Source: Candidatus Jettenia sp. AMX2
GTDB lineage: Bacteria; Planctomycetota; Brocadiia; Brocadiales; Brocadiaceae
Length of the DNA stretch: 64,000 nucleotides
Assembly (NCBI GenBank): GCA_030583665.1
Contig: CP129469.1
Coordinates: 682,001-746,000 of the forward strand
Direction: 5' to 3'
A model generated the notes under the pieces. That model saw only the letters and a list, made by a program, of their open reading frames with translations. It searched no databases and was not told the DNA's origin. Shown in pieces: positions 1-64,000 of the stretch; positions within the stretch are counted from its first letter, which is position 1, and each line of letters opens with the position of its first letter. Position numbers and translations under genes: made by a program.

Positions 1-65
1 AATGGCTGCAAAACAGAGAAGTATCCTCTTGACAAATTCTTGTATTTCAAGGAGACAATCCATAC

Positions 66-1829
66 ATGCCTGCATTGAAACGGACACATACCTGTGGTCA
101 GTTACGCATGAACGATGAGAAATCCACGGTAACCCTAGCTGGCTGGGTAAGCAGCGTCAGAGACCACGGGGGATTACTCTTTGTGGATTTGCGGGACCGG
201 TATGGTGTTACCCAGCTCGTTTTCCATCCGGACAGAGGAGAGGTATTTTACGATACTGCCCGCCAGCTAAGACATGAATACGTTGTTGCCGTGCAGGGTA
301 AGGTATTTGCCAGGCCATCAGGTACCGAGAATACTAACCTTGATACCGGGGATATAGAGGTATATGTTGATACGCTGGAGATATTGAACAGATCGGAAGT
401 ACCTCCATTCGAAGTTGAGGATGCCGGCAATGTATCTCTGGAACTGCGGTTAAAGCATCGCTATCTTGATTTAAGACGCCCTGTAATGCAGGAACGGTTA
501 GTCTTTCGCCATAAAATCTGTCAGACGATACGTGAGTACCTTGATAAATTACACTTTGTTGATATCGAGACGCCTGTATTGACAAAAAGCACACCAGAGG
601 GAGCAAGGGATTATCTTGTTCCCAGCAGGATTAATACAGGAAGATTTTACGCATTGCCCCAGTCCCCCCAGCTTTTTAAACAAATCCTTATGGTGGCAGG
701 CTATGACCGTTATTTTCAGATTGTACGGTGTTTTCGTGATGAAGACCTGCGCGCCCAGCGGCAGCCTGAGTTTACCCAAATGGATATGGAGATGTCCTTT
801 GCAGATGAAAATGATATCATCCGGGTTATTGAAGGTCTTGTTGATGATATTTTTGAGAAGGTCGTCGGTAAAAAGATAACCACCCCTTTTCCCAGGATTT
901 CTTATCAGGAGGCAATGACTTCCTACGGGTGCGATGCCCCTGATTTACGCTTTGATATGAAAATAAAGGATATTGCAGATATTGTCCGGGCCTCTGATTT
1001 TAAAGTGTTTTCTGATGTGGTCAGGACTGGTGGCCAGGTACGGGGTATCAATGCAACAGGCTGTGGAAATTATTCAAGGAAGGAAATCGATGACTTAACA
1101 ACTCTCGTTGGACAATTTGGGGCGAAAGGTCTTGCATGGTTTAAGACAGAAGAGAGCGGCCTGGTCTCTTCGATAACAAAATTCTTTTTACCTGAAATTT
1201 TAGAGGCGATACAACACCGGATGGGTGCAAAAAAGGGGGATTTGCTTCTTTTTGTTGCGGATAAGCCCAAGGTTGTTTCCCAATCCCTTGCGCAACTCAG
1301 GCTGCATCTGGGTCATAAACTCGGACTTATTGATACAAAGGTATTTCATTTCGTATGGGTTGTGGACTTTCCGCTGCTTGAATATAATGAAGATTTGAAA
1401 CGGTACGAGTCACTTCATCACCCCTTCACTTCTCCCCGACAGGAGGATATCTTGTTTCTGGAAGAAAAGTCGCTTGAGATAAAGGCACGCGCATATGATC
1501 TTGTGCTTAATGGTGTGGAATTAGGGGGAGGAAGTATCCGTATCCATTCCCCTGAGGTTCAAAAAAGAGTTTTCCGTTTATTGGGGATAGATGATGAAAA
1601 TGCACAGGCAAAATTTGGATTCTTACTTGATGCGCTGAAGTATGGCGCGCCGCCTCATGGCGGGATCGCATTGGGATTGGACCGCATGGTTACCTTATTA
1701 TTGCAGCTTGATGATATCCGTGAGGTTATTGCATTTCCAAAGACTCAGAAGGCCACCTGTCTTATGACAAATGCACCGTCGGAAGTAGATCCGCAGCAGC
1801 TTCGTGATCTGGGGATACGACTCATATAA
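66..1829 (+). CDS. aspS: Aspartyl-tRNA synthetase, bacterial type
   Basis: Class II aminoacyl-tRNA synthetase that charges tRNA with aspartate in the cytoplasm. The 587 residues match the bacterial AspRS length (about 590). An N-terminal OB-fold anticodon-binding domain (roughly residues 1-110) is followed by the class II core. Motif 2 is seen as FRDEDLRAQRQPEFTQMDME (about residues 222-241) and motif 3 as GIALGLDRM near residue 535. The bacterial GAD insertion lies between them (about 280-420). ATG is preceded by AAGGAG with a rather long spacer (about 11 nt). Whether it is discriminating or also charges tRNA-Asn cannot be told from the window, because no gatCAB genes are present. Identification is very secure. 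Confidence 0.98.
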   Translation: MPALKRTHTCGQLRMNDEKSTVTLAGWVSSVRDHGGLLFVDLRDRYGVTQLVFHPDRGEVFYDTARQLRHEYVVAVQGKVFARPSGTENTNLDTGDIEVYVDTLEILNRSEVPPFEVEDAGNVSLELRLKHRYLDLRRPVMQERLVFRHKICQTIREYLDKLHFVDIETPVLTKSTPEGARDYLVPSRINTGRFYALPQSPQLFKQILMVAGYDRYFQIVRCFRDEDLRAQRQPEFTQMDMEMSFADENDIIRVIEGLVDDIFEKVVGKKITTPFPRISYQEAMTSYGCDAPDLRFDMKIKDIADIVRASDFKVFSDVVRTGGQVRGINATGCGNYSRKEIDDLTTLVGQFGAKGLAWFKTEESGLVSSITKFFLPEILEAIQHRMGAKKGDLLLFVADKPKVVSQSLAQLRLHLGHKLGLIDTKVFHFVWVVDFPLLEYNEDLKRYESLHHPFTSPRQEDILFLEEKSLEIKARAYDLVLNGVELGGGSIRIHSPEVQKRVFRLLGIDDENAQAKFGFLLDALKYGAPPHGGIALGLDRMVTLLLQLDDIREVIAFPKTQKATCLMTNAPSEVDPQQLRDLGIRLI

Positions 1830-1910
1830 TTTTACATATAAGGTAAATAAACCTCAATTTGTAATACAGAAAGATCCTTTTTTCGACCCCTTCCGGTCAG
1901 GAGTGTTAAA

Positions 1911-2315
1911 GTGAAACGACAATTATTATTATTGCTTATCGGAGCTGCATTCCTCATTCTTTTAATCTCTGTTGGGTTTTTTATGCATCTCAAGCGTTTA
2001 CATCGTTCCATCTCCTACTTTCAGACGGTAGGCGAATATGTACAAGAAGGCAAACTTGATGAAGCCATTGTGCTTTTAAAGGATACTTTAGAAAAAAATC
2101 CCCGCCTGGCAGAGGCGCATGCCGCCCTTGGCATTATTTATAATAAAAAAGATTTACATGATGAAGCACTTTCTGAGCTAAAGATGGCTTTGGCTATTAA
2201 CCCTGATCTTGTTGGTGTTTACAAAGAGATGTATCTGGTCTACCGGAAAAAGGGTATGGAAGATGAGGCTAAAAAAGCCCTGGATTCCTATGAAAGGCTT
2301 ACCGGATCTCAATAG
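1911..2315 (+). CDS. Membrane-anchored TPR protein
   Basis: A small protein of 134 residues with one N-terminal membrane segment (about residues 4-25) and two to three tetratricopeptide repeats (about 35-130; the pattern LAEAHAALGIIYNKKDLHDE is typical). TPR domains mediate protein-protein contacts, and the partner is unknown. Topology suggests an inner-membrane anchor with the repeats outside the cytoplasm, but this is inference. The GTG start is supported by AGGAG with an 8-nt spacer. It follows aspS by 81 nt in the same direction and is convergent with the TlpA-like gene. Confidence 0.8.
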   Translation: MKRQLLLLLIGAAFLILLISVGFFMHLKRLHRSISYFQTVGEYVQEGKLDEAIVLLKDTLEKNPRLAEAHAALGIIYNKKDLHDEALSELKMALAINPDLVGVYKEMYLVYRKKGMEDEAKKALDSYERLTGSQ

Positions 2316-2328
2316 AAAGGAGATCCGG
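2302..2328 (+). terminator. Perfect 9-bp hairpin over the TPR gene stop codon
   Basis: CCGGATCTC and GAGATCCGG form a perfect 9-bp stem with a 9-nt loop that contains the TAG stop of the TPR gene. No U-tract follows, so it is not a canonical intrinsic terminator. It could protect the 3' end or help termination between the convergent genes. Confidence 0.4.
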
Positions 2329-2379
2329 CTTCGTATCAGGTTAAAGAGACCAGCAATTATGGAATTGTTCTCAAGATTT

Positions 2380-3318
2380 TTATCGGAATAAAGGAAGTTC
2401 TTTGGATTCTGACAAAAGCGTGGTAAGTACCTGAGAAACATTTTCTGTACTGCTTCCTATATAGCGTATCCTGCTTTCTCTGTCAAGAACGAATATCATT
2501 GGTATCGCCAGTACACGATATAAACCAGGTACTGTACCTTTCCATCGTTTCCCATCAAAAATCTGTGGCCATTCTATTCCTTCCTGTTCAACAAAGCCGT
2601 TCAGGTCTCTGATGTCATCATCCAGGCTTACTCCAATGAACTTAATGCCTCTGGTTTTGAATTTATTGTATACCTTTTTAAATTTGGGAAATTCCTGCAT
2701 GCAGGGATCGCACCATGTTGCCCAAAAATCGATAACGACAATATCTCCTTTATATTTTGCCAGATCAATTGTATTTCCTTTAAGATCCATTCCGGTAAAA
2801 GAGGGGGCCTCATATCCCACACTTACTATGCCACTTAATTCTTTTCCAAAACTATCCGCAGCTCTCGGCTCAACAAGCTTTAATTCTGCGATAGTTTCTT
2901 TCACCTTTACAACATCGCCCTTTTTCAAGAGAGCCATAATCTTAAAATAGAGAGTGCGTGCCTTAAAATTACGATGGAGCATTTCCTGACTCAATATACT
3001 ATCAAAATATTTGATTGCTTCATTGTAATTATGCATTTCATTGTGAATGACGCCAGCATAAAAATTTGCTTCCAGTTCTTGTTCCGTTCCGGGATATTTT
3101 TCAATTAAGGCATGTAAATCTTTTAATGCCTCTTCATAATATTGCTTTGCATCCGATGATTTCATTTCCGTAAGGTTCGTCAGGTTTTTCCTGATGAATT
3201 CAAGCTGTTTTGCTGCATTTGTATCGTCCTTCCTCTCATTAGCATAAACTGTGTATCCTGCCCATGCAAGAAATGCAAAGGTGAATACCATTAAAAAAAT
3301 AATGTGCGTTCTTCTCAT
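2380..3318 (-). CDS. TlpA/ResA-like thioredoxin with N-terminal TPR region
   Basis: A membrane-anchored or exported thiol-disulfide oxidoreductase of 312 residues. It has an N-terminal signal/anchor (about residues 4-26), a helical TPR-like region (about 35-150) and a C-terminal thioredoxin fold. The active site is WCDPC (C203, C206) in the context FWATWCDPC, and the cis-proline is in AIPMIF (P273). Proteins of this family reduce apocytochrome c CXXCH cysteines or other exported thiols, which fits a haem-rich organism and the System II genes 5 kb downstream. ATG is preceded by AGGAG with a 7-nt spacer. It is transcribed divergently from the M16 peptidases. The exact substrate is not shown by the sequence. 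Confidence 0.88.
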   Translation of the reverse strand: MRRTHIIFLMVFTFAFLAWAGYTVYANERKDDTNAAKQLEFIRKNLTNLTEMKSSDAKQYYEEALKDLHALIEKYPGTEQELEANFYAGVIHNEMHNYNEAIKYFDSILSQEMLHRNFKARTLYFKIMALLKKGDVVKVKETIAELKLVEPRAADSFGKELSGIVSVGYEAPSFTGMDLKGNTIDLAKYKGDIVVIDFWATWCDPCMQEFPKFKKVYNKFKTRGIKFIGVSLDDDIRDLNGFVEQEGIEWPQIFDGKRWKGTVPGLYRVLAIPMIFVLDRESRIRYIGSSTENVSQVLTTLLSESKELPLFR

Positions 3319-3458
3319 ATGACAGCTCCTGATTTAAATAGGTAAAACCCCTTACTAACCGATACATTTGGTAAGTCAGATATTATCATGATTATTCACT
3401 ATATTCAAGAGCCATTTCCATTTGTTGCAGGCTTACCATTTGAGAAATAAACTTTTTG

Positions 3459-3487
3459 TTGACCTGACGGTGAAGAAAAATTAAGAT
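3459..3487 (+). promoter_or_regulatory. Sigma70-type promoter for the M16 peptidase genes
   Basis: TTGACC, a 17-nt spacer and TAAGAT lie in the divergent intergenic region. The expected start near 3494 gives a leader of about 80-115 nt before the first M16 gene. Found by eye only. Confidence 0.45.
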
Positions 3488-3606
3488 ATTTTGGGAACCA
3501 ATTAAAAATAGTGTGGGTTAATAGATACTATTAATTATAGCTTCAGAGTTTGTTTACTTTTAAAGGGGTGATTATGCATTATTCGGTTATCAAACCAGGA
3601 GGAAGT

Positions 3607-5124
3607 ATGCGGAAAATGAGAAAGAAGGTATGGACACTGGCTTTTTCCATCATTATGGTAGTTGCACCCTTTGCTATCTATGAAACACATGCTGATTCAT
3701 TAAGGCTTGATGTAAAAGAGCATGTATTTGAAAATGGATTGAAATTGCTTATGCTGGAAAAGCATGATGTGCCGATTGCATGCCTTCGCATTAATTATAA
3801 AGCCGGTTCGGTGGATGAACGGCCCGGTATTACTGGCGTTTCTCATCTTTTTGAGCATATGATGTTTAAAGGAACAAAAATATTCGGCACCCGTGATTAT
3901 CATGCTGAAAAACCTTTGCTCGACAAAGAAGATGAACTGGTTGCTCTGATTGCCAAAGAAAGAAATAAGGATGTTCCAGATAATGAAAGGCTTGAGTCGC
4001 TCAGAAAGGAACTGGAAGAGGTGAGAGAAAAACTGCGGGAACTGGTGGTAAAAGATGAGATATTTGCATTATATTTGCGGCATGGGGGTGCCGGATTGAA
4101 TGCTGCAACGGGTATAGATGGCACATATTATTTTTGTGATCTTCCGGCAAACAAGCTGGAGCTATGGGCATTTATAGAATCTGACCGAATGAAGAACCTG
4201 GTGTTGAGAGAATTTTATTCTGAGCGCGATGTTGTTCTGGAAGAGAGACGTCTGAGAACAGAGAATAGCCCCTTTGGTTTGTTAATGAAACATTTACGTG
4301 CAGTTGCCTTCATTGCCCATCCATACCGCTGGCCTACGATCGGTTGGCGATCAGATATCGAGAACATCACGAAAGAAGAGACTGATGAATATTTCAGGAA
4401 ATATTATGCTCCCAATAATACCGTAATTGTTATGGTCGGGAGTTTTAATCCTGATGATGCAATACAATTGGTGGAACGATACTTTGGCGATATTCCTGCT
4501 CAATCCTCTCCGCCCAAAGTAAAGACCGTTGAGCCCGAGCAAAGAGGTGAACGGAGGGTTGCGATTGAGTTTGATTCTAATCCCTATCTGGCGATTTCCT
4601 ACCATGTTCCCGCGATCGGACATCCGGATATCTATGCATTGCACGTGCTAGGTTCTCTTCTCTCTGACGGCCGTACCTCCCGCTTGTACAGATCATTAAT
4701 AGAGGATAGACGTATCGCCGTTATGGCGCATGCTTTTTGCAGGATAAGCAAGTATCCGGATTCGTTTGTATTTGTTGCCACCCCCAGGGCTCCGCATACC
4801 GCAGAAGAAGTCGAACTGGCTTTTTATGAAGAAATCGAAAAACTAAAGGTTAATCCACCTTCTGACTGGGAATTGCAAAAGATCAAAAATCAATTGGAAG
4901 CCGAATTTATCAGGGGCCTTAATTCTGCTTCCGGTCTTGCCAATGAAATAGGGCATTTTGAAGTTCTCTCCGACTGGCGTTATATTAATACCTTTATGGA
5001 TAAACTGGCACGGGTGACGGCGGAAGATATTGTGCGGGTTACAGAGAAATATCTTACGAAGAGGAATCGTACCGTGGCAACTATTGTGAAAAAAGAAGAG
5101 AAAAAAACAGGAGAGATACCTTAG
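3607..5124 (+). CDS. M16 family zinc peptidase, active subunit
   Basis: An exported insulinase/processing-peptidase-like protease. The zinc motif HxxEH is present as HLFEH (about 80 residues from the chosen start), and the third ligand lies in the downstream segment VVLEERR. A charged, probably coiled-coil insertion of about 55 residues separates HxxEH from the conserved GAGLNAATG segment. The N-terminus MRKMRKK followed by a hydrophobic stretch is a signal peptide. I chose ATG 3607 because AGGAGG lies just upstream and the signal peptide begins there. ATG 3574 (upstream AGGGG) is an alternative that would add 11 residues. The next gene encodes an M16 homologue lacking the metal site, so the two probably form a heterodimer of active and inactive subunits. 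The substrate is unknown. Confidence 0.92.
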   Translation: MRKMRKKVWTLAFSIIMVVAPFAIYETHADSLRLDVKEHVFENGLKLLMLEKHDVPIACLRINYKAGSVDERPGITGVSHLFEHMMFKGTKIFGTRDYHAEKPLLDKEDELVALIAKERNKDVPDNERLESLRKELEEVREKLRELVVKDEIFALYLRHGGAGLNAATGIDGTYYFCDLPANKLELWAFIESDRMKNLVLREFYSERDVVLEERRLRTENSPFGLLMKHLRAVAFIAHPYRWPTIGWRSDIENITKEETDEYFRKYYAPNNTVIVMVGSFNPDDAIQLVERYFGDIPAQSSPPKVKTVEPEQRGERRVAIEFDSNPYLAISYHVPAIGHPDIYALHVLGSLLSDGRTSRLYRSLIEDRRIAVMAHAFCRISKYPDSFVFVATPRAPHTAEEVELAFYEEIEKLKVNPPSDWELQKIKNQLEAEFIRGLNSASGLANEIGHFEVLSDWRYINTFMDKLARVTAEDIVRVTEKYLTKRNRTVATIVKKEEKKTGEIP

Positions 5125-5215
5125 AATGCGCGTTTTAAAAGACAATAACTATCGGCTCGTATCTTATTTGTGCATAATTTTATGTTAAAAAGATTAAAAT
5201 CCCGGAGATGTTAAA

Positions 5216-6721
5216 GTGAATATAAATAAATGCGGCGTACTTCTCATAGTTTTTGTAAGTTACCTGTTCTCTGTTCCCAACACTTCAACTCTTGTGGCAC
5301 AATCTGTTACGCCAGGATACGGTCACGAGCGTTCTTCAGCCCTGCCGCCGGCAGAAACGCCGGAATCTGAGGGGGGAAGGATAGTCTCCAGGCTTGAATT
5401 TGAGCCACTCGATTTTGTTCCTCCAAAAGTAGAGAGAGTTGTCCTTGAAAATGGCATGATCGTGTATATCCTGGAGGACCATAGTCTGCCGTTATTTGAT
5501 TTGGTAGCGCGCATCAGAACTGGTGCTGTCTATGAACCTCCGGAAAAAGAGGGCCTCGCTAATCTTGCAGGACATGTAATGAGAAGCGGCGGTACGGTAT
5601 CTATGTCAGCCGATACAATAAATGAGGAACTGGAATTTATTGCAGCCTCTGTAGAAACGTCAATTGATCGCGAATCGGGTACCGCAGCATTATCGGTGCT
5701 CAAAAAAGATATTGACAAAGGACTTAACATCTTTGCCGATATACTGATGAATCCTGCATTTCCTGAAGATAAGATCAGGATGAGAAAAGACGAAGTTATT
5801 GAGGCGATTCGCCGTGAAAATGATCACCCTTCACAAATTGCACGCAGGGAATTCCGTAGAATTATCTATGATGCCAGCCATCCCTACGGCAGAAAGGTTG
5901 AAGGTACCCTGGAAACCATTGAGAGGATAACAAGGGATGATATGGTTGCCTTCCATAAAAAATATTTCTATCCCAACAATATTATTCTTGGTATATCAGG
6001 TGATTTTGATAAAGAGGAAATTATAAAGAAACTTACCAAGGTGTTTGCCGGATGGGAAAGAAAGGAGATTCAATTTCCTGAAGTCTCTAAAATAGTGAGA
6101 CAGTATGAACGATCTGTTTACTATGTTCATAGGGATATAAACCAATCAAATATCATGATGGGGCATCTGGGAATCCACAGGAGAAATCCTGATTATTTCC
6201 CCGTTATGATGATGAATTTTATTTTAGGGGGAGGGAGTTTCAAGTCACGCATTTTAAGCAGGATACGTTCAGATGAAGGGCTTGCTTACTCAGCTAGCAG
6301 TGTATTTCAGACTGCACAGGATATCGGAATATTTTTTGTTTCGTGTCAGACAAAACTGGAATCTACGAACCGCGCTATATCGATTGCCCTGGAGGAACTC
6401 GATAAAATGCGTAGGATGCCGGTTGATGCGGAAGAGTTATCCCAGGCAAAAGAAACCTTTATGAACCAGTTTATTTTCAGATTTATTACCAGCGCAAGCA
6501 TTGTTAGACAAAAAGTTGATATTGAATACGAAGGGTTGCCTTTAAATTATCTTGAAACTTACCTGGATAGTGTGAAGGCAATTACCCGGGAAGACATCCA
6601 GCGGGTTGCAAGGGAATATTTGCAGCCGGACGGTATTAAGATACTTGTGGTTGGCAATAAGGAAAAATTTGATAAACCACTTGATAACTTTGGGAAGGTT
6701 ACACTTATAGAGTTAAAATAG
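5216..6721 (+). CDS. M16 family peptidase-like protein, inactive partner subunit
   Basis: A 501-residue exported M16 homologue with an N-terminal signal segment (about residues 7-28). At the position where its neighbour has HLFEH it reads NLAGH, so the first His and the Glu of the zinc site are lost and it should not be catalytic. In bacterial M16B pairs and mitochondrial MPP, such a subunit pairs with the active one and helps bind substrate through its glycine-rich loop; GGGSFKSR here fits that loop. GTG start with GGAG and an 8-nt spacer. It lies 91 nt after the active subunit in the same direction. Confidence 0.9.
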   Translation: MNINKCGVLLIVFVSYLFSVPNTSTLVAQSVTPGYGHERSSALPPAETPESEGGRIVSRLEFEPLDFVPPKVERVVLENGMIVYILEDHSLPLFDLVARIRTGAVYEPPEKEGLANLAGHVMRSGGTVSMSADTINEELEFIAASVETSIDRESGTAALSVLKKDIDKGLNIFADILMNPAFPEDKIRMRKDEVIEAIRRENDHPSQIARREFRRIIYDASHPYGRKVEGTLETIERITRDDMVAFHKKYFYPNNIILGISGDFDKEEIIKKLTKVFAGWERKEIQFPEVSKIVRQYERSVYYVHRDINQSNIMMGHLGIHRRNPDYFPVMMMNFILGGGSFKSRILSRIRSDEGLAYSASSVFQTAQDIGIFFVSCQTKLESTNRAISIALEELDKMRRMPVDAEELSQAKETFMNQFIFRFITSASIVRQKVDIEYEGLPLNYLETYLDSVKAITREDIQRVAREYLQPDGIKILVVGNKEKFDKPLDNFGKVTLIELK

Positions 6722-6832
6722 ATATGCCTTTATTTTAGTGGGCAGATCCCACACTACATGAGGTTTTTTATTAATACGGCTGACTTAACTTGTCAGAATG
6801 ATAATTCCTTGCATGATTACAGGGAGATTGTT

Positions 6833-7315
6833 ATGGAAACCAAGGTTGTTGATATGGATATTCCTGAAGGATCTAACATACTTATTGGCCAGACGCATTT
6901 TATCAAAACGGTTGAGGATCTTTATGAGGTTATGATCAATGCCGTACCTGGTATTCAATTTGGCATTGCTTTCTGTGAGGCTTCAGGTCCATGCCTCATC
7001 AGGGCTGAAGGGAATAACAAGGGTTTAAAAGAAAGTACAATTCAGAATTGCATGAAGATTGCAGCAGGTCATGTATTTGTAGCTCTTATCAAGAATGCAT
7101 TTCCCGTAAATATATTAAATGCTGTAAAAAATTGCCCTGAGGTGTGTTCCATATTTTGCGCTACTGCTAATCCCGTACAGGTTATTATTGCAGAGACCGG
7201 GCAAGGGAGAGGCGTTCTAGGAGTTATCGATGGATATAGTCCCAAAGGTATTGAGTCTGAAAACGACGTTCAAAACCGGAAACAATTTCTCCGTAAGATT
7301 GGGTATAAATTATAA
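6833..7315 (+). CDS. Adenosine-specific kinase family protein (DUF355)
   Basis: A 160-residue protein of the DUF355/Adenosine_kin family, characterised mainly from archaea, where a member binds adenosine nucleotides. Recognised by overall pattern, for example GIAFCEASGPCLIRAEGN and the C-terminal segment GVLGVIDGYSPKGIE. I chose ATG 6833 rather than the upstream ATG at 6758 because AGGGAG lies 6 nt before it and the family starts there. The reaction in bacteria is uncertain. It follows the M16 pair by about 110 nt and may be co-transcribed; no functional link is evident. Confidence 0.82.
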   Translation: METKVVDMDIPEGSNILIGQTHFIKTVEDLYEVMINAVPGIQFGIAFCEASGPCLIRAEGNNKGLKESTIQNCMKIAAGHVFVALIKNAFPVNILNAVKNCPEVCSIFCATANPVQVIIAETGQGRGVLGVIDGYSPKGIESENDVQNRKQFLRKIGYKL

Positions 7316-7341
7316 TTGGTATAGCATGTGACGAATCTAAT

Positions 7342-8307
7342 TCAATTATTATTGCCAGTCATCCTGAAGATCACGAGGATTAAACCTGCGGAAAAGAAAA
7401 GAATCGTTACAAAGGTTAAGGGAATACTGGGATTGTTTTTTACATAGACAAGAACACCCGGTACGCTCTTTATATCGAGAAAGGCTATAGTTGCCCCGTT
7501 AATTTTTTTTCCGTTCCCTTCTCCCATTGGTATAAAAGCATGCTGCCTTCCCTGATTTTCCGTTGTGTAGAGCAGACTTATTTCCGGATCACGAAAACGA
7601 TATTGTGGTATATGAATATCAGCAATGCGCATTTGACTATTATTAATAGTAAACGGTTCGCCTATTTTCATATTGCAGAAGCGGTCATCTATCTTAAGTA
7701 ATGCGCCCGAGGGTATCATCCCATAATTTTGCATAAGCACCGCAGATACCCCTTGCCGTAAAAGAATGGGATTGTTGTAGCCAATAGTATCCTGGTACTC
7801 AGTTCCACCTTTTCTTACAGTGACGGATGCCTTTATTATTTTCGGCATGCCGTTTGGGTAAGAGCTTGTTTCAAGGTTGGTGACTCTCATTTCAGCACCA
7901 CCAACGTTGGCCCACTCGTCCGATACTAACACCGGAGGTTCAGTTGATGAATAGAGTCCACCGATCAGGTGTGCCACCAGGGTGGTAATAAATCCAATGT
8001 GTACGATTGCCGCACCGTATAACGGGATTTTTTTTACCCCTCGTTTTGCTTTTTTTATAATCGAATCAAGCGTACAGAGGAAGGTGTTGATGCCGTAAAT
8101 GATGCAAGCAAAAAAGAGCAAGTAAAACCACAAATGAATTGGTTTCTTATTGTTAAAGAAGAAGGTAATATCCTCACCGGAAAGCCCTCTGTAATGGTTT
8201 GGTAAAAAGCTCATAATAAGGCTGCCAATTATAAGCAGACCTGGAACGGCGAATCCGATTGTGATTCCGAGTTTTTGCGATTTAAGTATATTATAGAGTG
8301 TTTTCAT
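7342..8307 (-). CDS. resB: ResB-like cytochrome c biogenesis protein (System II)
   Basis: A membrane component of System II (Ccs) cytochrome c maturation, which with CcsA/ResC carries haem across the membrane for attachment to CXXCH motifs. It has 321 residues, short for ResB. Three N-terminal membrane helices (about residues 14-35, 56-78, 94-118; the third contains AAIVHIGF with the conserved His) are followed by a large external domain and a C-terminal helix (about 296-315). It follows ccsA on the same strand with a 62-nt gap. No strong ribosome binding site is visible before the ATG. Confidence 0.85.
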   Translation of the reverse strand: MKTLYNILKSQKLGITIGFAVPGLLIIGSLIMSFLPNHYRGLSGEDITFFFNNKKPIHLWFYLLFFACIIYGINTFLCTLDSIIKKAKRGVKKIPLYGAAIVHIGFITTLVAHLIGGLYSSTEPPVLVSDEWANVGGAEMRVTNLETSSYPNGMPKIIKASVTVRKGGTEYQDTIGYNNPILLRQGVSAVLMQNYGMIPSGALLKIDDRFCNMKIGEPFTINNSQMRIADIHIPQYRFRDPEISLLYTTENQGRQHAFIPMGEGNGKKINGATIAFLDIKSVPGVLVYVKNNPSIPLTFVTILFFSAGLILVIFRMTGNNN

Positions 8308-8369
8308 AGTAAAATTCGTTTTTCTTCTTACTTGTCCGGTCTATGGCAATGGGTATTTTTTAACTTTGT

Positions 8370-9140
8370 TCACCTGAAACTGTGCGTGCCACCAAGGAAA
8401 AAACTGGTACCTACATAGGTCATGATAAATATTATGAACCCGGTAATGGCCATAGGTGGTTTGAGCCGTTTTGCCTCCTGCCAGTAATCAAGGTGGAGAC
8501 AAGTAGCATAGAAGAACCATATGATTACAGACCAAACAAGCTTGGCATCCCAGAGAAAATAGGCTCCCCAGGCAACGTATCCCCACAGTCCTCCGAAGAT
8601 CATCGAGACAGAAAATGCAATAAGCCCGTACTGAAACCCGGCATCAATTATTTTTGTGTACTGCCTTTTCTCACCTGGTGTGAAATAATATGCAACAGCG
8701 GCTGACATGGCGCTGACCCATAATGCATAACAGAAGAAGGAAAGGGGTACGTGGAGCACATACCAGATTGTTAGCATGAGGGGGGGGGCATAACTAATTC
8801 CCATCGGGAATCGGGTTGCTGCCACATAAAAACCAAACCCAACCCCAAACAATGACATACGGTAAACAGAGCTTTCTGTCTTTGAATAGATAAGGAGTAT
8901 AATAAAGACAGCAGCAGCGAATGCATTAAAGGATTCAAATTTATTGGTAAGAGGAAAATATCCTATTGCTATACCGCGAATTACAATACCTGCCAGATGG
9001 AGAGTAACAATTCCCAATAAAACAGAGAACCGCAATCTCCACCGTGTAAATCCAAAAAACCAGTATGTCAGGTAAGCGCCAAAACAAATCCAGTATAATA
9101 TAATCGAAATCTGATTGAAAGAGGCGGCCGTTTCCATCAT
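8370..9140 (-). CDS. ccsA: CcsA/ResC-type cytochrome c assembly protein
   Basis: A polytopic membrane protein of 256 residues from the haem handling protein superfamily (CcsA/CcmC/CcmF). The diagnostic Trp-rich haem-binding segment reads WGAYFLWDAKLVWSVIIW, a variant of the usual WGxxWxWDxKE form. About eight membrane helices and several conserved membrane histidines (TLHLAG, YVLHVP, GTHSF) are visible. Its start overlaps the stop of the upstream parvulin gene in ATGA, which indicates translational coupling. With ResB it makes the haem lyase for the c-type cytochromes encoded elsewhere in the window. Confidence 0.9.
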   Translation of the reverse strand: MMETAASFNQISIILYWICFGAYLTYWFFGFTRWRLRFSVLLGIVTLHLAGIVIRGIAIGYFPLTNKFESFNAFAAAVFIILLIYSKTESSVYRMSLFGVGFGFYVAATRFPMGISYAPPLMLTIWYVLHVPLSFFCYALWVSAMSAAVAYYFTPGEKRQYTKIIDAGFQYGLIAFSVSMIFGGLWGYVAWGAYFLWDAKLVWSVIIWFFYATCLHLDYWQEAKRLKPPMAITGFIIFIMTYVGTSFFLGGTHSFR

Positions 9141-10234
9141 TGTAAGGTAATCTCAATCTTTGCTTTTTCGTGCAGGTCCTTAATCAGATTATTCATTTCA
9201 AGTGCAATTAGCTCTTCCCGTACTCTGTCCTTGACTTCGCTGAAACTTATGTCTTTTGGAGGGGTATGCGCTGTGACATGGATGAGATGATAACCAAATT
9301 CAGTCTTTACCGGATCGCTGATCTTACCTGCTTCCGTAGCGAATGCAGCATTGGCGAAACTCTCTACCATCACACCATGCCTTGGAAACGAACCCAGGGC
9401 GCCACCGGTTTTTCCTGTCGGACAATCAGAATATTTCTTTGCCAGTTCAGCAAAATCAGCGCCTGCATCAAGTTCTTGTTTAATGGAATCAATTTTTGCT
9501 TTTGCCTTATCCAGTTCTTCCTGGGTTTGTGCGTATTTTGTATCAACCAATATGTGGCTTGCCGTAACGGTTTCATCATTAAAGTTAGTAATATTTTTTA
9601 TGAAATATTCTTCCAGCCTTTTATCATTAATATTGCTGGAGACATAATTTTCTATAGCAGCCGACATACGAATTGCAGTCCTTAATTCATCAATATTGCT
9701 GCCTTGGAGTTCCAGAAATTCTTCTAATGTCTTGCCTTTTGTTGTCGGGTTATTTTTGATATTTTCCCGCATTTTTTCAATTTCTTTATCAACCATCTCG
9801 TTCTGAACGATTAAATTCTTTTCTGTTACAAACTGACGTAATAAACTTTGCGCAACGAGTTGCTCCGTAATCTGTTGTTCCATAGAAGCCAGCGCAACCG
9901 GATTTACGTGATTTTTGAATCGGCTCAGGATGAGATCCAGATCTTTCCGGAGAATCTTCTCATTATTAACGGTGGCGATTACTTTATTCGGATCAGGCTT
10001 GTCTTTTTTGCCATGCGGACTCATGCCGTGTCCACCACTCCCCATTGACATTCCTGAATCATAGGAATCCATACCACCTCTATTCATATCAATATCTCTG
10101 TGTATTCTGGCAAAATCCTGTTCTGTCATTTCGCCGCTTACCTGAGGTCTTCCTGTCTCCTCTTTACTGCAACCGTAATTCAATACAGCAGCGAAACCTA
10201 AAACAATCATGAACAATACAGATATTCTTAACAT
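9137..10234 (-). CDS. Parvulin-type peptidyl-prolyl isomerase lipoprotein (SurA/PrsA-like)
   Basis: An exported foldase of 365 residues. The signal peptide ends in a probable lipobox (LNYGC; the Cys is followed by SKEE). A glycine/methionine/histidine-rich stretch follows (about residues 55-80). An N-terminal SurA-like helical domain (about 90-205) precedes one parvulin domain (about 225-335: ASHILV, FAELAKKYSDCPTG, GGALGSF, FGYHLIHV). AAGGAG lies 5 nt before ATG. It is first of three minus-strand genes and overlaps ccsA by 4 nt, which suggests a role in folding exported apocytochromes or the Ccs machinery. That role is inference. Confidence 0.9.
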   Translation of the reverse strand: MLRISVLFMIVLGFAAVLNYGCSKEETGRPQVSGEMTEQDFARIHRDIDMNRGGMDSYDSGMSMGSGGHGMSPHGKKDKPDPNKVIATVNNEKILRKDLDLILSRFKNHVNPVALASMEQQITEQLVAQSLLRQFVTEKNLIVQNEMVDKEIEKMRENIKNNPTTKGKTLEEFLELQGSNIDELRTAIRMSAAIENYVSSNINDKRLEEYFIKNITNFNDETVTASHILVDTKYAQTQEELDKAKAKIDSIKQELDAGADFAELAKKYSDCPTGKTGGALGSFPRHGVMVESFANAAFATEAGKISDPVKTEFGYHLIHVTAHTPPKDISFSEVKDRVREELIALEMNNLIKDLHEKAKIEITLQ

Positions 10235-10503
10235 ATTTACTCCTTGGTTAAATTATCATGTTTATTAAAAAACAGGTTTTTCTCTCAATCAAATTGGTGA
10301 TAAATAAGGGTCCCGTATATGGTGCCTAATTATCGTGGCCAGGCATTATGCTTGTGTACAGCAGATGTTTATGTAAGACATAAACTTGGCATTTTCTGCA
10401 ATACCTCCACTGCATATTTTCATGATGGTTGCATTTCCGTATGGTGTTGAACATGGTTATTATTGCAATCCACGATAAAATATTCCGGCCCGGCTTGTAC
10501 GGA

Positions 10504-10734
10504 TTACTCAGGCTGTTGAGGAGGGTGTTTTCTCCCATAGTACTCCGTTATCAATTTCAGAAGTTTCTCATCTTCCAGGCTTGCTATATAATCCAAGGCA
10601 ATGTCAATTAGAAGATCAATGGTAAGTCTGGGATTTTTTTCCGTAATTTTTTTTAATGCCTCAAGTGTATCCGTGTCTATTTCTAATGCTGATTTTGGTT
10701 TAAACATACAATACTTTATAAGTTTCACGTTCAT
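10504..10734 (-). CDS. Small hypothetical protein
   Basis: A 76-residue helical, acidic protein I do not recognise. A later ATG (10705-10707, protein beginning MFKPKSALE) would remove the nine-residue N-terminus and may be the real start, as no good ribosome binding site precedes either. The text EIDTDTLEALKKI and LLIDIALDYIASLEDEKL looks like protein sequence with regular helix periodicity, not a random frame. It stands alone between the parvulin gene and tRNA-Leu. Confidence 0.5.
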   Translation of the reverse strand: MNVKLIKYCMFKPKSALEIDTDTLEALKKITEKNPRLTIDLLIDIALDYIASLEDEKLLKLITEYYGRKHPPQQPE

Positions 10735-11018
10735 AAAATTATCCCGAAAAAAAGAATCGTTTTTGAAAACACAATAAAGATAAAATAAGTTCCAGATTTT
10801 AAGAGTATTTTATTATTTTCATTAAAATTAATTGAAAAGTAAGTTTCAGATATGTATGACTGCTGATGTATTGTTCATGCTATTAATCCGTTAACAGAAT
10901 AAAATTTGATAAACCCGACAAACCGGGCATCCGGTTCTTGCTTTTGCGTCCTTATGCCAAATATTCCACCTGATAACCTATAGAATAAATTTGGATATGT
11001 ACTTGCTACTGCACAATA

Positions 11019-11103
11019 TGGGCGGGGTGGGAGTCGAACCCACATGACCTTTTACGGTCAAAGGATTTTAAGTCCTTCGTGTCTGCCATTCCACCACCCG
11101 CCC
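11019..11103 (-). tRNA. tRNA-Leu (anticodon UAA)
   Basis: An 85-nt class II tRNA. The acceptor stem is GGGCGGG paired with CCCGCCC, with A as discriminator. The anticodon stem AAGGA/TCCTT encloses loop CTTAAAA, giving UAA. A long variable arm (TGACCGTAAAAGGTCA) and T-arm GGGTTCGACTCCC are present. CCA is not encoded. Confidence 0.97.
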
Positions 11104-11251
11104 AATACCTAACTGAACAGTATCAATTACCTATGGATTACCTAAGTCTCATCTTGCTGCGAAACAAACTTACAGATATAAAACATTCATAAATTTTGTA
11201 TTCATAAGCGTGTATTCAAGTTATGACTACAAAAATATGATTTTAATAAAA

Positions 11252-11324
11252 AGGCGGCACTGGGATTCGAACCCAGGATAACGGTTTTGCAAACCGTGGC
11301 CTTAGTCCACTTGGCGATGCCGCC
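11252..11324 (-). tRNA. tRNA-Cys (anticodon GCA)
   Basis: A 73-nt tRNA. The acceptor stem is GGCGGCA paired with TGCCGCC, and the discriminator is U, as expected for tRNA-Cys. The anticodon stem ACGGT/ACCGT encloses loop TTGCAAA. The T-arm is TGGGTTCGAATCCCA. CCA is not encoded. It lies 148 nt from tRNA-Leu on the same strand. Confidence 0.97.
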
Positions 11325-11447
11325 GTTTTTGTGTGTGATATTTCATATTACCATCAGAGAAAAATTAAGGCAAGAAGTTTTTTAAGTTGAAAAAAGGCAT
11401 TTATCTTTATGGAGGGAGATACATTCTGACAGTATCTGTAAATCATT

Positions 11448-11831
11448 TTATTTTTGTTTATTTTTCAGAATGAGTTCCCTCTCGAGTTTTAAAAGGGTGA
11501 TATAATGGTCAATGATGTGTTCCGGTAAGTCACGCACAAGCTGTATGAACTCATTCTTGTAGAATCTTTTTGTTTGATACACAATTTCTTTCTCCTCTGC
11601 AATGACAAAAGCTTCTTCATATTCCCACTCCTTGAAAAGTTCTATTAATGGTATCGCCAATGCTGTTGCAATTAATTCAAGTGATTTTTGGGTATACTTT
11701 CTTTTGCCACTTTCCAGTTGATTTATATAGCCCTGCGATAAACCGCTCTTTAATGCAAGATCTTCCTGGGTAATTCTGGCTTTTAATCTGAATTTCCTTA
11801 TATTGCTTCCGACAATATTCTTTTTAACCAT
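11448..11831 (-). CDS. XRE-family transcriptional regulator
   Basis: A DNA-binding protein of 127 residues. The helix-turn-helix is at about residues 8-62 (GSNIRKFRLKARITQEDLAL, then GLSQGYINQLESGKR), the classic Cro/CI type. The C-terminal half is helical (FIQLVRDLPEHIIDHYITLL) and may serve in dimerisation. I chose ATG 11831 because the fold begins there; a GTG at 11873 would add 14 unconserved residues. Neither has a good ribosome binding site. It is divergent from the PAS fragment, whose promoter lies close to its 5' end, so local autoregulation is possible. The target is unknown. Confidence 0.85.
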   Translation of the reverse strand: MVKKNIVGSNIRKFRLKARITQEDLALKSGLSQGYINQLESGKRKYTQKSLELIATALAIPLIELFKEWEYEEAFVIAEEKEIVYQTKRFYKNEFIQLVRDLPEHIIDHYITLLKLERELILKNKQK

Positions 11832-11888
11832 AGCCGTTATGATATAGCACATTGCTATTGAAAACAATTTCACAGAGAAATATTATCT

Positions 11889-11916
11889 TTCAATTAATAT
11901 TGCTATATGCTATAAT
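11889..11916 (+). promoter_or_regulatory. Extended -10 promoter upstream of the PAS fragment
   Basis: TTCAAT, a 16-nt spacer and TATAAT, the last preceded by TG one base upstream (TGCTATAAT). The expected start is near 11923. A short reading frame with GGAG follows at 11976. Confidence 0.5.
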
Positions 11917-11985
11917 TGCATACACTTCTCTCTGGCAGTGTGCACAAACATTGCCATTATATTGGAGATATTTCAATGAACCAGG

Positions 11986-12384
11986 TTGTTACCTTATCTG
12001 GAGGGCAGTGTTATTTTATACTTTAAGCATATTTCTGACTACGCATATAGCTTCCGTATCGAGTCTTGCAGCAAGCTCGTTTGTGAATGTGTTACAGAGG
12101 GATTTACTGCTGTTACAGGGTATACAATTGATGATGTAAACATACAAGGGTGGCAAAGGCTTATTTATCCGGGTGATATATCTGTCTTTTTAAAGCATCT
12201 ACACCGTTTGTATACAGGAAAATCAAATACGAGCGAATTCCGTATCGTTACGAAGAATGGTAAAATCCATTGGCTCTGTGATTATGCTCTCCCCGTATGG
12301 AGTAAGTCTGAGGGGCGTATTATTCGCATATATGGTGCTTCAGCCATATTGCATCAGCATGTACCTGGAAAGAAGATGATATAA
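11986..12384 (+). CDS. Stand-alone PAS domain protein, possibly a gene remnant
   Basis: About 130 residues forming one PAS fold of the PAS_3 type (HISDYAYSFRIES, TAVTGYTIDD, WQRLIYPGDISVF, EFRIVTKNGKIHWL, GRIIRIYGAS). PAS domains sense small molecules, redox state or light and are normally attached to kinases or cyclases; here nothing follows. The frame opens at TTG 11986 with no ATG. A better initiation site (ATG 11976, GGAG 8 nt upstream) lies in another frame and stops after 16 codons. This suggests either a frameshift near the 5' end or a decayed fragment of a larger sensor. It is not clearly functional. Confidence 0.5.
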   Translation: MLPYLEGSVILYFKHISDYAYSFRIESCSKLVCECVTEGFTAVTGYTIDDVNIQGWQRLIYPGDISVFLKHLHRLYTGKSNTSEFRIVTKNGKIHWLCDYALPVWSKSEGRIIRIYGASAILHQHVPGKKMI

Positions 12385-12571
12385 CTTTGTATAATTGGTT
12401 TTCATAGGAAACACAGGGTTCCCGAATAGGAGAAAAGTGACATTTTGTTTTAACATTGCTATAGATTATGATAATTTCTTGTGTTTTTCCTGATATATGA
12501 TATCTTAGAAAAAACATGAATACTAAAATAGTCAGAATTGTTCCAAGCAACATTGGGGGGAGAAGGGTGAG

Positions 12572-14254
12572 TTGGGTAAAGTAAGATTTATTATTCCTGT
12601 AATGATAGTAAATATATTTGCCTGTTTTCAGTCCGGCTGTAATCAGACAGATGTTGCAAAAGAGGCCGTTCCTTTCAGAGAAGAGAAACCAGCTGCTGCC
12701 AGGCTGTCAATCGTTGTCCAGCAGAGCGGGGATGTAGTGAAAGTGCCATCTGTTTCCAAAGAGCACAAAGAGAATACTTTGTGCTGTTTATCAAAAGAAG
12801 CGGAACTGGCTTCTTACTCAAAAGATGACAGGCCGGTTCAGGAAATCATCTCCCGGCTGACAGGGGCAAAGATAGGTCCTGATAACTCTGGTGATGTGTA
12901 TTCCGCCGGCTTAACGGCTATCTATACTGGCCCAAGAAAAATAGTCCCTGGTGAGGGAAAGTATGGAAAGCTATTCAGTTTTTTACCGGTTATAAGGTGG
13001 TACGACCCAGATCATTACTATACGCCTGGTGTGGCAGTTCCCGGAACATTTAAACCTGAAGAGTGTATTATGTGTCACACAGTACAAACGCCTGGTATTG
13101 TCGCACAGTGGAAAAGAAGCAAGCATGCAACGGCAAAAAATGGTGTGGTAGGATGTGATGCTTGTCATGGTAATAATCATTTGCAATTACATATGCCTTC
13201 CTGGAGGCATTGTGGTGAATGTCATCCGGAGCAGCGGAGAGGTCACCGTGATGGTATGTTAGGTTCACACGCCCATGCGTTTCACGTAAACGTTGTGGAG
13301 GTACCAATGCAGGTTGCAAAACCGGCAGAGGAGGTAACGGCATGTGCTGCCTGTCACGGTATTGCGGAAAACAGATGTGACGGATGTCATACCAGGCATG
13401 ATTTTTCTGTCGCAGAAGCAAGGAAACCCAACAATTGCGGTGTTTGTCATTCAGGTCTTGAACACTGTGAATATGAGATGTACAGGGGGTCGTATCATGG
13501 GGCTGTTTATGAGTCCGAACAATACTCGTGGGATTGGTCCAAACCTTTGAAACCTGAAAATTATAAAGCCCCCACATGTGCGTATTGTCACATGAAAGAC
13601 GGGGAGCATAATGTGCAAAAAGCATCCACAATTTATAGTCATGCAGGTAGGTCTCTTGTTGACCGGGGTGCGCCGAGGTTTAAAGAGGCGAGGCAAAACT
13701 GGATTAATATATGTAAGGGATGCCATTCACCAAGGTTCGCGGCTGATCAGTTAGAGGCTATGGATGAAGCGGTAAAAGTAAGTTTTACCAAGTGGAGAGA
13801 GGCTATGAAGATTGTTATGGATCTTTACAATGAGGGTTTGCTTGATCCGATGCCTGGCGATTTAGCTCCTGACTGGACAGGGCATTATACCTTTAGCCTG
13901 TTACCGGAGGGAGAAAGCAGGATGTATAACGTTTCTGATATAGAGCGCATTTCATGTGAAATGTTGTTTTCTATTACCAATAAAGTTTACAAGGCGATGG
14001 CTCACGGAGCTATGCAAGGTGCTGCCGGAAACGGCCCATTTTTACAGGATCGCTGGCTTGTCCAGGTTAAGAGTGAGGCCAGTAAATTAAGGAGGATAAA
14101 GGCGCTGGAGGATAGGTTGGGTGTTAAACACAGTGCCTACGATTTCTGGAAATACGGCGAATACACTGATTTGCTTGCCGGCTGGAAGCGAAAGTCGGAC
14201 GACGTTGATGCAACTGCTTGTAAACATGTTGGTACAGGCTGCCTGGGAGAATAA
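12572..14254 (+). CDS. Octahaem c-type cytochrome, HAO-like lipoprotein
   Basis: A 560-residue exported multihaem cytochrome of the hydroxylamine oxidoreductase-like (HAO) family. Eight CXXCH motifs begin at residues 165, 195, 214, 258, 269, 289, 336 and 381, the octahaem pattern. Characteristic HAO-like segments are WKRSKHATAKNGVVGCDACH, TCAYCHMKDGEHN and YKAMAHG. The N-terminus has a hydrophobic signal and a possible lipobox (FQSGC), so it may be lipid-anchored. In oxidative HAO and hydrazine dehydrogenase a Tyr shortly after the MAH segment cross-links the catalytic haem. Here residues 476-495 hold no Tyr, which favours a reductive or other role. TTG start with AAGGG upstream. It is convergent with the Rieske/cytochrome b operon. 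Confidence 0.9.
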   Translation: MGKVRFIIPVMIVNIFACFQSGCNQTDVAKEAVPFREEKPAAARLSIVVQQSGDVVKVPSVSKEHKENTLCCLSKEAELASYSKDDRPVQEIISRLTGAKIGPDNSGDVYSAGLTAIYTGPRKIVPGEGKYGKLFSFLPVIRWYDPDHYYTPGVAVPGTFKPEECIMCHTVQTPGIVAQWKRSKHATAKNGVVGCDACHGNNHLQLHMPSWRHCGECHPEQRRGHRDGMLGSHAHAFHVNVVEVPMQVAKPAEEVTACAACHGIAENRCDGCHTRHDFSVAEARKPNNCGVCHSGLEHCEYEMYRGSYHGAVYESEQYSWDWSKPLKPENYKAPTCAYCHMKDGEHNVQKASTIYSHAGRSLVDRGAPRFKEARQNWINICKGCHSPRFAADQLEAMDEAVKVSFTKWREAMKIVMDLYNEGLLDPMPGDLAPDWTGHYTFSLLPEGESRMYNVSDIERISCEMLFSITNKVYKAMAHGAMQGAAGNGPFLQDRWLVQVKSEASKLRRIKALEDRLGVKHSAYDFWKYGEYTDLLAGWKRKSDDVDATACKHVGTGCLGE

Positions 14255-14629
14255 AAAAAATTTTTTTTATTGTTTTACAAACAGACCACTAACAGTAGTT
14301 TCGTCTGGTACTATTTTTTATCATTTACAATTACAGACAGCGAGTTCCGAATTTAATCTACTTCCGGAATTTCTATCCTGATACATTAAAAACCCGTTCC
14401 CATGCTGATAAAGATAAACGCAATAAACATAATTATAGTACTCAAATATCAAACCGAACAAATCTTCAATCGACGGGAAAACTATCCCACCGACCATTAG
14501 AGATTGCTTCGCTTACGCTCGCAATGACATTTTTTCAGGATTTATTATGTCCTATATATCTTTATACAAACCAAAGAAACAAGGTTAACCATATCCTGTT
14601 CGGCCTCATCTGTTAGATACTATATATTA
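14255..14629. repeat. Gene-free spacer with an AT palindrome and an inverted copy of a dispersed repeat
   Basis: Directly after the octahaem gene an A-tract/T-tract palindrome (14250-14271) may act as a bidirectional terminator. Positions 14430-14530 hold a minus-oriented copy of the repeat family found at 21785-21920: the stretch around GAGCGTAAGCGAAGCAATCT and the segment around CGATTGAAGAT are both shared with it. No coding sequence is evident. Confidence 0.6.
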
Positions 14630-14815
14630 TCACGATCGTGAGGGGCGGCCTGTTTTTCTTCTTTTTGGAACAAACGTATCTTTGTTTTTCTCTGCTTCTT
14701 CGTAACTGATAAAGGTAGCGCCGCCTCCAATAATGCAACCCTTTTGTGATGGTTCACATGATTTCTTTAACCGGGAACATTCGTTATTAATTTGGTGCGG
14801 GCAGACCCAGCTCAT
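14630..14815 (-). CDS. Small cysteine-rich protein linked to the Rieske/cytochrome b operon
   Basis: A 61-residue protein with four cysteines (C5, C13, C20, C27) in the pattern CPHQ-x4-C-x6-C-x6-C followed by a basic tail (KRRKTGRPSRS). This looks like a small metal-binding knuckle, perhaps zinc or Fe-S. I recognise the style of such short cysteine proteins but cannot give a function. AAGGA lies 8 nt before ATG. It follows the cytochrome b/c gene by 14 nt on the same strand, so it is probably co-transcribed. The absence of a signal peptide points to the cytoplasm. Confidence 0.7.
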   Translation of the reverse strand: MSWVCPHQINNECSRLKKSCEPSQKGCIIGGGATFISYEEAEKNKDTFVPKRRKTGRPSRS

Positions 14816-14829
14816 TATCTTTTCCTTCG

Positions 14830-16671
14830 TTAATTAGAAAGGATGAAATGTATTTCTTCCCATGTTTTATTCCTGGTATATCCCCTTGGAGACGTCATGC
14901 CAAACAGATTTATTTGTTTCTTTTTGTACGCATAAATACTGTCTGATAGTACATCTTTTGATACGGTATTTTTAGAAATTAATATCTGATCGTCCGATAA
15001 AGTGAAAAGATACTGGATAAGTGCTTCCATTTCCGTATCACTGAACTTATCAAAACCTGGCATCCTGCTCCTTGTACCGTAGAATCTGGGATCTGATGGA
15101 TTTCTGATGAACTCCTTTAGCCAGGTTGCAGACAGGTAATTTGTCAGATTCGGTGCAATCTTTTTATGATCTTTATTTCCGATGGGGTGGCAAACAACGC
15201 AGGTTCCTTTCAAAACCAGCCTTTTTCCTCTTTCTAAGCGGGCAATATCTGTACCGGGTAATCCTTCAGACCGGTGCAGCAGGAACTCCGCTATATCGAG
15301 GATTGCATCATCGGGTAGTTTTGTTGGTGGCATAGTACCTGATTCTCCAAAATATTTAGCATCGTTAGGGTTCTTCAGAAGTCCGGCTATCCATTTCCTC
15401 GATCCAAAACCGGTAAAATCGGGACCTGTATCACCACCCTTCCCCCTTATCTTGTGGCAACCCATACAATTTTCCCTGAAAATCTTTTCCCCGCGATAAA
15501 CCGGATCGTTAAGAAAAATAGCCGTTCCGCCTGCCGGGGGAATGCCGCCGGCTGCAAGTTTCATAGCCCTTGCAGACTGTATCTCGGCATCTCTCCTCTG
15601 AGCGACAATATAGGGATTACGATTATCCTGAATAACGGAGATAGCCGTTAAGGCAATAATGCCCGCAAACAGTGAGAATATCGCACCCAGGAATGGTATT
15701 CTTACCGATGGGTATCTCGATGCGCCTGTATCAATGAATGGCAATGCAAACAGGAATAAAATAATGAGTGTTGGTATAATGAAGGTGCCAACAATGAGAA
15801 ATTTTCCCTGACAATATTTTAAGAGTTGAAACAGAAACAGGAAATACCATTCAGGCCGGGCAATAAAATTCGATGTGGGGTCTGCTGGTGCAAAAAGTTT
15901 TGCCCCGTTATCCCAAAAAACCCACCCTGCAAGTACGGCATATATTCCCATGGCGAATACAATATCCTTGAATGCCTGATCCGGCCAATAGGGATCGACA
16001 CGCTTTAATGCTTCCTTTTTTTGTTTCCAGTTAGGAGTTACACCGTGGATGCGAAAAAGTGCAATATGAATGATAAAAAAGAAAAGCAGGGAAAGTGGCA
16101 GTTTAAATACATGGAGTGCGTAAAAACGGGTTAGGGTAAGGTTCCCGTAATCAGAACCACCCTGAATCAGTATCTTGACGTAACTTCCGATCAAAGGAAT
16201 TGTTTCGATGGCATTGGTAGCGACCTGGGTAGCCCAGTATCCCTTCTGATCCCATGGTAAAAGATAACCTGTTAAACCAAACCCCATCAGGATTAAAAGA
16301 AGCATAATTCCTGATATCCAGTTCAGTTCTCGCGGTTTTTTGTATGCCCCGAAAATAAAGGCCTGAAACATATGAATAACCGCAAGGATAATTATGGCAC
16401 TTGAACCATAGTGATGCAGTCCGCGAACGAACCAGCCGAATGATGTTTTTTCCTGAAGGTAATATACACTTCCCCATGCTGAAGTCGAAGAGGGTGAATA
16501 AAAATTTGCCAGTATTATTCCTGTTAATGCCTGAAGGATAAAGAGAAATACAAGGCCACTGCCAAAAACATATGACCATCCGGCTCCACCACGGTAACTT
16601 GCAAAGTGTACCTTTAAAAGTCTTTTTATTCTGGTTCTGTCTTCTATCCAGTTACGTATTCTGTTTGTCAT
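14830..16671 (-). CDS. Cytochrome b with two fused c-type haem domains (bc-type complex)
   Basis: The quinol-oxidising membrane subunit of a Rieske/cytochrome b complex, 613 residues. Haem b ligands are H86/H100 (spacing 14) and H187/H202 (spacing 15, as in b6-type proteins). The Qo-site motif PEWY is at about 273-276. About eight membrane helices end near residue 345. Two c-haem domains follow outside the membrane: C402MGCH with a likely axial Met in GTMPPT (M447), and C491VVCH with a likely axial Met in SRMPGF (M537). The fused di-haem tail replaces a separate cytochrome c1. The gene starts 2 nt after the Rieske gene. One of the Rieske/cytochrome b complexes described for Kuenenia has this build. 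It should pass electrons from quinol to periplasmic or anammoxosomal carriers. Confidence 0.95.
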   Translation of the reverse strand: MTNRIRNWIEDRTRIKRLLKVHFASYRGGAGWSYVFGSGLVFLFILQALTGIILANFYSPSSTSAWGSVYYLQEKTSFGWFVRGLHHYGSSAIIILAVIHMFQAFIFGAYKKPRELNWISGIMLLLILMGFGLTGYLLPWDQKGYWATQVATNAIETIPLIGSYVKILIQGGSDYGNLTLTRFYALHVFKLPLSLLFFFIIHIALFRIHGVTPNWKQKKEALKRVDPYWPDQAFKDIVFAMGIYAVLAGWVFWDNGAKLFAPADPTSNFIARPEWYFLFLFQLLKYCQGKFLIVGTFIIPTLIILFLFALPFIDTGASRYPSVRIPFLGAIFSLFAGIIALTAISVIQDNRNPYIVAQRRDAEIQSARAMKLAAGGIPPAGGTAIFLNDPVYRGEKIFRENCMGCHKIRGKGGDTGPDFTGFGSRKWIAGLLKNPNDAKYFGESGTMPPTKLPDDAILDIAEFLLHRSEGLPGTDIARLERGKRLVLKGTCVVCHPIGNKDHKKIAPNLTNYLSATWLKEFIRNPSDPRFYGTRSRMPGFDKFSDTEMEALIQYLFTLSDDQILISKNTVSKDVLSDSIYAYKKKQINLFGMTSPRGYTRNKTWEEIHFILSN

Positions 16672-16673
16672 GA

Positions 16674-17162
16674 TTATAGAGTTCTTTTGTAATTTACCAA
16701 TACATTATTATTTTCTATTTTTGTCTCAAAGGCATAAAGGCCGCGTGGTGATGGACCTGCAACCACCCTGCCGTTTACATCAAAAACACCGCCATGGCAA
16801 GGGCAAAGGAATTTATTTTCATTTTGTCCCCAATCTATGCCACATCCAAGATGCGGGCAGCTTGTGGAGAATGCATGCAACGAATTATCATCATGCCGGA
16901 GTATCCATACAGACCCCATGACAAGCGCTTCAAAAACCTTCCATGCATCCATTTTTGTGGAGGTAATTGCTATTTTTTTAGGAATGTCAACAGGAAAATC
17001 CTCCAACTTACCGATATTGATAAAATCTTCAGTGCCATATACAGTTTCTTTAATAAAAGGATGTATTAACAGACCTATCAATGGTGCTATTATACCTCCC
17101 ATTAAGATACCGCCCAAAGTATAAGATGCGGTTTTCAGGAATTGCCTTCTGTTTTTTTCCAC
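16674..17162 (-). CDS. Rieske iron-sulfur protein
   Basis: The [2Fe-2S] subunit of the bc-type complex, 162 residues. A twin-arginine signal (NRRQFLK at residues 4-10) precedes a membrane anchor (about 13-36). Cluster-binding boxes are CPHLGC (about 104-109) and CPCHGG (about 124-129), giving two Cys and two His ligands plus the disulfide pair, followed by GPSPRGL. GTG start; the ribosome binding site is weak (AAAGG adjacent). First gene of the operon Rieske - cytochrome b/cc - Cys-rich protein. It shuttles one electron of quinol to the c haems of the neighbouring subunit. Confidence 0.96.
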   Translation of the reverse strand: MEKNRRQFLKTASYTLGGILMGGIIAPLIGLLIHPFIKETVYGTEDFINIGKLEDFPVDIPKKIAITSTKMDAWKVFEALVMGSVWILRHDDNSLHAFSTSCPHLGCGIDWGQNENKFLCPCHGGVFDVNGRVVAGPSPRGLYAFETKIENNNVLVNYKRTL

Positions 17163-17223
17163 CTTTCGTTATTTTCTCCATTTACCTGGAAATTGTTTCT
17201 ATCTGTATAAAAATCAGCTTTGA

Positions 17224-17257
17224 GTATCTTCCCAAAATTATTTTGACACTTTAACAA
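17224..17257 (-). promoter_or_regulatory. 34-bp motif upstream of the Rieske gene, shared with the mdh/sdh junction
   Basis: On the minus strand this segment contains the 13-bp near-palindrome CAAAATAATTTTG followed by GGAAGATAC. It matches 31 of 34 positions of 45174-45207, just upstream of the succinate dehydrogenase membrane subunits, also on the minus strand. Both sites lie upstream of respiratory genes, so a common operator or processing site is possible. Confidence 0.35.
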
Positions 17258-17445
17258 AAATAGGTTTTTGAATAGCAAGGCATATAGGGAAAACCTTTAG
17301 TTTTGCCCCCTGCAGAAATGCAAGGTTAAACCCTTGTCCTGCATTCCTCAGCAAAACAGGGATTCGTATCTGATTAATGAATGCTGTGTATTATATTGAT
17401 GTATAAATAATATCAGTATTATGTAATTTTTCAAAAATAAAAATA

Positions 17446-17601
17446 TTGTAACAATTTAGTTTTTTGAAAAAGTAGGGGCGAAGCATTTTGCCGGTTTGGA
17501 TATGAACGCATTTATACCAATTTATAGCAAATGCTTCGCCCCTACACTGTGCGGAAAACATCGCTATTATTGGCATTTTTCAAAAAACTAAATTGTTACA
17601 A
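17446..17601. mobile_element. Nested inverted-repeat MITE-like element, copy 1
   Basis: A 156-bp element with perfect 26-bp terminal inverted repeats (17446-17471 and 17576-17601) that begin TTGTAACAATTTAG. Inside sits a 74-bp core (17472-17545) bounded by its own inverted arms GTAGGGGCGAAGCATTT. The 8-bp sequence AAAATATT lies on both sides of the GTAAC ends (17440-17447 and 17600-17607) and could be a target duplication, though it is AT-only. No coding capacity. A second copy at 48089-48245 carries the core in the opposite orientation. Confidence 0.8.
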
Positions 17602-17762
17602 AATATTTAAGAAGTTATCCTGTTTTTTATAATTATCTGTCATTTCACTTGACTTACACAGTTATTGTCTATAAAATTCAGATTTTAATCTCTCTACAGG
17701 GTTTTCTCTGTGTGATTAGTAATTATAGATTTTTTGGGAATAATTATTAAGGGGAATTGCAG

Positions 17763-19145
17763 ATGCTTCGATTTAATAAACAACATAACACGTTAGAACC
17801 TGAAGAGTATGTTTTTCAACTACAGGATTCTCCGGAGCCTAATCTCTACAGAGATATATTCCCCTACGATGAAATACCGAAAATCCCATTCAACTATCGG
17901 CTCAACCCGATGAACATGCCGGAAGAAATATGGATTACCGATACAACGTTCAGGGATGGTCAGCAATCGAGGCCCCCCTACACGGTGAAACAAATTGTAG
18001 ACCTCTATGATTTACTTTACAAATTAGGTGGTAAAAGTAGTATTATCCGTCAGTGTGAGTTTTTCCTTTATAACAAAAAGGACCAGGAAGCGGTACGGAA
18101 ATGTCTGGAACGAGGCTATAAATATCCTGAGGTTACCGGATGGATCAGGGCGGTAAAAAGCGATTTTAAACTGGTCAGGGAGATGGGCCTTAAAGAGACG
18201 GGCATCCTGTGTTCATCATCTGATTATCATATTTATTTAAAATTAAACAAAACCAGGAAGCAGGCACTGGACATGTACCTGGATATTGTAAAAGCCGCAT
18301 TAGACGAAGGTATTATTCCACGCTGTCATTTTGAAGACATTACACGGTCTGATTTTTATGGTTTTGTAGTACCCTTTGCGAAAGAGCTTATGAGGTTGTC
18401 AAAGGAAACTGGTATTTCAATAAAAATCCGTGCCTGTGATACTATGGGGCTGGGAGTAAGTTATCCGGGAGCTGCCCTGCCACGGAGTGTGCCGGGCATC
18501 ATTTATGGTCTCAATCACTTTGCCGGTGTTCCTTCAGGATGTATGGAGTGGCACGGGCATAACGATTTCTATCTGGCAGTGAGTAATGCTACCTCTGCAT
18601 GGCTCTATGGGTGCAGTGGTATCAACGGCACCTTGTTAGGCCTGGGGGAACGTACCGGAAATACCCCCGTAGAAGCACTGGTGATTGAATACCTTGCCCT
18701 GCGGGGTAACGAAGAAAATGTTGATACCACGGTAATTACTGAAATTGCTGATTATTACCGGAATGAAATCGGATATCCGATTCCGCCGACACAACCTTTG
18801 GTTGGTTCAGAATTCAATATTACGCGGGCTGGTATTCACTCGGATGGACTTTTGAAAAATGAAGAAATATATAATATTTTTGATACGAAAAAACTGTTAA
18901 ACAGGCCTATTGGCGTTTCCGTTACCGACAAATCCGGTGTTGCCGGCATTGCACACTGGATTAATATCTTCTTCGAGCTGGAAGGAAATGAGCAGATTCC
19001 GAAGAGTCATCCTGGTATTGCAAAGATAAAAGAATGGGTGGATAAGCAATACGAGGAAGGGCGTATTATTTCTATTTCTGACAGCGAAATGATAGAACAG
19101 GTGCGTATTCACGTTCAGGGCGTTATCAAGCCGGATAAATTATAA
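17763..19145 (+). CDS. Probable Re-citrate synthase (isopropylmalate/homocitrate synthase superfamily)
   Basis: A DRE-TIM metallolyase of 460 residues that joins acetyl-CoA to a 2-oxoacid. The catalytic start of the TIM barrel is ITDTTFRDGQQS (about residues 59-70), and the metal-binding histidines are in EWHGHND. The family member type, with GWIRAVKSDF and GGKSSIIRQCEFFLY, matches proteins annotated as 2-isopropylmalate synthase in anaerobes, some of which are proven Re-citrate synthases (Clostridium kluyveri, Syntrophus). It lacks the C-terminal LeuA regulatory domain. The next genes are sucC and sucD, and no Si-type citrate synthase is in the window, so citrate synthesis is the best guess. 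ATG 17763 is preceded by AAGGGG (spacing 8). Confidence 0.75.
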   Translation: MLRFNKQHNTLEPEEYVFQLQDSPEPNLYRDIFPYDEIPKIPFNYRLNPMNMPEEIWITDTTFRDGQQSRPPYTVKQIVDLYDLLYKLGGKSSIIRQCEFFLYNKKDQEAVRKCLERGYKYPEVTGWIRAVKSDFKLVREMGLKETGILCSSSDYHIYLKLNKTRKQALDMYLDIVKAALDEGIIPRCHFEDITRSDFYGFVVPFAKELMRLSKETGISIKIRACDTMGLGVSYPGAALPRSVPGIIYGLNHFAGVPSGCMEWHGHNDFYLAVSNATSAWLYGCSGINGTLLGLGERTGNTPVEALVIEYLALRGNEENVDTTVITEIADYYRNEIGYPIPPTQPLVGSEFNITRAGIHSDGLLKNEEIYNIFDTKKLLNRPIGVSVTDKSGVAGIAHWINIFFELEGNEQIPKSHPGIAKIKEWVDKQYEEGRIISISDSEMIEQVRIHVQGVIKPDKL

Positions 19146-19161
19146 AATTCAATAAATTTCC

Positions 19162-20352
19162 TTGAAGCTATATGAGTTTCAATCTAAAGAAATCCTTCAA
19201 AGGTACGGCATTCCCGTTCCCCGCGGTAAAGTCATATCCGAAAGCAGCAATGCATCAGGAATATTCAAAGAAATTGATGGGAATCGCTGTGTTATAAAAG
19301 CACAAATTCATGCTGGCAACAGAGGGAAAAGTGGCGGTATCAGATTCGTAAACACGCCTTCAGAAGCCAGGAAATGTGCTGAAGACTTGCTGGGCGCACG
19401 TATAACAACCCGCCAGACAGATCAAAAAGGCGTTGAGATTAAATACCTCCTCATAGAAGAGGCAATTTCAGTCAAAAGTGAGTTTTATCTTGCCATGACG
19501 ATTGACCGTTCCCTTTACTCTCCGGCACTGATTGTAAGTGCCGAAGGCGGGATGGATATAGAAGAAGTTGCCCAAAAGACTCCCGGTAAGATTATTAAAG
19601 AACCTGTTGATATATGTTTCGGAATTCTTCCATTTCAATTACGCCGCATTACGCATGCATTAAATATACACGGAACGCTTTCATCCGGATTGCATAATCT
19701 CATTGCAAATCTCTGTAATGCCTTTCTGATAAACGATTGTTCACTTCTGGAAATTAATCCCCTTGCCGTAACGGAGAGTGATGAAATATATGCATTGGAT
19801 GCAAAGATTGACATTGATGATAACTCACTTTATCGTCATACGGAATCGGAGCCGTATGCATCTCATCAGGCTAGTTCACCAGCAGAAGCACTGGCCATGG
19901 AATACAGGCTTAATTATATAAGCCTTGATGGGAATATCGGATGCCTGGTAAACGGGGCAGGTCTTGCAATGGCAACGATGGATATTATTAAATTCTACGG
20001 TGGGGAACCTGCTAATTTTTTAGATGTCGGCGGTGATGCTACTTTGGAACAGGTTGTGCATGCTTTCAGAATTATTGTATCAGACCCCGGGGTGAACGTA
20101 GTTTTCATCAATATTTTCGGCGGGATCATGAAATGTGATACCGTTGCATCCGGTATTATTCAGATTATTAAGGAAACCGATCCTCGTATTCCTTTCGTTG
20201 TAAGGCTGGAAGGAACAAATGCTGATGGAGCAAGAAAATTACTTAAGGAATCCGGTCTGAACATCCTTTCTACGAGCGATATGAAGGATGCTGCAAGTAC
20301 GGCAGTGAGGGCAGCAAAGCAGCGCAAAAGAGTTGGGGAGTTGGAGGGTTGA
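19162..20352 (+). CDS. sucC: Succinyl-CoA ligase (ADP/GDP-forming), beta subunit
   Basis: The nucleotide-binding subunit of succinyl-CoA synthetase, 396 residues. The N-terminal ATP-grasp domain begins [19 protein letters not shown], and the CoA-ligase domain contains DVGGDAT and [13 protein letters not shown], both diagnostic. The start is TTG with no evident ribosome binding site, but family alignment places it exactly there; it lies 16 nt after the citrate synthase gene, so translation may be coupled. The last residues (KRVGELEG) run into a GGAGTTG-rich repeat stretch, so the C-terminus may be extended by repeat-derived sequence. It forms the TCA step between succinyl-CoA and succinate together with SucD. 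Confidence 0.95.
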
Positions 20353-20461
20353 GGAGTTGTGGAGTAAAAGGGAGGCAGGGAATGGCTTCGTCTCTTCGGG
20401 TTGTGTCTGCTTGTGATACTTGTTTATGTACATATACGCACAGACATTACCTGATAAATAA

Positions 20462-20528
20462 CAAATGCCAGGCGCCAGATTACAAATAAATACCAGGTAT
20501 CAAATTGGAGATTGTAATTTGGCATTTG
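20462..20528. repeat. Inverted repeat between sucC and sucD
   Basis: Arms of CAAATGCCA (20462-20470) and TGGCATTTG (20520-20528) enclose 49 nt with partial internal pairing (ATTACAA near TTGTAAT). It may fold in the transcript and separate sucC from sucD expression. Confidence 0.45.
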
Positions 20529-20594
20529 CTTGATTATGCGTTAAACCAATAACTTTAACCCTTAAGATTGTGTACATTTTGCGGCTAAGAATTA

Positions 20595-21482
20595 ATGGGA
20601 ATATTGATAGATAAAGAGACAAAAGTCATATGCCAGGGTATAACAGGTCGTGCGGGCAGTTTCCATGCACGGCAAATGATGGAATATGGTACCAGACTTA
20701 TTGCTGGCATTACTCCGGGGAAGGGAGGGAAGGTTCATAATGATATTCCCGTTTTTGACAGTGTACTCGATGCAACGGCAAATTTAGGAGTTGATGCATC
20801 GGTGATTTATGTACCAGCCCCTTTTGCAGCTGATGCAATTATGGAGGCTGCTGAGGCAGGTGTTGAATTAATCGTATGTATTACCGAGGGTATCCCAACC
20901 ATGGATATGATGAAAGTGAAAAAGTATCTTATGGGCAGGAACACGCGTCTTATCGGGCCTAATTGTCCTGGAATTATTACTCCCAATGAATGTAAAATCG
21001 GTATTATGCCGGGATATATCCACAAACCCGGCCGGATAGGGGTTGTATCAAGGAGCGGAACGCTTACGTATGAAGCTGTCTGGCAACTTACTCAGCAGGG
21101 TTTGGGTCAGTCTACCTGTGTTGGAATTGGAGGCGACCCGATAGCAGGAACAAGTTTTGCGGATGTATTGAGGCTATTTCAGGAGGACAAAGATACAGAA
21201 GTTATTGTGCTTATCGGTGAGATAGGAGGAGAAGCGGAGGAAGCAGCCGCCGGGGTTATACAGCAGGAGATAACAAAACCTGTTGTAGCCTTTATTGCGG
21301 GGAAGACGGCTCCTCATGGAAAACGGATGGGGCACGCTGGGGCAATTATCTTGGGAAATAAAGGTACTGCTGCCTCAAAGAAAGAGGCATTACAGAATGC
21401 CGGGGTTACTATTGTTGAAAGTCCTGCGGATATTGGAGAGACGGTGGCAAAGGTGGTATTGCAGAGCAAAAGGGGGGCATAA
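20595..21482 (+). CDS. sucD: Succinyl-CoA ligase, alpha subunit
   Basis: The CoA-binding and phosphohistidine subunit, 295 residues, the normal length. A Rossmann CoA-binding domain ([14 protein letters not shown]) leads to the ligase domain with GPNCPGI. The phosphorylated histidine is H247 in GHAGAII. The order sucC-sucD is usual, but the 242-nt gap between them is larger than normal and contains an inverted repeat. ATG start with a weak ribosome binding site. Makes the alpha-beta enzyme with sucC. Confidence 0.97.
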
Positions 21483-22008
21483 GCGTTATAGTATCTAACA
21501 GACAGTACGCAGGTATAAGGGGACATAGTGAATGATGACGTGTGGGAGTGTCATGAGGGAGTTTTTTGCATGACAGAGCGGCTTTCTGCTTTTCATTGCA
21601 ATCCCTATCATTAGTAATTACCCTGACAGGGATCTCAACCCTGTCAGGGTTTTCGGATTTATCCTGCTATGTAAAAAGTCTGAGTAATTACGAAAAAAAT
21701 GTCATTACGAGGAGCGAAGCGACGATGCAATCTCATGGTCATGGAGGAGGGATTGTTTCAGGCTTCACCTTCGCAATGACAAGCACACGGTCATTGCGAG
21801 CGTAAGCGAAGCAATCTCTGCCTTTGGGATTGCTTCGGAAAAGACCCTCGCAATGACCAGATGGATAGTTTTCTCGTCGATTGAAGATATGCTCGGTTTG
21901 ATACTTTGAGTACTACAACTTCGGTATTCGGTGTGACACGGACAAACTTGTATGTCCGTGTCCTATTTTGTAGATGAGATAAGGATATAAAACAGGTATC
22001 AATTCGCC
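21483..22008. repeat. Repeat-filled spacer after sucD
   Basis: Positions 21613-21780 are a 168-bp repeat that starts AGTAATTACCCTGACAGGG and ends CGCAATGAC; a close copy lies at 50695-50863. It is followed (21785-21920) by a second repeat unit with GAGCGTAAGCGAAGCAATCT, also present inverted at 14430-14530 and in part at 28850-28980. No gene is evident. The region separates the TCA genes from the chemosensory cluster. Confidence 0.8.
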
Positions 22009-22473
22009 ATGAACGGTTCGATTCAGTTAGTTGTGTTTAAGCTGGATGCCATGAAATTTGGAGTCCTCCTTTCTTTTGTTGAAAGGGTTGTACCCGTGAC
22101 CGAAGTCACCGGTTTGCCTGGTGCACCGGAAATCGTTCTTGGCATTATTAATATGAAAGGGAAAATTATTCCTGTGGTCAATATTCGCAAACGGTTTCGT
22201 TTACCCGTAAGAGAAATCGAGCTGAGTGACAGATTTATCATTTCCCGGACATCGAAGAGATGCCTTGCAATTATAGCGGATGAAGTTGACGGTGTTGCTG
22301 AGTATCCGGAACAAAAAATAATTACGGCAGCAAATATCCTTCCAAACCTTGAATATATTGAAGGGGTAATAAAAACAGAGGATGGTATGGTTCTTATCCA
22401 TGACCTTGAGAAATTTCTGTCGCTTGATGAGGTATCTGCATTGGATAAAGCAATGATTCCGGTTTCAGAATAA
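22009..22473 (+). CDS. cheW: CheW-like scaffold protein
   Basis: A 154-residue single CheW domain (VFKLDAMKFGVLLSFVERVV, GLPGAPEIVLGIINMKGKI, VVNIRKRF). CheW couples chemoreceptors to the CheA kinase in the cytoplasmic array. It opens the chemosensory cluster and is followed after 26 nt by cheR. In a Wsp-type layout this position corresponds to WspB. No strong ribosome binding site is visible before ATG 22009. Confidence 0.93.
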   Translation: MNGSIQLVVFKLDAMKFGVLLSFVERVVPVTEVTGLPGAPEIVLGIINMKGKIIPVVNIRKRFRLPVREIELSDRFIISRTSKRCLAIIADEVDGVAEYPEQKIITAANILPNLEYIEGVIKTEDGMVLIHDLEKFLSLDEVSALDKAMIPVSE

Positions 22474-22499
22474 TAAAAGGAGTTTGACTATAAGATAAC

Positions 22500-24044
22500 A
22501 TGCGGGATGGTGTTCAGGAGATGCTTTTATCGCGGCTGAGTGACATGATTGCTGTTCATGTTGGTTTACATTTTCCGAGAGAACGGTGGCACGATCTTAA
22601 ACGGGGAATTAGTTCAGCTGCAAAGGATTTTGGATTTGATAATGTTGAATCGTGTATTCAGTGGCTGGTGTCATCTTCCCTCACGAGGAATCAGATAGAG
22701 ATATTGGCATCCAACCTTACCATCGGAGAGACATATTTTTTCCGTGATAAACGGATCTTTGAAATTCTTGAAGAGCATATTATTCCGGAATTGATTTCTT
22801 TGCGTAGAACTTCCGAACGCCGTTTAAGGATATGGAGTGCCGGTTGTGCAACGGGTGAAGAACCATATTCCATTGCCATCCTGCTTAAAAAAATGATACC
22901 GGACTTGCGGGATTGGAATATTACTCTCCTTGCTACAGATATTAATCCCCGCTTTCTTCAGAAAGCTTCAAAAGGGGCATATACTGATTGGTCCTTTCGC
23001 GGTACGCCCCGATGGGTTCGGGAAGGGTATTTTGGGAAGATAAAAACGAACCTTTATCAGATCTCTTCTGATGTAAAAGAGATGGTGACATTTTCCTTTC
23101 TAAACCTTGTGCGCGACTCCTACCCCTCTCTTGTAAACAATACGAATGCCGTGGATATTATCTTTTGCCGTAATGTCCTTATGTATTTTGCAACGGGCAC
23201 CATGCATAAGGTTATTCAAAAACTGTATCGTTCTCTGGTGGACGGCGGTTGGCTTATCGTCAGCCCGTGCGAGACTTCAAATACTCTCGCTTCGCAGTTT
23301 ACTGCTGTTAATTTCCCTGGCACAATCTTGTACCGTAAGGTCCTTAATCCTTCAGGAATACCAGGAAAAATATTCCGGGAAAATGTGTTAACCGGTGAGG
23401 AGGAGCAGGAAACAGGAATTTCGTTTCAAATACCTTTTGAGCCTGTGGATGACATAACTGATGGAATGACCGTACAGCGGTTTACTGTTTGCATCGATGA
23501 AGAAAATAAAAAACCTGAGGTGCCAGAACCAAAGGACCCTTATATGGAGATTCTAGATATATACCGGAAGGGTCTTTATCGGGAAGCTGGAGAAAAACTG
23601 ATAACATTTCTTTCTGACAGGAAAGTGATCGGAAATAATCCGGCTTTTACAAGAGAGCCGGTCGATCTTTTGATACATGTTTATGCCAATCAGGGAAAGC
23701 TTCATGAGGCGCTGGAATGGTGTGAAAAGGCCATTACAATGGACAAAACAAATCCCTGCTTTCATTATCTTCGTGCAAATATTCTTCAGGAACTAGGACA
23801 CGTTGAGGAATCAGTAATATCCTTAAAGCGGGTATTGTATCTGAATCCGGATTTTGTATTAGCCCATTTTGCGTTGGGGATGCTTAACAGGAAAAAGGGA
23901 AAAATCAGGGAGGCGAACAGGCATTTTAAGAACGCGCTTTCCATTCTTGATTCGTTCAGGGATGATGATGTTTTGCCGGAATCAGAAGGTATGACTGCAA
24001 AAAGGCTGAGGGAAATCATTGTGTCTACGATGGAAGGAATCTGA
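22500..24044 (+). CDS. cheR: CheR methyltransferase with C-terminal TPR domain (WspC-like)
   Basis: SAM-dependent methyltransferase that methylates receptor glutamates to adapt the array; 514 residues. The N-terminal CheR helical domain is followed by the SAM-binding core with IWSAGCATGEEPYSIA (about residues 118-133) and DIIFCRNVLMYF (about 219-230). After a linker, two to three TPR repeats occupy about 395-490 (ALEWCEKAITMDKTNP, HYLRANILQELGHVEES, AHFALGMLNRKKGK). CheR with TPRs is typical of alternative chemosensory systems such as Wsp (WspC). AAAGGAG lies about 17 nt upstream, which is long. Confidence 0.94.
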   Translation: MRDGVQEMLLSRLSDMIAVHVGLHFPRERWHDLKRGISSAAKDFGFDNVESCIQWLVSSSLTRNQIEILASNLTIGETYFFRDKRIFEILEEHIIPELISLRRTSERRLRIWSAGCATGEEPYSIAILLKKMIPDLRDWNITLLATDINPRFLQKASKGAYTDWSFRGTPRWVREGYFGKIKTNLYQISSDVKEMVTFSFLNLVRDSYPSLVNNTNAVDIIFCRNVLMYFATGTMHKVIQKLYRSLVDGGWLIVSPCETSNTLASQFTAVNFPGTILYRKVLNPSGIPGKIFRENVLTGEEEQETGISFQIPFEPVDDITDGMTVQRFTVCIDEENKKPEVPEPKDPYMEILDIYRKGLYREAGEKLITFLSDRKVIGNNPAFTREPVDLLIHVYANQGKLHEALEWCEKAITMDKTNPCFHYLRANILQELGHVEESVISLKRVLYLNPDFVLAHFALGMLNRKKGKIREANRHFKNALSILDSFRDDDVLPESEGMTAKRLREIIVSTMEGI

Positions 24045-24146
24045 CCTGAATGGGCCGGAAGAGAAAAATCGGGCAAGGTTAAGCCCAGCCTGCCAATACC
24101 AGGTCTGAATAACACATAAATTACTGCTTTAATAAGGAGAAATACA

Positions 24147-24242
24147 ATGCATTTCCAATGGAAAGAGGATTTGGCAACCGGTAATGCGGCAATTGACACC
24201 CAGCATAAAGAAATATTTAAAAGAATAAACGGTAAGATATGA
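24147..24242 (+). pseudogene. Truncated bacteriohaemerythrin, 31 codons, overlapping the next cheW
   Basis: A 31-codon reading frame encodes the exact N-terminal signature of bacteriohaemerythrin: FQWKEDLATGN, then AIDTQHKEIFKRIN, including the first iron-ligand His (DTQH). Full proteins have about 130 residues, so all other iron ligands are missing. It has a strong ribosome binding site (AAGGAG, 8 nt before ATG), and its TGA overlaps the ATG of the following cheW. It is either a remnant or a leader peptide kept to initiate the downstream gene. Confidence 0.75.
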
Positions 24243-24787
24243 TGAAACATCAGGAAAAGGAAAGAATTCTTAAAGAGAGGGCAAGGGAACTTGCGCGGGA
24301 ACCTGAGAAGAAGGATACGTCCGGGGAATACGTAAGGGTAGTGGAATTCCTTCTTGCTTATGAAAGATATGCACTTGAAGCATCGTATATTTGTGAGGTG
24401 TATCCTTTGAAGGAACTTACGCCACTGCCATGTACTCCGCCCTTCGTTCTGGGCATTCTGAATGTCCGGGGACGTATTTTTTCTGTTATTGATATCAGGA
24501 AGTTTTTTGAACTGCCGGAAAAAGGTATTACCAATCTTAATAAGGTTATTATTCTGTCAACTGATAAACCCGTCCCTGAAAGGATTGATGGTATGGAGTT
24601 TGGCATCCTTGCCGATGCCGTCTCCGGTGTGAAATCTGTTCCTCTTCATGAAATTCAGACTTCACTTTTTACGCTTACCGGCATCCGGGAAGATTATCTG
24701 AAAGGTGTGACAAAGGACAGAACTGTGATTTTGGATGCAATGAAGATTTTATCAGATAAAAGAATCGTTATTCATGAACAGGTATGA
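24239..24787 (+). CDS. CheW-like scaffold protein, second copy (WspD-like)
   Basis: A 182-residue CheW domain with a charged N-terminal tail (about residues 1-35, KEKERILKERARELAREPEK). Core segments are VVEFLLAYERYALEASYICE, PLPCTPPFVLGILNVRGRIF and FGILADAVSGV. Two CheW proteins flanking a CheR-TPR gene is the arrangement wspB-wspC-wspD. The start overlaps the stop of the truncated haemerythrin frame, which probably supplies ribosomes by coupling, as no strong ribosome binding site precedes this ATG. Confidence 0.92.
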   Translation: MMKHQEKERILKERARELAREPEKKDTSGEYVRVVEFLLAYERYALEASYICEVYPLKELTPLPCTPPFVLGILNVRGRIFSVIDIRKFFELPEKGITNLNKVIILSTDKPVPERIDGMEFGILADAVSGVKSVPLHEIQTSLFTLTGIREDYLKGVTKDRTVILDAMKILSDKRIVIHEQV

Positions 24788-24832
24788 ATGTGAACTTGTA
24801 ACTTCGGCCCGTCTCTAACCCAACTTACGCTT

Positions 24833-26380
24833 ATGACATTGAAAATGAATATAACTACAAAGCTTATTATTTTAATCATTGCGGCAATCGTTGTTTCTTC
24901 CGGCATTCTGACATATTTTAATATAGAAAAACAAAAGGAGCAAATAGCGGCAGAAATAAAAAAACAGGCACGGATGGCGGCAGACCAACTCATAAGTATG
25001 AGAAACGTGCTTGCAGCCAGGCAGGGTGGAATAAATACGGACTCTTACAGGAATATCGAACTTAAGGGTCTGATACCTGCGATTGTTGGACGTGAGGTTG
25101 CCGAGGATTTTAGCAGGACTACTATTTACAGCATGAAACAAACAAGCCTGAAATACAGGAATCCTGTGAATAAGCCTGACGAATGGGAGATAAAACAATT
25201 GAAGAGATTTGAAAAGAACCATGATTTTAAAGAATTTTCGGAAATAACGGCACTGGAAGACGGCGCCGAGGTTTTCCGCATGATGGTTCCTCTAAAGATC
25301 GAGAAGGACTGTTTGCCGTGCCACGGTGATCCTGCAACGAGTCCAACCGGCGATGGCAAAGATATTACAGGAAGAGAGATGGAAAACTACAGGCTGGGTG
25401 ACATCCGCGGGGGAATCAGTGTCGTTGCTCCGATGACCGCAATCCATGGAGCTATTGCCTCCAGCAGAAATTTTAACATAGCTGGAAATGGTATCTATAT
25501 GGTTTTTGTAGGCACACTAGTCTTTTTTATTGCGAGAGGGATTGTAAATCCTATCAGGGAAGGAGTCAATGTTCTTAATTCTTCAGCCATTGAAATCTTT
25601 TCAGTAACCAGGCAGGTTGCTGTCAGTACTGCGGAAACGGCCGCTGCGGTGGCAGAGGCTACTACAACAGCAGAAGAAGTGAAACAAACAGCACAGGTTT
25701 CTGTACAAAAAGCCGCTTACGTTTCTGAAAGCGCACAGAAAACTGTCCAGATCTCACAGGGAGGCAGGAGATCCGTAGAGGATGCAATCGGCGGGATGAA
25801 CCGGATTGGCCGGCAGATGGAATCGATTGCAGAAAGTATTGTGAGGCTGGATGAACAAAATCAAACTATCAGAGAAATTGTTGCTACAGTGGACGATCTT
25901 GCAGAACAAACAAATCTTCTGTCAGTGAATGCTGCTATTGAAGCAGCGAAAGCAGGTGATGCCGGAAAGGGATTTGCTGTTGTTGCCCAGGAAATCCGGA
26001 ACCTTGCAGAACAATCGAAACAGGCAACAGCACGGGTACGGGATATTTTAAATAAAATCCAGAAGGCAACCAGCACGGCAGTAATAGCAACAGAAGAAGG
26101 CAGTAAGGCAGTCGCATCGGGAATAAAACAATCTTCGAATGCCGGAGAAACAATTCGCATGCTGGCCGAGAGCATAGCGGAGGCAGCTCAGGCTGCATCC
26201 CAGATTGTTGCATCCTGTCAACAACAGACGATAGGAATGGATCAGGTAGCTTCTGCCATGGAAAATATTAAACAAGCTAGCACACAAAACGCAGAAGGTA
26301 CAAAACGGGTGGAGGTTACTGCGGAAAACCTGCGCGAGTTAGGATATAAATTAAAACAGATGATAGACCGGAATGTATGA
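24833..26380 (+). CDS. Chemoreceptor with c-type haem sensor domain (DUF3365/Tll0287-like)
   Basis: A 515-residue methyl-accepting protein. TM1 is at about residues 9-28 and TM2 at about 215-236. The extracytoplasmic domain between them is DUF3365/Tll0287-like and holds a c-haem motif, CLPCH (C160, C163, H164), followed by GDPATSP. The cytoplasmic part is a receptor signalling hairpin without a recognisable HAMP domain; its tip reads [21 protein letters not shown] haem in this domain type suits sensing of redox state, NO or another gaseous ligand, which would make sense in an anammox cell. The ligand itself is not shown. It lies between cheW and a second receptor and shares its signalling domain with it. 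Confidence 0.92.
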
Positions 26381-26491
26381 TCAATTACGGTTTTAGAGTA
26401 TGCATTTGGTAAACATAATTAATACAACCACAGATTACTTGGATTTACTGATAAAAATCTGTGAATATTTTGTTTAAAATATGGGAAAAAA

Positions 26492-28456
26492 ATGATGATA
26501 AACTTTATTAATAGCAGTTTAACCAGAAAATTAATTGCGCTTGTTCTTGGCGTTTCACTGATATCTGTTGCAATTGTAGGATATCTGAGTTATGCGTCAG
26601 GCAAGGCTACCATAAAACGCCAATTTTACGATAGTTTGACATCGATTGTAAAATCAAGAGAGGCTGCAGTCGCTTTTTATCTGAGATCAAAAACGGGAAG
26701 GGTACGGGATTTCAGTTCGGATGGTTTTATCCGCAAAACCCTCGAAAAGCTAAACCAGGAAACATCTGCTGTCAAACCACTTTTAGAGGAATTAAACAGA
26801 CATCTTTTGGAGAACAAAAAATCCCTCGATCCGGAGATATATGAAATCTATGTACTGGATTTTCATGGGAAGGTGGTTGCATCTTCAGAACAAGAAACGA
26901 TAGGTACGAACAGGTCGGGGGAGGCGTATTTTACGAAAGGCAAAAAGGGTATTTATGTGACTGATACCTATCGTTCCGTAACGAAAAACAAGGACCTGAT
27001 TACCGTTTCTGCACCTATATGGTCAGGGGAGGCAAAGGAGGTAATAGGGGTTATCGTGTGCTGTTATAATCTGGAAGGATTGAATAGCATTACCACCAAC
27101 AGGGAAGGAATGGGCGAGAGCGGAGAGGTTTACGTTGTAAACAGGGATCGGTATATAATTACAGAACCGCGATTTATCAAAGAGGCAATCCGGAAACAAA
27201 AGGTTGACACCATGCCGGTGAGCTTGTTTCAGGAGCAAAAGACGGATATGAGGGGAATTTATCCGGATTACCGAGGGGTACCTATTGTAGGTGCCTCGGC
27301 AGGGGGGATAATTGATCAGGAATTTGGTTTGGGATGGACGGTACTGGCTGAGATAGATGTTGGCGAGGCACTTGCTCCGTTAAAGGTGCTGGCGTGGAGG
27401 GTGGTATGGATCGGGCTTTTTGTGGGTTTTGTGGTGATGATAATTACCTACATTGCGTCAAAAAAAATAGTAAGACCCATAAAGGAAATATCCGAACAGG
27501 CTATGAAGATTGGCGAAGGTGATCTGACAGTTTACGTACCGCACGATACCAGAAGGGATGAAATAGGTTTATTATCAAGAACGTTAGGGAATGTGGTAAA
27601 AGGCCTCAGAAAAATTACCGAGGGGATTGTCGAAGGTGTAAATGTTCTTAGCTCTTCAGCGAGTGAAATTTTGGCAGTAACGGCTGAGGTCGTTTCCAGT
27701 ACCTCGGAAATGGCTGCATCGGTAAGTGAGACAACGGCAACAGTTGAAGAGGTGAAACAAACAACGCAGCTTTCCGTTCAGAAGGCAAGATATGTCTCCG
27801 AGAGTGCCCAGAAAACTGTCCAGATATCAGAAAACGGCAGGAGGGCTGTGGAAGAGTCAATCGGCGGGATGAACCGTATCAGGGAACGGATGCACAGTAT
27901 TATTGAAAGTATTCAAAGACTCAATGAGCAGAGGGAGATGATTGGTGAAATTATTGAAACAGTAGATGATTTAGCGGAACAAACGAATCTTTTATCAGTA
28001 AATGCGGCAATTGAGGCGGCAAAAGCAGGGGATGAGGGAAAGGGGTTTGCCGTAGTGGCACAGGAGATCCGATATCTTGCAGAACAGTCGAAACAGGCGA
28101 CAGCCCAGGTGCGAACCATCTTAAATTCCATTCAGAAGGCAACCAGCACGGCAGTGATGGTAACTGAACAGGGGAGCAGGGTAGTAGATGAGGGGGTAAA
28201 GCAGTCATCCGAGGCAGGAGAGGCAATCAGAACGCTTGGTGAAAGCATAGCGGAGTCAGCACAGGCGGCATCACAAATAATGGTGTCCAATCAGCAGCAG
28301 ATGATGGGTATGGATCAGGTTGCTACGGCAATGGAAAACATTAAATTAGCAAGTACACAAAACGTGACTGGCACAAAACAGGCAGAGACGGCCATACAAG
28401 ATATAAATGAACTGGGGCATAAGTTGAAGCAAATGGTGGAACGGTATAAGGTGTGA
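26492..28456 (+). CDS. Chemoreceptor with Cache-type sensor, HAMP and signalling domain
   Basis: A 654-residue methyl-accepting protein. TM1 at about residues 13-33, a large external double-Cache-like domain (about 35-300; [20 protein letters not shown] and [12 protein letters not shown] are typical), TM2 at about 306-328, HAMP (about 329-382, ending near [10 protein letters not shown]) and the signalling hairpin (tip [20 protein letters not shown]). Cache domains usually bind small organic ligands. The signalling domain is very like that of the preceding receptor, which points to tandem duplication with exchange of the sensor. It would feed the same CheA. Confidence 0.94.
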
Positions 28457-29176
28457 TTTGGGTGGGGTTCAAGGATTTGCAACCTGTGTTTTATGCTATC
28501 CCTTCGGGATTAAGCTTGATGTAAAGGAATTTCAAACTGTGTTATACCATGTCAGACAACCCCCCGAATCCCCCTTTGTTAAGGTGAAGTACAGGCGCAC
28601 CGTAGTGCGTCTCTATGAATTCCCTCTTTGTTAAGTGTATAAATTACGTTGAATTGATACATTACAATATGTTGTATAGAAAATTTGGTTTAAAGCTCAT
28701 TTGACCCAGTCTGATTGCCCACCAAATAAGACCGTATCTGTCATTGTGAGGAGCGAAGCGACGAAGCAATCTTTGTCTTTGAGATTGCCTCGGGGTTCTA
28801 CACTTTGTTACGAACCCCTCGCAATGACGTGTGGGGGTAATGCAAGCACATGATCATTGCGAGCGTAAGCGAAGCAATCTCATGATCATGGGGGAGGGAT
28901 TGCTTCGCAAAAGACCCTCGCAATGTCCGACGAGGGAGTCCTGGGGAGATGTTCGGTTTCATGCCTGGAATACTATAACTTTATAGTATAGGGTTTCATT
29001 TTATTTATGTGTTTTTGGTTTGTGCTTAACATGAACAAACAACGCTGAAAGGGTAACATGATTATAACCAAAGAATAACCATAGACCAATAACCCCGAAG
29101 GGGTGGTATGATTATAGCTAAGAAATTAAAATGATGGTAATTCCGAAAGGATAATATTAAAACGTAAAGAATAATC
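28457..29176. repeat. 720-bp repeat cluster inside the chemosensory locus
   Basis: No gene. From the left: degraded CCCCTTTGTTAAG-type repeats (28560-28640); a unit starting GCCCACCAAATAAGACCGT (28717) and running on into GAGGAGCGAAGCGACGAAGC (28750 onward); a second unit with GAGCGTAAGCGAAGCAATCT (about 28860-28926); and short palindromes of the CCCCGAAGGGGTG type (29090-29105) next to ATGATTATAG. Related copies lie at 36225-36450, 46250-46420 and 58540-58930. The spacer separates the receptors from cheA, which may therefore have its own promoter. Confidence 0.75.
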
Positions 29177-31591
29177 ATGGATAAAGAAGACAGTGAATTT
29201 CTGAAAAGGATTCTTGCCACATTCAAAATTGAGGTGAAAGAGCACCTTGACGCCATGTTTTCCGGACTACTTGAATTGGAAAAATTCCCTCCTCTGGAAA
29301 GGCAGGTGGAAATTATTGAAGATATCTTTCGGGAATCGCACAGTTTAAAAGGTGCTGCCCGTGCAGTCAATGATATAGAGGTGGAGAATATCTGCCAGTT
29401 ACTGGAAAGTATCTTTGCAGCGTTGAAGCGTAAGAGACTTGTTTTATTTCCAGGTTTGTTTGGGGTGTTGTACCGGGCAATCGATGGTCTTGCAGGTTTA
29501 ACATATCAGGAGAAACAGGATGTGTTTGATAAAGGATGGGTTACCGTTATTCAGCATGATTTAAGAGATATCCTTGAAGGAGGCATACCACGGCAGGAAG
29601 AATTCATAAAAAAGGAAGACATCACAGCAGATTATTCTGGTTTACAACAGTATATGACAGAGGAAGGAACCGCACCGGCAGAGATTATTCAAATATCTGA
29701 AAAGGAATGCATAGATGAGTCAAAACAAGTGGATTCCGGTATCAGGAGATCGGAATCCAGACAATCGTTACCGGGGAAACGATCCCTCTTCATAGAAAGT
29801 ACGGTAAGAATAGCTACAGCAAAATTACATTCGGTTATGCTTCAGGCAGAAGAAATAGTTTCTGCAAAACTGGTGGCGGTTCAGCAGGTTAAGGACCTCC
29901 GTGATATAAGAGGCATGCTTGATCAATGGAAAAACGAGTTTTCAAGATTACGATCCGGGATAAAGCAGGTACGAAACCAGATAATGCAGTGTGAAGTCAG
30001 TAATCGAAATCCTGAGTTCCAGGATATTTCTTTGCAGATCACACGTTTTCAGGAGTTTTTTGACTGGAATACTGCGTATATGAAATCGCTGGAGGAGAGA
30101 TTACTGTCGCTTTTGAAGTTATCGGAACAGGAACAACGGTCACTTGGGAGCATGGTTGATAACCTTCTTACCGATACCAAGAAACTGTTCCTACTGCCTT
30201 TCTCATCTCTCCTGGAGGTTTTTCCAAAGGTCGTCCGTGAACTCTCGAAAGATCAGCATAAGCATGCAGAATTAGTGATTAAGGGAGAAAATATAGAGAT
30301 CGACCGGCGGATACTTGAAGAAATGAAAGATCCGTTTATGCACATAGTCAGGAATTGCATCGACCATGGTATTGAAACGCCAGAGGAGCGGGAAAAAAGA
30401 GGGAAGCCGGTGCAGGGAAAGATTCAGATAGTTATTTCTCAGAAAGATAGTGGCAAGGTAGAGGCGATTGTTTCTGATGACGGGAAAGGAATCGATGCAG
30501 CAAAGGTGAGATCTGCGGCACTGAAGCTTGGCATTATCTCACAAGAGGAAGCAAAAACATTCAATGAAAATGAAATATTGTCTTTTATTTTCCAGTCCGG
30601 GATTTCTACGAGTCCTATTATTACCGATATCTCGGGAAGGGGGCTTGGTCTTGCCATCGTACAGGAAAAAGTTGAAAGATTGGGTGGTATCATCTCGATG
30701 GAAACGGTACAAGGCAAAGGAACTCAGTTTAAAATTGTTCTGCCGATGACGATTGCAACATTCCTGGGTATACTGGTGAGTACCGGTGAACACCTCTTTG
30801 TCATTCCTACCATAAATGTTGAACAGGTGGTAAGGATAAAAAGGGACGGAATCAAAACGGTTGAGAACAGGGAAACCATTCAGTTACATGGGAAATCAAT
30901 CTCTCTTGTGCGTCTCGATGACACCCTGGAGCTTCCCCGCAAAGGAAAGAAGAGTGAAGATTCAGGATTTATCACCGCAGTGATCCTGGGTACGGCTGAA
31001 AGAAGGATTGCTTTTGTTGTTGATCAGGTACTGGGAGAGCAGGAAGTGTTGATGAAGGGATTAGGGAAGCAGCTTTCCCGAGTCCGGAATATTGCCGGCA
31101 GTAACGTTCTCGGAACAGGTAAGGTTGTTCCGGTTCTTAATATCTCTGACCTCATGAAATCTGCGGTGAAAACCGGCATTTCTGGCATTGCGAAACCTGT
31201 CGCTTTGGTTGAAGGGAATACGGAAAAAAAGAAATCGGTTCTGGTTGTGGAAGATTCGATAACCTCGAGAATGCTGCTGAAAAATATTTTGGAAACAGCC
31301 GGTTACCACGTTATTGTCACTGTGGATGGTGTAGATGCATTTACTACCTTAAGAACGGAAGATGTTGATTTGGTGGTATCAGATGTTGATATGCCAAGGA
31401 TGAACGGCTTCGATCTTACCGCAAAAATCAGAGGGGAGGTAAAATTTTCGGAATTGCCCGTTGTGCTCGTAACCGCACTGGATTCCAGGGAAGACAGAGA
31501 GAGAGGCATCGATGTCGGCGCAAATGCCTATATTGTGAAAAGCAGTTTTGATCAGAGTAATTTGCTGGAAGTTATCAGAAAGCTTATCTAG
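29177..31591 (+). CDS. Hybrid CheA histidine kinase with C-terminal receiver (WspE-like)
   Basis: The central kinase of the pathway, 804 residues. P1/Hpt domain: H55 in RESHSLKGAA is the phosphorylated residue. A long helical linker without a clear P2 domain follows (about 130-330). The kinase core has the N box (HIVRNCIDHGIETPEERE), DDGKGID and GRGLGLAIV, then a CheW-like P5 domain (about 535-670), and a C-terminal receiver (VLVVEDSITSR; phosphoacceptor Asp in VVSDVDMPRMNG). CheA-REC hybrids are typical of Wsp, Frz and Che7-like systems, where the own receiver tunes phosphate flow. No strong ribosome binding site precedes the ATG. Confidence 0.96.
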   Translation: MDKEDSEFLKRILATFKIEVKEHLDAMFSGLLELEKFPPLERQVEIIEDIFRESHSLKGAARAVNDIEVENICQLLESIFAALKRKRLVLFPGLFGVLYRAIDGLAGLTYQEKQDVFDKGWVTVIQHDLRDILEGGIPRQEEFIKKEDITADYSGLQQYMTEEGTAPAEIIQISEKECIDESKQVDSGIRRSESRQSLPGKRSLFIESTVRIATAKLHSVMLQAEEIVSAKLVAVQQVKDLRDIRGMLDQWKNEFSRLRSGIKQVRNQIMQCEVSNRNPEFQDISLQITRFQEFFDWNTAYMKSLEERLLSLLKLSEQEQRSLGSMVDNLLTDTKKLFLLPFSSLLEVFPKVVRELSKDQHKHAELVIKGENIEIDRRILEEMKDPFMHIVRNCIDHGIETPEEREKRGKPVQGKIQIVISQKDSGKVEAIVSDDGKGIDAAKVRSAALKLGIISQEEAKTFNENEILSFIFQSGISTSPIITDISGRGLGLAIVQEKVERLGGIISMETVQGKGTQFKIVLPMTIATFLGILVSTGEHLFVIPTINVEQVVRIKRDGIKTVENRETIQLHGKSISLVRLDDTLELPRKGKKSEDSGFITAVILGTAERRIAFVVDQVLGEQEVLMKGLGKQLSRVRNIAGSNVLGTGKVVPVLNISDLMKSAVKTGISGIAKPVALVEGNTEKKKSVLVVEDSITSRMLLKNILETAGYHVIVTVDGVDAFTTLRTEDVDLVVSDVDMPRMNGFDLTAKIRGEVKFSELPVVLVTALDSREDRERGIDVGANAYIVKSSFDQSNLLEVIRKLI

Positions 31592-31602
31592 CGGAGAAAC
31601 GG

Positions 31603-32679
31603 ATGATAAAAGTCCTTGTTGTGGAAGATTCACCTGCTATGTGTGAATTCATGGTACATATTCTTGGTTCAGATTCTGGCATTCAGGTAATCGGGGCTGT
31701 AAGTAATGGTGAAGAGGCTGTTGAGGTAATTCACAGGATTAAGCCGGATGTTATTACGATGGACATCAATATGCCGAAGATGAACGGATTTGAGGCGACC
31801 CGCAGGATTATGGAGACGTTTCCTGTACCTATTGTTATCGTAAGCGCAACCTGGGATACGAAAGAAATATCAACGACCTTTTTGGCTCTTGAAGCAGGTG
31901 CAGTTGCTGTTTTGGAAAAACCGAGGGGTATCGGGCATCCGGAGTATGAGAGCATGGCAAAAAATTTAATACAAACGGTTAAACTAATGTCTGAGGTAAA
32001 GGTAGTGCGACGGTGGGCTGGTGGTGTTCACAGGAAGAAAGCCGTGACAAGAGGACCGGTTTCCGGAAAGATTACAGAAGAGGGGAGGCGCATTGTGGAA
32101 GAGGAGATTAGGCTTGTTGCTATGGGGGCATCTACGGGAGGCCCCCTTGTTCTTAAATCAATACTTTCCGGACTTCCAAAAGATTTTTCAATTCCTGTGG
32201 TAATTGTTCAGCATATGGCGGCGGGTTTTATTCAGGGGTTCGCAGACTGGCTGGGTCGGAAATCTGTTTTACCTGTCGGTATTGCAATAGACGGCAGTTA
32301 TTTGTTGCCAGGGCGTATTTATATAGCACCGGACAGTTTTCAGATGAGGATAGAAAAAGACGGAAAGGTTGCGCTTACAAAGGATGCACCGGAAAACGGA
32401 CTTCGCCCTTCCGTATCGTATCTTTTTCGTTCTGTTGCTGAGTCTTTCGGGAAACACGCTGTTGGCATACTGCTTACTGGTATGGGTAAAGACGGCGCCG
32501 AGGAATTGAAACTGATGAAAGAAAAAGGCGCAATTACTATTGCACAGGATAAGGAAAGTTCTGTGATCCACGGAATGCCGGGAGAAGCAATTAAGCTTAA
32601 TGCAGCAACCTATGTTTCCACACCGGAAAAAATCATTGAAATACTTATCAATTTACTAAATGATTGGAGGGTACCATGA
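31603..32679 (+). CDS. cheB: CheB receptor methylesterase (WspF-like)
   Basis: A 358-residue protein with an N-terminal receiver (VVEDSPAMCEF; phosphoacceptor in ITMDINMPKMNG) and a C-terminal methylesterase domain. The catalytic triad is visible in GASTGGP (Ser), VQHMAAGF (His) and GMGKDGAEE (Asp). It removes methyl groups from the receptors, opposing CheR. GGAG lies about 7 nt before ATG. The stop overlaps the start of the next gene in ATGA. In Wsp systems loss of this enzyme locks the pathway on. Confidence 0.97.
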   Translation: MIKVLVVEDSPAMCEFMVHILGSDSGIQVIGAVSNGEEAVEVIHRIKPDVITMDINMPKMNGFEATRRIMETFPVPIVIVSATWDTKEISTTFLALEAGAVAVLEKPRGIGHPEYESMAKNLIQTVKLMSEVKVVRRWAGGVHRKKAVTRGPVSGKITEEGRRIVEEEIRLVAMGASTGGPLVLKSILSGLPKDFSIPVVIVQHMAAGFIQGFADWLGRKSVLPVGIAIDGSYLLPGRIYIAPDSFQMRIEKDGKVALTKDAPENGLRPSVSYLFRSVAESFGKHAVGILLTGMGKDGAEELKLMKEKGAITIAQDKESSVIHGMPGEAIKLNAATYVSTPEKIIEILINLLNDWRVP

Positions 32680-33569
32680 GCGGTCATATTTTGATTGTTG
32701 AAGATAGCCCGAACCAGGCCTTAAAAACTCAATTTTTACTTGAAGAGGCGGGATATCTTACAGAAACAGCTGAAAATGGTCGGATTGGACTCGAAAAGAT
32801 GCTGGCAGACCCGCCTGATCTTGTTGTTGCAGACATCCTTATGCCGGTGATGGACGGTTATGAAATGACCCGTCATCTGAGATCCGATTACCGTACTGCA
32901 AATATCCCGGTAATTATGCTTACATCAAAGGATCATCCGGTAGATATTATTCGAGGTCTGGAAGCGGGTGCAGACCATTTTATTCCCAAACCTCCGGACG
33001 GTTCTTTTGTGCACCGTGTCAGGTCAATACTCAGTTATCTGGAAGGGACAGAACCAGGATGTTTACCAGGCCAGCAGCTACAATGCTTCGGTGGGGAAAT
33101 AGTCATTACTGAAAGCAGGGAACAAATCCTTCAGTTATTGTTACAATCCACATCCCGTATTGTGAACTGCCAGGCTATGGCCATCCTCCTTTATAATGCT
33201 AATGGGGGGCTAACACTTTTTGTCCTTTCTTTTCAATCCCTGAATGCCGTTGTAACAGAACAGATAGGGGAGAGGATGTCCGGCCTTCTTTCCTTACTTC
33301 GTGCTGAATCAACCTCTGCAACGGAACAGAAAATGTGTATTGTAATTGAACCAAAGAGGCCTTCATCCGAAGCTCAGAGTGATTTGTTTAACTCCTTTCT
33401 TGAAGTACCTCTTATTATAGGCAATCAGGTAGTGGGTCTTATGGGAGTATGTAGCGTTAAAAAAGAGGCTTTTGATCTCAGACAGGTAAAGTTTTTATTT
33501 GATATGGGTCAAAAGGCGGCTGCAGCATTAAGCCGTATAAGAATGAAAGAACACCGCATGGAGAAATGA
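32676..33569 (+). CDS. Response regulator with receiver and GAF-like domain
   Basis: A 297-residue protein: an N-terminal receiver (ILIVEDSPNQA; phosphoacceptor Asp in VVADILMPVMDG; Lys in FIPKPPD) and a C-terminal GAF-like domain (about 145-290, IVNCQAMAILLYN through VGLMGVCSVKK). It has no DNA-binding or enzymatic output. All receiver residues are intact, so it is the likely phosphate acceptor of the kinase. It may relay to the following gene products by protein contact. I chose ATG 32676 because GGAGG lies 6 nt upstream and it overlaps the cheB stop (ATGA). Confidence 0.9.
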   Translation: MSGHILIVEDSPNQALKTQFLLEEAGYLTETAENGRIGLEKMLADPPDLVVADILMPVMDGYEMTRHLRSDYRTANIPVIMLTSKDHPVDIIRGLEAGADHFIPKPPDGSFVHRVRSILSYLEGTEPGCLPGQQLQCFGGEIVITESREQILQLLLQSTSRIVNCQAMAILLYNANGGLTLFVLSFQSLNAVVTEQIGERMSGLLSLLRAESTSATEQKMCIVIEPKRPSSEAQSDLFNSFLEVPLIIGNQVVGLMGVCSVKKEAFDLRQVKFLFDMGQKAAAALSRIRMKEHRMEK

Positions 33570-33763
33570 AGGATCGCATAAATTATTTCAAAAATGCAGG
33601 CCGTTTTATATCTTAAAATCAGGAATTTGGAGTTTTGTATTCATAGGTCCTGAGTAGAATGAGTGATTTGATTGGTTGTATTCGTTGTGATTTATATCAG
33701 ACAAAAGAAGGTAATCGGGTGGTCATATAAACCGGGATCATGATACGAAGAGAAAGGTGTAAT

Positions 33764-34159
33764 ATGTCAGAAAAGGGAAAAAAACACGATACCCCGGCAG
33801 AACAGGTTATTGAGATTTATACCGAGCTTTTAAACGAAATTTGGAGACGCGTTGCTTATCTCATTGGCGGCATTACCCTGCAGGTGCTTATGTCAAATGC
33901 TGTTCGCAGGACATCTCTTGCTTTTCCGTTTTTAACACAGGTAAGCGTAACGACATGTGGTGTATCCCTTGAAAAATTGAGGGAAGTTTGCTGTAGCCTG
34001 CCAAAACATGAAACAAGAAAAGCGCTCCAAAATCTGGTTGCTGAACTTTTCAGTCTGCTGATAAGCATGAGCGGGGATGTCATTGTCCGGGAGTTGGCAC
34101 CTCTTGTAAAAAATACTGAAGAAAAGCTGGAGTCTGCTGATGAAGGGAGTGCGATATGA
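33764..34159 (+). CDS. Unrecognised helical protein within the chemosensory cluster
   Basis: A 131-residue protein I cannot assign. After a charged N-terminus (SEKGKKHDTP) it is mainly helical (VIEIYTELLNEIWRRVAYLI, ALQNLVAELFSLLISMSGDV), with three cysteines in the middle (TTCGVS, VCCSLP). No signal peptide is seen. The start chosen is ATG 33764, preceded by AAAGG; an ATG 24 nt earlier has no good site. The stop overlaps the ATG of the cyclase gene (ATGA), so it is probably made together with it and may bind it or the GAF-containing response regulator. That link is inference from position. Confidence 0.75.
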   Translation: MSEKGKKHDTPAEQVIEIYTELLNEIWRRVAYLIGGITLQVLMSNAVRRTSLAFPFLTQVSVTTCGVSLEKLREVCCSLPKHETRKALQNLVAELFSLLISMSGDVIVRELAPLVKNTEEKLESADEGSAI

Positions 34160-36036
34160 ATTTTCCTGGTATTATTGTCATAAGTAATGATCCTCCTATT
34201 GACACCTTACTGGTTGACCTTCTTAGAAAGGAAGGATACAGGGTTTTAGATGTTCGGGACGGACAAACCGCTTTAAAAATTCTTAGTCAATCCCCGGTGG
34301 CTGTTGCTGTGATATCAGAAAAGCTGTGCGATATGGACGGCATTGTTTTTGTCAGAAAGTTAGCTTCCCAGTTTCCCGATGTGAGAGTTATTATAGTGAA
34401 TTCTTATCCCGGGATCGAGCAGACCAGAGAGGCTTTGCTTGCCGGAGTGTATGACTATATAACGTGGCCGATTACCGATTCTGTATCAGTGGTATCGCTG
34501 GTACAACGCGCTATGAATGAATTTATTATGATACAGCGCAACCGTGATCTCCTTCAGAAAGTACAGTCCGAAGTAACAAATGATGATGTTGCTTCTTTAC
34601 CAATCATTACGGATCGTTGGACAAAAGAACTCCTGGCTCTGAGAGCTATAAGTATGGAACTGAGTGCAATTATGGAAGTGCCGCGCATTCTTCGTGTTAT
34701 CAGCAATAATATATCCCTGCTTTTTGAATACACACTCATGGCCGTCCTTGTTGAAATAGAGAACAAATGGAACCTGTTCCTTTTTTCTGGAAAGAGTTTT
34801 ACCCAGGCTTTCATTGATGCTTGTATTGAAAACCTACTGACACTTCACAGTTTGTTTGTTGGACGGCCCTGCACACGGCGGGATATTCAGGTTTGTCAGA
34901 TAGATGATATCGCTTCATCGCCCGGTACAGGAACTTTTCTCCGAGCAGATTCCGAACTCCGTTCTCATATAACATTTCCTCTTGTAGCTGGCGGCGAAAC
35001 CCTTGGAAGTATTTCCCTGTGCAGTCATGCGAAGAAGGCATTTACTGCCGTGGATGTACAGGTATTCTCACTCATTTCTTATCAGCTTGCGTCTACTCTG
35101 TGCAATGCCAGGCTTTTTCAATATACACAGAAAATGACTGTTACAGATCATTTAACAAGCCTTTATAACCGGAGATATTTCGATGAAATTCTTGACCACG
35201 AATATTCACGTGCGCATAGGTACAAACGTCCTTTGTCACTTGCCCTGATTGATATTGACAACTTTAAACAAGTTAATGACACATTCGGCCACCCGTCCGG
35301 TGATTTTGTATTGCAGCAATTGGCAAATCTTCTCCGTAAATCAACAAGGGAAGTGGATATTGTTGTCAGGCACGGAGGAGAAGAGTTTGCCCTTTTGCTT
35401 CCTGACACAAGCCTTGAAAAGGCTGCAATTCTTATTGAACGGCTTCGTCTGGAAATACAGAACTATTCATTTGTTACCGCCAGGCACAAAATCCTGCTGA
35501 CTGTCAGTGCAGGGGTTGCAACTTTGGGAGAAAATGGTACAGATACAAAAGAAGAACTAATCAGTCATGCTGATGAATCCTTGCTTGTTGCAAAAAAATG
35601 CGGACGAAACCGCGTTCGTCTCTACTTTCCGTCAAAAGACAGAACAGATGTGAAGAATCGTAAGATTGAAGAAAACCGTCGCTTTCTTCAGCGGGTACCT
35701 TTGCATCTGCCTGTCCGCTATATTCAAGTACATGAAGATAACATTGAGGCAAAAACGGGCATTTCATATAATATAAGCATGGAAGGAATATCTTTTGAGG
35801 CTAAAGAAAAATTACCTCAGGGTAGCTACGTCATCCTTGATCTTACCCTGCCCTTGAAAGATAGTGAAGAACGGGTTCGTATACTTGGGAATGTAGTCTG
35901 GTCCAATGTTCAAAAAGGAGGAGAAAATGTGACTGTTGGCGCCAGGATTCTATCCTTGTCTTCAGCGTCACGGCGCCGGATTGAAAAATTAGTTGTAGAT
36001 GGCAGCGCGGATAGCGCGAAGAAATCAGATACATAA
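34156..36036 (+). CDS. Diguanylate cyclase: degenerate receiver, GAF, GGDEF and PilZ domains
   Basis: The output enzyme, 626 residues, making cyclic di-GMP. The N-terminal receiver-like domain (about 1-120) lacks the phosphoacceptor Asp (the site reads ISEKLCDMDG) and has Trp in place of the conserved Lys (YITWPI), so it is a pseudo-receiver. A GAF domain follows (about 170-320). The GGDEF domain (about 330-490) has the active signature GGEEF and a product-inhibition site RxxD (REVD) exactly five residues before it. A C-terminal PilZ domain (about 505-615) has RFLQR and NISMEG, the c-di-GMP-binding residues. Synthesis and sensing of the messenger are thus joined in one chain. It takes the place of WspR in a Wsp-like cluster. 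Confidence 0.95.
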   Translation: MNFPGIIVISNDPPIDTLLVDLLRKEGYRVLDVRDGQTALKILSQSPVAVAVISEKLCDMDGIVFVRKLASQFPDVRVIIVNSYPGIEQTREALLAGVYDYITWPITDSVSVVSLVQRAMNEFIMIQRNRDLLQKVQSEVTNDDVASLPIITDRWTKELLALRAISMELSAIMEVPRILRVISNNISLLFEYTLMAVLVEIENKWNLFLFSGKSFTQAFIDACIENLLTLHSLFVGRPCTRRDIQVCQIDDIASSPGTGTFLRADSELRSHITFPLVAGGETLGSISLCSHAKKAFTAVDVQVFSLISYQLASTLCNARLFQYTQKMTVTDHLTSLYNRRYFDEILDHEYSRAHRYKRPLSLALIDIDNFKQVNDTFGHPSGDFVLQQLANLLRKSTREVDIVVRHGGEEFALLLPDTSLEKAAILIERLRLEIQNYSFVTARHKILLTVSAGVATLGENGTDTKEELISHADESLLVAKKCGRNRVRLYFPSKDRTDVKNRKIEENRRFLQRVPLHLPVRYIQVHEDNIEAKTGISYNISMEGISFEAKEKLPQGSYVILDLTLPLKDSEERVRILGNVVWSNVQKGGENVTVGARILSLSSASRRRIEKLVVDGSADSAKKSDT

Positions 36037-36466
36037 TGCCTGACCCGTTTGAAGCAAAACAGAAGTGAATGTAGGGCGGACACTTCCTGCCAGAAAAATC
36101 TAAACCCGTTTGGTGGATATTGCTTCGTTGCGGATTTACACTGATTAAAAACGAATGTGGTGCCCGCAATGACGTTGTTCCACCTCACAGCATATAGGGG
36201 GCAGCTACAGCCTGCCGGTTACCCGTTCTACCGGTCGTTTCTTCGCTTACGCTTGCAATGACAGTATACTTACCATATTTTCACACGCTATTGCGAGTAA
36301 AATAACCCTGACAGGGTTTTCGGGCATTTCATTGCGAGGGGGTTCTTAACGGAGTGCAGAACCCCGAAGCAATCTCTCCCCCATGACCCCACGAGATTGC
36401 TTCGTCACTTCGCTTCTCGCAATGACAGAAACGGTCTTATTTGGTGGGCGTTACCCACCCAACATG
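36037..36466. repeat. Repeat-filled spacer between the cyclase and MetK genes
   Basis: The two flanking genes are convergent. The spacer holds fragments of the GAAGCAATCT family, among them GCTTACGCTTGCAATGACA near 36240 and an inverted copy of the 28717 unit at 36338-36449, which ends in ACGGTCTTATTTGGTGGGC. A CCCTGACAGGG piece lies near 36307. No gene is evident. Confidence 0.7.
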
Positions 36467-37648
36467 CTAAAAAAGTGAATAACGTTTTTCTAAAATCCCT
36501 GTCCATAGTACAGGTATTTGATCAAGATGTTTTTTTATGATGCCCATACATATCTCTTGTATTATTTCTCCGGAAAGGTCTGAATGGGCTTTTACGTGGA
36601 TAATTTGTGGTTCAGTAACAGGCGCTCCTATTTGACTTACCATATAGCATTCTCCCTGAAAGATACGGGAGTCCCTGGCAATTTCGGCCGATATTTCATT
36701 AGCGACCAGATTATATAACTTTCCTGTATGAGTGACAGGGTTTTTTCCTGCTGTGGCCTCAAGAGTCATTGGCCGGTAAGGTGTTATTAATCCGTTCGCC
36801 CTGTTTCCTCTGCCTACCTGACCATCATCACCGCATTCAGCGCTTGTTCCCGTCACCGTCAGGTAAGCGATTTTATTTTCATAATTATCTGCGGCATTTA
36901 GCGTTGTTGTAACTTTGAGTGATGTCAGTCTTTTTATAAAGAACCGGATATGTTCAAGTATTTTGCTTTTTATAGTAAAATATTCATCTATTGATGAGAC
37001 GAATCTTGAGACCATAGCCACAGCTATGGTAAGGTTTATATGGTCATGTATCCTTATGCCCATGATTTTGATATCTTCGCCAATCATAGGATAGGATTCT
37101 TTTATCTCTTTGGAATTTAAGTATTGTTCAATCTGGTAAACAAGGGATTCCGTTTCTGTCAGAGGTGAAAAACCAACCCCGATTGAAGTGTCATTTGCGA
37201 GCGGAACCTTGCTTTCAAAGGTTGCACGCAGGTCCACGCTGCCAGTTCTGATTTTTGTTTCAACAAGCATATTTTTTTCAGGTTCAAGGAATCTTAGCCT
37301 TTCATTGAAGAACCGGTAGATTGTATTCCTGGTAATTTCTTCAAGGGGAATTCTTTCATTTCCAACATATTCCACTGCCCGGCCCACAACGATCATCTGA
37401 AGAGGGGTTATTACCTTGCCGCCTCCGAAAGAAACGTCAGAATGCCCACCGACAAGCAGGCATTTATCAATATTGTGGTGCAGTATCCTGCCAAATTTTT
37501 TCAGGTAATATCTGGATAGAGCAATAGTAAGTTCCTCTGCCACATGGTCACAGAGCGTATCCGGGTGTCCCAGGCCTTTCCGTTCAACAATCTCTATGTC
37601 GGATTTTATAAAGAGAGGTTCTTTTGCTCTTTCAATGATGATATCCAT
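36467..37648 (-). CDS. S-adenosylmethionine synthetase, archaeal type
   Basis: Methionine adenosyltransferase of the archaeal family (AdoMet_Synthase), 393 residues, which makes SAM from methionine and ATP. Recognised from DIEIVERKGLGHPDTLCDHV near the N-terminus, LLVGGHSDVSFGGG, GTSAECGDDGQVGRGNRANG and the C-terminal VSQIGAPVTEP. This is not the bacterial MetK family; it occurs in archaea and a scattering of bacteria and suggests horizontal transfer. Whether the genome also has a bacterial metK cannot be seen. It starts 32 nt after the upstream universal stress gene on the same strand; no clear ribosome binding site. Confidence 0.94.
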   Translation of the reverse strand: MDIIIERAKEPLFIKSDIEIVERKGLGHPDTLCDHVAEELTIALSRYYLKKFGRILHHNIDKCLLVGGHSDVSFGGGKVITPLQMIVVGRAVEYVGNERIPLEEITRNTIYRFFNERLRFLEPEKNMLVETKIRTGSVDLRATFESKVPLANDTSIGVGFSPLTETESLVYQIEQYLNSKEIKESYPMIGEDIKIMGIRIHDHINLTIAVAMVSRFVSSIDEYFTIKSKILEHIRFFIKRLTSLKVTTTLNAADNYENKIAYLTVTGTSAECGDDGQVGRGNRANGLITPYRPMTLEATAGKNPVTHTGKLYNLVANEISAEIARDSRIFQGECYMVSQIGAPVTEPQIIHVKAHSDLSGEIIQEICMGIIKKHLDQIPVLWTGILEKRYSLF

Positions 37649-37680
37649 AAACGTTAATTTGTATGTTCAGGCAAAGAATT

Positions 37681-38145
37681 CTATGGTAATACAAACTCGT
37701 GTTCCGGATGCTTGACACAAAGAACCGGGCAGGGCGCGTTTCTCACTACCTTTTCTGCCGTACTGCCAATAAGGGCATGCGAAAGCCCTGTGCGGCCATG
37801 CGTTGCGATAATAATCAGGTCTATATCATGTTTTTTCGCAGCTTTGGCAATTTCCACAAAAGGTACTCCGCGTACAACGATGTTCTCTACGGTGATTTTC
37901 TCGAGAAACCGTTTTGGCACCATGTGACCAAGCTGTTTCAGTGATTCACTTTCTATTTCGTTATAGAGTTCTGAAAGGGGATAACTGGTTCCTCCCGGTC
38001 CTGCTAAAAGGTTTAGCTTGGGAATTACATGGATAATATAAAGTTTTGCCCCGTGATCCACTGCAAAGTCAAGGGCGTATTTTAAAGCATGTTTTGCGTA
38101 AGAAGAAAAATCAGTAGGAAATAAAATTTTTTCAATTTTAAGCAT
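37681..38145 (-). CDS. Universal stress protein, single domain
   Basis: A 154-residue UspA-fold protein (KILFPTDFSSYAKHALKYAL at the N-terminus). The ATP-binding pattern G-2x-G-9x-G-S/T region is seen as HGRTGLSHALIGSTAEKVVR, followed by CPVLCVK. It probably binds ATP and supports stress survival; no specific partner is indicated. AGGAG lies 8 nt before ATG. It is followed by the SAM synthetase gene on the same strand after 32 nt. Confidence 0.93.
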   Translation of the reverse strand: MLKIEKILFPTDFSSYAKHALKYALDFAVDHGAKLYIIHVIPKLNLLAGPGGTSYPLSELYNEIESESLKQLGHMVPKRFLEKITVENIVVRGVPFVEIAKAAKKHDIDLIIIATHGRTGLSHALIGSTAEKVVRNAPCPVLCVKHPEHEFVLP

Positions 38146-38320
38146 AGCAATGACTCCTGAATAAAGGTTTACAAGCTGTACAATGAAATCTAAAGATGTA
38201 TCTTTCTGTTGCCTGTTAATGCTGATAATGACAGACCTGTTTTCACGCTGCCTGTGTGCGTGCTGTCCGCCTCTCTACGTACACATACGCTGCTGCGGTA
38301 ACCGGATATTTCAATGGATA

Positions 38321-38842
38321 TCATCGCCTCCACTCTACCCGCATAGATTTCCAGTTCTCATGTTTTTTATATTCAACTTCTCCGTCATAAGCCCGGAAAA
38401 GTATGGTTCCCAGTCGTAGTGCTAATCGGCCGGTTGTCGTCTGTATCTCAACTTCATTACCCCTGTCATCAATTTTCATAATCCTTTTTAAGGGATTATA
38501 TTTCTTTGAGTGTTCATCCTCGTTATGAATAAGATTCATGATTTCCTGTTTATGCTGCTTCAAAAAATCACCTTTCAGGGTAATAACCCCCCCCGGTACA
38601 CGCTCTTTTATTCTTTTACAGGCAGGGCAGGTTATCCAGTGGACATCTTTTAATTTTTTCTTTTCTTTATAAAGTTTGGAATCAAGAAACCATTTCTTTT
38701 TATGATAGACTGCCGTACAATCCTGACAAATAGAAACTTCCGGCAGTCCGCTTCCTTTGGGCGGCAAATAGGGATCATTTTCATTCTTGAGGCGATCCCT
38801 GATATGCTTGTTAAAGCTCGATGTTTTTTTCCTAGGACTCAT
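38321..38842 (-). CDS. BCAM0308-like zinc-ribbon protein
   Basis: A 173-residue basic cytoplasmic protein with a zinc ribbon built from CQDC (about residue 39) and CPAC (about residue 72), separated by about 30 residues. The sequence style (DPYLPPKGSGLPEVSICQDC and ITCPACKR) matches the BCAM0308 family, whose function is unknown but whose ribbon resembles that of NMD3-like RNA-binding proteins. AAGGA lies about 11 nt before ATG. It follows the branching enzyme by 57 nt on the same strand. Confidence 0.8.
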   Translation of the reverse strand: MSPRKKTSSFNKHIRDRLKNENDPYLPPKGSGLPEVSICQDCTAVYHKKKWFLDSKLYKEKKKLKDVHWITCPACKRIKERVPGGVITLKGDFLKQHKQEIMNLIHNEDEHSKKYNPLKRIMKIDDRGNEVEIQTTTGRLALRLGTILFRAYDGEVEYKKHENWKSMRVEWRR

Positions 38843-38899
38843 GGTGTTGATTTTCCTTTCTTCGAAAAGTCATAAAACCTGACAAATGAAAACTTCCAC

Positions 38900-40486
38900 T
38901 TATTGATAAATGTGATAATCGATATCCGGAAATATATTATCCTTATTTTCAATATCAGAGAGCCACACATCGTCGATGGCATTGGCCCTGATATCTTCAT
39001 AAAGTCTGGTAAAGCGGGAAAGATGTTCTTTTATTCTTTTTGTCGCATACTCTGTCATTTTACCTGCGCTCATGATAAAAGCCCAATCACTACCCTGTGA
39101 TAATAAAAGTTCCCTTGCAGCCTGATTAAGTGCCCGTTTTTGTAAAGTGTTTCCGTTCGCATGCGGATACGTTTTTGCCAGTTCTACCATGCGTTCCGCA
39201 GCTTTGTGAAGGTGTTTATAAATCCAGTCATTATTCTCATTCTGCCAATATTCATTGTATCCTTTATATCCCCAGCTCGATGCAGACGGTGTTGAAATCT
39301 GATTGACAGGATATCTCTCAAGATATTCCAGCAGTGTAATGAGCGATACTGCTTTTCCATAAAGAGCGATTTTTCTTAGTAAGAAGTTAATCCAATGAGG
39401 CCCTTCAAACCACCAGTGACCAAAGAGTTCTGCGTCGTAAGGAGCAACGATAACAGGCTTCCGGTCCATTATGGTATTTAAATACTTTATTTGTTTTACC
39501 CGCTTAGCAAGGAAGTCTTCCGCATGTTCTTCGGCTTTTTTTAAGGCACTTTCGGGTGAATAAGGTTCTTTCCGGTAATTCTTTCCGGTAATTCTATAAT
39601 ATTTGATGCCGGTAAAGGAACGCTTCCCATCTCCATGAAGATACGGTTTTATGTAATCATAATCAAGATCAAAACCGATATCCCGGTAAAATTCGCGGTA
39701 AGCGTATTCTCCAGGATATCCTTCTGTGGAACTCCAAACCTGTGCCGATGATTCTCTGTCCCTTCCAAATGCAGCAATACCCGAAGGGCAGTAAACAGGG
39801 GCATAGGTGCCGTATTTTGGTCTTGGGGAAGCGAAGAGAATTCCGTGTGTTTCCATAATAAAAAACCGAATACCTGCTTCTTTGAGTATATGATCTAATT
39901 TTTTATCATAAGCACATTCCGGCAACCATATTCCGCGCGGTTTACAGCCAAAATGTTTTTCATAGTCGTTTACTGCAATATGAATCTGTGCACGTACGAC
40001 ATTCAGATTCCTGGCAAGAAGGGGTAAAAAACCGTGGGTAGCTCCTGATGTGATTATTTCTATTTTACCCATGTCCTGTAATTTTTTAAATGCCTGTATA
40101 ATATTTTGCCGATATTTTTCAGTATATAAATACCTTATATGATGAAAATATTTGGAGTACATATGCGCAAGCCGGTTAAATTCCGGTTGATGTCTTGTTC
40201 TATGGATCTCTTTCCCGGCAAGTTCAATCCGTTTTCCAAGATATCGGAGATATCGTGATTGCAAAAGCGGATCTGTAAGCATAAAAATCAGCGTGGGGGA
40301 TAAGGATATGGTTATACGGAAATCAATATCATCTTCGATTAGGGTATCAAAGACGTTGAGAAGGGGGAGGTAAGATTCGGTAAGAGACTCAAAGAGCCAG
40401 TCTTCTTCAAGGTATTCATTGTACTCCGGATGGCGGACAAATGGCAAGTGTGCATGCAGGATGAATGCCAGATATCCATTCTCCAT
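38900..40486 (-). CDS. GH57 1,4-alpha-glucan branching enzyme
   Basis: A glycoside hydrolase family 57 enzyme of 528 residues that makes alpha-1,6 branches in glycogen-like glucans. The N-terminal motif is ILHAHLPFVRHPE. The nucleophile Glu is in GIWLPECAYD (E190) and the acid/base Asp in APYDAELFGHWWFEGP (D351). The C-terminal helical domain is the DUF1957 part typical of branching enzymes such as that of Thermus thermophilus, of nearly the same length. AAAGGA lies 6 nt before ATG. The start is 3 nt from the stop of the DUF4912 gene, a usual partner. Suggests glycogen storage, which is known in anammox cells. Confidence 0.93.
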   Translation of the reverse strand: MENGYLAFILHAHLPFVRHPEYNEYLEEDWLFESLTESYLPLLNVFDTLIEDDIDFRITISLSPTLIFMLTDPLLQSRYLRYLGKRIELAGKEIHRTRHQPEFNRLAHMYSKYFHHIRYLYTEKYRQNIIQAFKKLQDMGKIEIITSGATHGFLPLLARNLNVVRAQIHIAVNDYEKHFGCKPRGIWLPECAYDKKLDHILKEAGIRFFIMETHGILFASPRPKYGTYAPVYCPSGIAAFGRDRESSAQVWSSTEGYPGEYAYREFYRDIGFDLDYDYIKPYLHGDGKRSFTGIKYYRITGKNYRKEPYSPESALKKAEEHAEDFLAKRVKQIKYLNTIMDRKPVIVAPYDAELFGHWWFEGPHWINFLLRKIALYGKAVSLITLLEYLERYPVNQISTPSASSWGYKGYNEYWQNENNDWIYKHLHKAAERMVELAKTYPHANGNTLQKRALNQAARELLLSQGSDWAFIMSAGKMTEYATKRIKEHLSRFTRLYEDIRANAIDDVWLSDIENKDNIFPDIDYHIYQ

Positions 40487-40489
40487 AAA

Positions 40490-41359
40490 CTATCCTTTTC
40501 GTGTCGTTAAGGTATTTGCTGATGCGGGCGAAAGCATTCCTTCTTCTGGTTTCTGATGTGAATATTTTTGTGCCCCCTGAAATAAAAATTCACTGCTGGA
40601 ATCCGGAAATGTATGCTCTTTCTCATAGATTTCCCTGATGGATACCCATTCTTTATCAATCACCTCTGATATACCGGAGCGCGGAGTTTCCGTAAGATTT
40701 GACCGGGAAAGAATGCGAAATGTTCCGTTCAGGGCAAGGAATCCGATATCTACCATATAGGATTTGTGCGGCTCTGCATGAATATACCAGCTTTGTGCTT
40801 TTTCTGGTACTTCAATATCAGAATATTTTGTAGCGGAAGTAACAACAAAATTACTATCTGTAACATCGTAGACCCTCAGAACCAATTTTGCATTCCTTGC
40901 AAGAGGGCCGAGGGATTTCAGAACATCATCTATCACCTTTTGTTGAAATTCCCAGTAAGTGAAGAGATGGTATGGATCCCGCATCATGAGTACAATACGC
41001 TTATCTCCATAACTTTCTGGCAGTTCAGGTGTGGATGGTGGAAGTGTAATTTCCACCTTTTGTTTTTCTTCGGGGCCGGGTTGAAATTTGGCAGTTGGTG
41101 GTACGACTGCTGTTATTTCGTAATGGGGTTCTTTCGCTTCTTCCGGAGCTGTTTCCTGAACGCCTGGCCAGGCATCTTCACCGGTAACTCCCCATTCCTG
41201 TTCGGGTGCCTGTTCACGGGGTGAAACACCGGTTCGCCTGAATAATTTATTACGGATAAAGGTTACAAGGTCTTTTATTTTTTCCCAGCACAGTTCACAA
41301 ATCGCCTTGATAACCTTTATGGCCAGTAAGAGTATTTCTTTAATAAGAGATTTGTCCAT
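40490..41359 (-). CDS. DUF4912 domain protein
   Basis: A 289-residue protein. An amphipathic or hydrophobic N-terminal helix (about 5-35) is followed by a low-complexity acidic, proline-rich linker (about 45-115) and the DUF4912 domain (about 120-240; RIVLMMRDPYHLFTYWEFQ and KLVLRVYDVTD). DUF4912 resembles carbohydrate-binding modules and is often encoded beside GH57 enzymes, as here (3-nt gap). A role in holding glucan for the branching enzyme is plausible but unproven. Confidence 0.85.
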   Translation of the reverse strand: MDKSLIKEILLLAIKVIKAICELCWEKIKDLVTFIRNKLFRRTGVSPREQAPEQEWGVTGEDAWPGVQETAPEEAKEPHYEITAVVPPTAKFQPGPEEKQKVEITLPPSTPELPESYGDKRIVLMMRDPYHLFTYWEFQQKVIDDVLKSLGPLARNAKLVLRVYDVTDSNFVVTSATKYSDIEVPEKAQSWYIHAEPHKSYMVDIGFLALNGTFRILSRSNLTETPRSGISEVIDKEWVSIREIYEKEHTFPDSSSEFLFQGAQKYSHQKPEEGMLSPASANTLTTRKG

Positions 41360-41495
41360 TTTCCCGGTTTTGCGAAGAAGTGATACCTTTGCCAGCCAGA
41401 CGCAGAATGCATCTTTCCATAAGGCAAATGCTTGATTCTTTCATAAAAATTATATACCAAACAAAGGTGAACGGTCAACAGAATTGTATTTGAAC

Positions 41496-41523
41496 TTGAC
41501 AAAAACATGTCATTCGGTAATAA
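41496..41523 (+). promoter_or_regulatory. Sigma70-type promoter for the tandem universal stress gene
   Basis: A perfect -35 box TTGACA, a 16-nt spacer and TAATAA. The expected start near 41530 gives a leader of about 90 nt before ATG 41619. Identified by eye. Confidence 0.5.
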
Positions 41524-41618
41524 TCGCACTAGTTTTTCTATGATACAACATGAAAATAAGCTGGTGCATAATTCTTGCGTGAAAATCTGAAATTCAGGTA
41601 ATTTGGAGTCCTCCATTT

Positions 41619-42467
41619 ATGATAAAACAGATTCTTGTTCCAACTGATGGTTCTGATCAAAGCCTTACTGCTGCAGATTATGCTATAAGTATAGCACACG
41701 TATATAATGCCGGTATCCGCGGATTGTTTGTTAAGGACGTTAAGATACTGACAGGTCCGATGATTCGCGATATTGGGACAAGTATCGGGGGGATGGTTCC
41801 CTATGGTACATTTAATCAGATTGTTCGCCAGGTGCTGGAGACGGAAGCAGATGCGGCTTTAGCCCTGATAGAGGGCAAATGTGATGAGGCAAAGATTCCG
41901 TTCAGCCGGGAAGTACGTGAAGGCGTTGTGAGCAGGGAGATTGTCAAATCGTCCGAAGAATGTGATATGATTGTTATGGGCAGAACGGGGGCACATACTG
42001 AATGGCGTGATGTGTTCTTAGGTACTACCGTTGAGTTTGTTGTAAGGCAGACTCATAAGCCCATACTCATTGCACAGCTTACGTTCAAACCTTTTACGAA
42101 AATGCTCATTGCTTATGACGGAAGCCAGTATGCTGACAGGGCCTTACATAGTGGCACCGAGATAGCACAGGCTATGAAGCTACCGGTGACTGTGGTTTAC
42201 GTAACGGACAGGAGGGAAGAGGGTGTGAAAATAGTATCAAAGGCAGAGAATTTTCTTGCAGGTTACAACATTACGGCAGATACTATATTACATGAGGGGC
42301 ATGATTATGCGAAAGGTATTCTGGAAGTATGCAATGATGAAGAAAAACGATTTGATATCCTCGTTATGGGTGCCTACGGTCATTCCCGGATTCAGGAGAT
42401 GATCCTGGGAAGCACCACGGTAAGGGTCATGAGGTCAGCAGAATGCTCAATATTATTATCCCGCTAA
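41619..42467 (+). CDS. Universal stress protein, tandem two-domain
   Basis: A 282-residue protein made of two UspA domains (about 1-148 and 155-282). Domain 1 has ILVPTDGSDQSLTAADYAIS and a nucleotide loop GRTGAHTEWRDVFLGTTVE. Domain 2 has MLIAYDGSQYADRAL and GAYGHSRIQEMILGSTTVRV. Both loops look competent for ATP binding. GGAG precedes ATG by about 9 nt. It is monocistronic, read away from the DUF4912 gene, with its own promoter candidate. Confidence 0.94.
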   Translation: MIKQILVPTDGSDQSLTAADYAISIAHVYNAGIRGLFVKDVKILTGPMIRDIGTSIGGMVPYGTFNQIVRQVLETEADAALALIEGKCDEAKIPFSREVREGVVSREIVKSSEECDMIVMGRTGAHTEWRDVFLGTTVEFVVRQTHKPILIAQLTFKPFTKMLIAYDGSQYADRALHSGTEIAQAMKLPVTVVYVTDRREEGVKIVSKAENFLAGYNITADTILHEGHDYAKGILEVCNDEEKRFDILVMGAYGHSRIQEMILGSTTVRVMRSAECSILLSR

Positions 42468-42568
42468 ATAGAGAATGATTTATGGGTGTCAGGTTCTACA
42501 ATTTCGGATAACAGACTACCAACTACCAATCCTATTGCTACAACTTATTAAGAAGTTACGGAGAGAGC

Positions 42569-44293
42569 CTAATATTTTCTCTCCCCGGGTTCAAAAGGGC
42601 CAATAGTAACAGGTTTGTATTCCAGCCTTACCCCATCCGGTGTAAAGTAAGCCAGAGTATGTTTTAACCAGTTCGTATCATTCCTCTTCGGAAAATCAGT
42701 GCAAAAATGTGAACCGCGGCTTTCTTGCCGTGCCAGTGCACCGGTAATAATCGCTTCTGCCACATCGAGACTGCCTCCGAGTTCCAATGCCCATTGCAGG
42801 CTAAGGTTGACTTGCCTGCCGGCATAGTTTAACTTAATTTGTCTGTATCGGTCCTGCAAGGTTTTGACATCCAGAAGGGCTTCTTTTAACTGAGTGATGT
42901 TTCGGAAGATGCCAGCATTATTGTCCATGGTTTTGTTGAGGGCATTTTTAATATCGACGGGTGTTTCTGACCCTTCCGATGTGCGTAGTGCATTTATTTT
43001 TTGTTCCGTCATTTTTAACATTTCCTTAAGAATCGTTTCACATCTGTGGCTCCTTAAACCTTTTATATACTGAGCAGCATTGCAGCCTGCAATGGCCCCG
43101 AAGACAATTGTTTCCAGCAGTGAATTCCCGCCGAGGCGATTGGCTCCATGCACACTAACGCAGGCAGCCTCTCCTGCCGCATACAATCCTTTCACGATAG
43201 TTTCACATTCGGTATTACAATCAATACCGCCCATCGTATAATGCTGACCTGGTTTGACAGGGATAAGGTCTGTGACAGGGTCTATGCCGGCGAAATCCTT
43301 GCATATTTCCCGTATGCCCGGTAGCCTCTGCTCTATTTTTTCTTCACCAAGATGTCTTAAATCCAGGTGTACATAGTTGTCATCAATACCGTTGCCTGCC
43401 ATGATCTCTCGCATGATATTTCTCGAAATGATATCACGCGGTGCTACTTCCATAGCATGTACCGAGTCACTGTACTTTGCCAAAAAACGTTCGCCATTTT
43501 TGTTTAACAGGAAACCTCCCTCGCCACGGCAACCCTCTGTAATCAGAATATTCTTTCCCAGAAGGGTGGTTGGGTGAAACTGGATAAATTCCATGTCCTT
43601 GAGTGGTACCCCTGCACGGTATGGCACTGCCATGCCCATACCGGTATTGATCAGGGCATTTGTTGTATCTCCGTAAATACGGCCAGTTCCACCCGTGGCA
43701 AGGATTACGGCACCTGCCTCAAATGCCTCAATACGTCCGCTAACGACGTCTAAAGCTATCACGCCTACGCAAATGCCGTCTTCAATCACAAGGTCTGTTA
43801 CGAGCCATTCCTCATAAACGACCATTTCATTTCGTTCGGATGCCTGTTTAAACCTGACAATCTGTTGGTAGAGGGTATGCAGAAGAGCCTGTCCCGTTTT
43901 ATCCGCCGCATAGCAGGTACGGGGGAAGCCGGCTCCACCGAAAGGTCTTTGGGCAATCCTTCCTTCGTTAGTGCGGCTGAAAGGGCAACCCCAGTAATCC
44001 ATCTCATGAATCCGTCCGGCAGCTTCTTTTGTCATGCGGATTACGGCATCCTGATCCGCAAGGTAATCACTTCCTCTTATGGTATCAAAGGCATGTTTTT
44101 CCCAGCTATCATGAACACCGCGCGGATGATTTCCTAACGGGGCATTGATACCGCCTTGCGCTGCAATGGAATGTGATCTGACAGGATGCACCTTTGAGAT
44201 AATGGCAGTCTTGATATTGTGCTGATTCAGCTCAATGGCTGCCCTCAGGCCTGCCAGACCGCCGCCGACTACAATAGCTTCGTGATAGATCAT
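42569..44293 (-). CDS. sdhA: Succinate dehydrogenase/fumarate reductase flavoprotein subunit
   Basis: The catalytic subunit of complex II, 574 residues. FAD-binding motif GGGLAGLRAAIEL (about 10-22), covalent-FAD His41 in RSHSIAAQGG, active-site segment with HPTTLLG (about 240) and the C-terminal capping segment ESRGSHFCTDFPKRND. It interconverts succinate and fumarate. AAGGA lies 6 nt before ATG. It is third in the row of two small membrane subunits and this subunit; the iron-sulfur subunit SdhB is not next to it and not in this window. It joins the TCA enzymes Mdh and Icd encoded upstream on the same strand. Confidence 0.94.
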   Translation of the reverse strand: MIYHEAIVVGGGLAGLRAAIELNQHNIKTAIISKVHPVRSHSIAAQGGINAPLGNHPRGVHDSWEKHAFDTIRGSDYLADQDAVIRMTKEAAGRIHEMDYWGCPFSRTNEGRIAQRPFGGAGFPRTCYAADKTGQALLHTLYQQIVRFKQASERNEMVVYEEWLVTDLVIEDGICVGVIALDVVSGRIEAFEAGAVILATGGTGRIYGDTTNALINTGMGMAVPYRAGVPLKDMEFIQFHPTTLLGKNILITEGCRGEGGFLLNKNGERFLAKYSDSVHAMEVAPRDIISRNIMREIMAGNGIDDNYVHLDLRHLGEEKIEQRLPGIREICKDFAGIDPVTDLIPVKPGQHYTMGGIDCNTECETIVKGLYAAGEAACVSVHGANRLGGNSLLETIVFGAIAGCNAAQYIKGLRSHRCETILKEMLKMTEQKINALRTSEGSETPVDIKNALNKTMDNNAGIFRNITQLKEALLDVKTLQDRYRQIKLNYAGRQVNLSLQWALELGGSLDVAEAIITGALARQESRGSHFCTDFPKRNDTNWLKHTLAYFTPDGVRLEYKPVTIGPFEPGERKY

Positions 44294-44334
44294 AAGAAAT
44301 CCTTAACCCATATCTTTGAACCGGAAGTCTTCTT

Positions 44335-44739
44335 TTATAAAATTATTGTAAAAACCCCTATGATAGCAATAATGAGAAAAACGAAAGATGATATCCAGAG
44401 TAATTTCCTTTGCAGGCGTGTAAGATGCCAGAAATCAATAATGGTAATCCTTATTCCGTTCAACAGGTGCAGAGCTACCGCAAGAAGCAGTAAATACTGA
44501 AGGGTATATCCAAATGTTGCATCAAATTTGCTGATTGCAAGGTCATAAGCTACTCTGCCGCGAAAGACTGCACTCAGTGTCCAGATGTGTAAAAAAAGAA
44601 ACAGGGTAATTGCTATACCGGTAATCCTGTGTATCCAAAAGGCATACATGCCAGGATACTGATTTTTCGCAAGGTCCCTGAAACCTTCTTTTAATTTTGC
44701 ATACACGTCAGGTTCTCCCATATTGTGGTTATCGTGCAT
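44335..44739 (-). CDS. Succinate dehydrogenase membrane subunit (SdhC-like cytochrome b)
   Basis: A 134-residue protein with three membrane helices (about 38-57, 78-99 and 113-133). The first helix carries the typical IHRITGIAITLFLFLHIW, giving the quinone-site Arg and a haem-ligand His; a second His is in LHLLNGIR. It anchors SdhA (and an SdhB encoded elsewhere) to the membrane and passes electrons to or from quinone. The start could be ATG 44739 or the Met at codon 7; neither has a clear ribosome binding site. It lies 41 nt before sdhA. Confidence 0.82.
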   Translation of the reverse strand: MHDNHNMGEPDVYAKLKEGFRDLAKNQYPGMYAFWIHRITGIAITLFLFLHIWTLSAVFRGRVAYDLAISKFDATFGYTLQYLLLLAVALHLLNGIRITIIDFWHLTRLQRKLLWISSFVFLIIAIIGVFTIIL

Positions 44740-44786
44740 ATTTGCTGAATTTGAACCCCATGAAAACAGAAAGCGGAAAATGTCTT

Positions 44787-45158
44787 TTAGAATCCGGTCT
44801 CGCTATTCTTTGTTACAAACCAAATAAGGATACATACCCCGGCACAAAACAAGACCAATCCTATGAACCAGAGGGTATATCTGAAAAAAAGGTTTACCCG
44901 CTGACTAAAATTAAAATTTAAAAATATGCCCCAAAATCCGTTTAAACCATGAAAGATGACAAGGGAAAGGAGGCAGATATGAAAGGCGACCCAGCCAGGA
45001 GTGCAAAACCGGCTGACAATTTCATCGTAATAGCGGGATGCATATCTCTGGGTACTAAAATGAAACAAAAAGAAATGGACTGCCATTCCTATGACAAGCA
45101 AGAGGGCGGTAATCCTTTGCAGAAACCATGACCAAAAACCTTGATGTCTTGTTTTCAT
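44787..45158 (-). CDS. Succinate dehydrogenase second membrane subunit (SdhD/C-like)
   Basis: A 123-residue three-helix membrane protein (about 8-32, 57-80 and 95-116 from the chosen start). WFLQRITALLLVIGMAVHFF is the equivalent of the Arg/His helix in SdhC/D proteins, and VIFHGLNGFWG holds a second candidate haem ligand. With the following gene it forms the membrane anchor of complex II. I chose ATG 45158 (MKTRHQGF); an in-frame TTG at 45185 would add nine residues. The shared 34-bp motif lies just upstream. The gene begins 41 nt after mdh ends. Confidence 0.75.
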   Translation of the reverse strand: MKTRHQGFWSWFLQRITALLLVIGMAVHFFLFHFSTQRYASRYYDEIVSRFCTPGWVAFHICLLSLVIFHGLNGFWGIFLNFNFSQRVNLFFRYTLWFIGLVLFCAGVCILIWFVTKNSETGF

Positions 45159-45173
45159 CGGTATAAAAGTTTT

Positions 45174-45207
45174 GTATCTTCCCAAAATTATTTTGATATT
45201 ATAACAA
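45174..45207 (-). promoter_or_regulatory. 34-bp motif at the mdh/sdh junction, shared with the Rieske upstream region
   Basis: Same motif as 17224-17257 (31 of 34 identical, including 23 in a row). It overlaps the last codons of mdh and ends 16 nt before the start of the sdh membrane subunit gene. It contains the near-palindrome CAAAATAATTTTG. Confidence 0.35.
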
Positions 45208-46134
45208 TCTATCTACCTGTTCACATAATATTTTTACTGCTTCAGCCGACCGTTTCAGTGCCGCTGATTCTTCATGATTTAATCTGATCTCAAAAATCTG
45301 TTCAATACCTTTAGCGCCAAGTTTTACCGGCACGCCGGCAAAAATCCCGTTAATACCGTATTCTCCTTCACATAAAGCGGCACACGGCAATATTTTCTTT
45401 TTGTCCTTTACCATTGCTTCAATCATTTCTACGACTGCTGCCGAGGGGGCATAGAAAGCACTGCCTGTCTTAAGCAGATTCACAATCTCGGCTCCGCCAT
45501 CCCTTGTACGTTTTACCAGGGTATCCAGACGTTCCTTTGGAAGCAGTTCTTCAACAGAGACGCCTGCAACGGTGGTGTACCGAGTTGAAGGGACCATGGT
45601 ATCTCCATGCCCGCCCAGGACAAATGCCTGGATGTTCTCCACCGATACGTTAAGCTCCATCGCAATAAAAGTGCTAAATCGTGCAGCGTCCAGTACGCCT
45701 GCCATGCCTAGTATACGATGCTTGGGGAAACAGCTGGCCTTGTACGCCACATAGGTCATTACGTCAAGGGGGTTCGATACAACAATTAAAATGGCATCCG
45801 GTGATTCTTTTGCGGCATTTTCCACGACTTCTTTTACGATACCGGCATTGATTTTGAGTAAGTCATCCCTGCTCATTCCGGGTTTTCTTGCTACACCGGA
45901 GGTGATTACGATAATATCTGAATGTTTCGTTTCCCCGTATCCGTTGGTGCCGGTAATTTTCGAGTTATATCCGTAAACAGATCCGGATTCTAAAATATCC
46001 AGGGCCTTTCCCTGAGGCATATCCTGGATAATATCTACCAGAACTATATCGCCTGTCTCTTTCTCAAACAGACGCTGGGCGGTGGTCGCCCCTATATTCC
46101 CGGCACCAATAATGGTTATCTTTTTCCTCGGCAT
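45199..46134 (-). CDS. mdh: Malate dehydrogenase (LDH-like family)
   Basis: An NAD-dependent enzyme that interconverts malate and oxaloacetate, 311 residues. Rossmann motif [13 protein letters not shown] at the N-terminus, Asp in VLVDI for NAD preference, Arg-rich specificity loop [14 protein letters not shown] as in malate (not lactate) dehydrogenases, [12 protein letters not shown], and the catalytic His in [11 protein letters not shown]. Same type as in Chlorobium and other bacteria with LDH-like Mdh. AGGAG lies 6 nt before ATG. First of a minus-strand set mdh - sdhD - sdhC - sdhA. Confidence 0.97.
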
Positions 46135-46581
46135 AATAATCTCCTACAATTCTTCTCTTAAGGTACTTTACAATTACATGAGGCTTCTTCGGCAGCATTA
46201 TGTAATTTTATCTATTAGCCCCATAGGGAAACCATGATTATGGTTTTAACTTTTTTTTAATCCTGAAGGGATGTCATGATTATAGTAAAAGATACAAAAC
46301 ATAGGATAAACCCCGAAGGGGTGACAGAGAATACAGATTCTTCATGCTACCCCTTCGGGGTTGTTAATCATGGTTATGTATTGATTGGCTATAATTATTT
46401 CACCCCTTCGGGGTTACCTCATATTTACCCGCAGGTTAGGAGCGTGATTTGATAAGTTATAACAAACAAATGACTTATAGTTCTTAAGACTTTTTAAACT
46501 CAATTTTATAACCCCTCGCTTTTCAATTACTTACCGACTTGTGGATAAGGGTACGTTACTAAGGGGGATTTAGGGGATTGT
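46135..46581. repeat. Palindromic repeat cluster between icd and mdh
   Basis: Several copies of the palindrome CCCCGAAGGGGT (near 46265 in degenerate form, 46312, 46360 and 46402), linked to ATGATTATAG-like words. The copies at 46312-46325 and 46359-46374 face each other and can form one long hairpin. The same family is at 29038-29115. No gene is evident. The hairpin may act as a terminator for icd or a processing site. Confidence 0.7.
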
Positions 46582-47829
46582 CTATCGTGATACCATATTC
46601 TTTATGATTTCATCAGCAAACTCAGAACATTTGACGAGTCTGGCATCCTTCATCTGGCGTTCAAGATCGTATGTTACTGTTTTCTGTTGAATGGTCTTTT
46701 CCAGAGACCTGATAATCATATCTGATACCTTGTTCCATCCTAAATGTTCGAGCATCATAACCCCTGATAAGATAACAGAACCCGGATTAACCAGATCCTT
46801 CCCCGCATATTTAGGGGCAGTACCGTGGGTGGCCTCAAAAACAGCGGCTTTATCACCGATATTAGCGCCGGGGGCCATGCCCAGACCACCTACCTGTGCG
46901 GCACAGGCATCGGAAATATAATCGCCGTTCAGGTTCGGTGTCGCAATCACATCATATTCCTCTGGTCTTAAAAGTACCTGCTGGAACATAGCATCGGCGA
47001 TCCTGTCCTTTATAACAATTTTACCCTTTGGTATCTTGCCCTTATATTTTTTTTCAACGTCCTCTTCGGTTACGATAAATTTTGAAAATTTCTCTTTGGC
47101 AACCTCATAACCCCATTCGCGGAAGGCGCCTTCAGTAAATTTCATGATATTACCCTTATGCATAAGGGTAACACTTCTGCGTTTCCTGTCAATTGCATAT
47201 TGTATAGCACGGCTCACGAGTCTCTTTGTGCCTGTTACACTTATTGGTTTGATGCCGATGCCAGAATCTTTCCGGATATTCTTCCCCAACTCTTTTCCAA
47301 TAAATGCAATAAGTTTTTTTGCCTCAGGTGACCCTTTTTTATATTCAATTCCTGTATAGACGTCCTCTGTATTTTCCCTGAAGATAACAACGTTCAGTTT
47401 CTCAGGCGATTTCACCGGGCTGGGTACACCTTCGAAATAGCGTACAGGCCTTACACACGCATAGAGGTCAAGCTCCTGCCTGAGGGCCACATTGAGGCTT
47501 CTGATGCCGCCTCCTACAGGAGTTGTCAGCGGCCCTTTGATAGCTACCTTATATTTTTTTATAGCATCAAGGGTATTCTTCGGAAGCCATTCACCAGATT
47601 CTTTGTATGCTTGTTCTCCTGCAAAAATCTCCTTCCAGCAAATGCGTTTTTTGTCCTTGTAAACCTTGCTTATGGCAGCGTCAAAAACGCGGACAGATGC
47701 ATTCCAGATGTCGGGTCCTGTGCCATCTCCGCGGATAAACGGGATAACGGGGTTGTTCGGTACGACCAGGCGGTTTTTTTCAACAGTAATTGCAGTCCCA
47801 TTTTCTGAAATGTTTTTCTTTTTAAGCAA
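46582..47829 (-). CDS. icd: Isocitrate dehydrogenase, NADP-dependent type
   Basis: A TCA enzyme of 415 residues, same length as E. coli Icd, oxidising isocitrate to 2-oxoglutarate. [14 protein letters not shown] near the N-terminus, substrate loop [19 protein letters not shown] (with the Ser that E. coli phosphorylates), and [11 protein letters not shown] with Lys-Tyr, which indicates NADP rather than NAD. TTG start with GGGAGG 9 nt upstream. It precedes the mdh-sdh set on the same strand but is separated by a repeat cluster. Confidence 0.97.
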
Positions 47830-48306
47830 CAGTATTTACCTCCCTCTTGGTATTTGTAATTTCTTAATCTTACTTGTATTTTTCTTCGTGAGCTTTGTGA
47901 CCTTAGCAGTTAGAAAATTTTGGTTGTAGCTACACTATTCAATCTGTCGTTCCTGTAACTCTGTATTTGCCTACAGATACATCTTATCCCCGCTATACTA
48001 CCCGCATGACAATACGATTTCAACTATAAAAACGTTTTCAATGAAGAGTGTTGTCCTCTCTGTGATGTTATTGCCAAATAAGGTAATTTTGTAACAATTT
48101 AGTTTTTTTAAAAGAGTAGGGGCGAAGCATTTGCTATAAATTGGTATAAATGCGTTCATATCTAAACCGGCAAAATGCTTCGCCCCTACACTGTGCAATA
48201 AACATCGCCATTGTTGGCATTTTTTAAAAAATTAAATTGTTACAATAAATCACAATTTATGAACCCTTAAAGTATAGTTCCGCTCAGCCACCTTTCTGTA
48301 AAAATT
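47830..48306. other. Gene-free divergent spacer upstream of icd and the metallophosphoesterase
   Basis: A 477-bp region between divergent genes. It contains the second nested inverted-repeat element (48089-48245). The rest is AT-rich; promoters for both directions are expected but I could not place them reliably. Confidence 0.7.
48089..48245. mobile_element. Nested inverted-repeat MITE-like element, copy 2
   Basis: A 157-bp element with terminal inverted repeats of the same family as copy 1 (TTGTAACAATTTAG start). The outer arms and the flank ACTGTGC...TTGGCATTTT are in the same orientation as in copy 1, but the inner 74-bp core (48116-48189) is the reverse complement of the core of copy 1 with 73 of 74 matching positions. 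No coding capacity and no clear target duplication. Confidence 0.8.
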
Positions 48307-50664
48307 TTGATAAAAAATAATGAACTCCTTCTTCAAAACAGGTATAATGTGAACCCCTACATTGAAGATCTGCTTTTTACAATACAAAACTACCTGACAG
48401 AATATGAAGAAAGGAAGATATCCCACATGACTATAAAGGATGAATTTCCCATAATAATAAGCCCAAACCTCGGTTGCCCCCTTATAATCTCCGTTAAAGA
48501 ACTTGGACACGGAAAGACCATTTCTCTCATCGTTGCCGGAAAATACGGCGGTGCTGTGATACCGTTAAGGAATGAGTTCATTGGGAATTTGTCTTTACGG
48601 CTTTCTTATTCCCACAAAGGGGAGAAAAAAACCACAGACATTCCCTTGTCTCTTAAAGGAGAACCCGAAGAGATCGTTGAATGGAACCTGCTTTCGGGTT
48701 TCAAAAGCATGGATGAAACACGTGAGGTTATGAATAGCGAACTCCATTATAAGGTTTTAGGCGAACAAACACGATATTGGAAACTTAGCGTTGCCATAGC
48801 TGATGTTGAAGATTTCAAAACCCTTTTACAACAGAAAAACGGTAAATATTTGCCTTGTCTTTACGATCTGGTATATTCAGACAGAACAAGAAAGTGGGAA
48901 AGGATTAATTATCATGCTATACAATTTATAGAGGATTTTAGTACAGACTGTAAATTTATCCATCTTACCGACCTTCATGTTGCCACAAGAAACGATGAGA
49001 TCCTTGCTGAAGTGGTAAAGGTTAAGAATAAAAATAGCAGGAAGGAGATCGAAAAGAGATTTATTAATTTTAATAATAATCTGAGGGATTTTATCTGTGA
49101 AGCAAACCGTTTGGCCGAAGAAGGGAACCTCCATTTTGTAGTAATTACCGGTGATCTGGTAGATTTTGCTTTTCATGGTTGGGAAGAGGAAACAAATCCT
49201 GATGAGAATAACTGGAAGACTTTTATTAACATACTGACCGGCAGGGAAGAGAAGAAGGATCAAAATACCACGGGTATAAAAGTAGCTGTCTTTACCTCGA
49301 CCGGGAACCATGACTGGCGTCTTCATCCTTACGATCCGAACCTGTCTGATTACAATAGAAAAACCCTTGGTCTGAAGAAGGATGAATTGAAAAACTACAA
49401 TTTTAAATGCTTTGATTCAGCAGAATATCCTGAGGATGAACGGGCAAGGTTATCAAGGGAAATAACAGCCCGTGCGTTTGAAAGAGTTAACCTTGATGCC
49501 CTGATAAAAACTGATAAATGGAAGATAAGGGTTGAAAAATTTCTTACCAGTATGTTCGGAATCTGGATTATGCGTATTGTACCTTTTCTCGGTGTTATAG
49601 GGATTGGTGAACAGGTAAGGCCGGAAGTATTGAGTTATCTGAGTTATATTTCTCATGCGGTAATTTTCGGGGTTGCGGGTTTGCTGACCTGGGGAATTAA
49701 CAAGTTTATACAGTACCGGACCCGCAGAATAGTTGATTTGCTGGTGACGAATCCTTTGCATTCCGAAGCCACTGCCCTCCATTATTATCTCAGGCATATA
49801 AATCCTTACCTCGATTATGCTTTTCGTTACGGAGGTCACCATTTTATAGTTATGGACACAGGGGCTGATGTATTTATCGGTAAGCTTCTGGACGGAAAGG
49901 AGATTAAAGATCTGAAAAGAGTGAGTCTTGAGGATAACATTTTGGGCGGAGCGCCAGACTCAAGGGCATTTGATTCTGAACAGGCTTACTATAACTGGAG
50001 TCAGATACTATGGTTAGAAATGGTTGTTGCTGCAATTCCCAAAAGGCTGGAAAACGGAAATGGCATGACCTTTGCATTTTTACATGCGCCACCGATAAAT
50101 CCTCCTGACAATATTGATCTGAGTGAGGTGCAGGAGAAAAAACAACATGGCAGGGAACATACATGGATACCAGAACCAAAGGAAGGTAGCCGGATATACA
50201 GATCTATAAAAGATATTATTGCATTTTTGAAAAACATGTTGCGAAATCAGGGTAAAAAAGTATTGAAACCGGGAGAAGAATGCAACCTTACCTATGGAAC
50301 AATTAATCATTATCTTAGCCAGTTTTTCTATCTTTGCATGGGATATAGAGAGGGGGACCTCGTAAAACTGGATACAGATCGTAAATTTGGGTTAGTCGAT
50401 ATAGTTTTTTCCGGACACGCCCATAAGAATATTGAATTCAGGATAGAAAAGGATACAAATCATAAGGTCAGAATATTCCACGATGAATACAGCAAGGATT
50501 TTAATCCTGCAAAACCCTACGAATGGTGGAGGAAGAGTCCGGTAATTGTTCAAACTGCAGCATGCGGAGTGCTGGGGGAATTTGATGAAAATCCGCCATA
50601 CTACAGGGAAGTGGTTATAGAAAATGGACAGGTTACCGTCTTTCGGGTAAAGACGGTACGTTAA
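48307..50664 (+). CDS. Large calcineurin-like metallophosphoesterase with internal membrane hairpin
   Basis: A 785-residue protein with a two-metal phosphoesterase core split by insertions. Metal-site motifs are TDLHV (D222, H224), TGDLVDF (D283), TGNHDWR (N334, H335), FLHAPP (H593) and FSGHAH (H704, H706), all intact. Two adjacent hydrophobic segments (about 413-432 and 445-465) lie inside an insertion between GNHD and the later histidines and could anchor the enzyme in a membrane. The N-terminal 200 residues resemble no domain I know. Substrate unknown (phosphodiester, phospholipid or nucleotide). TTG start without a good ribosome binding site; GTG 48349 is an alternative. Confidence 0.85.
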   Translation: MIKNNELLLQNRYNVNPYIEDLLFTIQNYLTEYEERKISHMTIKDEFPIIISPNLGCPLIISVKELGHGKTISLIVAGKYGGAVIPLRNEFIGNLSLRLSYSHKGEKKTTDIPLSLKGEPEEIVEWNLLSGFKSMDETREVMNSELHYKVLGEQTRYWKLSVAIADVEDFKTLLQQKNGKYLPCLYDLVYSDRTRKWERINYHAIQFIEDFSTDCKFIHLTDLHVATRNDEILAEVVKVKNKNSRKEIEKRFINFNNNLRDFICEANRLAEEGNLHFVVITGDLVDFAFHGWEEETNPDENNWKTFINILTGREEKKDQNTTGIKVAVFTSTGNHDWRLHPYDPNLSDYNRKTLGLKKDELKNYNFKCFDSAEYPEDERARLSREITARAFERVNLDALIKTDKWKIRVEKFLTSMFGIWIMRIVPFLGVIGIGEQVRPEVLSYLSYISHAVIFGVAGLLTWGINKFIQYRTRRIVDLLVTNPLHSEATALHYYLRHINPYLDYAFRYGGHHFIVMDTGADVFIGKLLDGKEIKDLKRVSLEDNILGGAPDSRAFDSEQAYYNWSQILWLEMVVAAIPKRLENGNGMTFAFLHAPPINPPDNIDLSEVQEKKQHGREHTWIPEPKEGSRIYRSIKDIIAFLKNMLRNQGKKVLKPGEECNLTYGTINHYLSQFFYLCMGYREGDLVKLDTDRKFGLVDIVFSGHAHKNIEFRIEKDTNHKVRIFHDEYSKDFNPAKPYEWWRKSPVIVQTAACGVLGEFDENPPYYREVVIENGQVTVFRVKTVR

Positions 50665-50996
50665 AAAGAGCTGTATCATTATTATCCGTACAAGAGTAAT
50701 TACCCTGACAGGGTTCTCAACCCTCTCAGGGTTTTCGGATTTATCCTGTGACGTGAAACTGCCTGGGTAATTACGAAAAAAATGTCATTGCGAGGAACGA
50801 AGTGACGAAGCAATCTCATGGTTATGGAGGAGGGATTGCTTTAGGCTTCGCCTTCGCAATGACGGGTGAGTGTGTCATTAGGGTGTTTTCCCTTGTTATA
50901 GTGAATCCCCTCCATGTGTCATTGCGAGCGTAAGCAAAACAATCCCAAAGAAAAGTGAATTGTCATGATGATCTTATCTTAAATAATATCTTTCAC
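50665..50996. repeat. Repeat-filled spacer with a second copy of the 168-bp repeat
   Basis: Positions 50695-50863 are a close copy of 21613-21780 (AGTAATTACCCTGACAGGG at the left, CGCAATGAC at the right). A GAGCGTAAGCAAAACAATC fragment follows near 50925. The flanking genes are convergent. No gene is evident. Confidence 0.8.
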
Positions 50997-53900
50997 TTAC
51001 CATGATGCTACCATATGCTCGGCGTTCCTCTCGGCAAGCGCTGCAATGGTTAACGATGGATTTACCCCCAGGGCTTTCGGGAAGATTGAACCATCCAGTA
51101 CATACAAATTGGGATAATTAAATACCTCTCCTCCATGATTGACAACCCCATTCTGCACATCCGTCCCCATTTTACAACCTCCAAGCGGATGCACCGTCAC
51201 AAGGATATTTAATAAAGACCATAAGGGATTTGGCTCATAATTTCCCCCAAGCCCTTCTTCTGTAATGTGGGTGAGAACCCTTTTCATATTGTTAAATAAA
51301 GGTAAACTGTTTTTATGTTCCCAATGAATGTCTAATTTATTGTCCTTTAATCTGATCTCTCCATCAGAAGCGTCCCTTCCGATGATCAGATACATTAAAC
51401 AATTACGAACGGACTCTTTTGAAAATGATCGTATGGTATCTGTTATCCTGTTGCCTCCATTAAGCCCGAGTTTATGAAATATCTCGGTCAGAAAGGAATA
51501 AATATCTTTTTTGTCCGATTCAAGAAAATTTTTAATGCACTCTTTCATTTCCGGCATACGGTTAATCTTGTCTAACTGTGGTAAAAGGCTATTGGCAAAC
51601 GGAACCAATGCCTCCGGGAATCCGCCTTCTTCAACGACAAACTTCACATTGGGCGGTTGGGTAGACTGAAAATCAATTGATGAAGTAATTGTAGGGCCAC
51701 GCATACTATCTGTAACGACTTTCGTATTAATAGCAAATGCCTGTAAGTCTCCATTTCCGGAAAAATTGCTTCCAAGCATTTCACTCAGTTTTGGCAAACT
51801 CCCGTTTTGTTTGCATCTCAGCAGGAGCTCTGTTGAGCCTAATACACCGGCGGCGACAATAACTTTTTTTCCTCTGACCCTTCCCTCAGTGTTATTTGCA
51901 AGATTCCGGTAATGAACGATATAGCCTTCCCCGCCACCTTCTGCCGGCTCTATCTTTACCACTTCGTGTTCCGGAAAAAGTTCAGCTCCATAATCTATAG
52001 CTTCTTTGAGGTAGTTAAGATCAAGGGTGTTTTTTGCACTTCTGTTGCAAACAAGAACACAATTGCTGCATGCCCTGCACGGAGAAGACCCTGCTTCAAT
52101 TTTGTCATTTTTGCCAAATTTGTTTGTATCGTCAAAGGGCTGGATTGCAAGATTTACAAGCTGCCACCGTCCTTCATCCGTTGACCCGGCTGCTTTTTTT
52201 AAAGCCAGGGTCTTGGAAAACAGTTGAGTCATGGGAGGTGAGTCAATCTTGCGAACATTGAGTTTCTTTTCCACATTGGTGAAATATCTGTCCAACTCCC
52301 TGAGATTAATTTCCACCGGCCAGTCTTTATCAAATGAATCCTCTTCAGGACGCATCAGCACGTTTGCGTATATTAATGAGCCGCCTCCGACACCGTTAGC
52401 CTGAAAGACATGAATGTTTTTGAAGATTCTGTAATCAAACAATCCATTTTTAAGAGGGGTGCGAAACATGGGAACGAGATCAAATATGCTTTTTACCTTA
52501 ACCCTGCCGCGCCATTTCTTACCCCTTTCAAGGACACAGACACTCTTTCCGGCTTTTGCCAGCTTATACGCCGTTGCGGATCCTCCAAATCCTGAGCCTA
52601 TAACGATCGCGTCATACTCCTCTTCCATTTTCATAAAACGTGAGAAAAGGAAGGGCAAGTATGTTTCTCCCAGTTTTCCCAAAATGAATCCAAAGAAATT
52701 GAGAATGACCTTCTTTTTAGCAGCCTTGTTAGATGCGCGGACTTCGATGGATGACAGCAAAGAAGGTAATTTTGCCAGGTTAAACCTCATAATGCCTGAT
52801 GCAGCAATTTTGCCTTTTTCTGTATTTCCCTCATAAATTGTTACAAAAAGGGTTGTCATGTCCATAATCGGGTCTAATGGATTAAAGATGTCCCAAAACT
52901 TCCGTTCTATTTCCTTAACACCATGAAAAAAGTATCTCTTGCCTGTTACCGGTGAGGTAAAATTAAACCGGTACTGCATCTTTTTCGTATCGGTATTTTT
53001 ATCAATAATAAAAAGGTTAAATATACCATTTTCTATCTTCAACTCTGTTCCAAAAGGTCGGCAATTGAATGTTCCTTCAAGGGTTGCTTTGTGTTCTGTG
53101 GTTTCTATAAAATCATTAACCTTATCGATGGAAATCCGAGCCTGAAAATCAATCTTGTTATTATTCCTTTTCCCTCTTTTTTCTCCCTTTTTTGGATTTT
53201 CGGTATTTTCACCGATATATCCCGACATGCTTTCTGTAAAAGTCAGTTCCGGGAACAGGTCGCCGGGTACATGAGCCTTCGTTTCATTTAAAATGAGTAA
53301 TGTCCGTTCCGGATCTATCGGGATTTGGGTAATGGCCAGCCGCTCTGTGTATTGTTTTTTGTTACGCATATACCAGAAAAACAGTATTCCGCCTGTCGAC
53401 AAATCACCGCTGATAAAGAAAAACAGGGTATAGGTAACGGCCGTATCCAGTGAATGCATAAAAAATACATATTGAATGAGATGAAATACCCCGATGGTAG
53501 CCCTGAATAAAAAATTAAGCCAGAACATTTTGACGTTCCACACATCAAGATAGAACAGGAAGTGGGCTACAGACTGAACAATAATGAAAAAGCCCGCCCA
53601 CTGGATAAAAAAGGCAGGAATTGCAATAAACTCGCCGGCAAAACCATACTTCTTTAATAATGGATATCCAACAATAATAAAAAATGTACCAAGGCAGAAA
53701 TCCCATATTGCCAGAAGCAACATAAGGTTACGAAAATATTTATCAAGCAGGGCACCTATCCGGTTATACAGGTTTGACAAGCGTTGTATGATTTTTGGCG
53801 GGGCATAATCATAGGCTTCCCTCTCTGCCTTCCTGAATAAGCTGAAGATCGTAATGCAGGCAGCGAGATCGAAGAAAGAAAAAAACATGATAAATATTTT

Positions 53901-54686
53901 GAACAACAAATTTCCTTCCCCGGTTGCAGTCCAGTACCAGTAAAGGGCAGGCCACAAAGCCCGGAACAAGCCGCTTGTTATGACCGCTGTGCGGTATTTA
54001 TAGACATTCTTGAAACCCAGGAACTGGATATAGGCAATGTTTAACAAAAACATCCCCGTTGCACGTGTCCAGAAGGGATCGACGGTATAGGTTATATCAA
54101 AAAATCCCAGCCAGAATTTTGGGATAAGTATCCAGTTCCAGCAAATGAGAAACTCGGCAATGGCCAACGCCAAAAGAATACTGCGAAGCAAAGGAGGTCC
54201 TGCATTACGTATAGCAAATATTCTGATGGTATTGCTGCTGGTGTCGACCGGCGCCTTATCACCAAAAAAGAAGGGGATTTTTAACCTTCTCATCGAATAA
54301 AGAATAAACGCACTTATGAATACATCTCCAACGGCAGAAGCAATGAATACAATGTGCAGGAGGGTAACGGGTGTATTCCAGAGAAAAACAGCAGAGGCAT
54401 ATACAAAAGGGAAGGAAAGTCTTATAAGGACTGTCATATTCAGGCATGTGGAATATTTATAAGGATTTTTAAATGCCATGTATTGTATATAAACATATTG
54501 ATAGAGAAACAGCCCTGTGCAGATCATAAAAAACTGTGGTTGCGCATACGTCTCCATATGAAGGACTGAAAACAGGTGCTGGCCGAAAAAGATAAAAATA
54601 GTGCCTAAAATGAAATCAAAACCTGCAAGCCCTAAAAACAGGAATCGTAGTATATATTCAATTTTCGGGGTATCATTCTTTCTCAT
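50997..54686 (-). CDS. GMC-type oxidoreductase fused to a triplicated multi-TM module
   Basis: A 1229-residue fusion (numbers below count from a TTG two codons upstream). Residues about 10-445 form three repeats of a four-helix membrane module, each with a segment like GLFLYQYVYIQYMAFKNPYKY (first) and GMFLLNIAYIQFLGFKNVYK (second). Residues about 515-660 are a beta-rich domain that appears related to parts of the 947-residue protein upstream. The C-terminal flavoprotein (about 690-1231) is GMC/cholesterol-oxidase-like: IGSGFGGSATAYKLAKAG for FAD, GVGGGSLIYANVL, a Cys cluster CRACSNCVLVC before AKNTLDLNYL, catalytic His in VTVHPLGGCKMG (H1168) and NPSLTIAALAERNA. It probably oxidises a hydrophobic alcohol at the membrane. 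ATG 54686 has GGAG 9 nt upstream. Confidence 0.85.
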   Translation of the reverse strand: MRKNDTPKIEYILRFLFLGLAGFDFILGTIFIFFGQHLFSVLHMETYAQPQFFMICTGLFLYQYVYIQYMAFKNPYKYSTCLNMTVLIRLSFPFVYASAVFLWNTPVTLLHIVFIASAVGDVFISAFILYSMRRLKIPFFFGDKAPVDTSSNTIRIFAIRNAGPPLLRSILLALAIAEFLICWNWILIPKFWLGFFDITYTVDPFWTRATGMFLLNIAYIQFLGFKNVYKYRTAVITSGLFRALWPALYWYWTATGEGNLLFKIFIMFFSFFDLAACITIFSLFRKAEREAYDYAPPKIIQRLSNLYNRIGALLDKYFRNLMLLLAIWDFCLGTFFIIVGYPLLKKYGFAGEFIAIPAFFIQWAGFFIIVQSVAHFLFYLDVWNVKMFWLNFLFRATIGVFHLIQYVFFMHSLDTAVTYTLFFFISGDLSTGGILFFWYMRNKKQYTERLAITQIPIDPERTLLILNETKAHVPGDLFPELTFTESMSGYIGENTENPKKGEKRGKRNNNKIDFQARISIDKVNDFIETTEHKATLEGTFNCRPFGTELKIENGIFNLFIIDKNTDTKKMQYRFNFTSPVTGKRYFFHGVKEIERKFWDIFNPLDPIMDMTTLFVTIYEGNTEKGKIAASGIMRFNLAKLPSLLSSIEVRASNKAAKKKVILNFFGFILGKLGETYLPFLFSRFMKMEEEYDAIVIGSGFGGSATAYKLAKAGKSVCVLERGKKWRGRVKVKSIFDLVPMFRTPLKNGLFDYRIFKNIHVFQANGVGGGSLIYANVLMRPEEDSFDKDWPVEINLRELDRYFTNVEKKLNVRKIDSPPMTQLFSKTLALKKAAGSTDEGRWQLVNLAIQPFDDTNKFGKNDKIEAGSSPCRACSNCVLVCNRSAKNTLDLNYLKEAIDYGAELFPEHEVVKIEPAEGGGEGYIVHYRNLANNTEGRVRGKKVIVAAGVLGSTELLLRCKQNGSLPKLSEMLGSNFSGNGDLQAFAINTKVVTDSMRGPTITSSIDFQSTQPPNVKFVVEEGGFPEALVPFANSLLPQLDKINRMPEMKECIKNFLESDKKDIYSFLTEIFHKLGLNGGNRITDTIRSFSKESVRNCLMYLIIGRDASDGEIRLKDNKLDIHWEHKNSLPLFNNMKRVLTHITEEGLGGNYEPNPLWSLLNILVTVHPLGGCKMGTDVQNGVVNHGGEVFNYPNLYVLDGSIFPKALGVNPSLTIAALAERNAEHMVASW

Positions 54687-54803
54687 ATTCAAGACTCCGT
54701 TCGTGTTTGATTGTACGTTACAGAAAGGGATTTCTATTACTTAAATTTGTGATGTATGCCTGTAATCTGCGGTACTACATTTTTCCCATTTCAGGAATTA
54801 ATC

Positions 54804-55541
54804 CTAAGACATTTCATTTACGATCATTGCGCTGAAACAATAATGAAAAGTAAATTCCAGCGGCCAGGCGCCAACCACCAGAAATGCCGGTGGTACATTA
54901 TTATTTGCAAATAGCCAGATTCCTGCCTGAGATCCGAGATATTCACTGGCAAGCCCGATTATCCAGGCTGCTATGGTTATACAGATGATTTTCCTGCCTG
55001 TAAATTTAAAAGAAGAATAGAGTGCAAATACAAACAGTAAACTATAATAAACCCAGAACCACAGGGTAATCGTCTGTTTGAATCTTTGTGATGTGATAAC
55101 CAGGAAGGCAAAGAGAAACACAATCCAGCACGTAGCAAATAACCACTTTCTGTTAGTTTTTATAACAGGTGGTACCGGCAAGGTGAGCATCTTTGCCGTT
55201 AAACCATACATGGCAATTGCAACAAAAATAAACATAAAAATTGCGACAAAGAACGTCTTGCCCTCATTGGTATAAACCCAGATATCAGAACCGGTACCCA
55301 CCATCTGCGTGATATATCCTGTAGTACCTGCAACCGGAATTAGCGAAAGGAGACGTTTTGTGCTCATCTGAAAACATACAACATAAAAATCAAAAAGGAT
55401 GATAACACTGCCAAAAATAACAAACGGGATATAATGTATTGGTTTTCTGAAATAGCCTTCAAATATCATGACAAGAAGACTTATTATCATAATCGGGAGG
55501 AGAATACCGATCGATAATTTCTTATTGATCTGTTTTTCCAT
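54804..55541 (-). CDS. Seven-TM membrane protein of unknown function
   Basis: A 245-residue integral membrane protein with about seven hydrophobic helices. The last third holds the pattern SEYLGSQAGIWLFANNNVPP followed by WPLEFTFHYCFSAMIVNE, with Glu and His in the membrane, reminiscent of lipid- or carotenoid-modifying membrane proteins, but I cannot name a family. The chosen ATG 55541 lies 2 nt after the stop of the upstream DUF362-type gene, so the two are surely co-transcribed. It stands between that gene and the GMC fusion and is likely part of the same membrane pathway. Confidence 0.75.
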   Translation of the reverse strand: MEKQINKKLSIGILLPIMIISLLVMIFEGYFRKPIHYIPFVIFGSVIILFDFYVVCFQMSTKRLLSLIPVAGTTGYITQMVGTGSDIWVYTNEGKTFFVAIFMFIFVAIAMYGLTAKMLTLPVPPVIKTNRKWLFATCWIVFLFAFLVITSQRFKQTITLWFWVYYSLLFVFALYSSFKFTGRKIICITIAAWIIGLASEYLGSQAGIWLFANNNVPPAFLVVGAWPLEFTFHYCFSAMIVNEMS

Positions 55542-55543
55542 AT

Positions 55544-58387
55544 TTATTGCCACATCCTGAAAATAACCTGGTTTAAAACCTTATGGATAAATGATGGCGG
55601 CCTGTTGGGCTGTTTATAAACCCACTCATTAAAGGGACCGGCATATTTTTTCAAAGTAGTAATGAGTTTATATTCTGATGGTTTTACAGGAAAATACGGT
55701 TCCATATGACTGAGAATATAATAGATGGCATAGCCAAAGACATAATGCTTGTCCATGGTATGAGCGCCAATGTCAGAAATCCGCGGGACATTGGTCCAGA
55801 ATTTATAAAGATCTTTATTGCCGGCAATCCTTATTCTGGGTTTTCCAAACTCCCTGACGGCTTCCTGCATATACCGTGAGAGCAGAGGACTGATTCCCAT
55901 CTTTCCCGAACCAACCCAGTCTACTGCAACAATATCTTCGCCGCCGATAATGGTCATGGTTAACTGGGGGTATGGGTCAGCAAAAATACCAAACGGTCCG
56001 TCAGCACTTATAATACCATCAATAAATCCAAAGTGGACCGGAAATTTTTTGATATAATCAATCGTAGGTTTATAAATATCGCCAAATTCATGGTGAAATA
56101 CCTTGAATTTGTATTCGTCAGCAAGCGCACCGTAGATGTTTTTTAAGGTCAGGGTGTAATAGGTATAGGAGTGCGTTTTGTTCTTAGCGAAAGAGATACG
56201 GAAGTCTGCCTCCTTCCAATCCCTGTTGACCTTATATACACCAAGTGTTCCCCCGAAATCTTCCGTAACCAGGTCTTCGGACATATCGATAATCTTATAA
56301 CCGCTGTTTTCTTTAAAACCGATCCGGAGGGCAACAGCTTTTACATCCCTTTTATCATAAAAGACACTGAGAGTGCTGCGCGCCTCACCTATTTTGATAT
56401 TGCTAAATCCTCTTTCTGAAAGGCGCCCCACCAGGTGTTCTACCAATGCCGGATCGGTAAATGTGGTTCTGTCGTCTATACTGTACATAAACATGAAATT
56501 TGGTTTTATGATGATGGAAAAATCCGGTCTGGATTTTCCTGATGCCTGATATTTCCTTTCCAGCGCATCAAAGAATCCTGATGCCTCAATAACCTTATCC
56601 AGCACCTTGAATTTTTCCGGGCTGTTATATATCCTCATAACCTTTTCTTCTGCAGGCACTTTTCCATCATATTCACTCGTATCCTCATAGGTGAATACAA
56701 CAACAGAGGCACTTTTATCTGAATTTATTGGCAATGGATTAATCGGATTTACACAACATGCCAGGGCGTAAAAGGTTTCACCCTTTCTGTTTTTGGCCTT
56801 TACAATCTTTCTCTCAAATAACGCAGTAGGAAAATGGTCGCCAGCGAGGGTAAACAGATCTTCTAAAGGAATAATCTCTTCAGCGTTTTCTTCAACTGAT
56901 TCCTTTAAGATAAGATTTTTCTTAATCTTTGTTTCATAAACCTTTCCCAGCATTTTATCAAGAATATCTTTCCCATATATTTCCCTTTCATTCCGTAATA
57001 CGCCTGTACGGATATCCAGATACATTTCGTTTCTATCGGCATTAATTCCACACAGGTAGTGAAAGTTAATGGTAGGTTCCCTGAGATTTTTTAATTCGCC
57101 TGTTTCTGCTTCTCCCAGGGTTTTTTCCGGAACGATTTGAAAAACTTTTTCTTGAGAACCGTCCAGGATAGTAACCGTTCCTTCTGCTACCGTTACCCTG
57201 TAAGGAAAAATAAATATGCCTAACATGCCAATGTTGGGAATTACCCGAGAAATTCTTTTTTTAATATCATCGGGTATGAACTGTTCGAATTTTTCAATAA
57301 CCTTAAATGCAAGCCCTACTTTCTGGTACTTTTGCGATTTCAGAGTTATTTTAACTTCGGCTTTTACCGTGTCCAGGCAGGGTTTGGTTCTGCCGGAATG
57401 GATGTCGAAAAAAGAGAGGGAGTCACCTTCTTTGAGTTTCAATAATTCACCTTTATACAGAAAGGTGTTGTCTTCGATATCAATGGTTAATGATTCCAGC
57501 GACCGTGCGTTAATCCCGTATCTGACGGAAGTGCCATCGGTATGTGTTATAAGCAGTGCAACATCACTCATGGATTCTCCGTCGCCCCAGGGAAAATCTT
57601 TTTCGAAAATGCCGGAAAATAAAAAAAATTCACTTCCGGGTGAATCTGTTTGGTCCTGTACATGGCCGGATAATACCAGATGCTTATACCTTGTATGGTA
57701 AAAAAGTCCCGGACCAGGAAAGTAAACCCTTGCCTTTCCTGTAAGTAACGGAATAAGCCTGGAGAATAATTCTCTGAAAAATGAAACAAATTGAGAGAAT
57801 TCTTTTGTAAAGAACGAGAAGAACCTGGAGACTGCTGTCATTCTGCGGCGTTTGTCTCCATGGGGAGGCTGTTTCAAGGTCTTAATAAAAGACAAAACAT
57901 TTCTTGAAAGGGAATACAGAATGCCGCTGCCTGCCACTTCACCACTGTCGTCTTTTCCCCGGTAAATCCTGACAAATAATGGTGCTGACTCTTTATTCGG
58001 ATCAATCTGTCCATTGTCAAAATAAATTTCGTTATAACCGGAGAAATAGTGAGGTTGTCCATCAGGTGTTTCAAAGTTAAAGTAGTAAGACGGGGTATAG
58101 TGTCCGGTGTTTTCATGATGATGTATTACCTGAAAAACGCCGTTTATTACCGGCATTTCGGTCTTTCCAGCAAGCGCTTCCACCATAATACTACCATGGA
58201 GACTGGCCCTGATGTCTGATATATCTAAAAAACGTTCCGGCGGGTCAATTTCAATGGTAACAGAGATATGTATGGTTTCGATATACCGACGTCCAAAATC
58301 TTCCCCATCTTTAAAATCCAACAGGTTTGTTCCGAAGTAACCATCCATTTCTTCATGAAATTTCATAGCGGCAATCGTACTATCCAT
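55544..58387 (-). CDS. DUF362-family protein with N-terminal beta-rich domains
   Basis: A 947-residue protein without signal peptide. Residues about 40-170 form a beta-rich domain similar in pattern to residues 515-640 of the GMC fusion (compare YYFNFETPDGQPHYFSGYNE with YRFNFTSPVTGKRYFFHGVK, and GEVAGSGI with GKIAASGI). A second beta-rich region (about 218-370) may be a further copy. The C-terminus (about 620-860) is a DUF362 domain (FSIIIKPNFMF, FAKNKTHSYTYYTLTLKNIY, GFIDGIISADGPFG, DIVAVDWVGSGKMG). DUF362 proteins often carry Fe-S clusters, but none is seen here. AAGGAG lies 9 nt before ATG. First gene of the three-gene set. Confidence 0.82.
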   Translation of the reverse strand: MDSTIAAMKFHEEMDGYFGTNLLDFKDGEDFGRRYIETIHISVTIEIDPPERFLDISDIRASLHGSIMVEALAGKTEMPVINGVFQVIHHHENTGHYTPSYYFNFETPDGQPHYFSGYNEIYFDNGQIDPNKESAPLFVRIYRGKDDSGEVAGSGILYSLSRNVLSFIKTLKQPPHGDKRRRMTAVSRFFSFFTKEFSQFVSFFRELFSRLIPLLTGKARVYFPGPGLFYHTRYKHLVLSGHVQDQTDSPGSEFFLFSGIFEKDFPWGDGESMSDVALLITHTDGTSVRYGINARSLESLTIDIEDNTFLYKGELLKLKEGDSLSFFDIHSGRTKPCLDTVKAEVKITLKSQKYQKVGLAFKVIEKFEQFIPDDIKKRISRVIPNIGMLGIFIFPYRVTVAEGTVTILDGSQEKVFQIVPEKTLGEAETGELKNLREPTINFHYLCGINADRNEMYLDIRTGVLRNEREIYGKDILDKMLGKVYETKIKKNLILKESVEENAEEIIPLEDLFTLAGDHFPTALFERKIVKAKNRKGETFYALACCVNPINPLPINSDKSASVVVFTYEDTSEYDGKVPAEEKVMRIYNSPEKFKVLDKVIEASGFFDALERKYQASGKSRPDFSIIIKPNFMFMYSIDDRTTFTDPALVEHLVGRLSERGFSNIKIGEARSTLSVFYDKRDVKAVALRIGFKENSGYKIIDMSEDLVTEDFGGTLGVYKVNRDWKEADFRISFAKNKTHSYTYYTLTLKNIYGALADEYKFKVFHHEFGDIYKPTIDYIKKFPVHFGFIDGIISADGPFGIFADPYPQLTMTIIGGEDIVAVDWVGSGKMGISPLLSRYMQEAVREFGKPRIRIAGNKDLYKFWTNVPRISDIGAHTMDKHYVFGYAIYYILSHMEPYFPVKPSEYKLITTLKKYAGPFNEWVYKQPNRPPSFIHKVLNQVIFRMWQ

Positions 58388-59038
58388 AAATAATTGCTCC
58401 TTAATCTTATGGTAAAGATTTTCATGTGATAATATACCGGAATAGGAAAGAAATCAAAGAGAAAATAAATTCATCATAAAAAAGAACCTCCATCCAGCGT
58501 CAGGGAAAGAGATTGTTTTTTGTCTCCATAATGACATTTCTCTCTCAACGGCCATTGCGAGCGCAAGCGAATCAATCTCATAGGTAAGGAGTTTGCTTCG
58601 AGGTTTCAATTGTCATTACGAATCTCTCACAATGATATGCAATGAAGGGTGTGGTGTAAAGGGATTGCTTCGAAAAAGACCCCTCGCAATAGCGTGTGGA
58701 ACAGGCAGTGTCTGCCCTATATAAAAAACGCGTTTTAAAACCACGAAGGACACGAAGAGAAAAATACCGAAAACCCTGTCAGGGTTAACTGAGAAATTAC
58801 AAAGCAAATCTAAATCCTGCCCTTCTTCGTGTGCTTCGTGTTAAAGACAATTTTAATGTAGGGTGGGCAGTATCCACCAAATAAGACCGTTTCTGTCATT
58901 GCGAGGAGCGAAGTGACGAAGCAATCTTACCGGAACATGACATCTTATTCCAGAATAAGGAAGTACATAGCACGTCTTTGATCTTTTTCACGGAAACCAT
59001 TGACTTCATACCTCCCATATGCTAACCTACTGCACAGT
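58388..59038. repeat. Repeat-filled spacer upstream of rnpA
   Basis: A 651-bp region between divergent genes. It contains several GAAGCAATCT-family fragments (58545-58695), a CCCTGTCAGGGTT piece near 58778, and the unit CCACCAAATAAGACCGTTTC followed by GAGGAGCGAAGTGACGAAGC (58875-58926), the third copy of the 28717 unit. No rpmH gene, which normally precedes rnpA, is present. Confidence 0.7.
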
Positions 59039-59404
59039 ATGGATTTTCGATTTACAAAAGCAGAGCATTTGACCCTGAACAGGGAGTTTGAGAGGGTATT
59101 TGGTGAGGGCAAGGTATTTAAAAGTGATACCCTTGTTCTTTATGTCATCCTGAATGACATCCGGCATTCCCGATTAGGGTTAGTAGTAAGCAAAAAGGTA
59201 GGAAATGCTGTAAGGCGTAATCGTGTAAAAAGACTTTTAAGAGAGGTATACCGGTTAAACAAACACATGCTTACGGTACCGGTGGATATAATTGCTATTC
59301 CACGCCATTCATTTTCATCAGATCTGAAATTATCCGATATTGAAGAGGGATTCAGGGATTTAATACTCAAAATAAATAAGGAATTTTGTGAGAAAGCATT
59401 TTAA
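59039..59404 (+). CDS. rnpA: Ribonuclease P protein component
   Basis: The protein subunit of RNase P, which with the catalytic RNA removes 5' leaders of pre-tRNA; 121 residues from ATG 59039. Diagnostic segments are FRFTKAEHLTLNREFERVF, RLGLVVSKKVGNAVRRNRVK and RLLREVYR, the RNR motif that contacts the RNA. A longer frame from TTG 59000 exists but the family starts at MDFRFTK. Followed by yidD after 136 nt, the usual order, but rpmH upstream and yidC downstream are both missing at this place. Confidence 0.96.
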   Translation: MDFRFTKAEHLTLNREFERVFGEGKVFKSDTLVLYVILNDIRHSRLGLVVSKKVGNAVRRNRVKRLLREVYRLNKHMLTVPVDIIAIPRHSFSSDLKLSDIEEGFRDLILKINKEFCEKAF

Positions 59405-59540
59405 CGTTGCGAAGAACCGCTCGGTAGAAAGATAAAAGGGAATGGAAGAAGGGGGAATAATTGTAGGTTGAATATTTTTATTTTTTAAATCTGTGCAATT
59501 GGGGGGATCTGCAGCTTCTGCGTTTTTTATAAAATCTTTT

Positions 59541-59789
59541 ATGAAATTTATCTTTATTAAGCTGATACAACTTTATCAATTTATTATCTCACCGCTTTTG
59601 CCTTCATCCTGCCGTTATGAGCCAACCTGTTCCCAGTATATGATTGATGCAGTTAAAGCAAAGAGCCTTCCATGGGGAATATGCCTTGGAATATGGCGCA
59701 TACTGAGATGTCATCCCTTTGGTGGTTCAGGGTATGACCCGGTAAAGCAACCTGAAGAAGAACAGGAAAAATATTTTTTTAAGTCGTAA
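59541..59789 (+). CDS. yidD: Membrane protein insertion efficiency factor YidD
   Basis: A small membrane-associated protein of 82 residues that assists YidC-dependent insertion. It has the full family signature: IQLYQFIISPLLPSSCRYEP, TCSQYMIDAV, WRILRCHPFGGSGYDPV. An amphipathic N-terminal helix is present. ATG 59541 fits the family; the frame stays open to GTG 59493, which would add 16 residues. No clear ribosome binding site. Neighbour of rnpA as in most bacteria. Confidence 0.95.
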   Translation: MKFIFIKLIQLYQFIISPLLPSSCRYEPTCSQYMIDAVKAKSLPWGICLGIWRILRCHPFGGSGYDPVKQPEEEQEKYFFKS

Positions 59790-59993
59790 GTCTTGAGTCG
59801 AACAATTTATTACTTATCAATGCTTTACGACTATTTTTGTTCTTGATTTTTTCCTTTACTCCGGTATTAATAGAACTTATGAACACACCACCTATTAAAA
59901 CAAAGGAGCAAAGGATTGAGTATTTTTGCAGCAAATATTTCCTTGTTAAATAAATGAATGATAGCGTTAGCAATGAAGTTTCCAGCTTTAAAA

Positions 59994-60266
59994 ATGAATA
60001 ATTGGTTTTTGTATTTGATACGATGTAAACAGGGAAGATTATACACAGGCATTACGACTGATGTGGAAAGAAGATTTGCAGAACATGCAGGTAATGATAA
60101 AAAAGGGTCAAAATACCTGAAAGGAAAAGCCCCTTTATCGTTAGTTATGAAAAAGAGGATTGGAAGCAGGAGTATGGCGTTAAAGATAGAAGCAAAAGTA
60201 AAAAGATTATCAAAAATCAAAAAAGAAATGCTCATAGATGGTAAAATTAAAATAAGAGAAATATGA
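59994..60266 (+). CDS. GIY-YIG domain protein (UPF0213-like)
   Basis: A 90-residue single-domain GIY-YIG nuclease-like protein. The two motif strands are WFLYLIRCKQGRLYTGITTD, followed by the conserved Arg in VERRFAEH and LVMKKRIGSRSMALKIEAKV with the catalytic Glu. Such small proteins resemble the UvrC/Slx1 nuclease fold; the physiological role is poorly defined. ATG 59994 was chosen on family length; ATG 59958 would add 12 residues. No ribosome binding site stands out for either. Confidence 0.88.
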   Translation: MNNWFLYLIRCKQGRLYTGITTDVERRFAEHAGNDKKGSKYLKGKAPLSLVMKKRIGSRSMALKIEAKVKRLSKIKKEMLIDGKIKIREI

Positions 60267-60582
60267 AAAACTGGTTACAATGTAGTCTTTTTGAAAACCT
60301 CTTTTATGGTATAACAACGGGAAAAATAGTGAAACTCTGAATGTAAGGATGATCTGATAGATTGGAAATTTGTTATTGAAAACTTAAATATACGTATAGG
60401 AATTGCAATGTTTGTTGTAGGGGCGAACATTTGCTGTTCAAAGTGTATAATTTCATGCAGTCTTAACAACAGCAAATGCTTCGCCCCTACGTTGAGACAT
60501 AAACAAAGTCGCCGAAGGCTTATTTAATACTACCGATAATTTTATCGTAAAATATTGACTATAACTATAGAGGTTCGTAGTT
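60267..60582. repeat. Spacer with a GTAGGGGCGAA hairpin element
   Basis: Positions 60417-60490 form an inverted repeat with arms of about 22 bp (GTAGGGGCGAA then CATTTGCTGTT; one base is missing in the left arm). The arms are of the same family as the inner arms of the nested elements at 17472 and 48116, but the loop differs and the outer terminal repeats are absent. The rest of the 316-bp spacer shows no gene. Confidence 0.7.
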
Positions 60583-61152
60583 ATGAATACAACAGAGACA
60601 ATTCACCGATTCAGTATAAAAGAATATCACCAGTTGATAGAGAGTAATATCCTGCATGAAGATGACAGAGTAGAGCTTATTGAGGGAAGGATTGTTGATA
60701 TGGTACCAGTTGGAAGTAAGCATGCTGCATCTGTGGGGAGGTTGAATCGGATTTTTACTTTGCAGTTGCAGACAAGCGTAATAGTTCAGGTTCAAAATCC
60801 TGTTCAGTTGCTCAATCAGTCTGAACTACAGCCAGATATTGTACTTTTAAAAAACAGGGATGATTTTTACGCCGAAAGACTTCCTACGGCTGATGATATA
60901 CTGCTGGTGATAGAAGTTGCCGATAGTTCTCTGGAATACGACAGAGAAACAAAAATTCCATTATATGCAAAAGCGCATATTCCGGAGGTCTGGCTGGTGA
61001 ATTTAAGAGAAAATATTATTGATATCTATAGTGATCCCTCCTCAGAGGGTTATCATGTAATAACAAAATGCCGTGGTAGCCAAACAGTAACTCCCCAAAA
61101 TTTCCCTGATATAAAAATTGTAGTATCCGATATATTTGGGCAGTCTTCTTAA
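60583..61152 (+). CDS. Uma2-family (DUF820) PD-(D/E)XK nuclease-like protein
   Basis: A 189-residue protein of the Uma2 family, common in cyanobacteria and planctomycetes, often in many copies. Core motif of the restriction-endonuclease fold: LQPDIVLL (Asp), LLVIEVADSS (Glu-x-Ala) and ETKIPLYAKAHIPEVWLV. N-terminal segment RFSIKEYHQLIESNILHEDD and ELIEGRIVDM are typical. GAGG lies 9 nt before ATG. Function unknown; a nuclease role is inferred from the fold. It is convergent with the ABC-F gene, with a 2-bp gap. Confidence 0.9.
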   Translation: MNTTETIHRFSIKEYHQLIESNILHEDDRVELIEGRIVDMVPVGSKHAASVGRLNRIFTLQLQTSVIVQVQNPVQLLNQSELQPDIVLLKNRDDFYAERLPTADDILLVIEVADSSLEYDRETKIPLYAKAHIPEVWLVNLRENIIDIYSDPSSEGYHVITKCRGSQTVTPQNFPDIKIVVSDIFGQSS

Positions 61153-61154
61153 AA

Positions 61155-62990
61155 TCAATTTGCCCTGTTTCCCGCTACGGTATCCTGTAACTTTTCCAAT
61201 GTCTCCCATCGTTGATATGCTTCAGCCAATTCGGATTCCAGGGATGCTGCCCTGGCCTTGATATGCGTGATCTCATCTTTCCCTTTTTGGTAAAACGTGG
61301 GATCGCCCATAATTTGATACAATTGTTGTTGTTCTGCTTCCAGGGTTTCAATACGCTGGGGCAAGGTTTCAAGTTCACGTTGTTCCTTAAAACTAAGCTT
61401 GCGGGGCCGTTCGCGCTGTTTGCACACTGGTTCTGTCTTTGCCGGAATTCTATTCGGAATATTTTCGTTTTTTCCTTTGCTCTGGCGTTGCCAGTCGTCA
61501 TACCCGCCAATATACTCATTCACCTTCCCTTCCTCTTCAAACACAAAGGTACTGGTAACAACATTATTGAGGAAGGTTCGGTCATGGCTGACCAGGAGGA
61601 GTGTGCCCTTATAGTCTAACAGTAACTCTTCTAACAATTCTAAGGTCTCCAGGTCCAGATCGTTTGTGGGTTCGTCCATCACAAGGACATTGGATGGCCT
61701 GGCAAACAAACGTGCCAGAAGGAGACGGTTGCGCTCTCCACCCGAGAGGGCGCTAACAGGGATACTTACGCGGTCAGGGGAAAACAGAAAATCCTCTAAG
61801 TAACCCACAATATGCCGTGGTTTGCCGTTAAAGGTAATAACGTCGTTCCCATCCCCTATATTATCAAACACCGATTTATCTTCTTTTAATTGAGCGCGGA
61901 GCTGGTCGAAATAGGTTATGTTAAGACGGGTACCGTGTCGTACAGTGCCCTGTTGGGGAGTCAGCTCTCCTAACAAAAGGCGTAAAAGCGTGGTCTTGCC
62001 CGAGCCATTGGGACCGATAATGCCTATCTTATCACCCCGCATAATCGCTGCAGAAAAACCGCTGATAACCGGTTTGGTATCATAGCTGTAGGTGACATCT
62101 TCAGCCTTTATCACGAGTGCACCGGAGCGTTCAGCTTCCTGGGTCTGCATATGCACCGTACCCATAACCTGGCGCCGTTCCTGTCTGGCCTTACGCATAT
62201 CTTCCAGTGCCCGTACACGCCCTTCGTTTCTGGTACGCCGGGCCTTAATTCCTTGCCGGATCCATACCTCTTCCTGAGCTAATTTCTTATCAAAAACAGC
62301 CTGCTGTCTCTCTTTAGCATCAAGGATTGCCTGCTTACGCACAAGAAAGGTCTCATAATCACACGCCCAATTCAAGAGATTTCCCCGGTCAAGTTCAATA
62401 ATACGGGTGGCTAGTTTCTTCAGGAACGTGCGGTCGTGGGTAACAAAGAGTATCGTACCTCCATAACGCAGGAGAAACTCCTCCAGACACCTGATCGAAT
62501 CAACATCCAGATGGTTGGTAGGCTCGTCGAGTAAGAGGATATCAGGATCATATACCAGCCCCCTGGCAAGCAATACCTGGCGTTTGAGACCGGAGGAAAG
62601 CGTATTGAATTCAACGCTACCGTCTAATTGCATCTGCGAAATTACCTTTTCGACCCGGTGCTGCTTTTGCCACTCCTGACTGGTATTCCGTGTAGACTTA
62701 CCGCCGTCTGGCATACTCAGCCCGCCGGATACGATATCGAACACGGTACCGTTTAATTCCCCTGGGATTTTCTGAGGGAGATAAGCTGTATACATCCCTT
62801 TTTGTCGGACAACCTCACCCGAATTTGGCATCAGGTCACCGTTGATCAGCTTTAGCAAAGTAGACTTTCCGGTGCCGTTGCGACCAAGCAGGCAAGCCTT
62901 TTCACCCCGTTCTATCTGCAAATTTGCATGTTCAATCAACAAGGGTCTTCCAAAACCCATAGTTACGTCTTGTAAACTTAATAATGCCAC
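61155..62990 (-). CDS. ABC-F family ATPase (Uup/EttA type)
   Basis: A soluble tandem ATPase of 611 residues with two nucleotide-binding domains and no membrane part. Domain 1: Walker A GRNGTGKST (about 36-44), signature LSSGLKRQ, Walker B ILLLDEPTNHLD. Linker about 230-300 (charged, many Arg/Glu; tRNA-facing arm in the family). Domain 2: GPNGSGKTT, LSGGERNR, VLVMDEPTNDLD. The C-terminal coiled coil (about 520-605) is typical of Uup. These proteins act on ribosomes or on DNA branch structures. GTG start with GGGAGG 7 nt upstream. Confidence 0.94.
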   Translation of the reverse strand: MALLSLQDVTMGFGRPLLIEHANLQIERGEKACLLGRNGTGKSTLLKLINGDLMPNSGEVVRQKGMYTAYLPQKIPGELNGTVFDIVSGGLSMPDGGKSTRNTSQEWQKQHRVEKVISQMQLDGSVEFNTLSSGLKRQVLLARGLVYDPDILLLDEPTNHLDVDSIRCLEEFLLRYGGTILFVTHDRTFLKKLATRIIELDRGNLLNWACDYETFLVRKQAILDAKERQQAVFDKKLAQEEVWIRQGIKARRTRNEGRVRALEDMRKARQERRQVMGTVHMQTQEAERSGALVIKAEDVTYSYDTKPVISGFSAAIMRGDKIGIIGPNGSGKTTLLRLLLGELTPQQGTVRHGTRLNITYFDQLRAQLKEDKSVFDNIGDGNDVITFNGKPRHIVGYLEDFLFSPDRVSIPVSALSGGERNRLLLARLFARPSNVLVMDEPTNDLDLETLELLEELLLDYKGTLLLVSHDRTFLNNVVTSTFVFEEEGKVNEYIGGYDDWQRQSKGKNENIPNRIPAKTEPVCKQRERPRKLSFKEQRELETLPQRIETLEAEQQQLYQIMGDPTFYQKGKDEITHIKARAASLESELAEAYQRWETLEKLQDTVAGNRAN

Positions 62991-63834
62991 AAATATCCTC
63001 CCGACATAATTCCATCTCCATTCCTGAAAATATTCAACAAACGATAACGCACGTTATCAAATTAAGCCTTTAGCTGCATTTTAAAGTAATATACAGGATT
63101 AACAGAATAAAAAGATCCTATATATCCCGTTTAATCCAGTTAAATAGTTTTAAAATTCCTATACAATCAAGTGTAACTGCAAGGATCGTAATTGTCTCTA
63201 ACAAATTTCAAATTTTAGAAGAGGATTTATGATCCGCAGATTACACAGATTATTTAAAAAACACGTATGTTATTATACCGACTATATGTATGGAATTATT
63301 AAAATTATTGGCACTGGCATCAATTCCGTAGGGGCGGGTTTCAAACCCGCCCCTACAAACTCTTATTGCCGGCTTGAAAAAAAGGTCAAACATGCATACT
63401 GGATAACAAAACATGACAACAATTTTGGAGTTACAACTTTTGAAGGATTAGAGAATGAATAAGGCTGACAGACCCAGTTCATGAAAATCCCCGCGCATAT
63501 TCTCTGTTACTTACTTGGACAGGCAGAAAAACTGCTTTGGAAATAATTAAGAATCCCGTCGCAGAAAAGCCACAAAAAGACCCCCCTTAAAAAAGTAGGT
63601 GAAGGGGGTTGTAATTCTGTATCTACTTCGAGCCGTTTGAACTATTACAAAAATCTGAACCTCTAAACACTATTTTCTCTTTCCCTCCCGTCATCCCCAT
63701 TCCCTAAAAATTCCCTTGATATTGCACATCAAATGCAGTATCTATTTGTGCATTATGACGAATACATTCCTGAAATAGTCTACTGGCGTGATCCGGCAAC
63801 AGACAAGGATAAATAAAAAAGGTGAAAAAATACT
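62991..63834. other. 844-bp spacer with one hairpin repeat and no convincing gene
   Basis: AT-rich sequence between the ABC-F gene and the methyltransferase gene. It contains the palindrome at 63328-63356. A 77-codon frame at 63229-63462 spans that palindrome and is not protein-like. A 27-codon frame at 63733-63816 (MQYLFVHYDEYIPEIVYW) ends 18 nt before the methyltransferase start and could be a remnant or a tiny gene; support is weak. Confidence 0.6.
63328..63356. repeat. GTAGGGGCGGGTTT palindrome
   Basis: A 29-bp near-perfect palindrome, GTAGGGGCGGGTTT then AAACCCGCCCCTAC with one central base. It is the shortest member of the GTAGGGGCG family in this window and is a common dispersed hairpin type. 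Confidence 0.75.
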
Positions 63835-64000
63835 ATGGAAACACAGTATGAGAAATTGAAGAAGATATTACAGCAGATGTTTCAGATGGATCAGGCAGAC
63901 CTTGATTTTGGCATATATCGTATTATGAACCAGAAGCGTGAAGAAATAGAACGCTTTCTTGATAAAGAGCTGCTGCCGCAAGTAAAACAAGAATTTACGA
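63835..64000 (+). CDS. DNA methyltransferase (type III mod-like), N-terminal part, cut by window end
   Basis: The first 55 codons of a larger gene. The N-terminus (YEKLKKILQQMFQMDQADLD, then FGIYRIMNQKREEIERFLDK) is characteristic of large adenine-specific DNA methyltransferases of type III-like restriction-modification systems. Catalytic motifs lie beyond the window. AAGGTG precedes ATG by about 12 nt. If correct, a restriction (res/helicase) gene should follow downstream. The call rests on recognition of this N-terminal signature only. Confidence 0.7.
   Translation, partial: METQYEKLKKILQQMFQMDQADLDFGIYRIMNQKREEIERFLDKELLPQVKQEFT

Follow-up and report, generated by a model that had tools for sequence, protein, structure and literature searches.

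Most of what is known about how chemosensory systems control c-di-GMP concerns direct phosphorylation of the WspR type, in which the kinase WspE switches on the diguanylate cyclase WspR, and WspR needs its receiver residues. Reports of the Wsp system itself are confined to beta- and gammaproteobacteria (PMC8552884). ACF pathways have as their hallmarks a CheR protein with TPRs and multidomain regulators (PMC3447774). Here we describe a ten-gene chemosensory cluster of Candidatus Jettenia sp. AMX2 that shares its part list with Wsp and, judged by CheA phylogeny and gene content, belongs to the ACF type. What is new is a split output, together with an unnamed family of small proteins.

The window is a stretch of 64,000 nucleotides (contig CP129469.1, positions 682,001 to 746,000, forward strand) from a complete 3.46-Mb genome. 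Ten plus-strand genes lie at 22009-36036, from CheW to a GGDEF protein, and all of the open reading frames and domains named for them in a preliminary description of this DNA were found (Table 1). The last protein, described there simply by its GGDEF domain, does contain one, but within a fuller REC-GAF-GGDEF-PilZ architecture with a degenerate receiver. By their coordinates, cheB and the REC-GAF gene overlap by 16 nt, and there is a 4-nt overlap between the cyclase gene and the gene for a 139-residue protein (UNK). No gene was found in the 720 bp between receptor 2 and CheA, where dispersed repeats are present. A dispersed repeat of the GCGAAGCAATC type has copies immediately ahead of the cluster (21791), within it (28854) and immediately beyond it (36432), and a further copy lies at 14505. 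The cluster flanks resemble sucC/sucD and SAM synthetase/Usp genes; the S-adenosylmethionine synthetase (36467-37648, minus strand) is of archaeal type by appearance.

The genome contains two hydrazine synthase alpha genes, and its earlier assignment to a probable anammox bacterium therefore holds. In total, it encodes three che clusters, four chemoreceptors and eleven GGDEF domains. As previously remarked for the surroundings of the locus, no flagellar genes occur within the ten-gene cluster; a flagellar che cluster and FliG are located elsewhere, at 2.61-2.64 Mb (FliG at 2.61 Mb). A second ACF-like cluster at 3.04 Mb (L055, 3034000-3053000) encodes CheW, MCP, CheW, CheA-REC, REC-GAF-GGDEF and CheR-TPR, and the receiver of its REC-GAF-GGDEF regulator is intact. 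No cheB was found at this second locus; in Brocadiaceae relatives, cheB lies between the CheA and GGDEF genes.

Table 1. Features of the chemosensory cluster, in positions of the window.
Feature	Position	Strand	Evidence
CheW coupling protein 1	22009..22473	+	PF01584 E=1.6e-26
CheR methyltransferase with C-terminal TPRs (CheR-TPR)	22500..24044	+	PF01739 E=3e-49 and TPR families
CheW coupling protein 2	24239..24787	+	PF01584 E=7e-27
Receptor 1, membrane-anchored, Tll0287-like / sCache_heme sensor and ACF-type signaling domain	24833..26380	+	PF11845 E=2e-33
CLPCH heme c attachment motif, receptor 1 residues 160-164	25310..25324	+	aligns with CxxCH of Tll0287, PDB 5b82
Receptor 2, dCache-HAMP-MCP	26492..28456	+	PF02743, PF00672, PF00015
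Intergenic gap with dispersed repeat, receptor 2 / CheA	28457..29176		
CheA hybrid kinase, Hpt-HATPase-CheW-REC	29177..31591	+	domain matches; receiver residues intact in REC alignment
CheB methylesterase, receiver intact	31603..32679	+	PF01339 E=2e-59; REC alignment
REC-GAF regulator, receiver intact, proposed phospho-output	32664..33569	+	domain matches, REC alignment
139-residue small helical protein (UNK), unnamed family, proposed adaptor	33740..34159	+	homologues; model pLDDT 85
Diguanylate cyclase, pseudo-receiver-GAF-GGDEF-PilZ	34156..36036	+	domain matches, sequence
Degenerate receiver of cyclase	34156..34479	+	alignment with 17 other receivers
GGDEF domain, GGEEF active site and RxxD I-site	35140..35613	+	PF00990 E=3e-46
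PilZ domain, cyclase C-terminus	35677..35994	+	PF07238 E=8.5e-9

Phylogenetic trees of CheA were built on the HATPase-CheW part. References were the CheA of E. coli, the flagellar CheA, ChpA and WspE of Pseudomonas tumuqii (the WspE recognized by its neighbors CheB and REC-GGDEF), and CheAs of Geobacter and Synergistota; the remaining CheAs of the Jettenia genome, together with matches from named genomes, were also taken in. In the careful tree, the cluster CheA fell within a clade of 57 rows with support of 100/99, a clade whose members were recruited by similarity to the query, in a tree with two WspE-type rows only and a bootstrap that had not fully settled. Outside this clade are WspE, ChpA, every flagellar CheA and the kinases of the actinobacterial loci described below. 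Within it is another CheA of P. tumuqii that is not of the Wsp type, and its members include CheAs from ACF clusters with CheR-TPR of Geobacter, Desulfomonile and P. tumuqii. Forcing the cluster CheA together with WspE was rejected (p-AU 0.025), less strongly than forcing it together with flagellar CheAs (p-AU 0.0007). The preliminary description had proposed a Wsp-like pathway and looked to a grouping with WspE as support, which the trees did not give; the flagellar placement that it had held to count against its reading was likewise not obtained. With a CheA outside the flagellar classes, a CheR-TPR, multidomain response regulators and no linked flagellar genes, the cluster is by these markers an ACF-type, non-flagellar chemosensory pathway and not a Wsp orthologue. 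The Wsp label thus stands as an analogy for the part list, all of which is present, but not as membership. NCBIfam equivalog models gave no separation of chemosensory classes. The nearest kin of the cluster CheA are scattered over many phyla and the other Brocadiales type-A CheAs form no single clade with it, which suggests that the history of this lineage includes horizontal exchange. One CheA from a record titled Klebsiella pneumoniae (L122) grouped with environmental Pseudomonadota, and the record is probably a mislabeled MAG.

The cyclase receiver is degenerate. When aligned with 17 other receivers, it has Ser/Asn in place of Asp12/13 of CheY, Ser for Asp57, Asn for Thr87 and Trp for Lys109; in the same alignment, CheA, CheB and REC-GAF each have a receiver in which the acidic residues, phospho-acceptor Asp and Lys are intact. 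Loss of all phosphorylation residues makes it very unlikely that CheA phosphate switches the cyclase directly in the manner of WspR. REC-GAF is, by its residues, the sole output-type receiver of the cluster predicted to take phosphate. Degenerate receivers can still signal without phosphate. The GGDEF domain, whose solved relatives include PleD and WspR, retains both an RHGGEEF active site and a REVD I-site; the protein thus has the GG(D/E)EF and RxxD motifs of a predicted active diguanylate cyclase.

A trio of REC-GAF, UNK and receiver-less GAF-GGDEF proteins is encoded directly after cheB in four genomes of another phylum. One of these, an uncultured actinobacterial MAG (L145) found by a genome scan with CheA, has the order CheW, CheR-TPR, CheW, MCP, CheA-REC, CheB, REC-GAF, UNK homologue and HAMP-PAS-GAF-GGDEF. 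Its REC-GAF, in the same position in the cluster, is 38% identical to that of Jettenia over 290 residues, and its UNK homologue 25% identical over 106 residues (pairwise E 2e-15). Searching a two-row UNK alignment against 397 genomes of this phylum recovered four more genomes with UNK, three of which have the trio after cheB (L167, L168, L169); their cyclases are PAS-GAF-GGDEF proteins with no receiver, two of them cut by contig ends. Overall, UNK is 23-29% identical to the actinobacterial copies. The CheAs of these loci form a separate clade of their own, and the trio has therefore been kept or reassembled with different cores. In related clusters, most output regulators carry a linker of about 40 residues (around IT..R.QILDLLISTYE.A) after the receiver; it was scored by profile, and a strict regular expression missed many rows. 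Within this CheA clade, the linker is conserved in most output regulators (L057-L064, L082-L161) whatever effector domain comes next. By profile, its core is weak in REC-GAF (E=0.0043), as it is in the actinobacterial relatives, and it is absent from the cyclase; its occurrence in REC-GAF is a hint of an output role.

UNK has no sequence match in Pfam, NCBIfam or the PDB, and plasmid and viral scans gave none either. Its AlphaFold2 model (pLDDT 85) is nearly all helical, and no fold in the PDB matched it better than E=2. A six-row profile used on 400 Chloroflexota genomes detected the family in 39, and some genomes carry several copies (seven in G990). In 14 neighborhoods, two of them from one genome, UNK lies mostly beside genes for GAF-histidine kinases or KaiC-like ATPases. 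The homologues at L207, L209, L211, L214 and L170 adjoin KaiC-like ATPases and sensor kinases. At one Chloroflexota locus (L208:8672-9391), UNK is fused to an intact receiver and directly adjoins a GAF-PAS-HD-GYP gene. Two weak matches (L076, L077; E about 0.007) came from other Planctomycetota; they overlap a homoserine-kinase-like gene, and we dismissed them as chance. The family thus recurs with receivers and GAF effectors, and the fusion and the neighborhoods suggest a general component that couples GAF-bearing effectors to receivers or to other inputs. It is from neighborhood and this one fusion that we infer an adaptor role for UNK.

Full-length CheA orthologues (E<1e-200) were present in 8 of the 61 other Brocadiales genomes. 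The genus has a single other genome here (G033, 99% complete); it gave no CheA match at E<=1e-30 and seems to lack all three chemosensory systems. The orthologous clusters retain the core of CheW, CheR-TPR, CheW, MCP, CheA-REC and CheB, with small rearrangements. The genes after cheB vary: they encode REC-REC-PAS-HK-REC, or REC-HD-GYP with REC-PAS-HK, or two REC-GGDEF proteins, and the trio is absent from all eight loci. Conservation of gene order across Brocadiales, to which the preliminary description had also looked for support, was therefore not borne out; the cluster is patchy in this order and its outputs are swapped. Similar output swapping was seen over 80 named loci, in agreement with the published description of CheR-TPR ACF pathways (PMC3447774).

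Receptor 1, the only one of the genome's four receptors found to have a heme sensor, carries the Tll0287 domain with CxxCH by which sCache_heme sensors are recognized. Its residues 1-235 are 66% identical, ungapped, to a receptor from a che cluster of flagellar type in Brocadiaceae (L222); their identity to the L221 receptor is 59%. The remainder is 71% identical, ungapped, to receptor 2 and about 27% identical to flagellar-cluster receptors, which lack stretches present in both arms of the receptor 1 signaling domain. By these comparisons, receptor 1 is a chimera of a flagellar-type heme sensor and an ACF signaling domain. Since NO is an intermediate of anammox, an NO or redox input is plausible, and the heme sensor probably responds to NO or redox state. 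Domains of the sCache_heme type fused to signaling parts have properties of NO sensors, as described in a 2026 preprint (PMC12889525); the protein shown to bind NO carried a HAMP domain, unlike receptor 1, in which no HAMP match was found.

We consider it moderately likely that this ACF-class pathway sets c-di-GMP by a split output running from CheA to phosphorylated REC-GAF, to UNK and to the cyclase. Receptors 1 and 2, both CheWs and CheA would form an array tuned by CheR-TPR methylation and CheB, and the periplasmic c-type heme of receptor 1 would sense NO or redox state and control CheA. The kinase would phosphorylate REC-GAF, CheB and its own receiver, a probable phosphate sink, but not the cyclase. 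Phosphorylated REC-GAF, through or together with UNK, would then alter the activity of the GAF-bearing cyclase, and c-di-GMP could feed back via the PilZ domain and the I-site. We infer from sequence the direction of phosphate flow, the adaptor role and its sign, the NO signal, and any biofilm or other physiological outcome. A broader proposal, which we put forward tentatively as a real possibility, is that UNK founds an unnamed adaptor family that couples effectors with GAF domains (cyclases, HD-GYP hydrolases, histidine kinases) to receivers or to KaiC-like ATPases. Such a family would give chemosensory arrays indirect control of c-di-GMP; in this case the input would come from a heme c NO/redox sensor taken from a flagellar receptor in an organism living on NO chemistry.

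REC-GAF might instead act on another target. In that case, the cyclase could be independent, controlled by a ligand of its GAF domain and merely co-encoded, with REC-GAF carrying the CheA output elsewhere. The cyclase does have GAF and PilZ domains of its own, and outputs are often swapped in such clusters. We nevertheless think this rather unlikely, given that the order of the trio is kept in another phylum despite very different CheAs and cyclase N-termini, that the UNK and cyclase genes overlap by 4 nt, and that the REC-UNK fusion adjoins a GAF-HD-GYP gene. A partner-switching arrangement, in which UNK is an inhibitor or sequestering partner taken off the cyclase by phosphorylated REC-GAF, would give a sign opposite to that of an adaptor-activator. 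There is precedent for a small partner protein that sets the activity of a cyclase (SiaC-SiaD; PMC8457831), and the predicted UNK fold is small and all-helical. None of the data fix the sign of the effect, however, and the REC-UNK fusion suits a joined effector surface better than a released inhibitor, leaving this arrangement distinctly improbable.

True Wsp-type wiring would require CheA to pass phosphate to the receiver within the cyclase, just as WspE acts on WspR. The part list is the same, the GGDEF domain matches the WspR and PleD structures, and clusters of two other Brocadiaceae (L062, L063) end in REC-GGDEF proteins with intact receivers and a strong linker; yet the receiver here has other residues in place of the phospho-acceptor Asp, the acidic pair, Thr and Lys, and no receiver occurs in the cyclases of the homologous trio, so that we give this wiring very little credence. 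Least credible is an accessory flagellar chemotaxis pathway. Although the genome has flagellar genes with a flagellar che cluster, and the receptor 1 sensor resembles the sensors of flagellar-cluster receptors, the flagellar CheA grouping was rejected, the cluster has no stand-alone CheY, and its receptors have the longer ACF-type signaling domain.

Under the split-output model, one protein takes the phosphate and another makes c-di-GMP. In two phyla UNK lies between them, and in a third it recurs next to GAF effectors. REC-GAF, UNK and the cyclase make up a defined three-protein system for in vitro reconstitution. The cluster very probably controls c-di-GMP, and the earlier view of a non-flagellar pathway tied to this messenger with a modified output stage is supported. 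Its suggested control of biofilm or aggregation may also apply; the reported evidence tying c-di-GMP to granule EPS is purely correlative (PMC11224092). For anammox biology, the locus is a specific, testable candidate for connecting the sensing of NO or redox state with c-di-GMP and perhaps with granule or biofilm growth.

Compared with known systems, the cluster resembles Wsp (WspA-F and WspR of Pseudomonas) in its two CheWs, CheR-TPR, CheA-REC, CheB, MCP, GGDEF output and non-flagellar nature. It differs in that its CheA is not a close relative of WspE, its cyclase receiver is dead, REC-GAF and UNK are additional, and the receptors lie between CheW2 and CheA, whereas wspA-wspF has the receptor first (PMC8552884). 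The receptor 1 sensor is like the sCache_heme sensors Tll0287, GSU0582 and GSU0935 in having a Tll0287-like domain with CxxCH, but is joined without HAMP to an ACF-type signaling domain. UNK is proposed to govern a cyclase as a small partner protein, as SiaC does SiaD (PMC8457831); SiaC, however, acts in a threonine-phosphorylation rather than a chemosensory pathway (PMC7647112), and UNK matched no SiaC model. The type-A clusters of other Brocadiales (L057-L064) share an orthologous core, with CheAs 44-52% identical, but have other output proteins after cheB and no trio. Finally, ACF clusters with CheR-TPR (PMC3447774) have the same order of CheW, CheR/TPR, CheW, MCP, CheA/REC and CheB and likewise place multidomain regulators after cheB, whereas here the output is split into a phosphorylatable REC-GAF, UNK and a cyclase without a working receiver.
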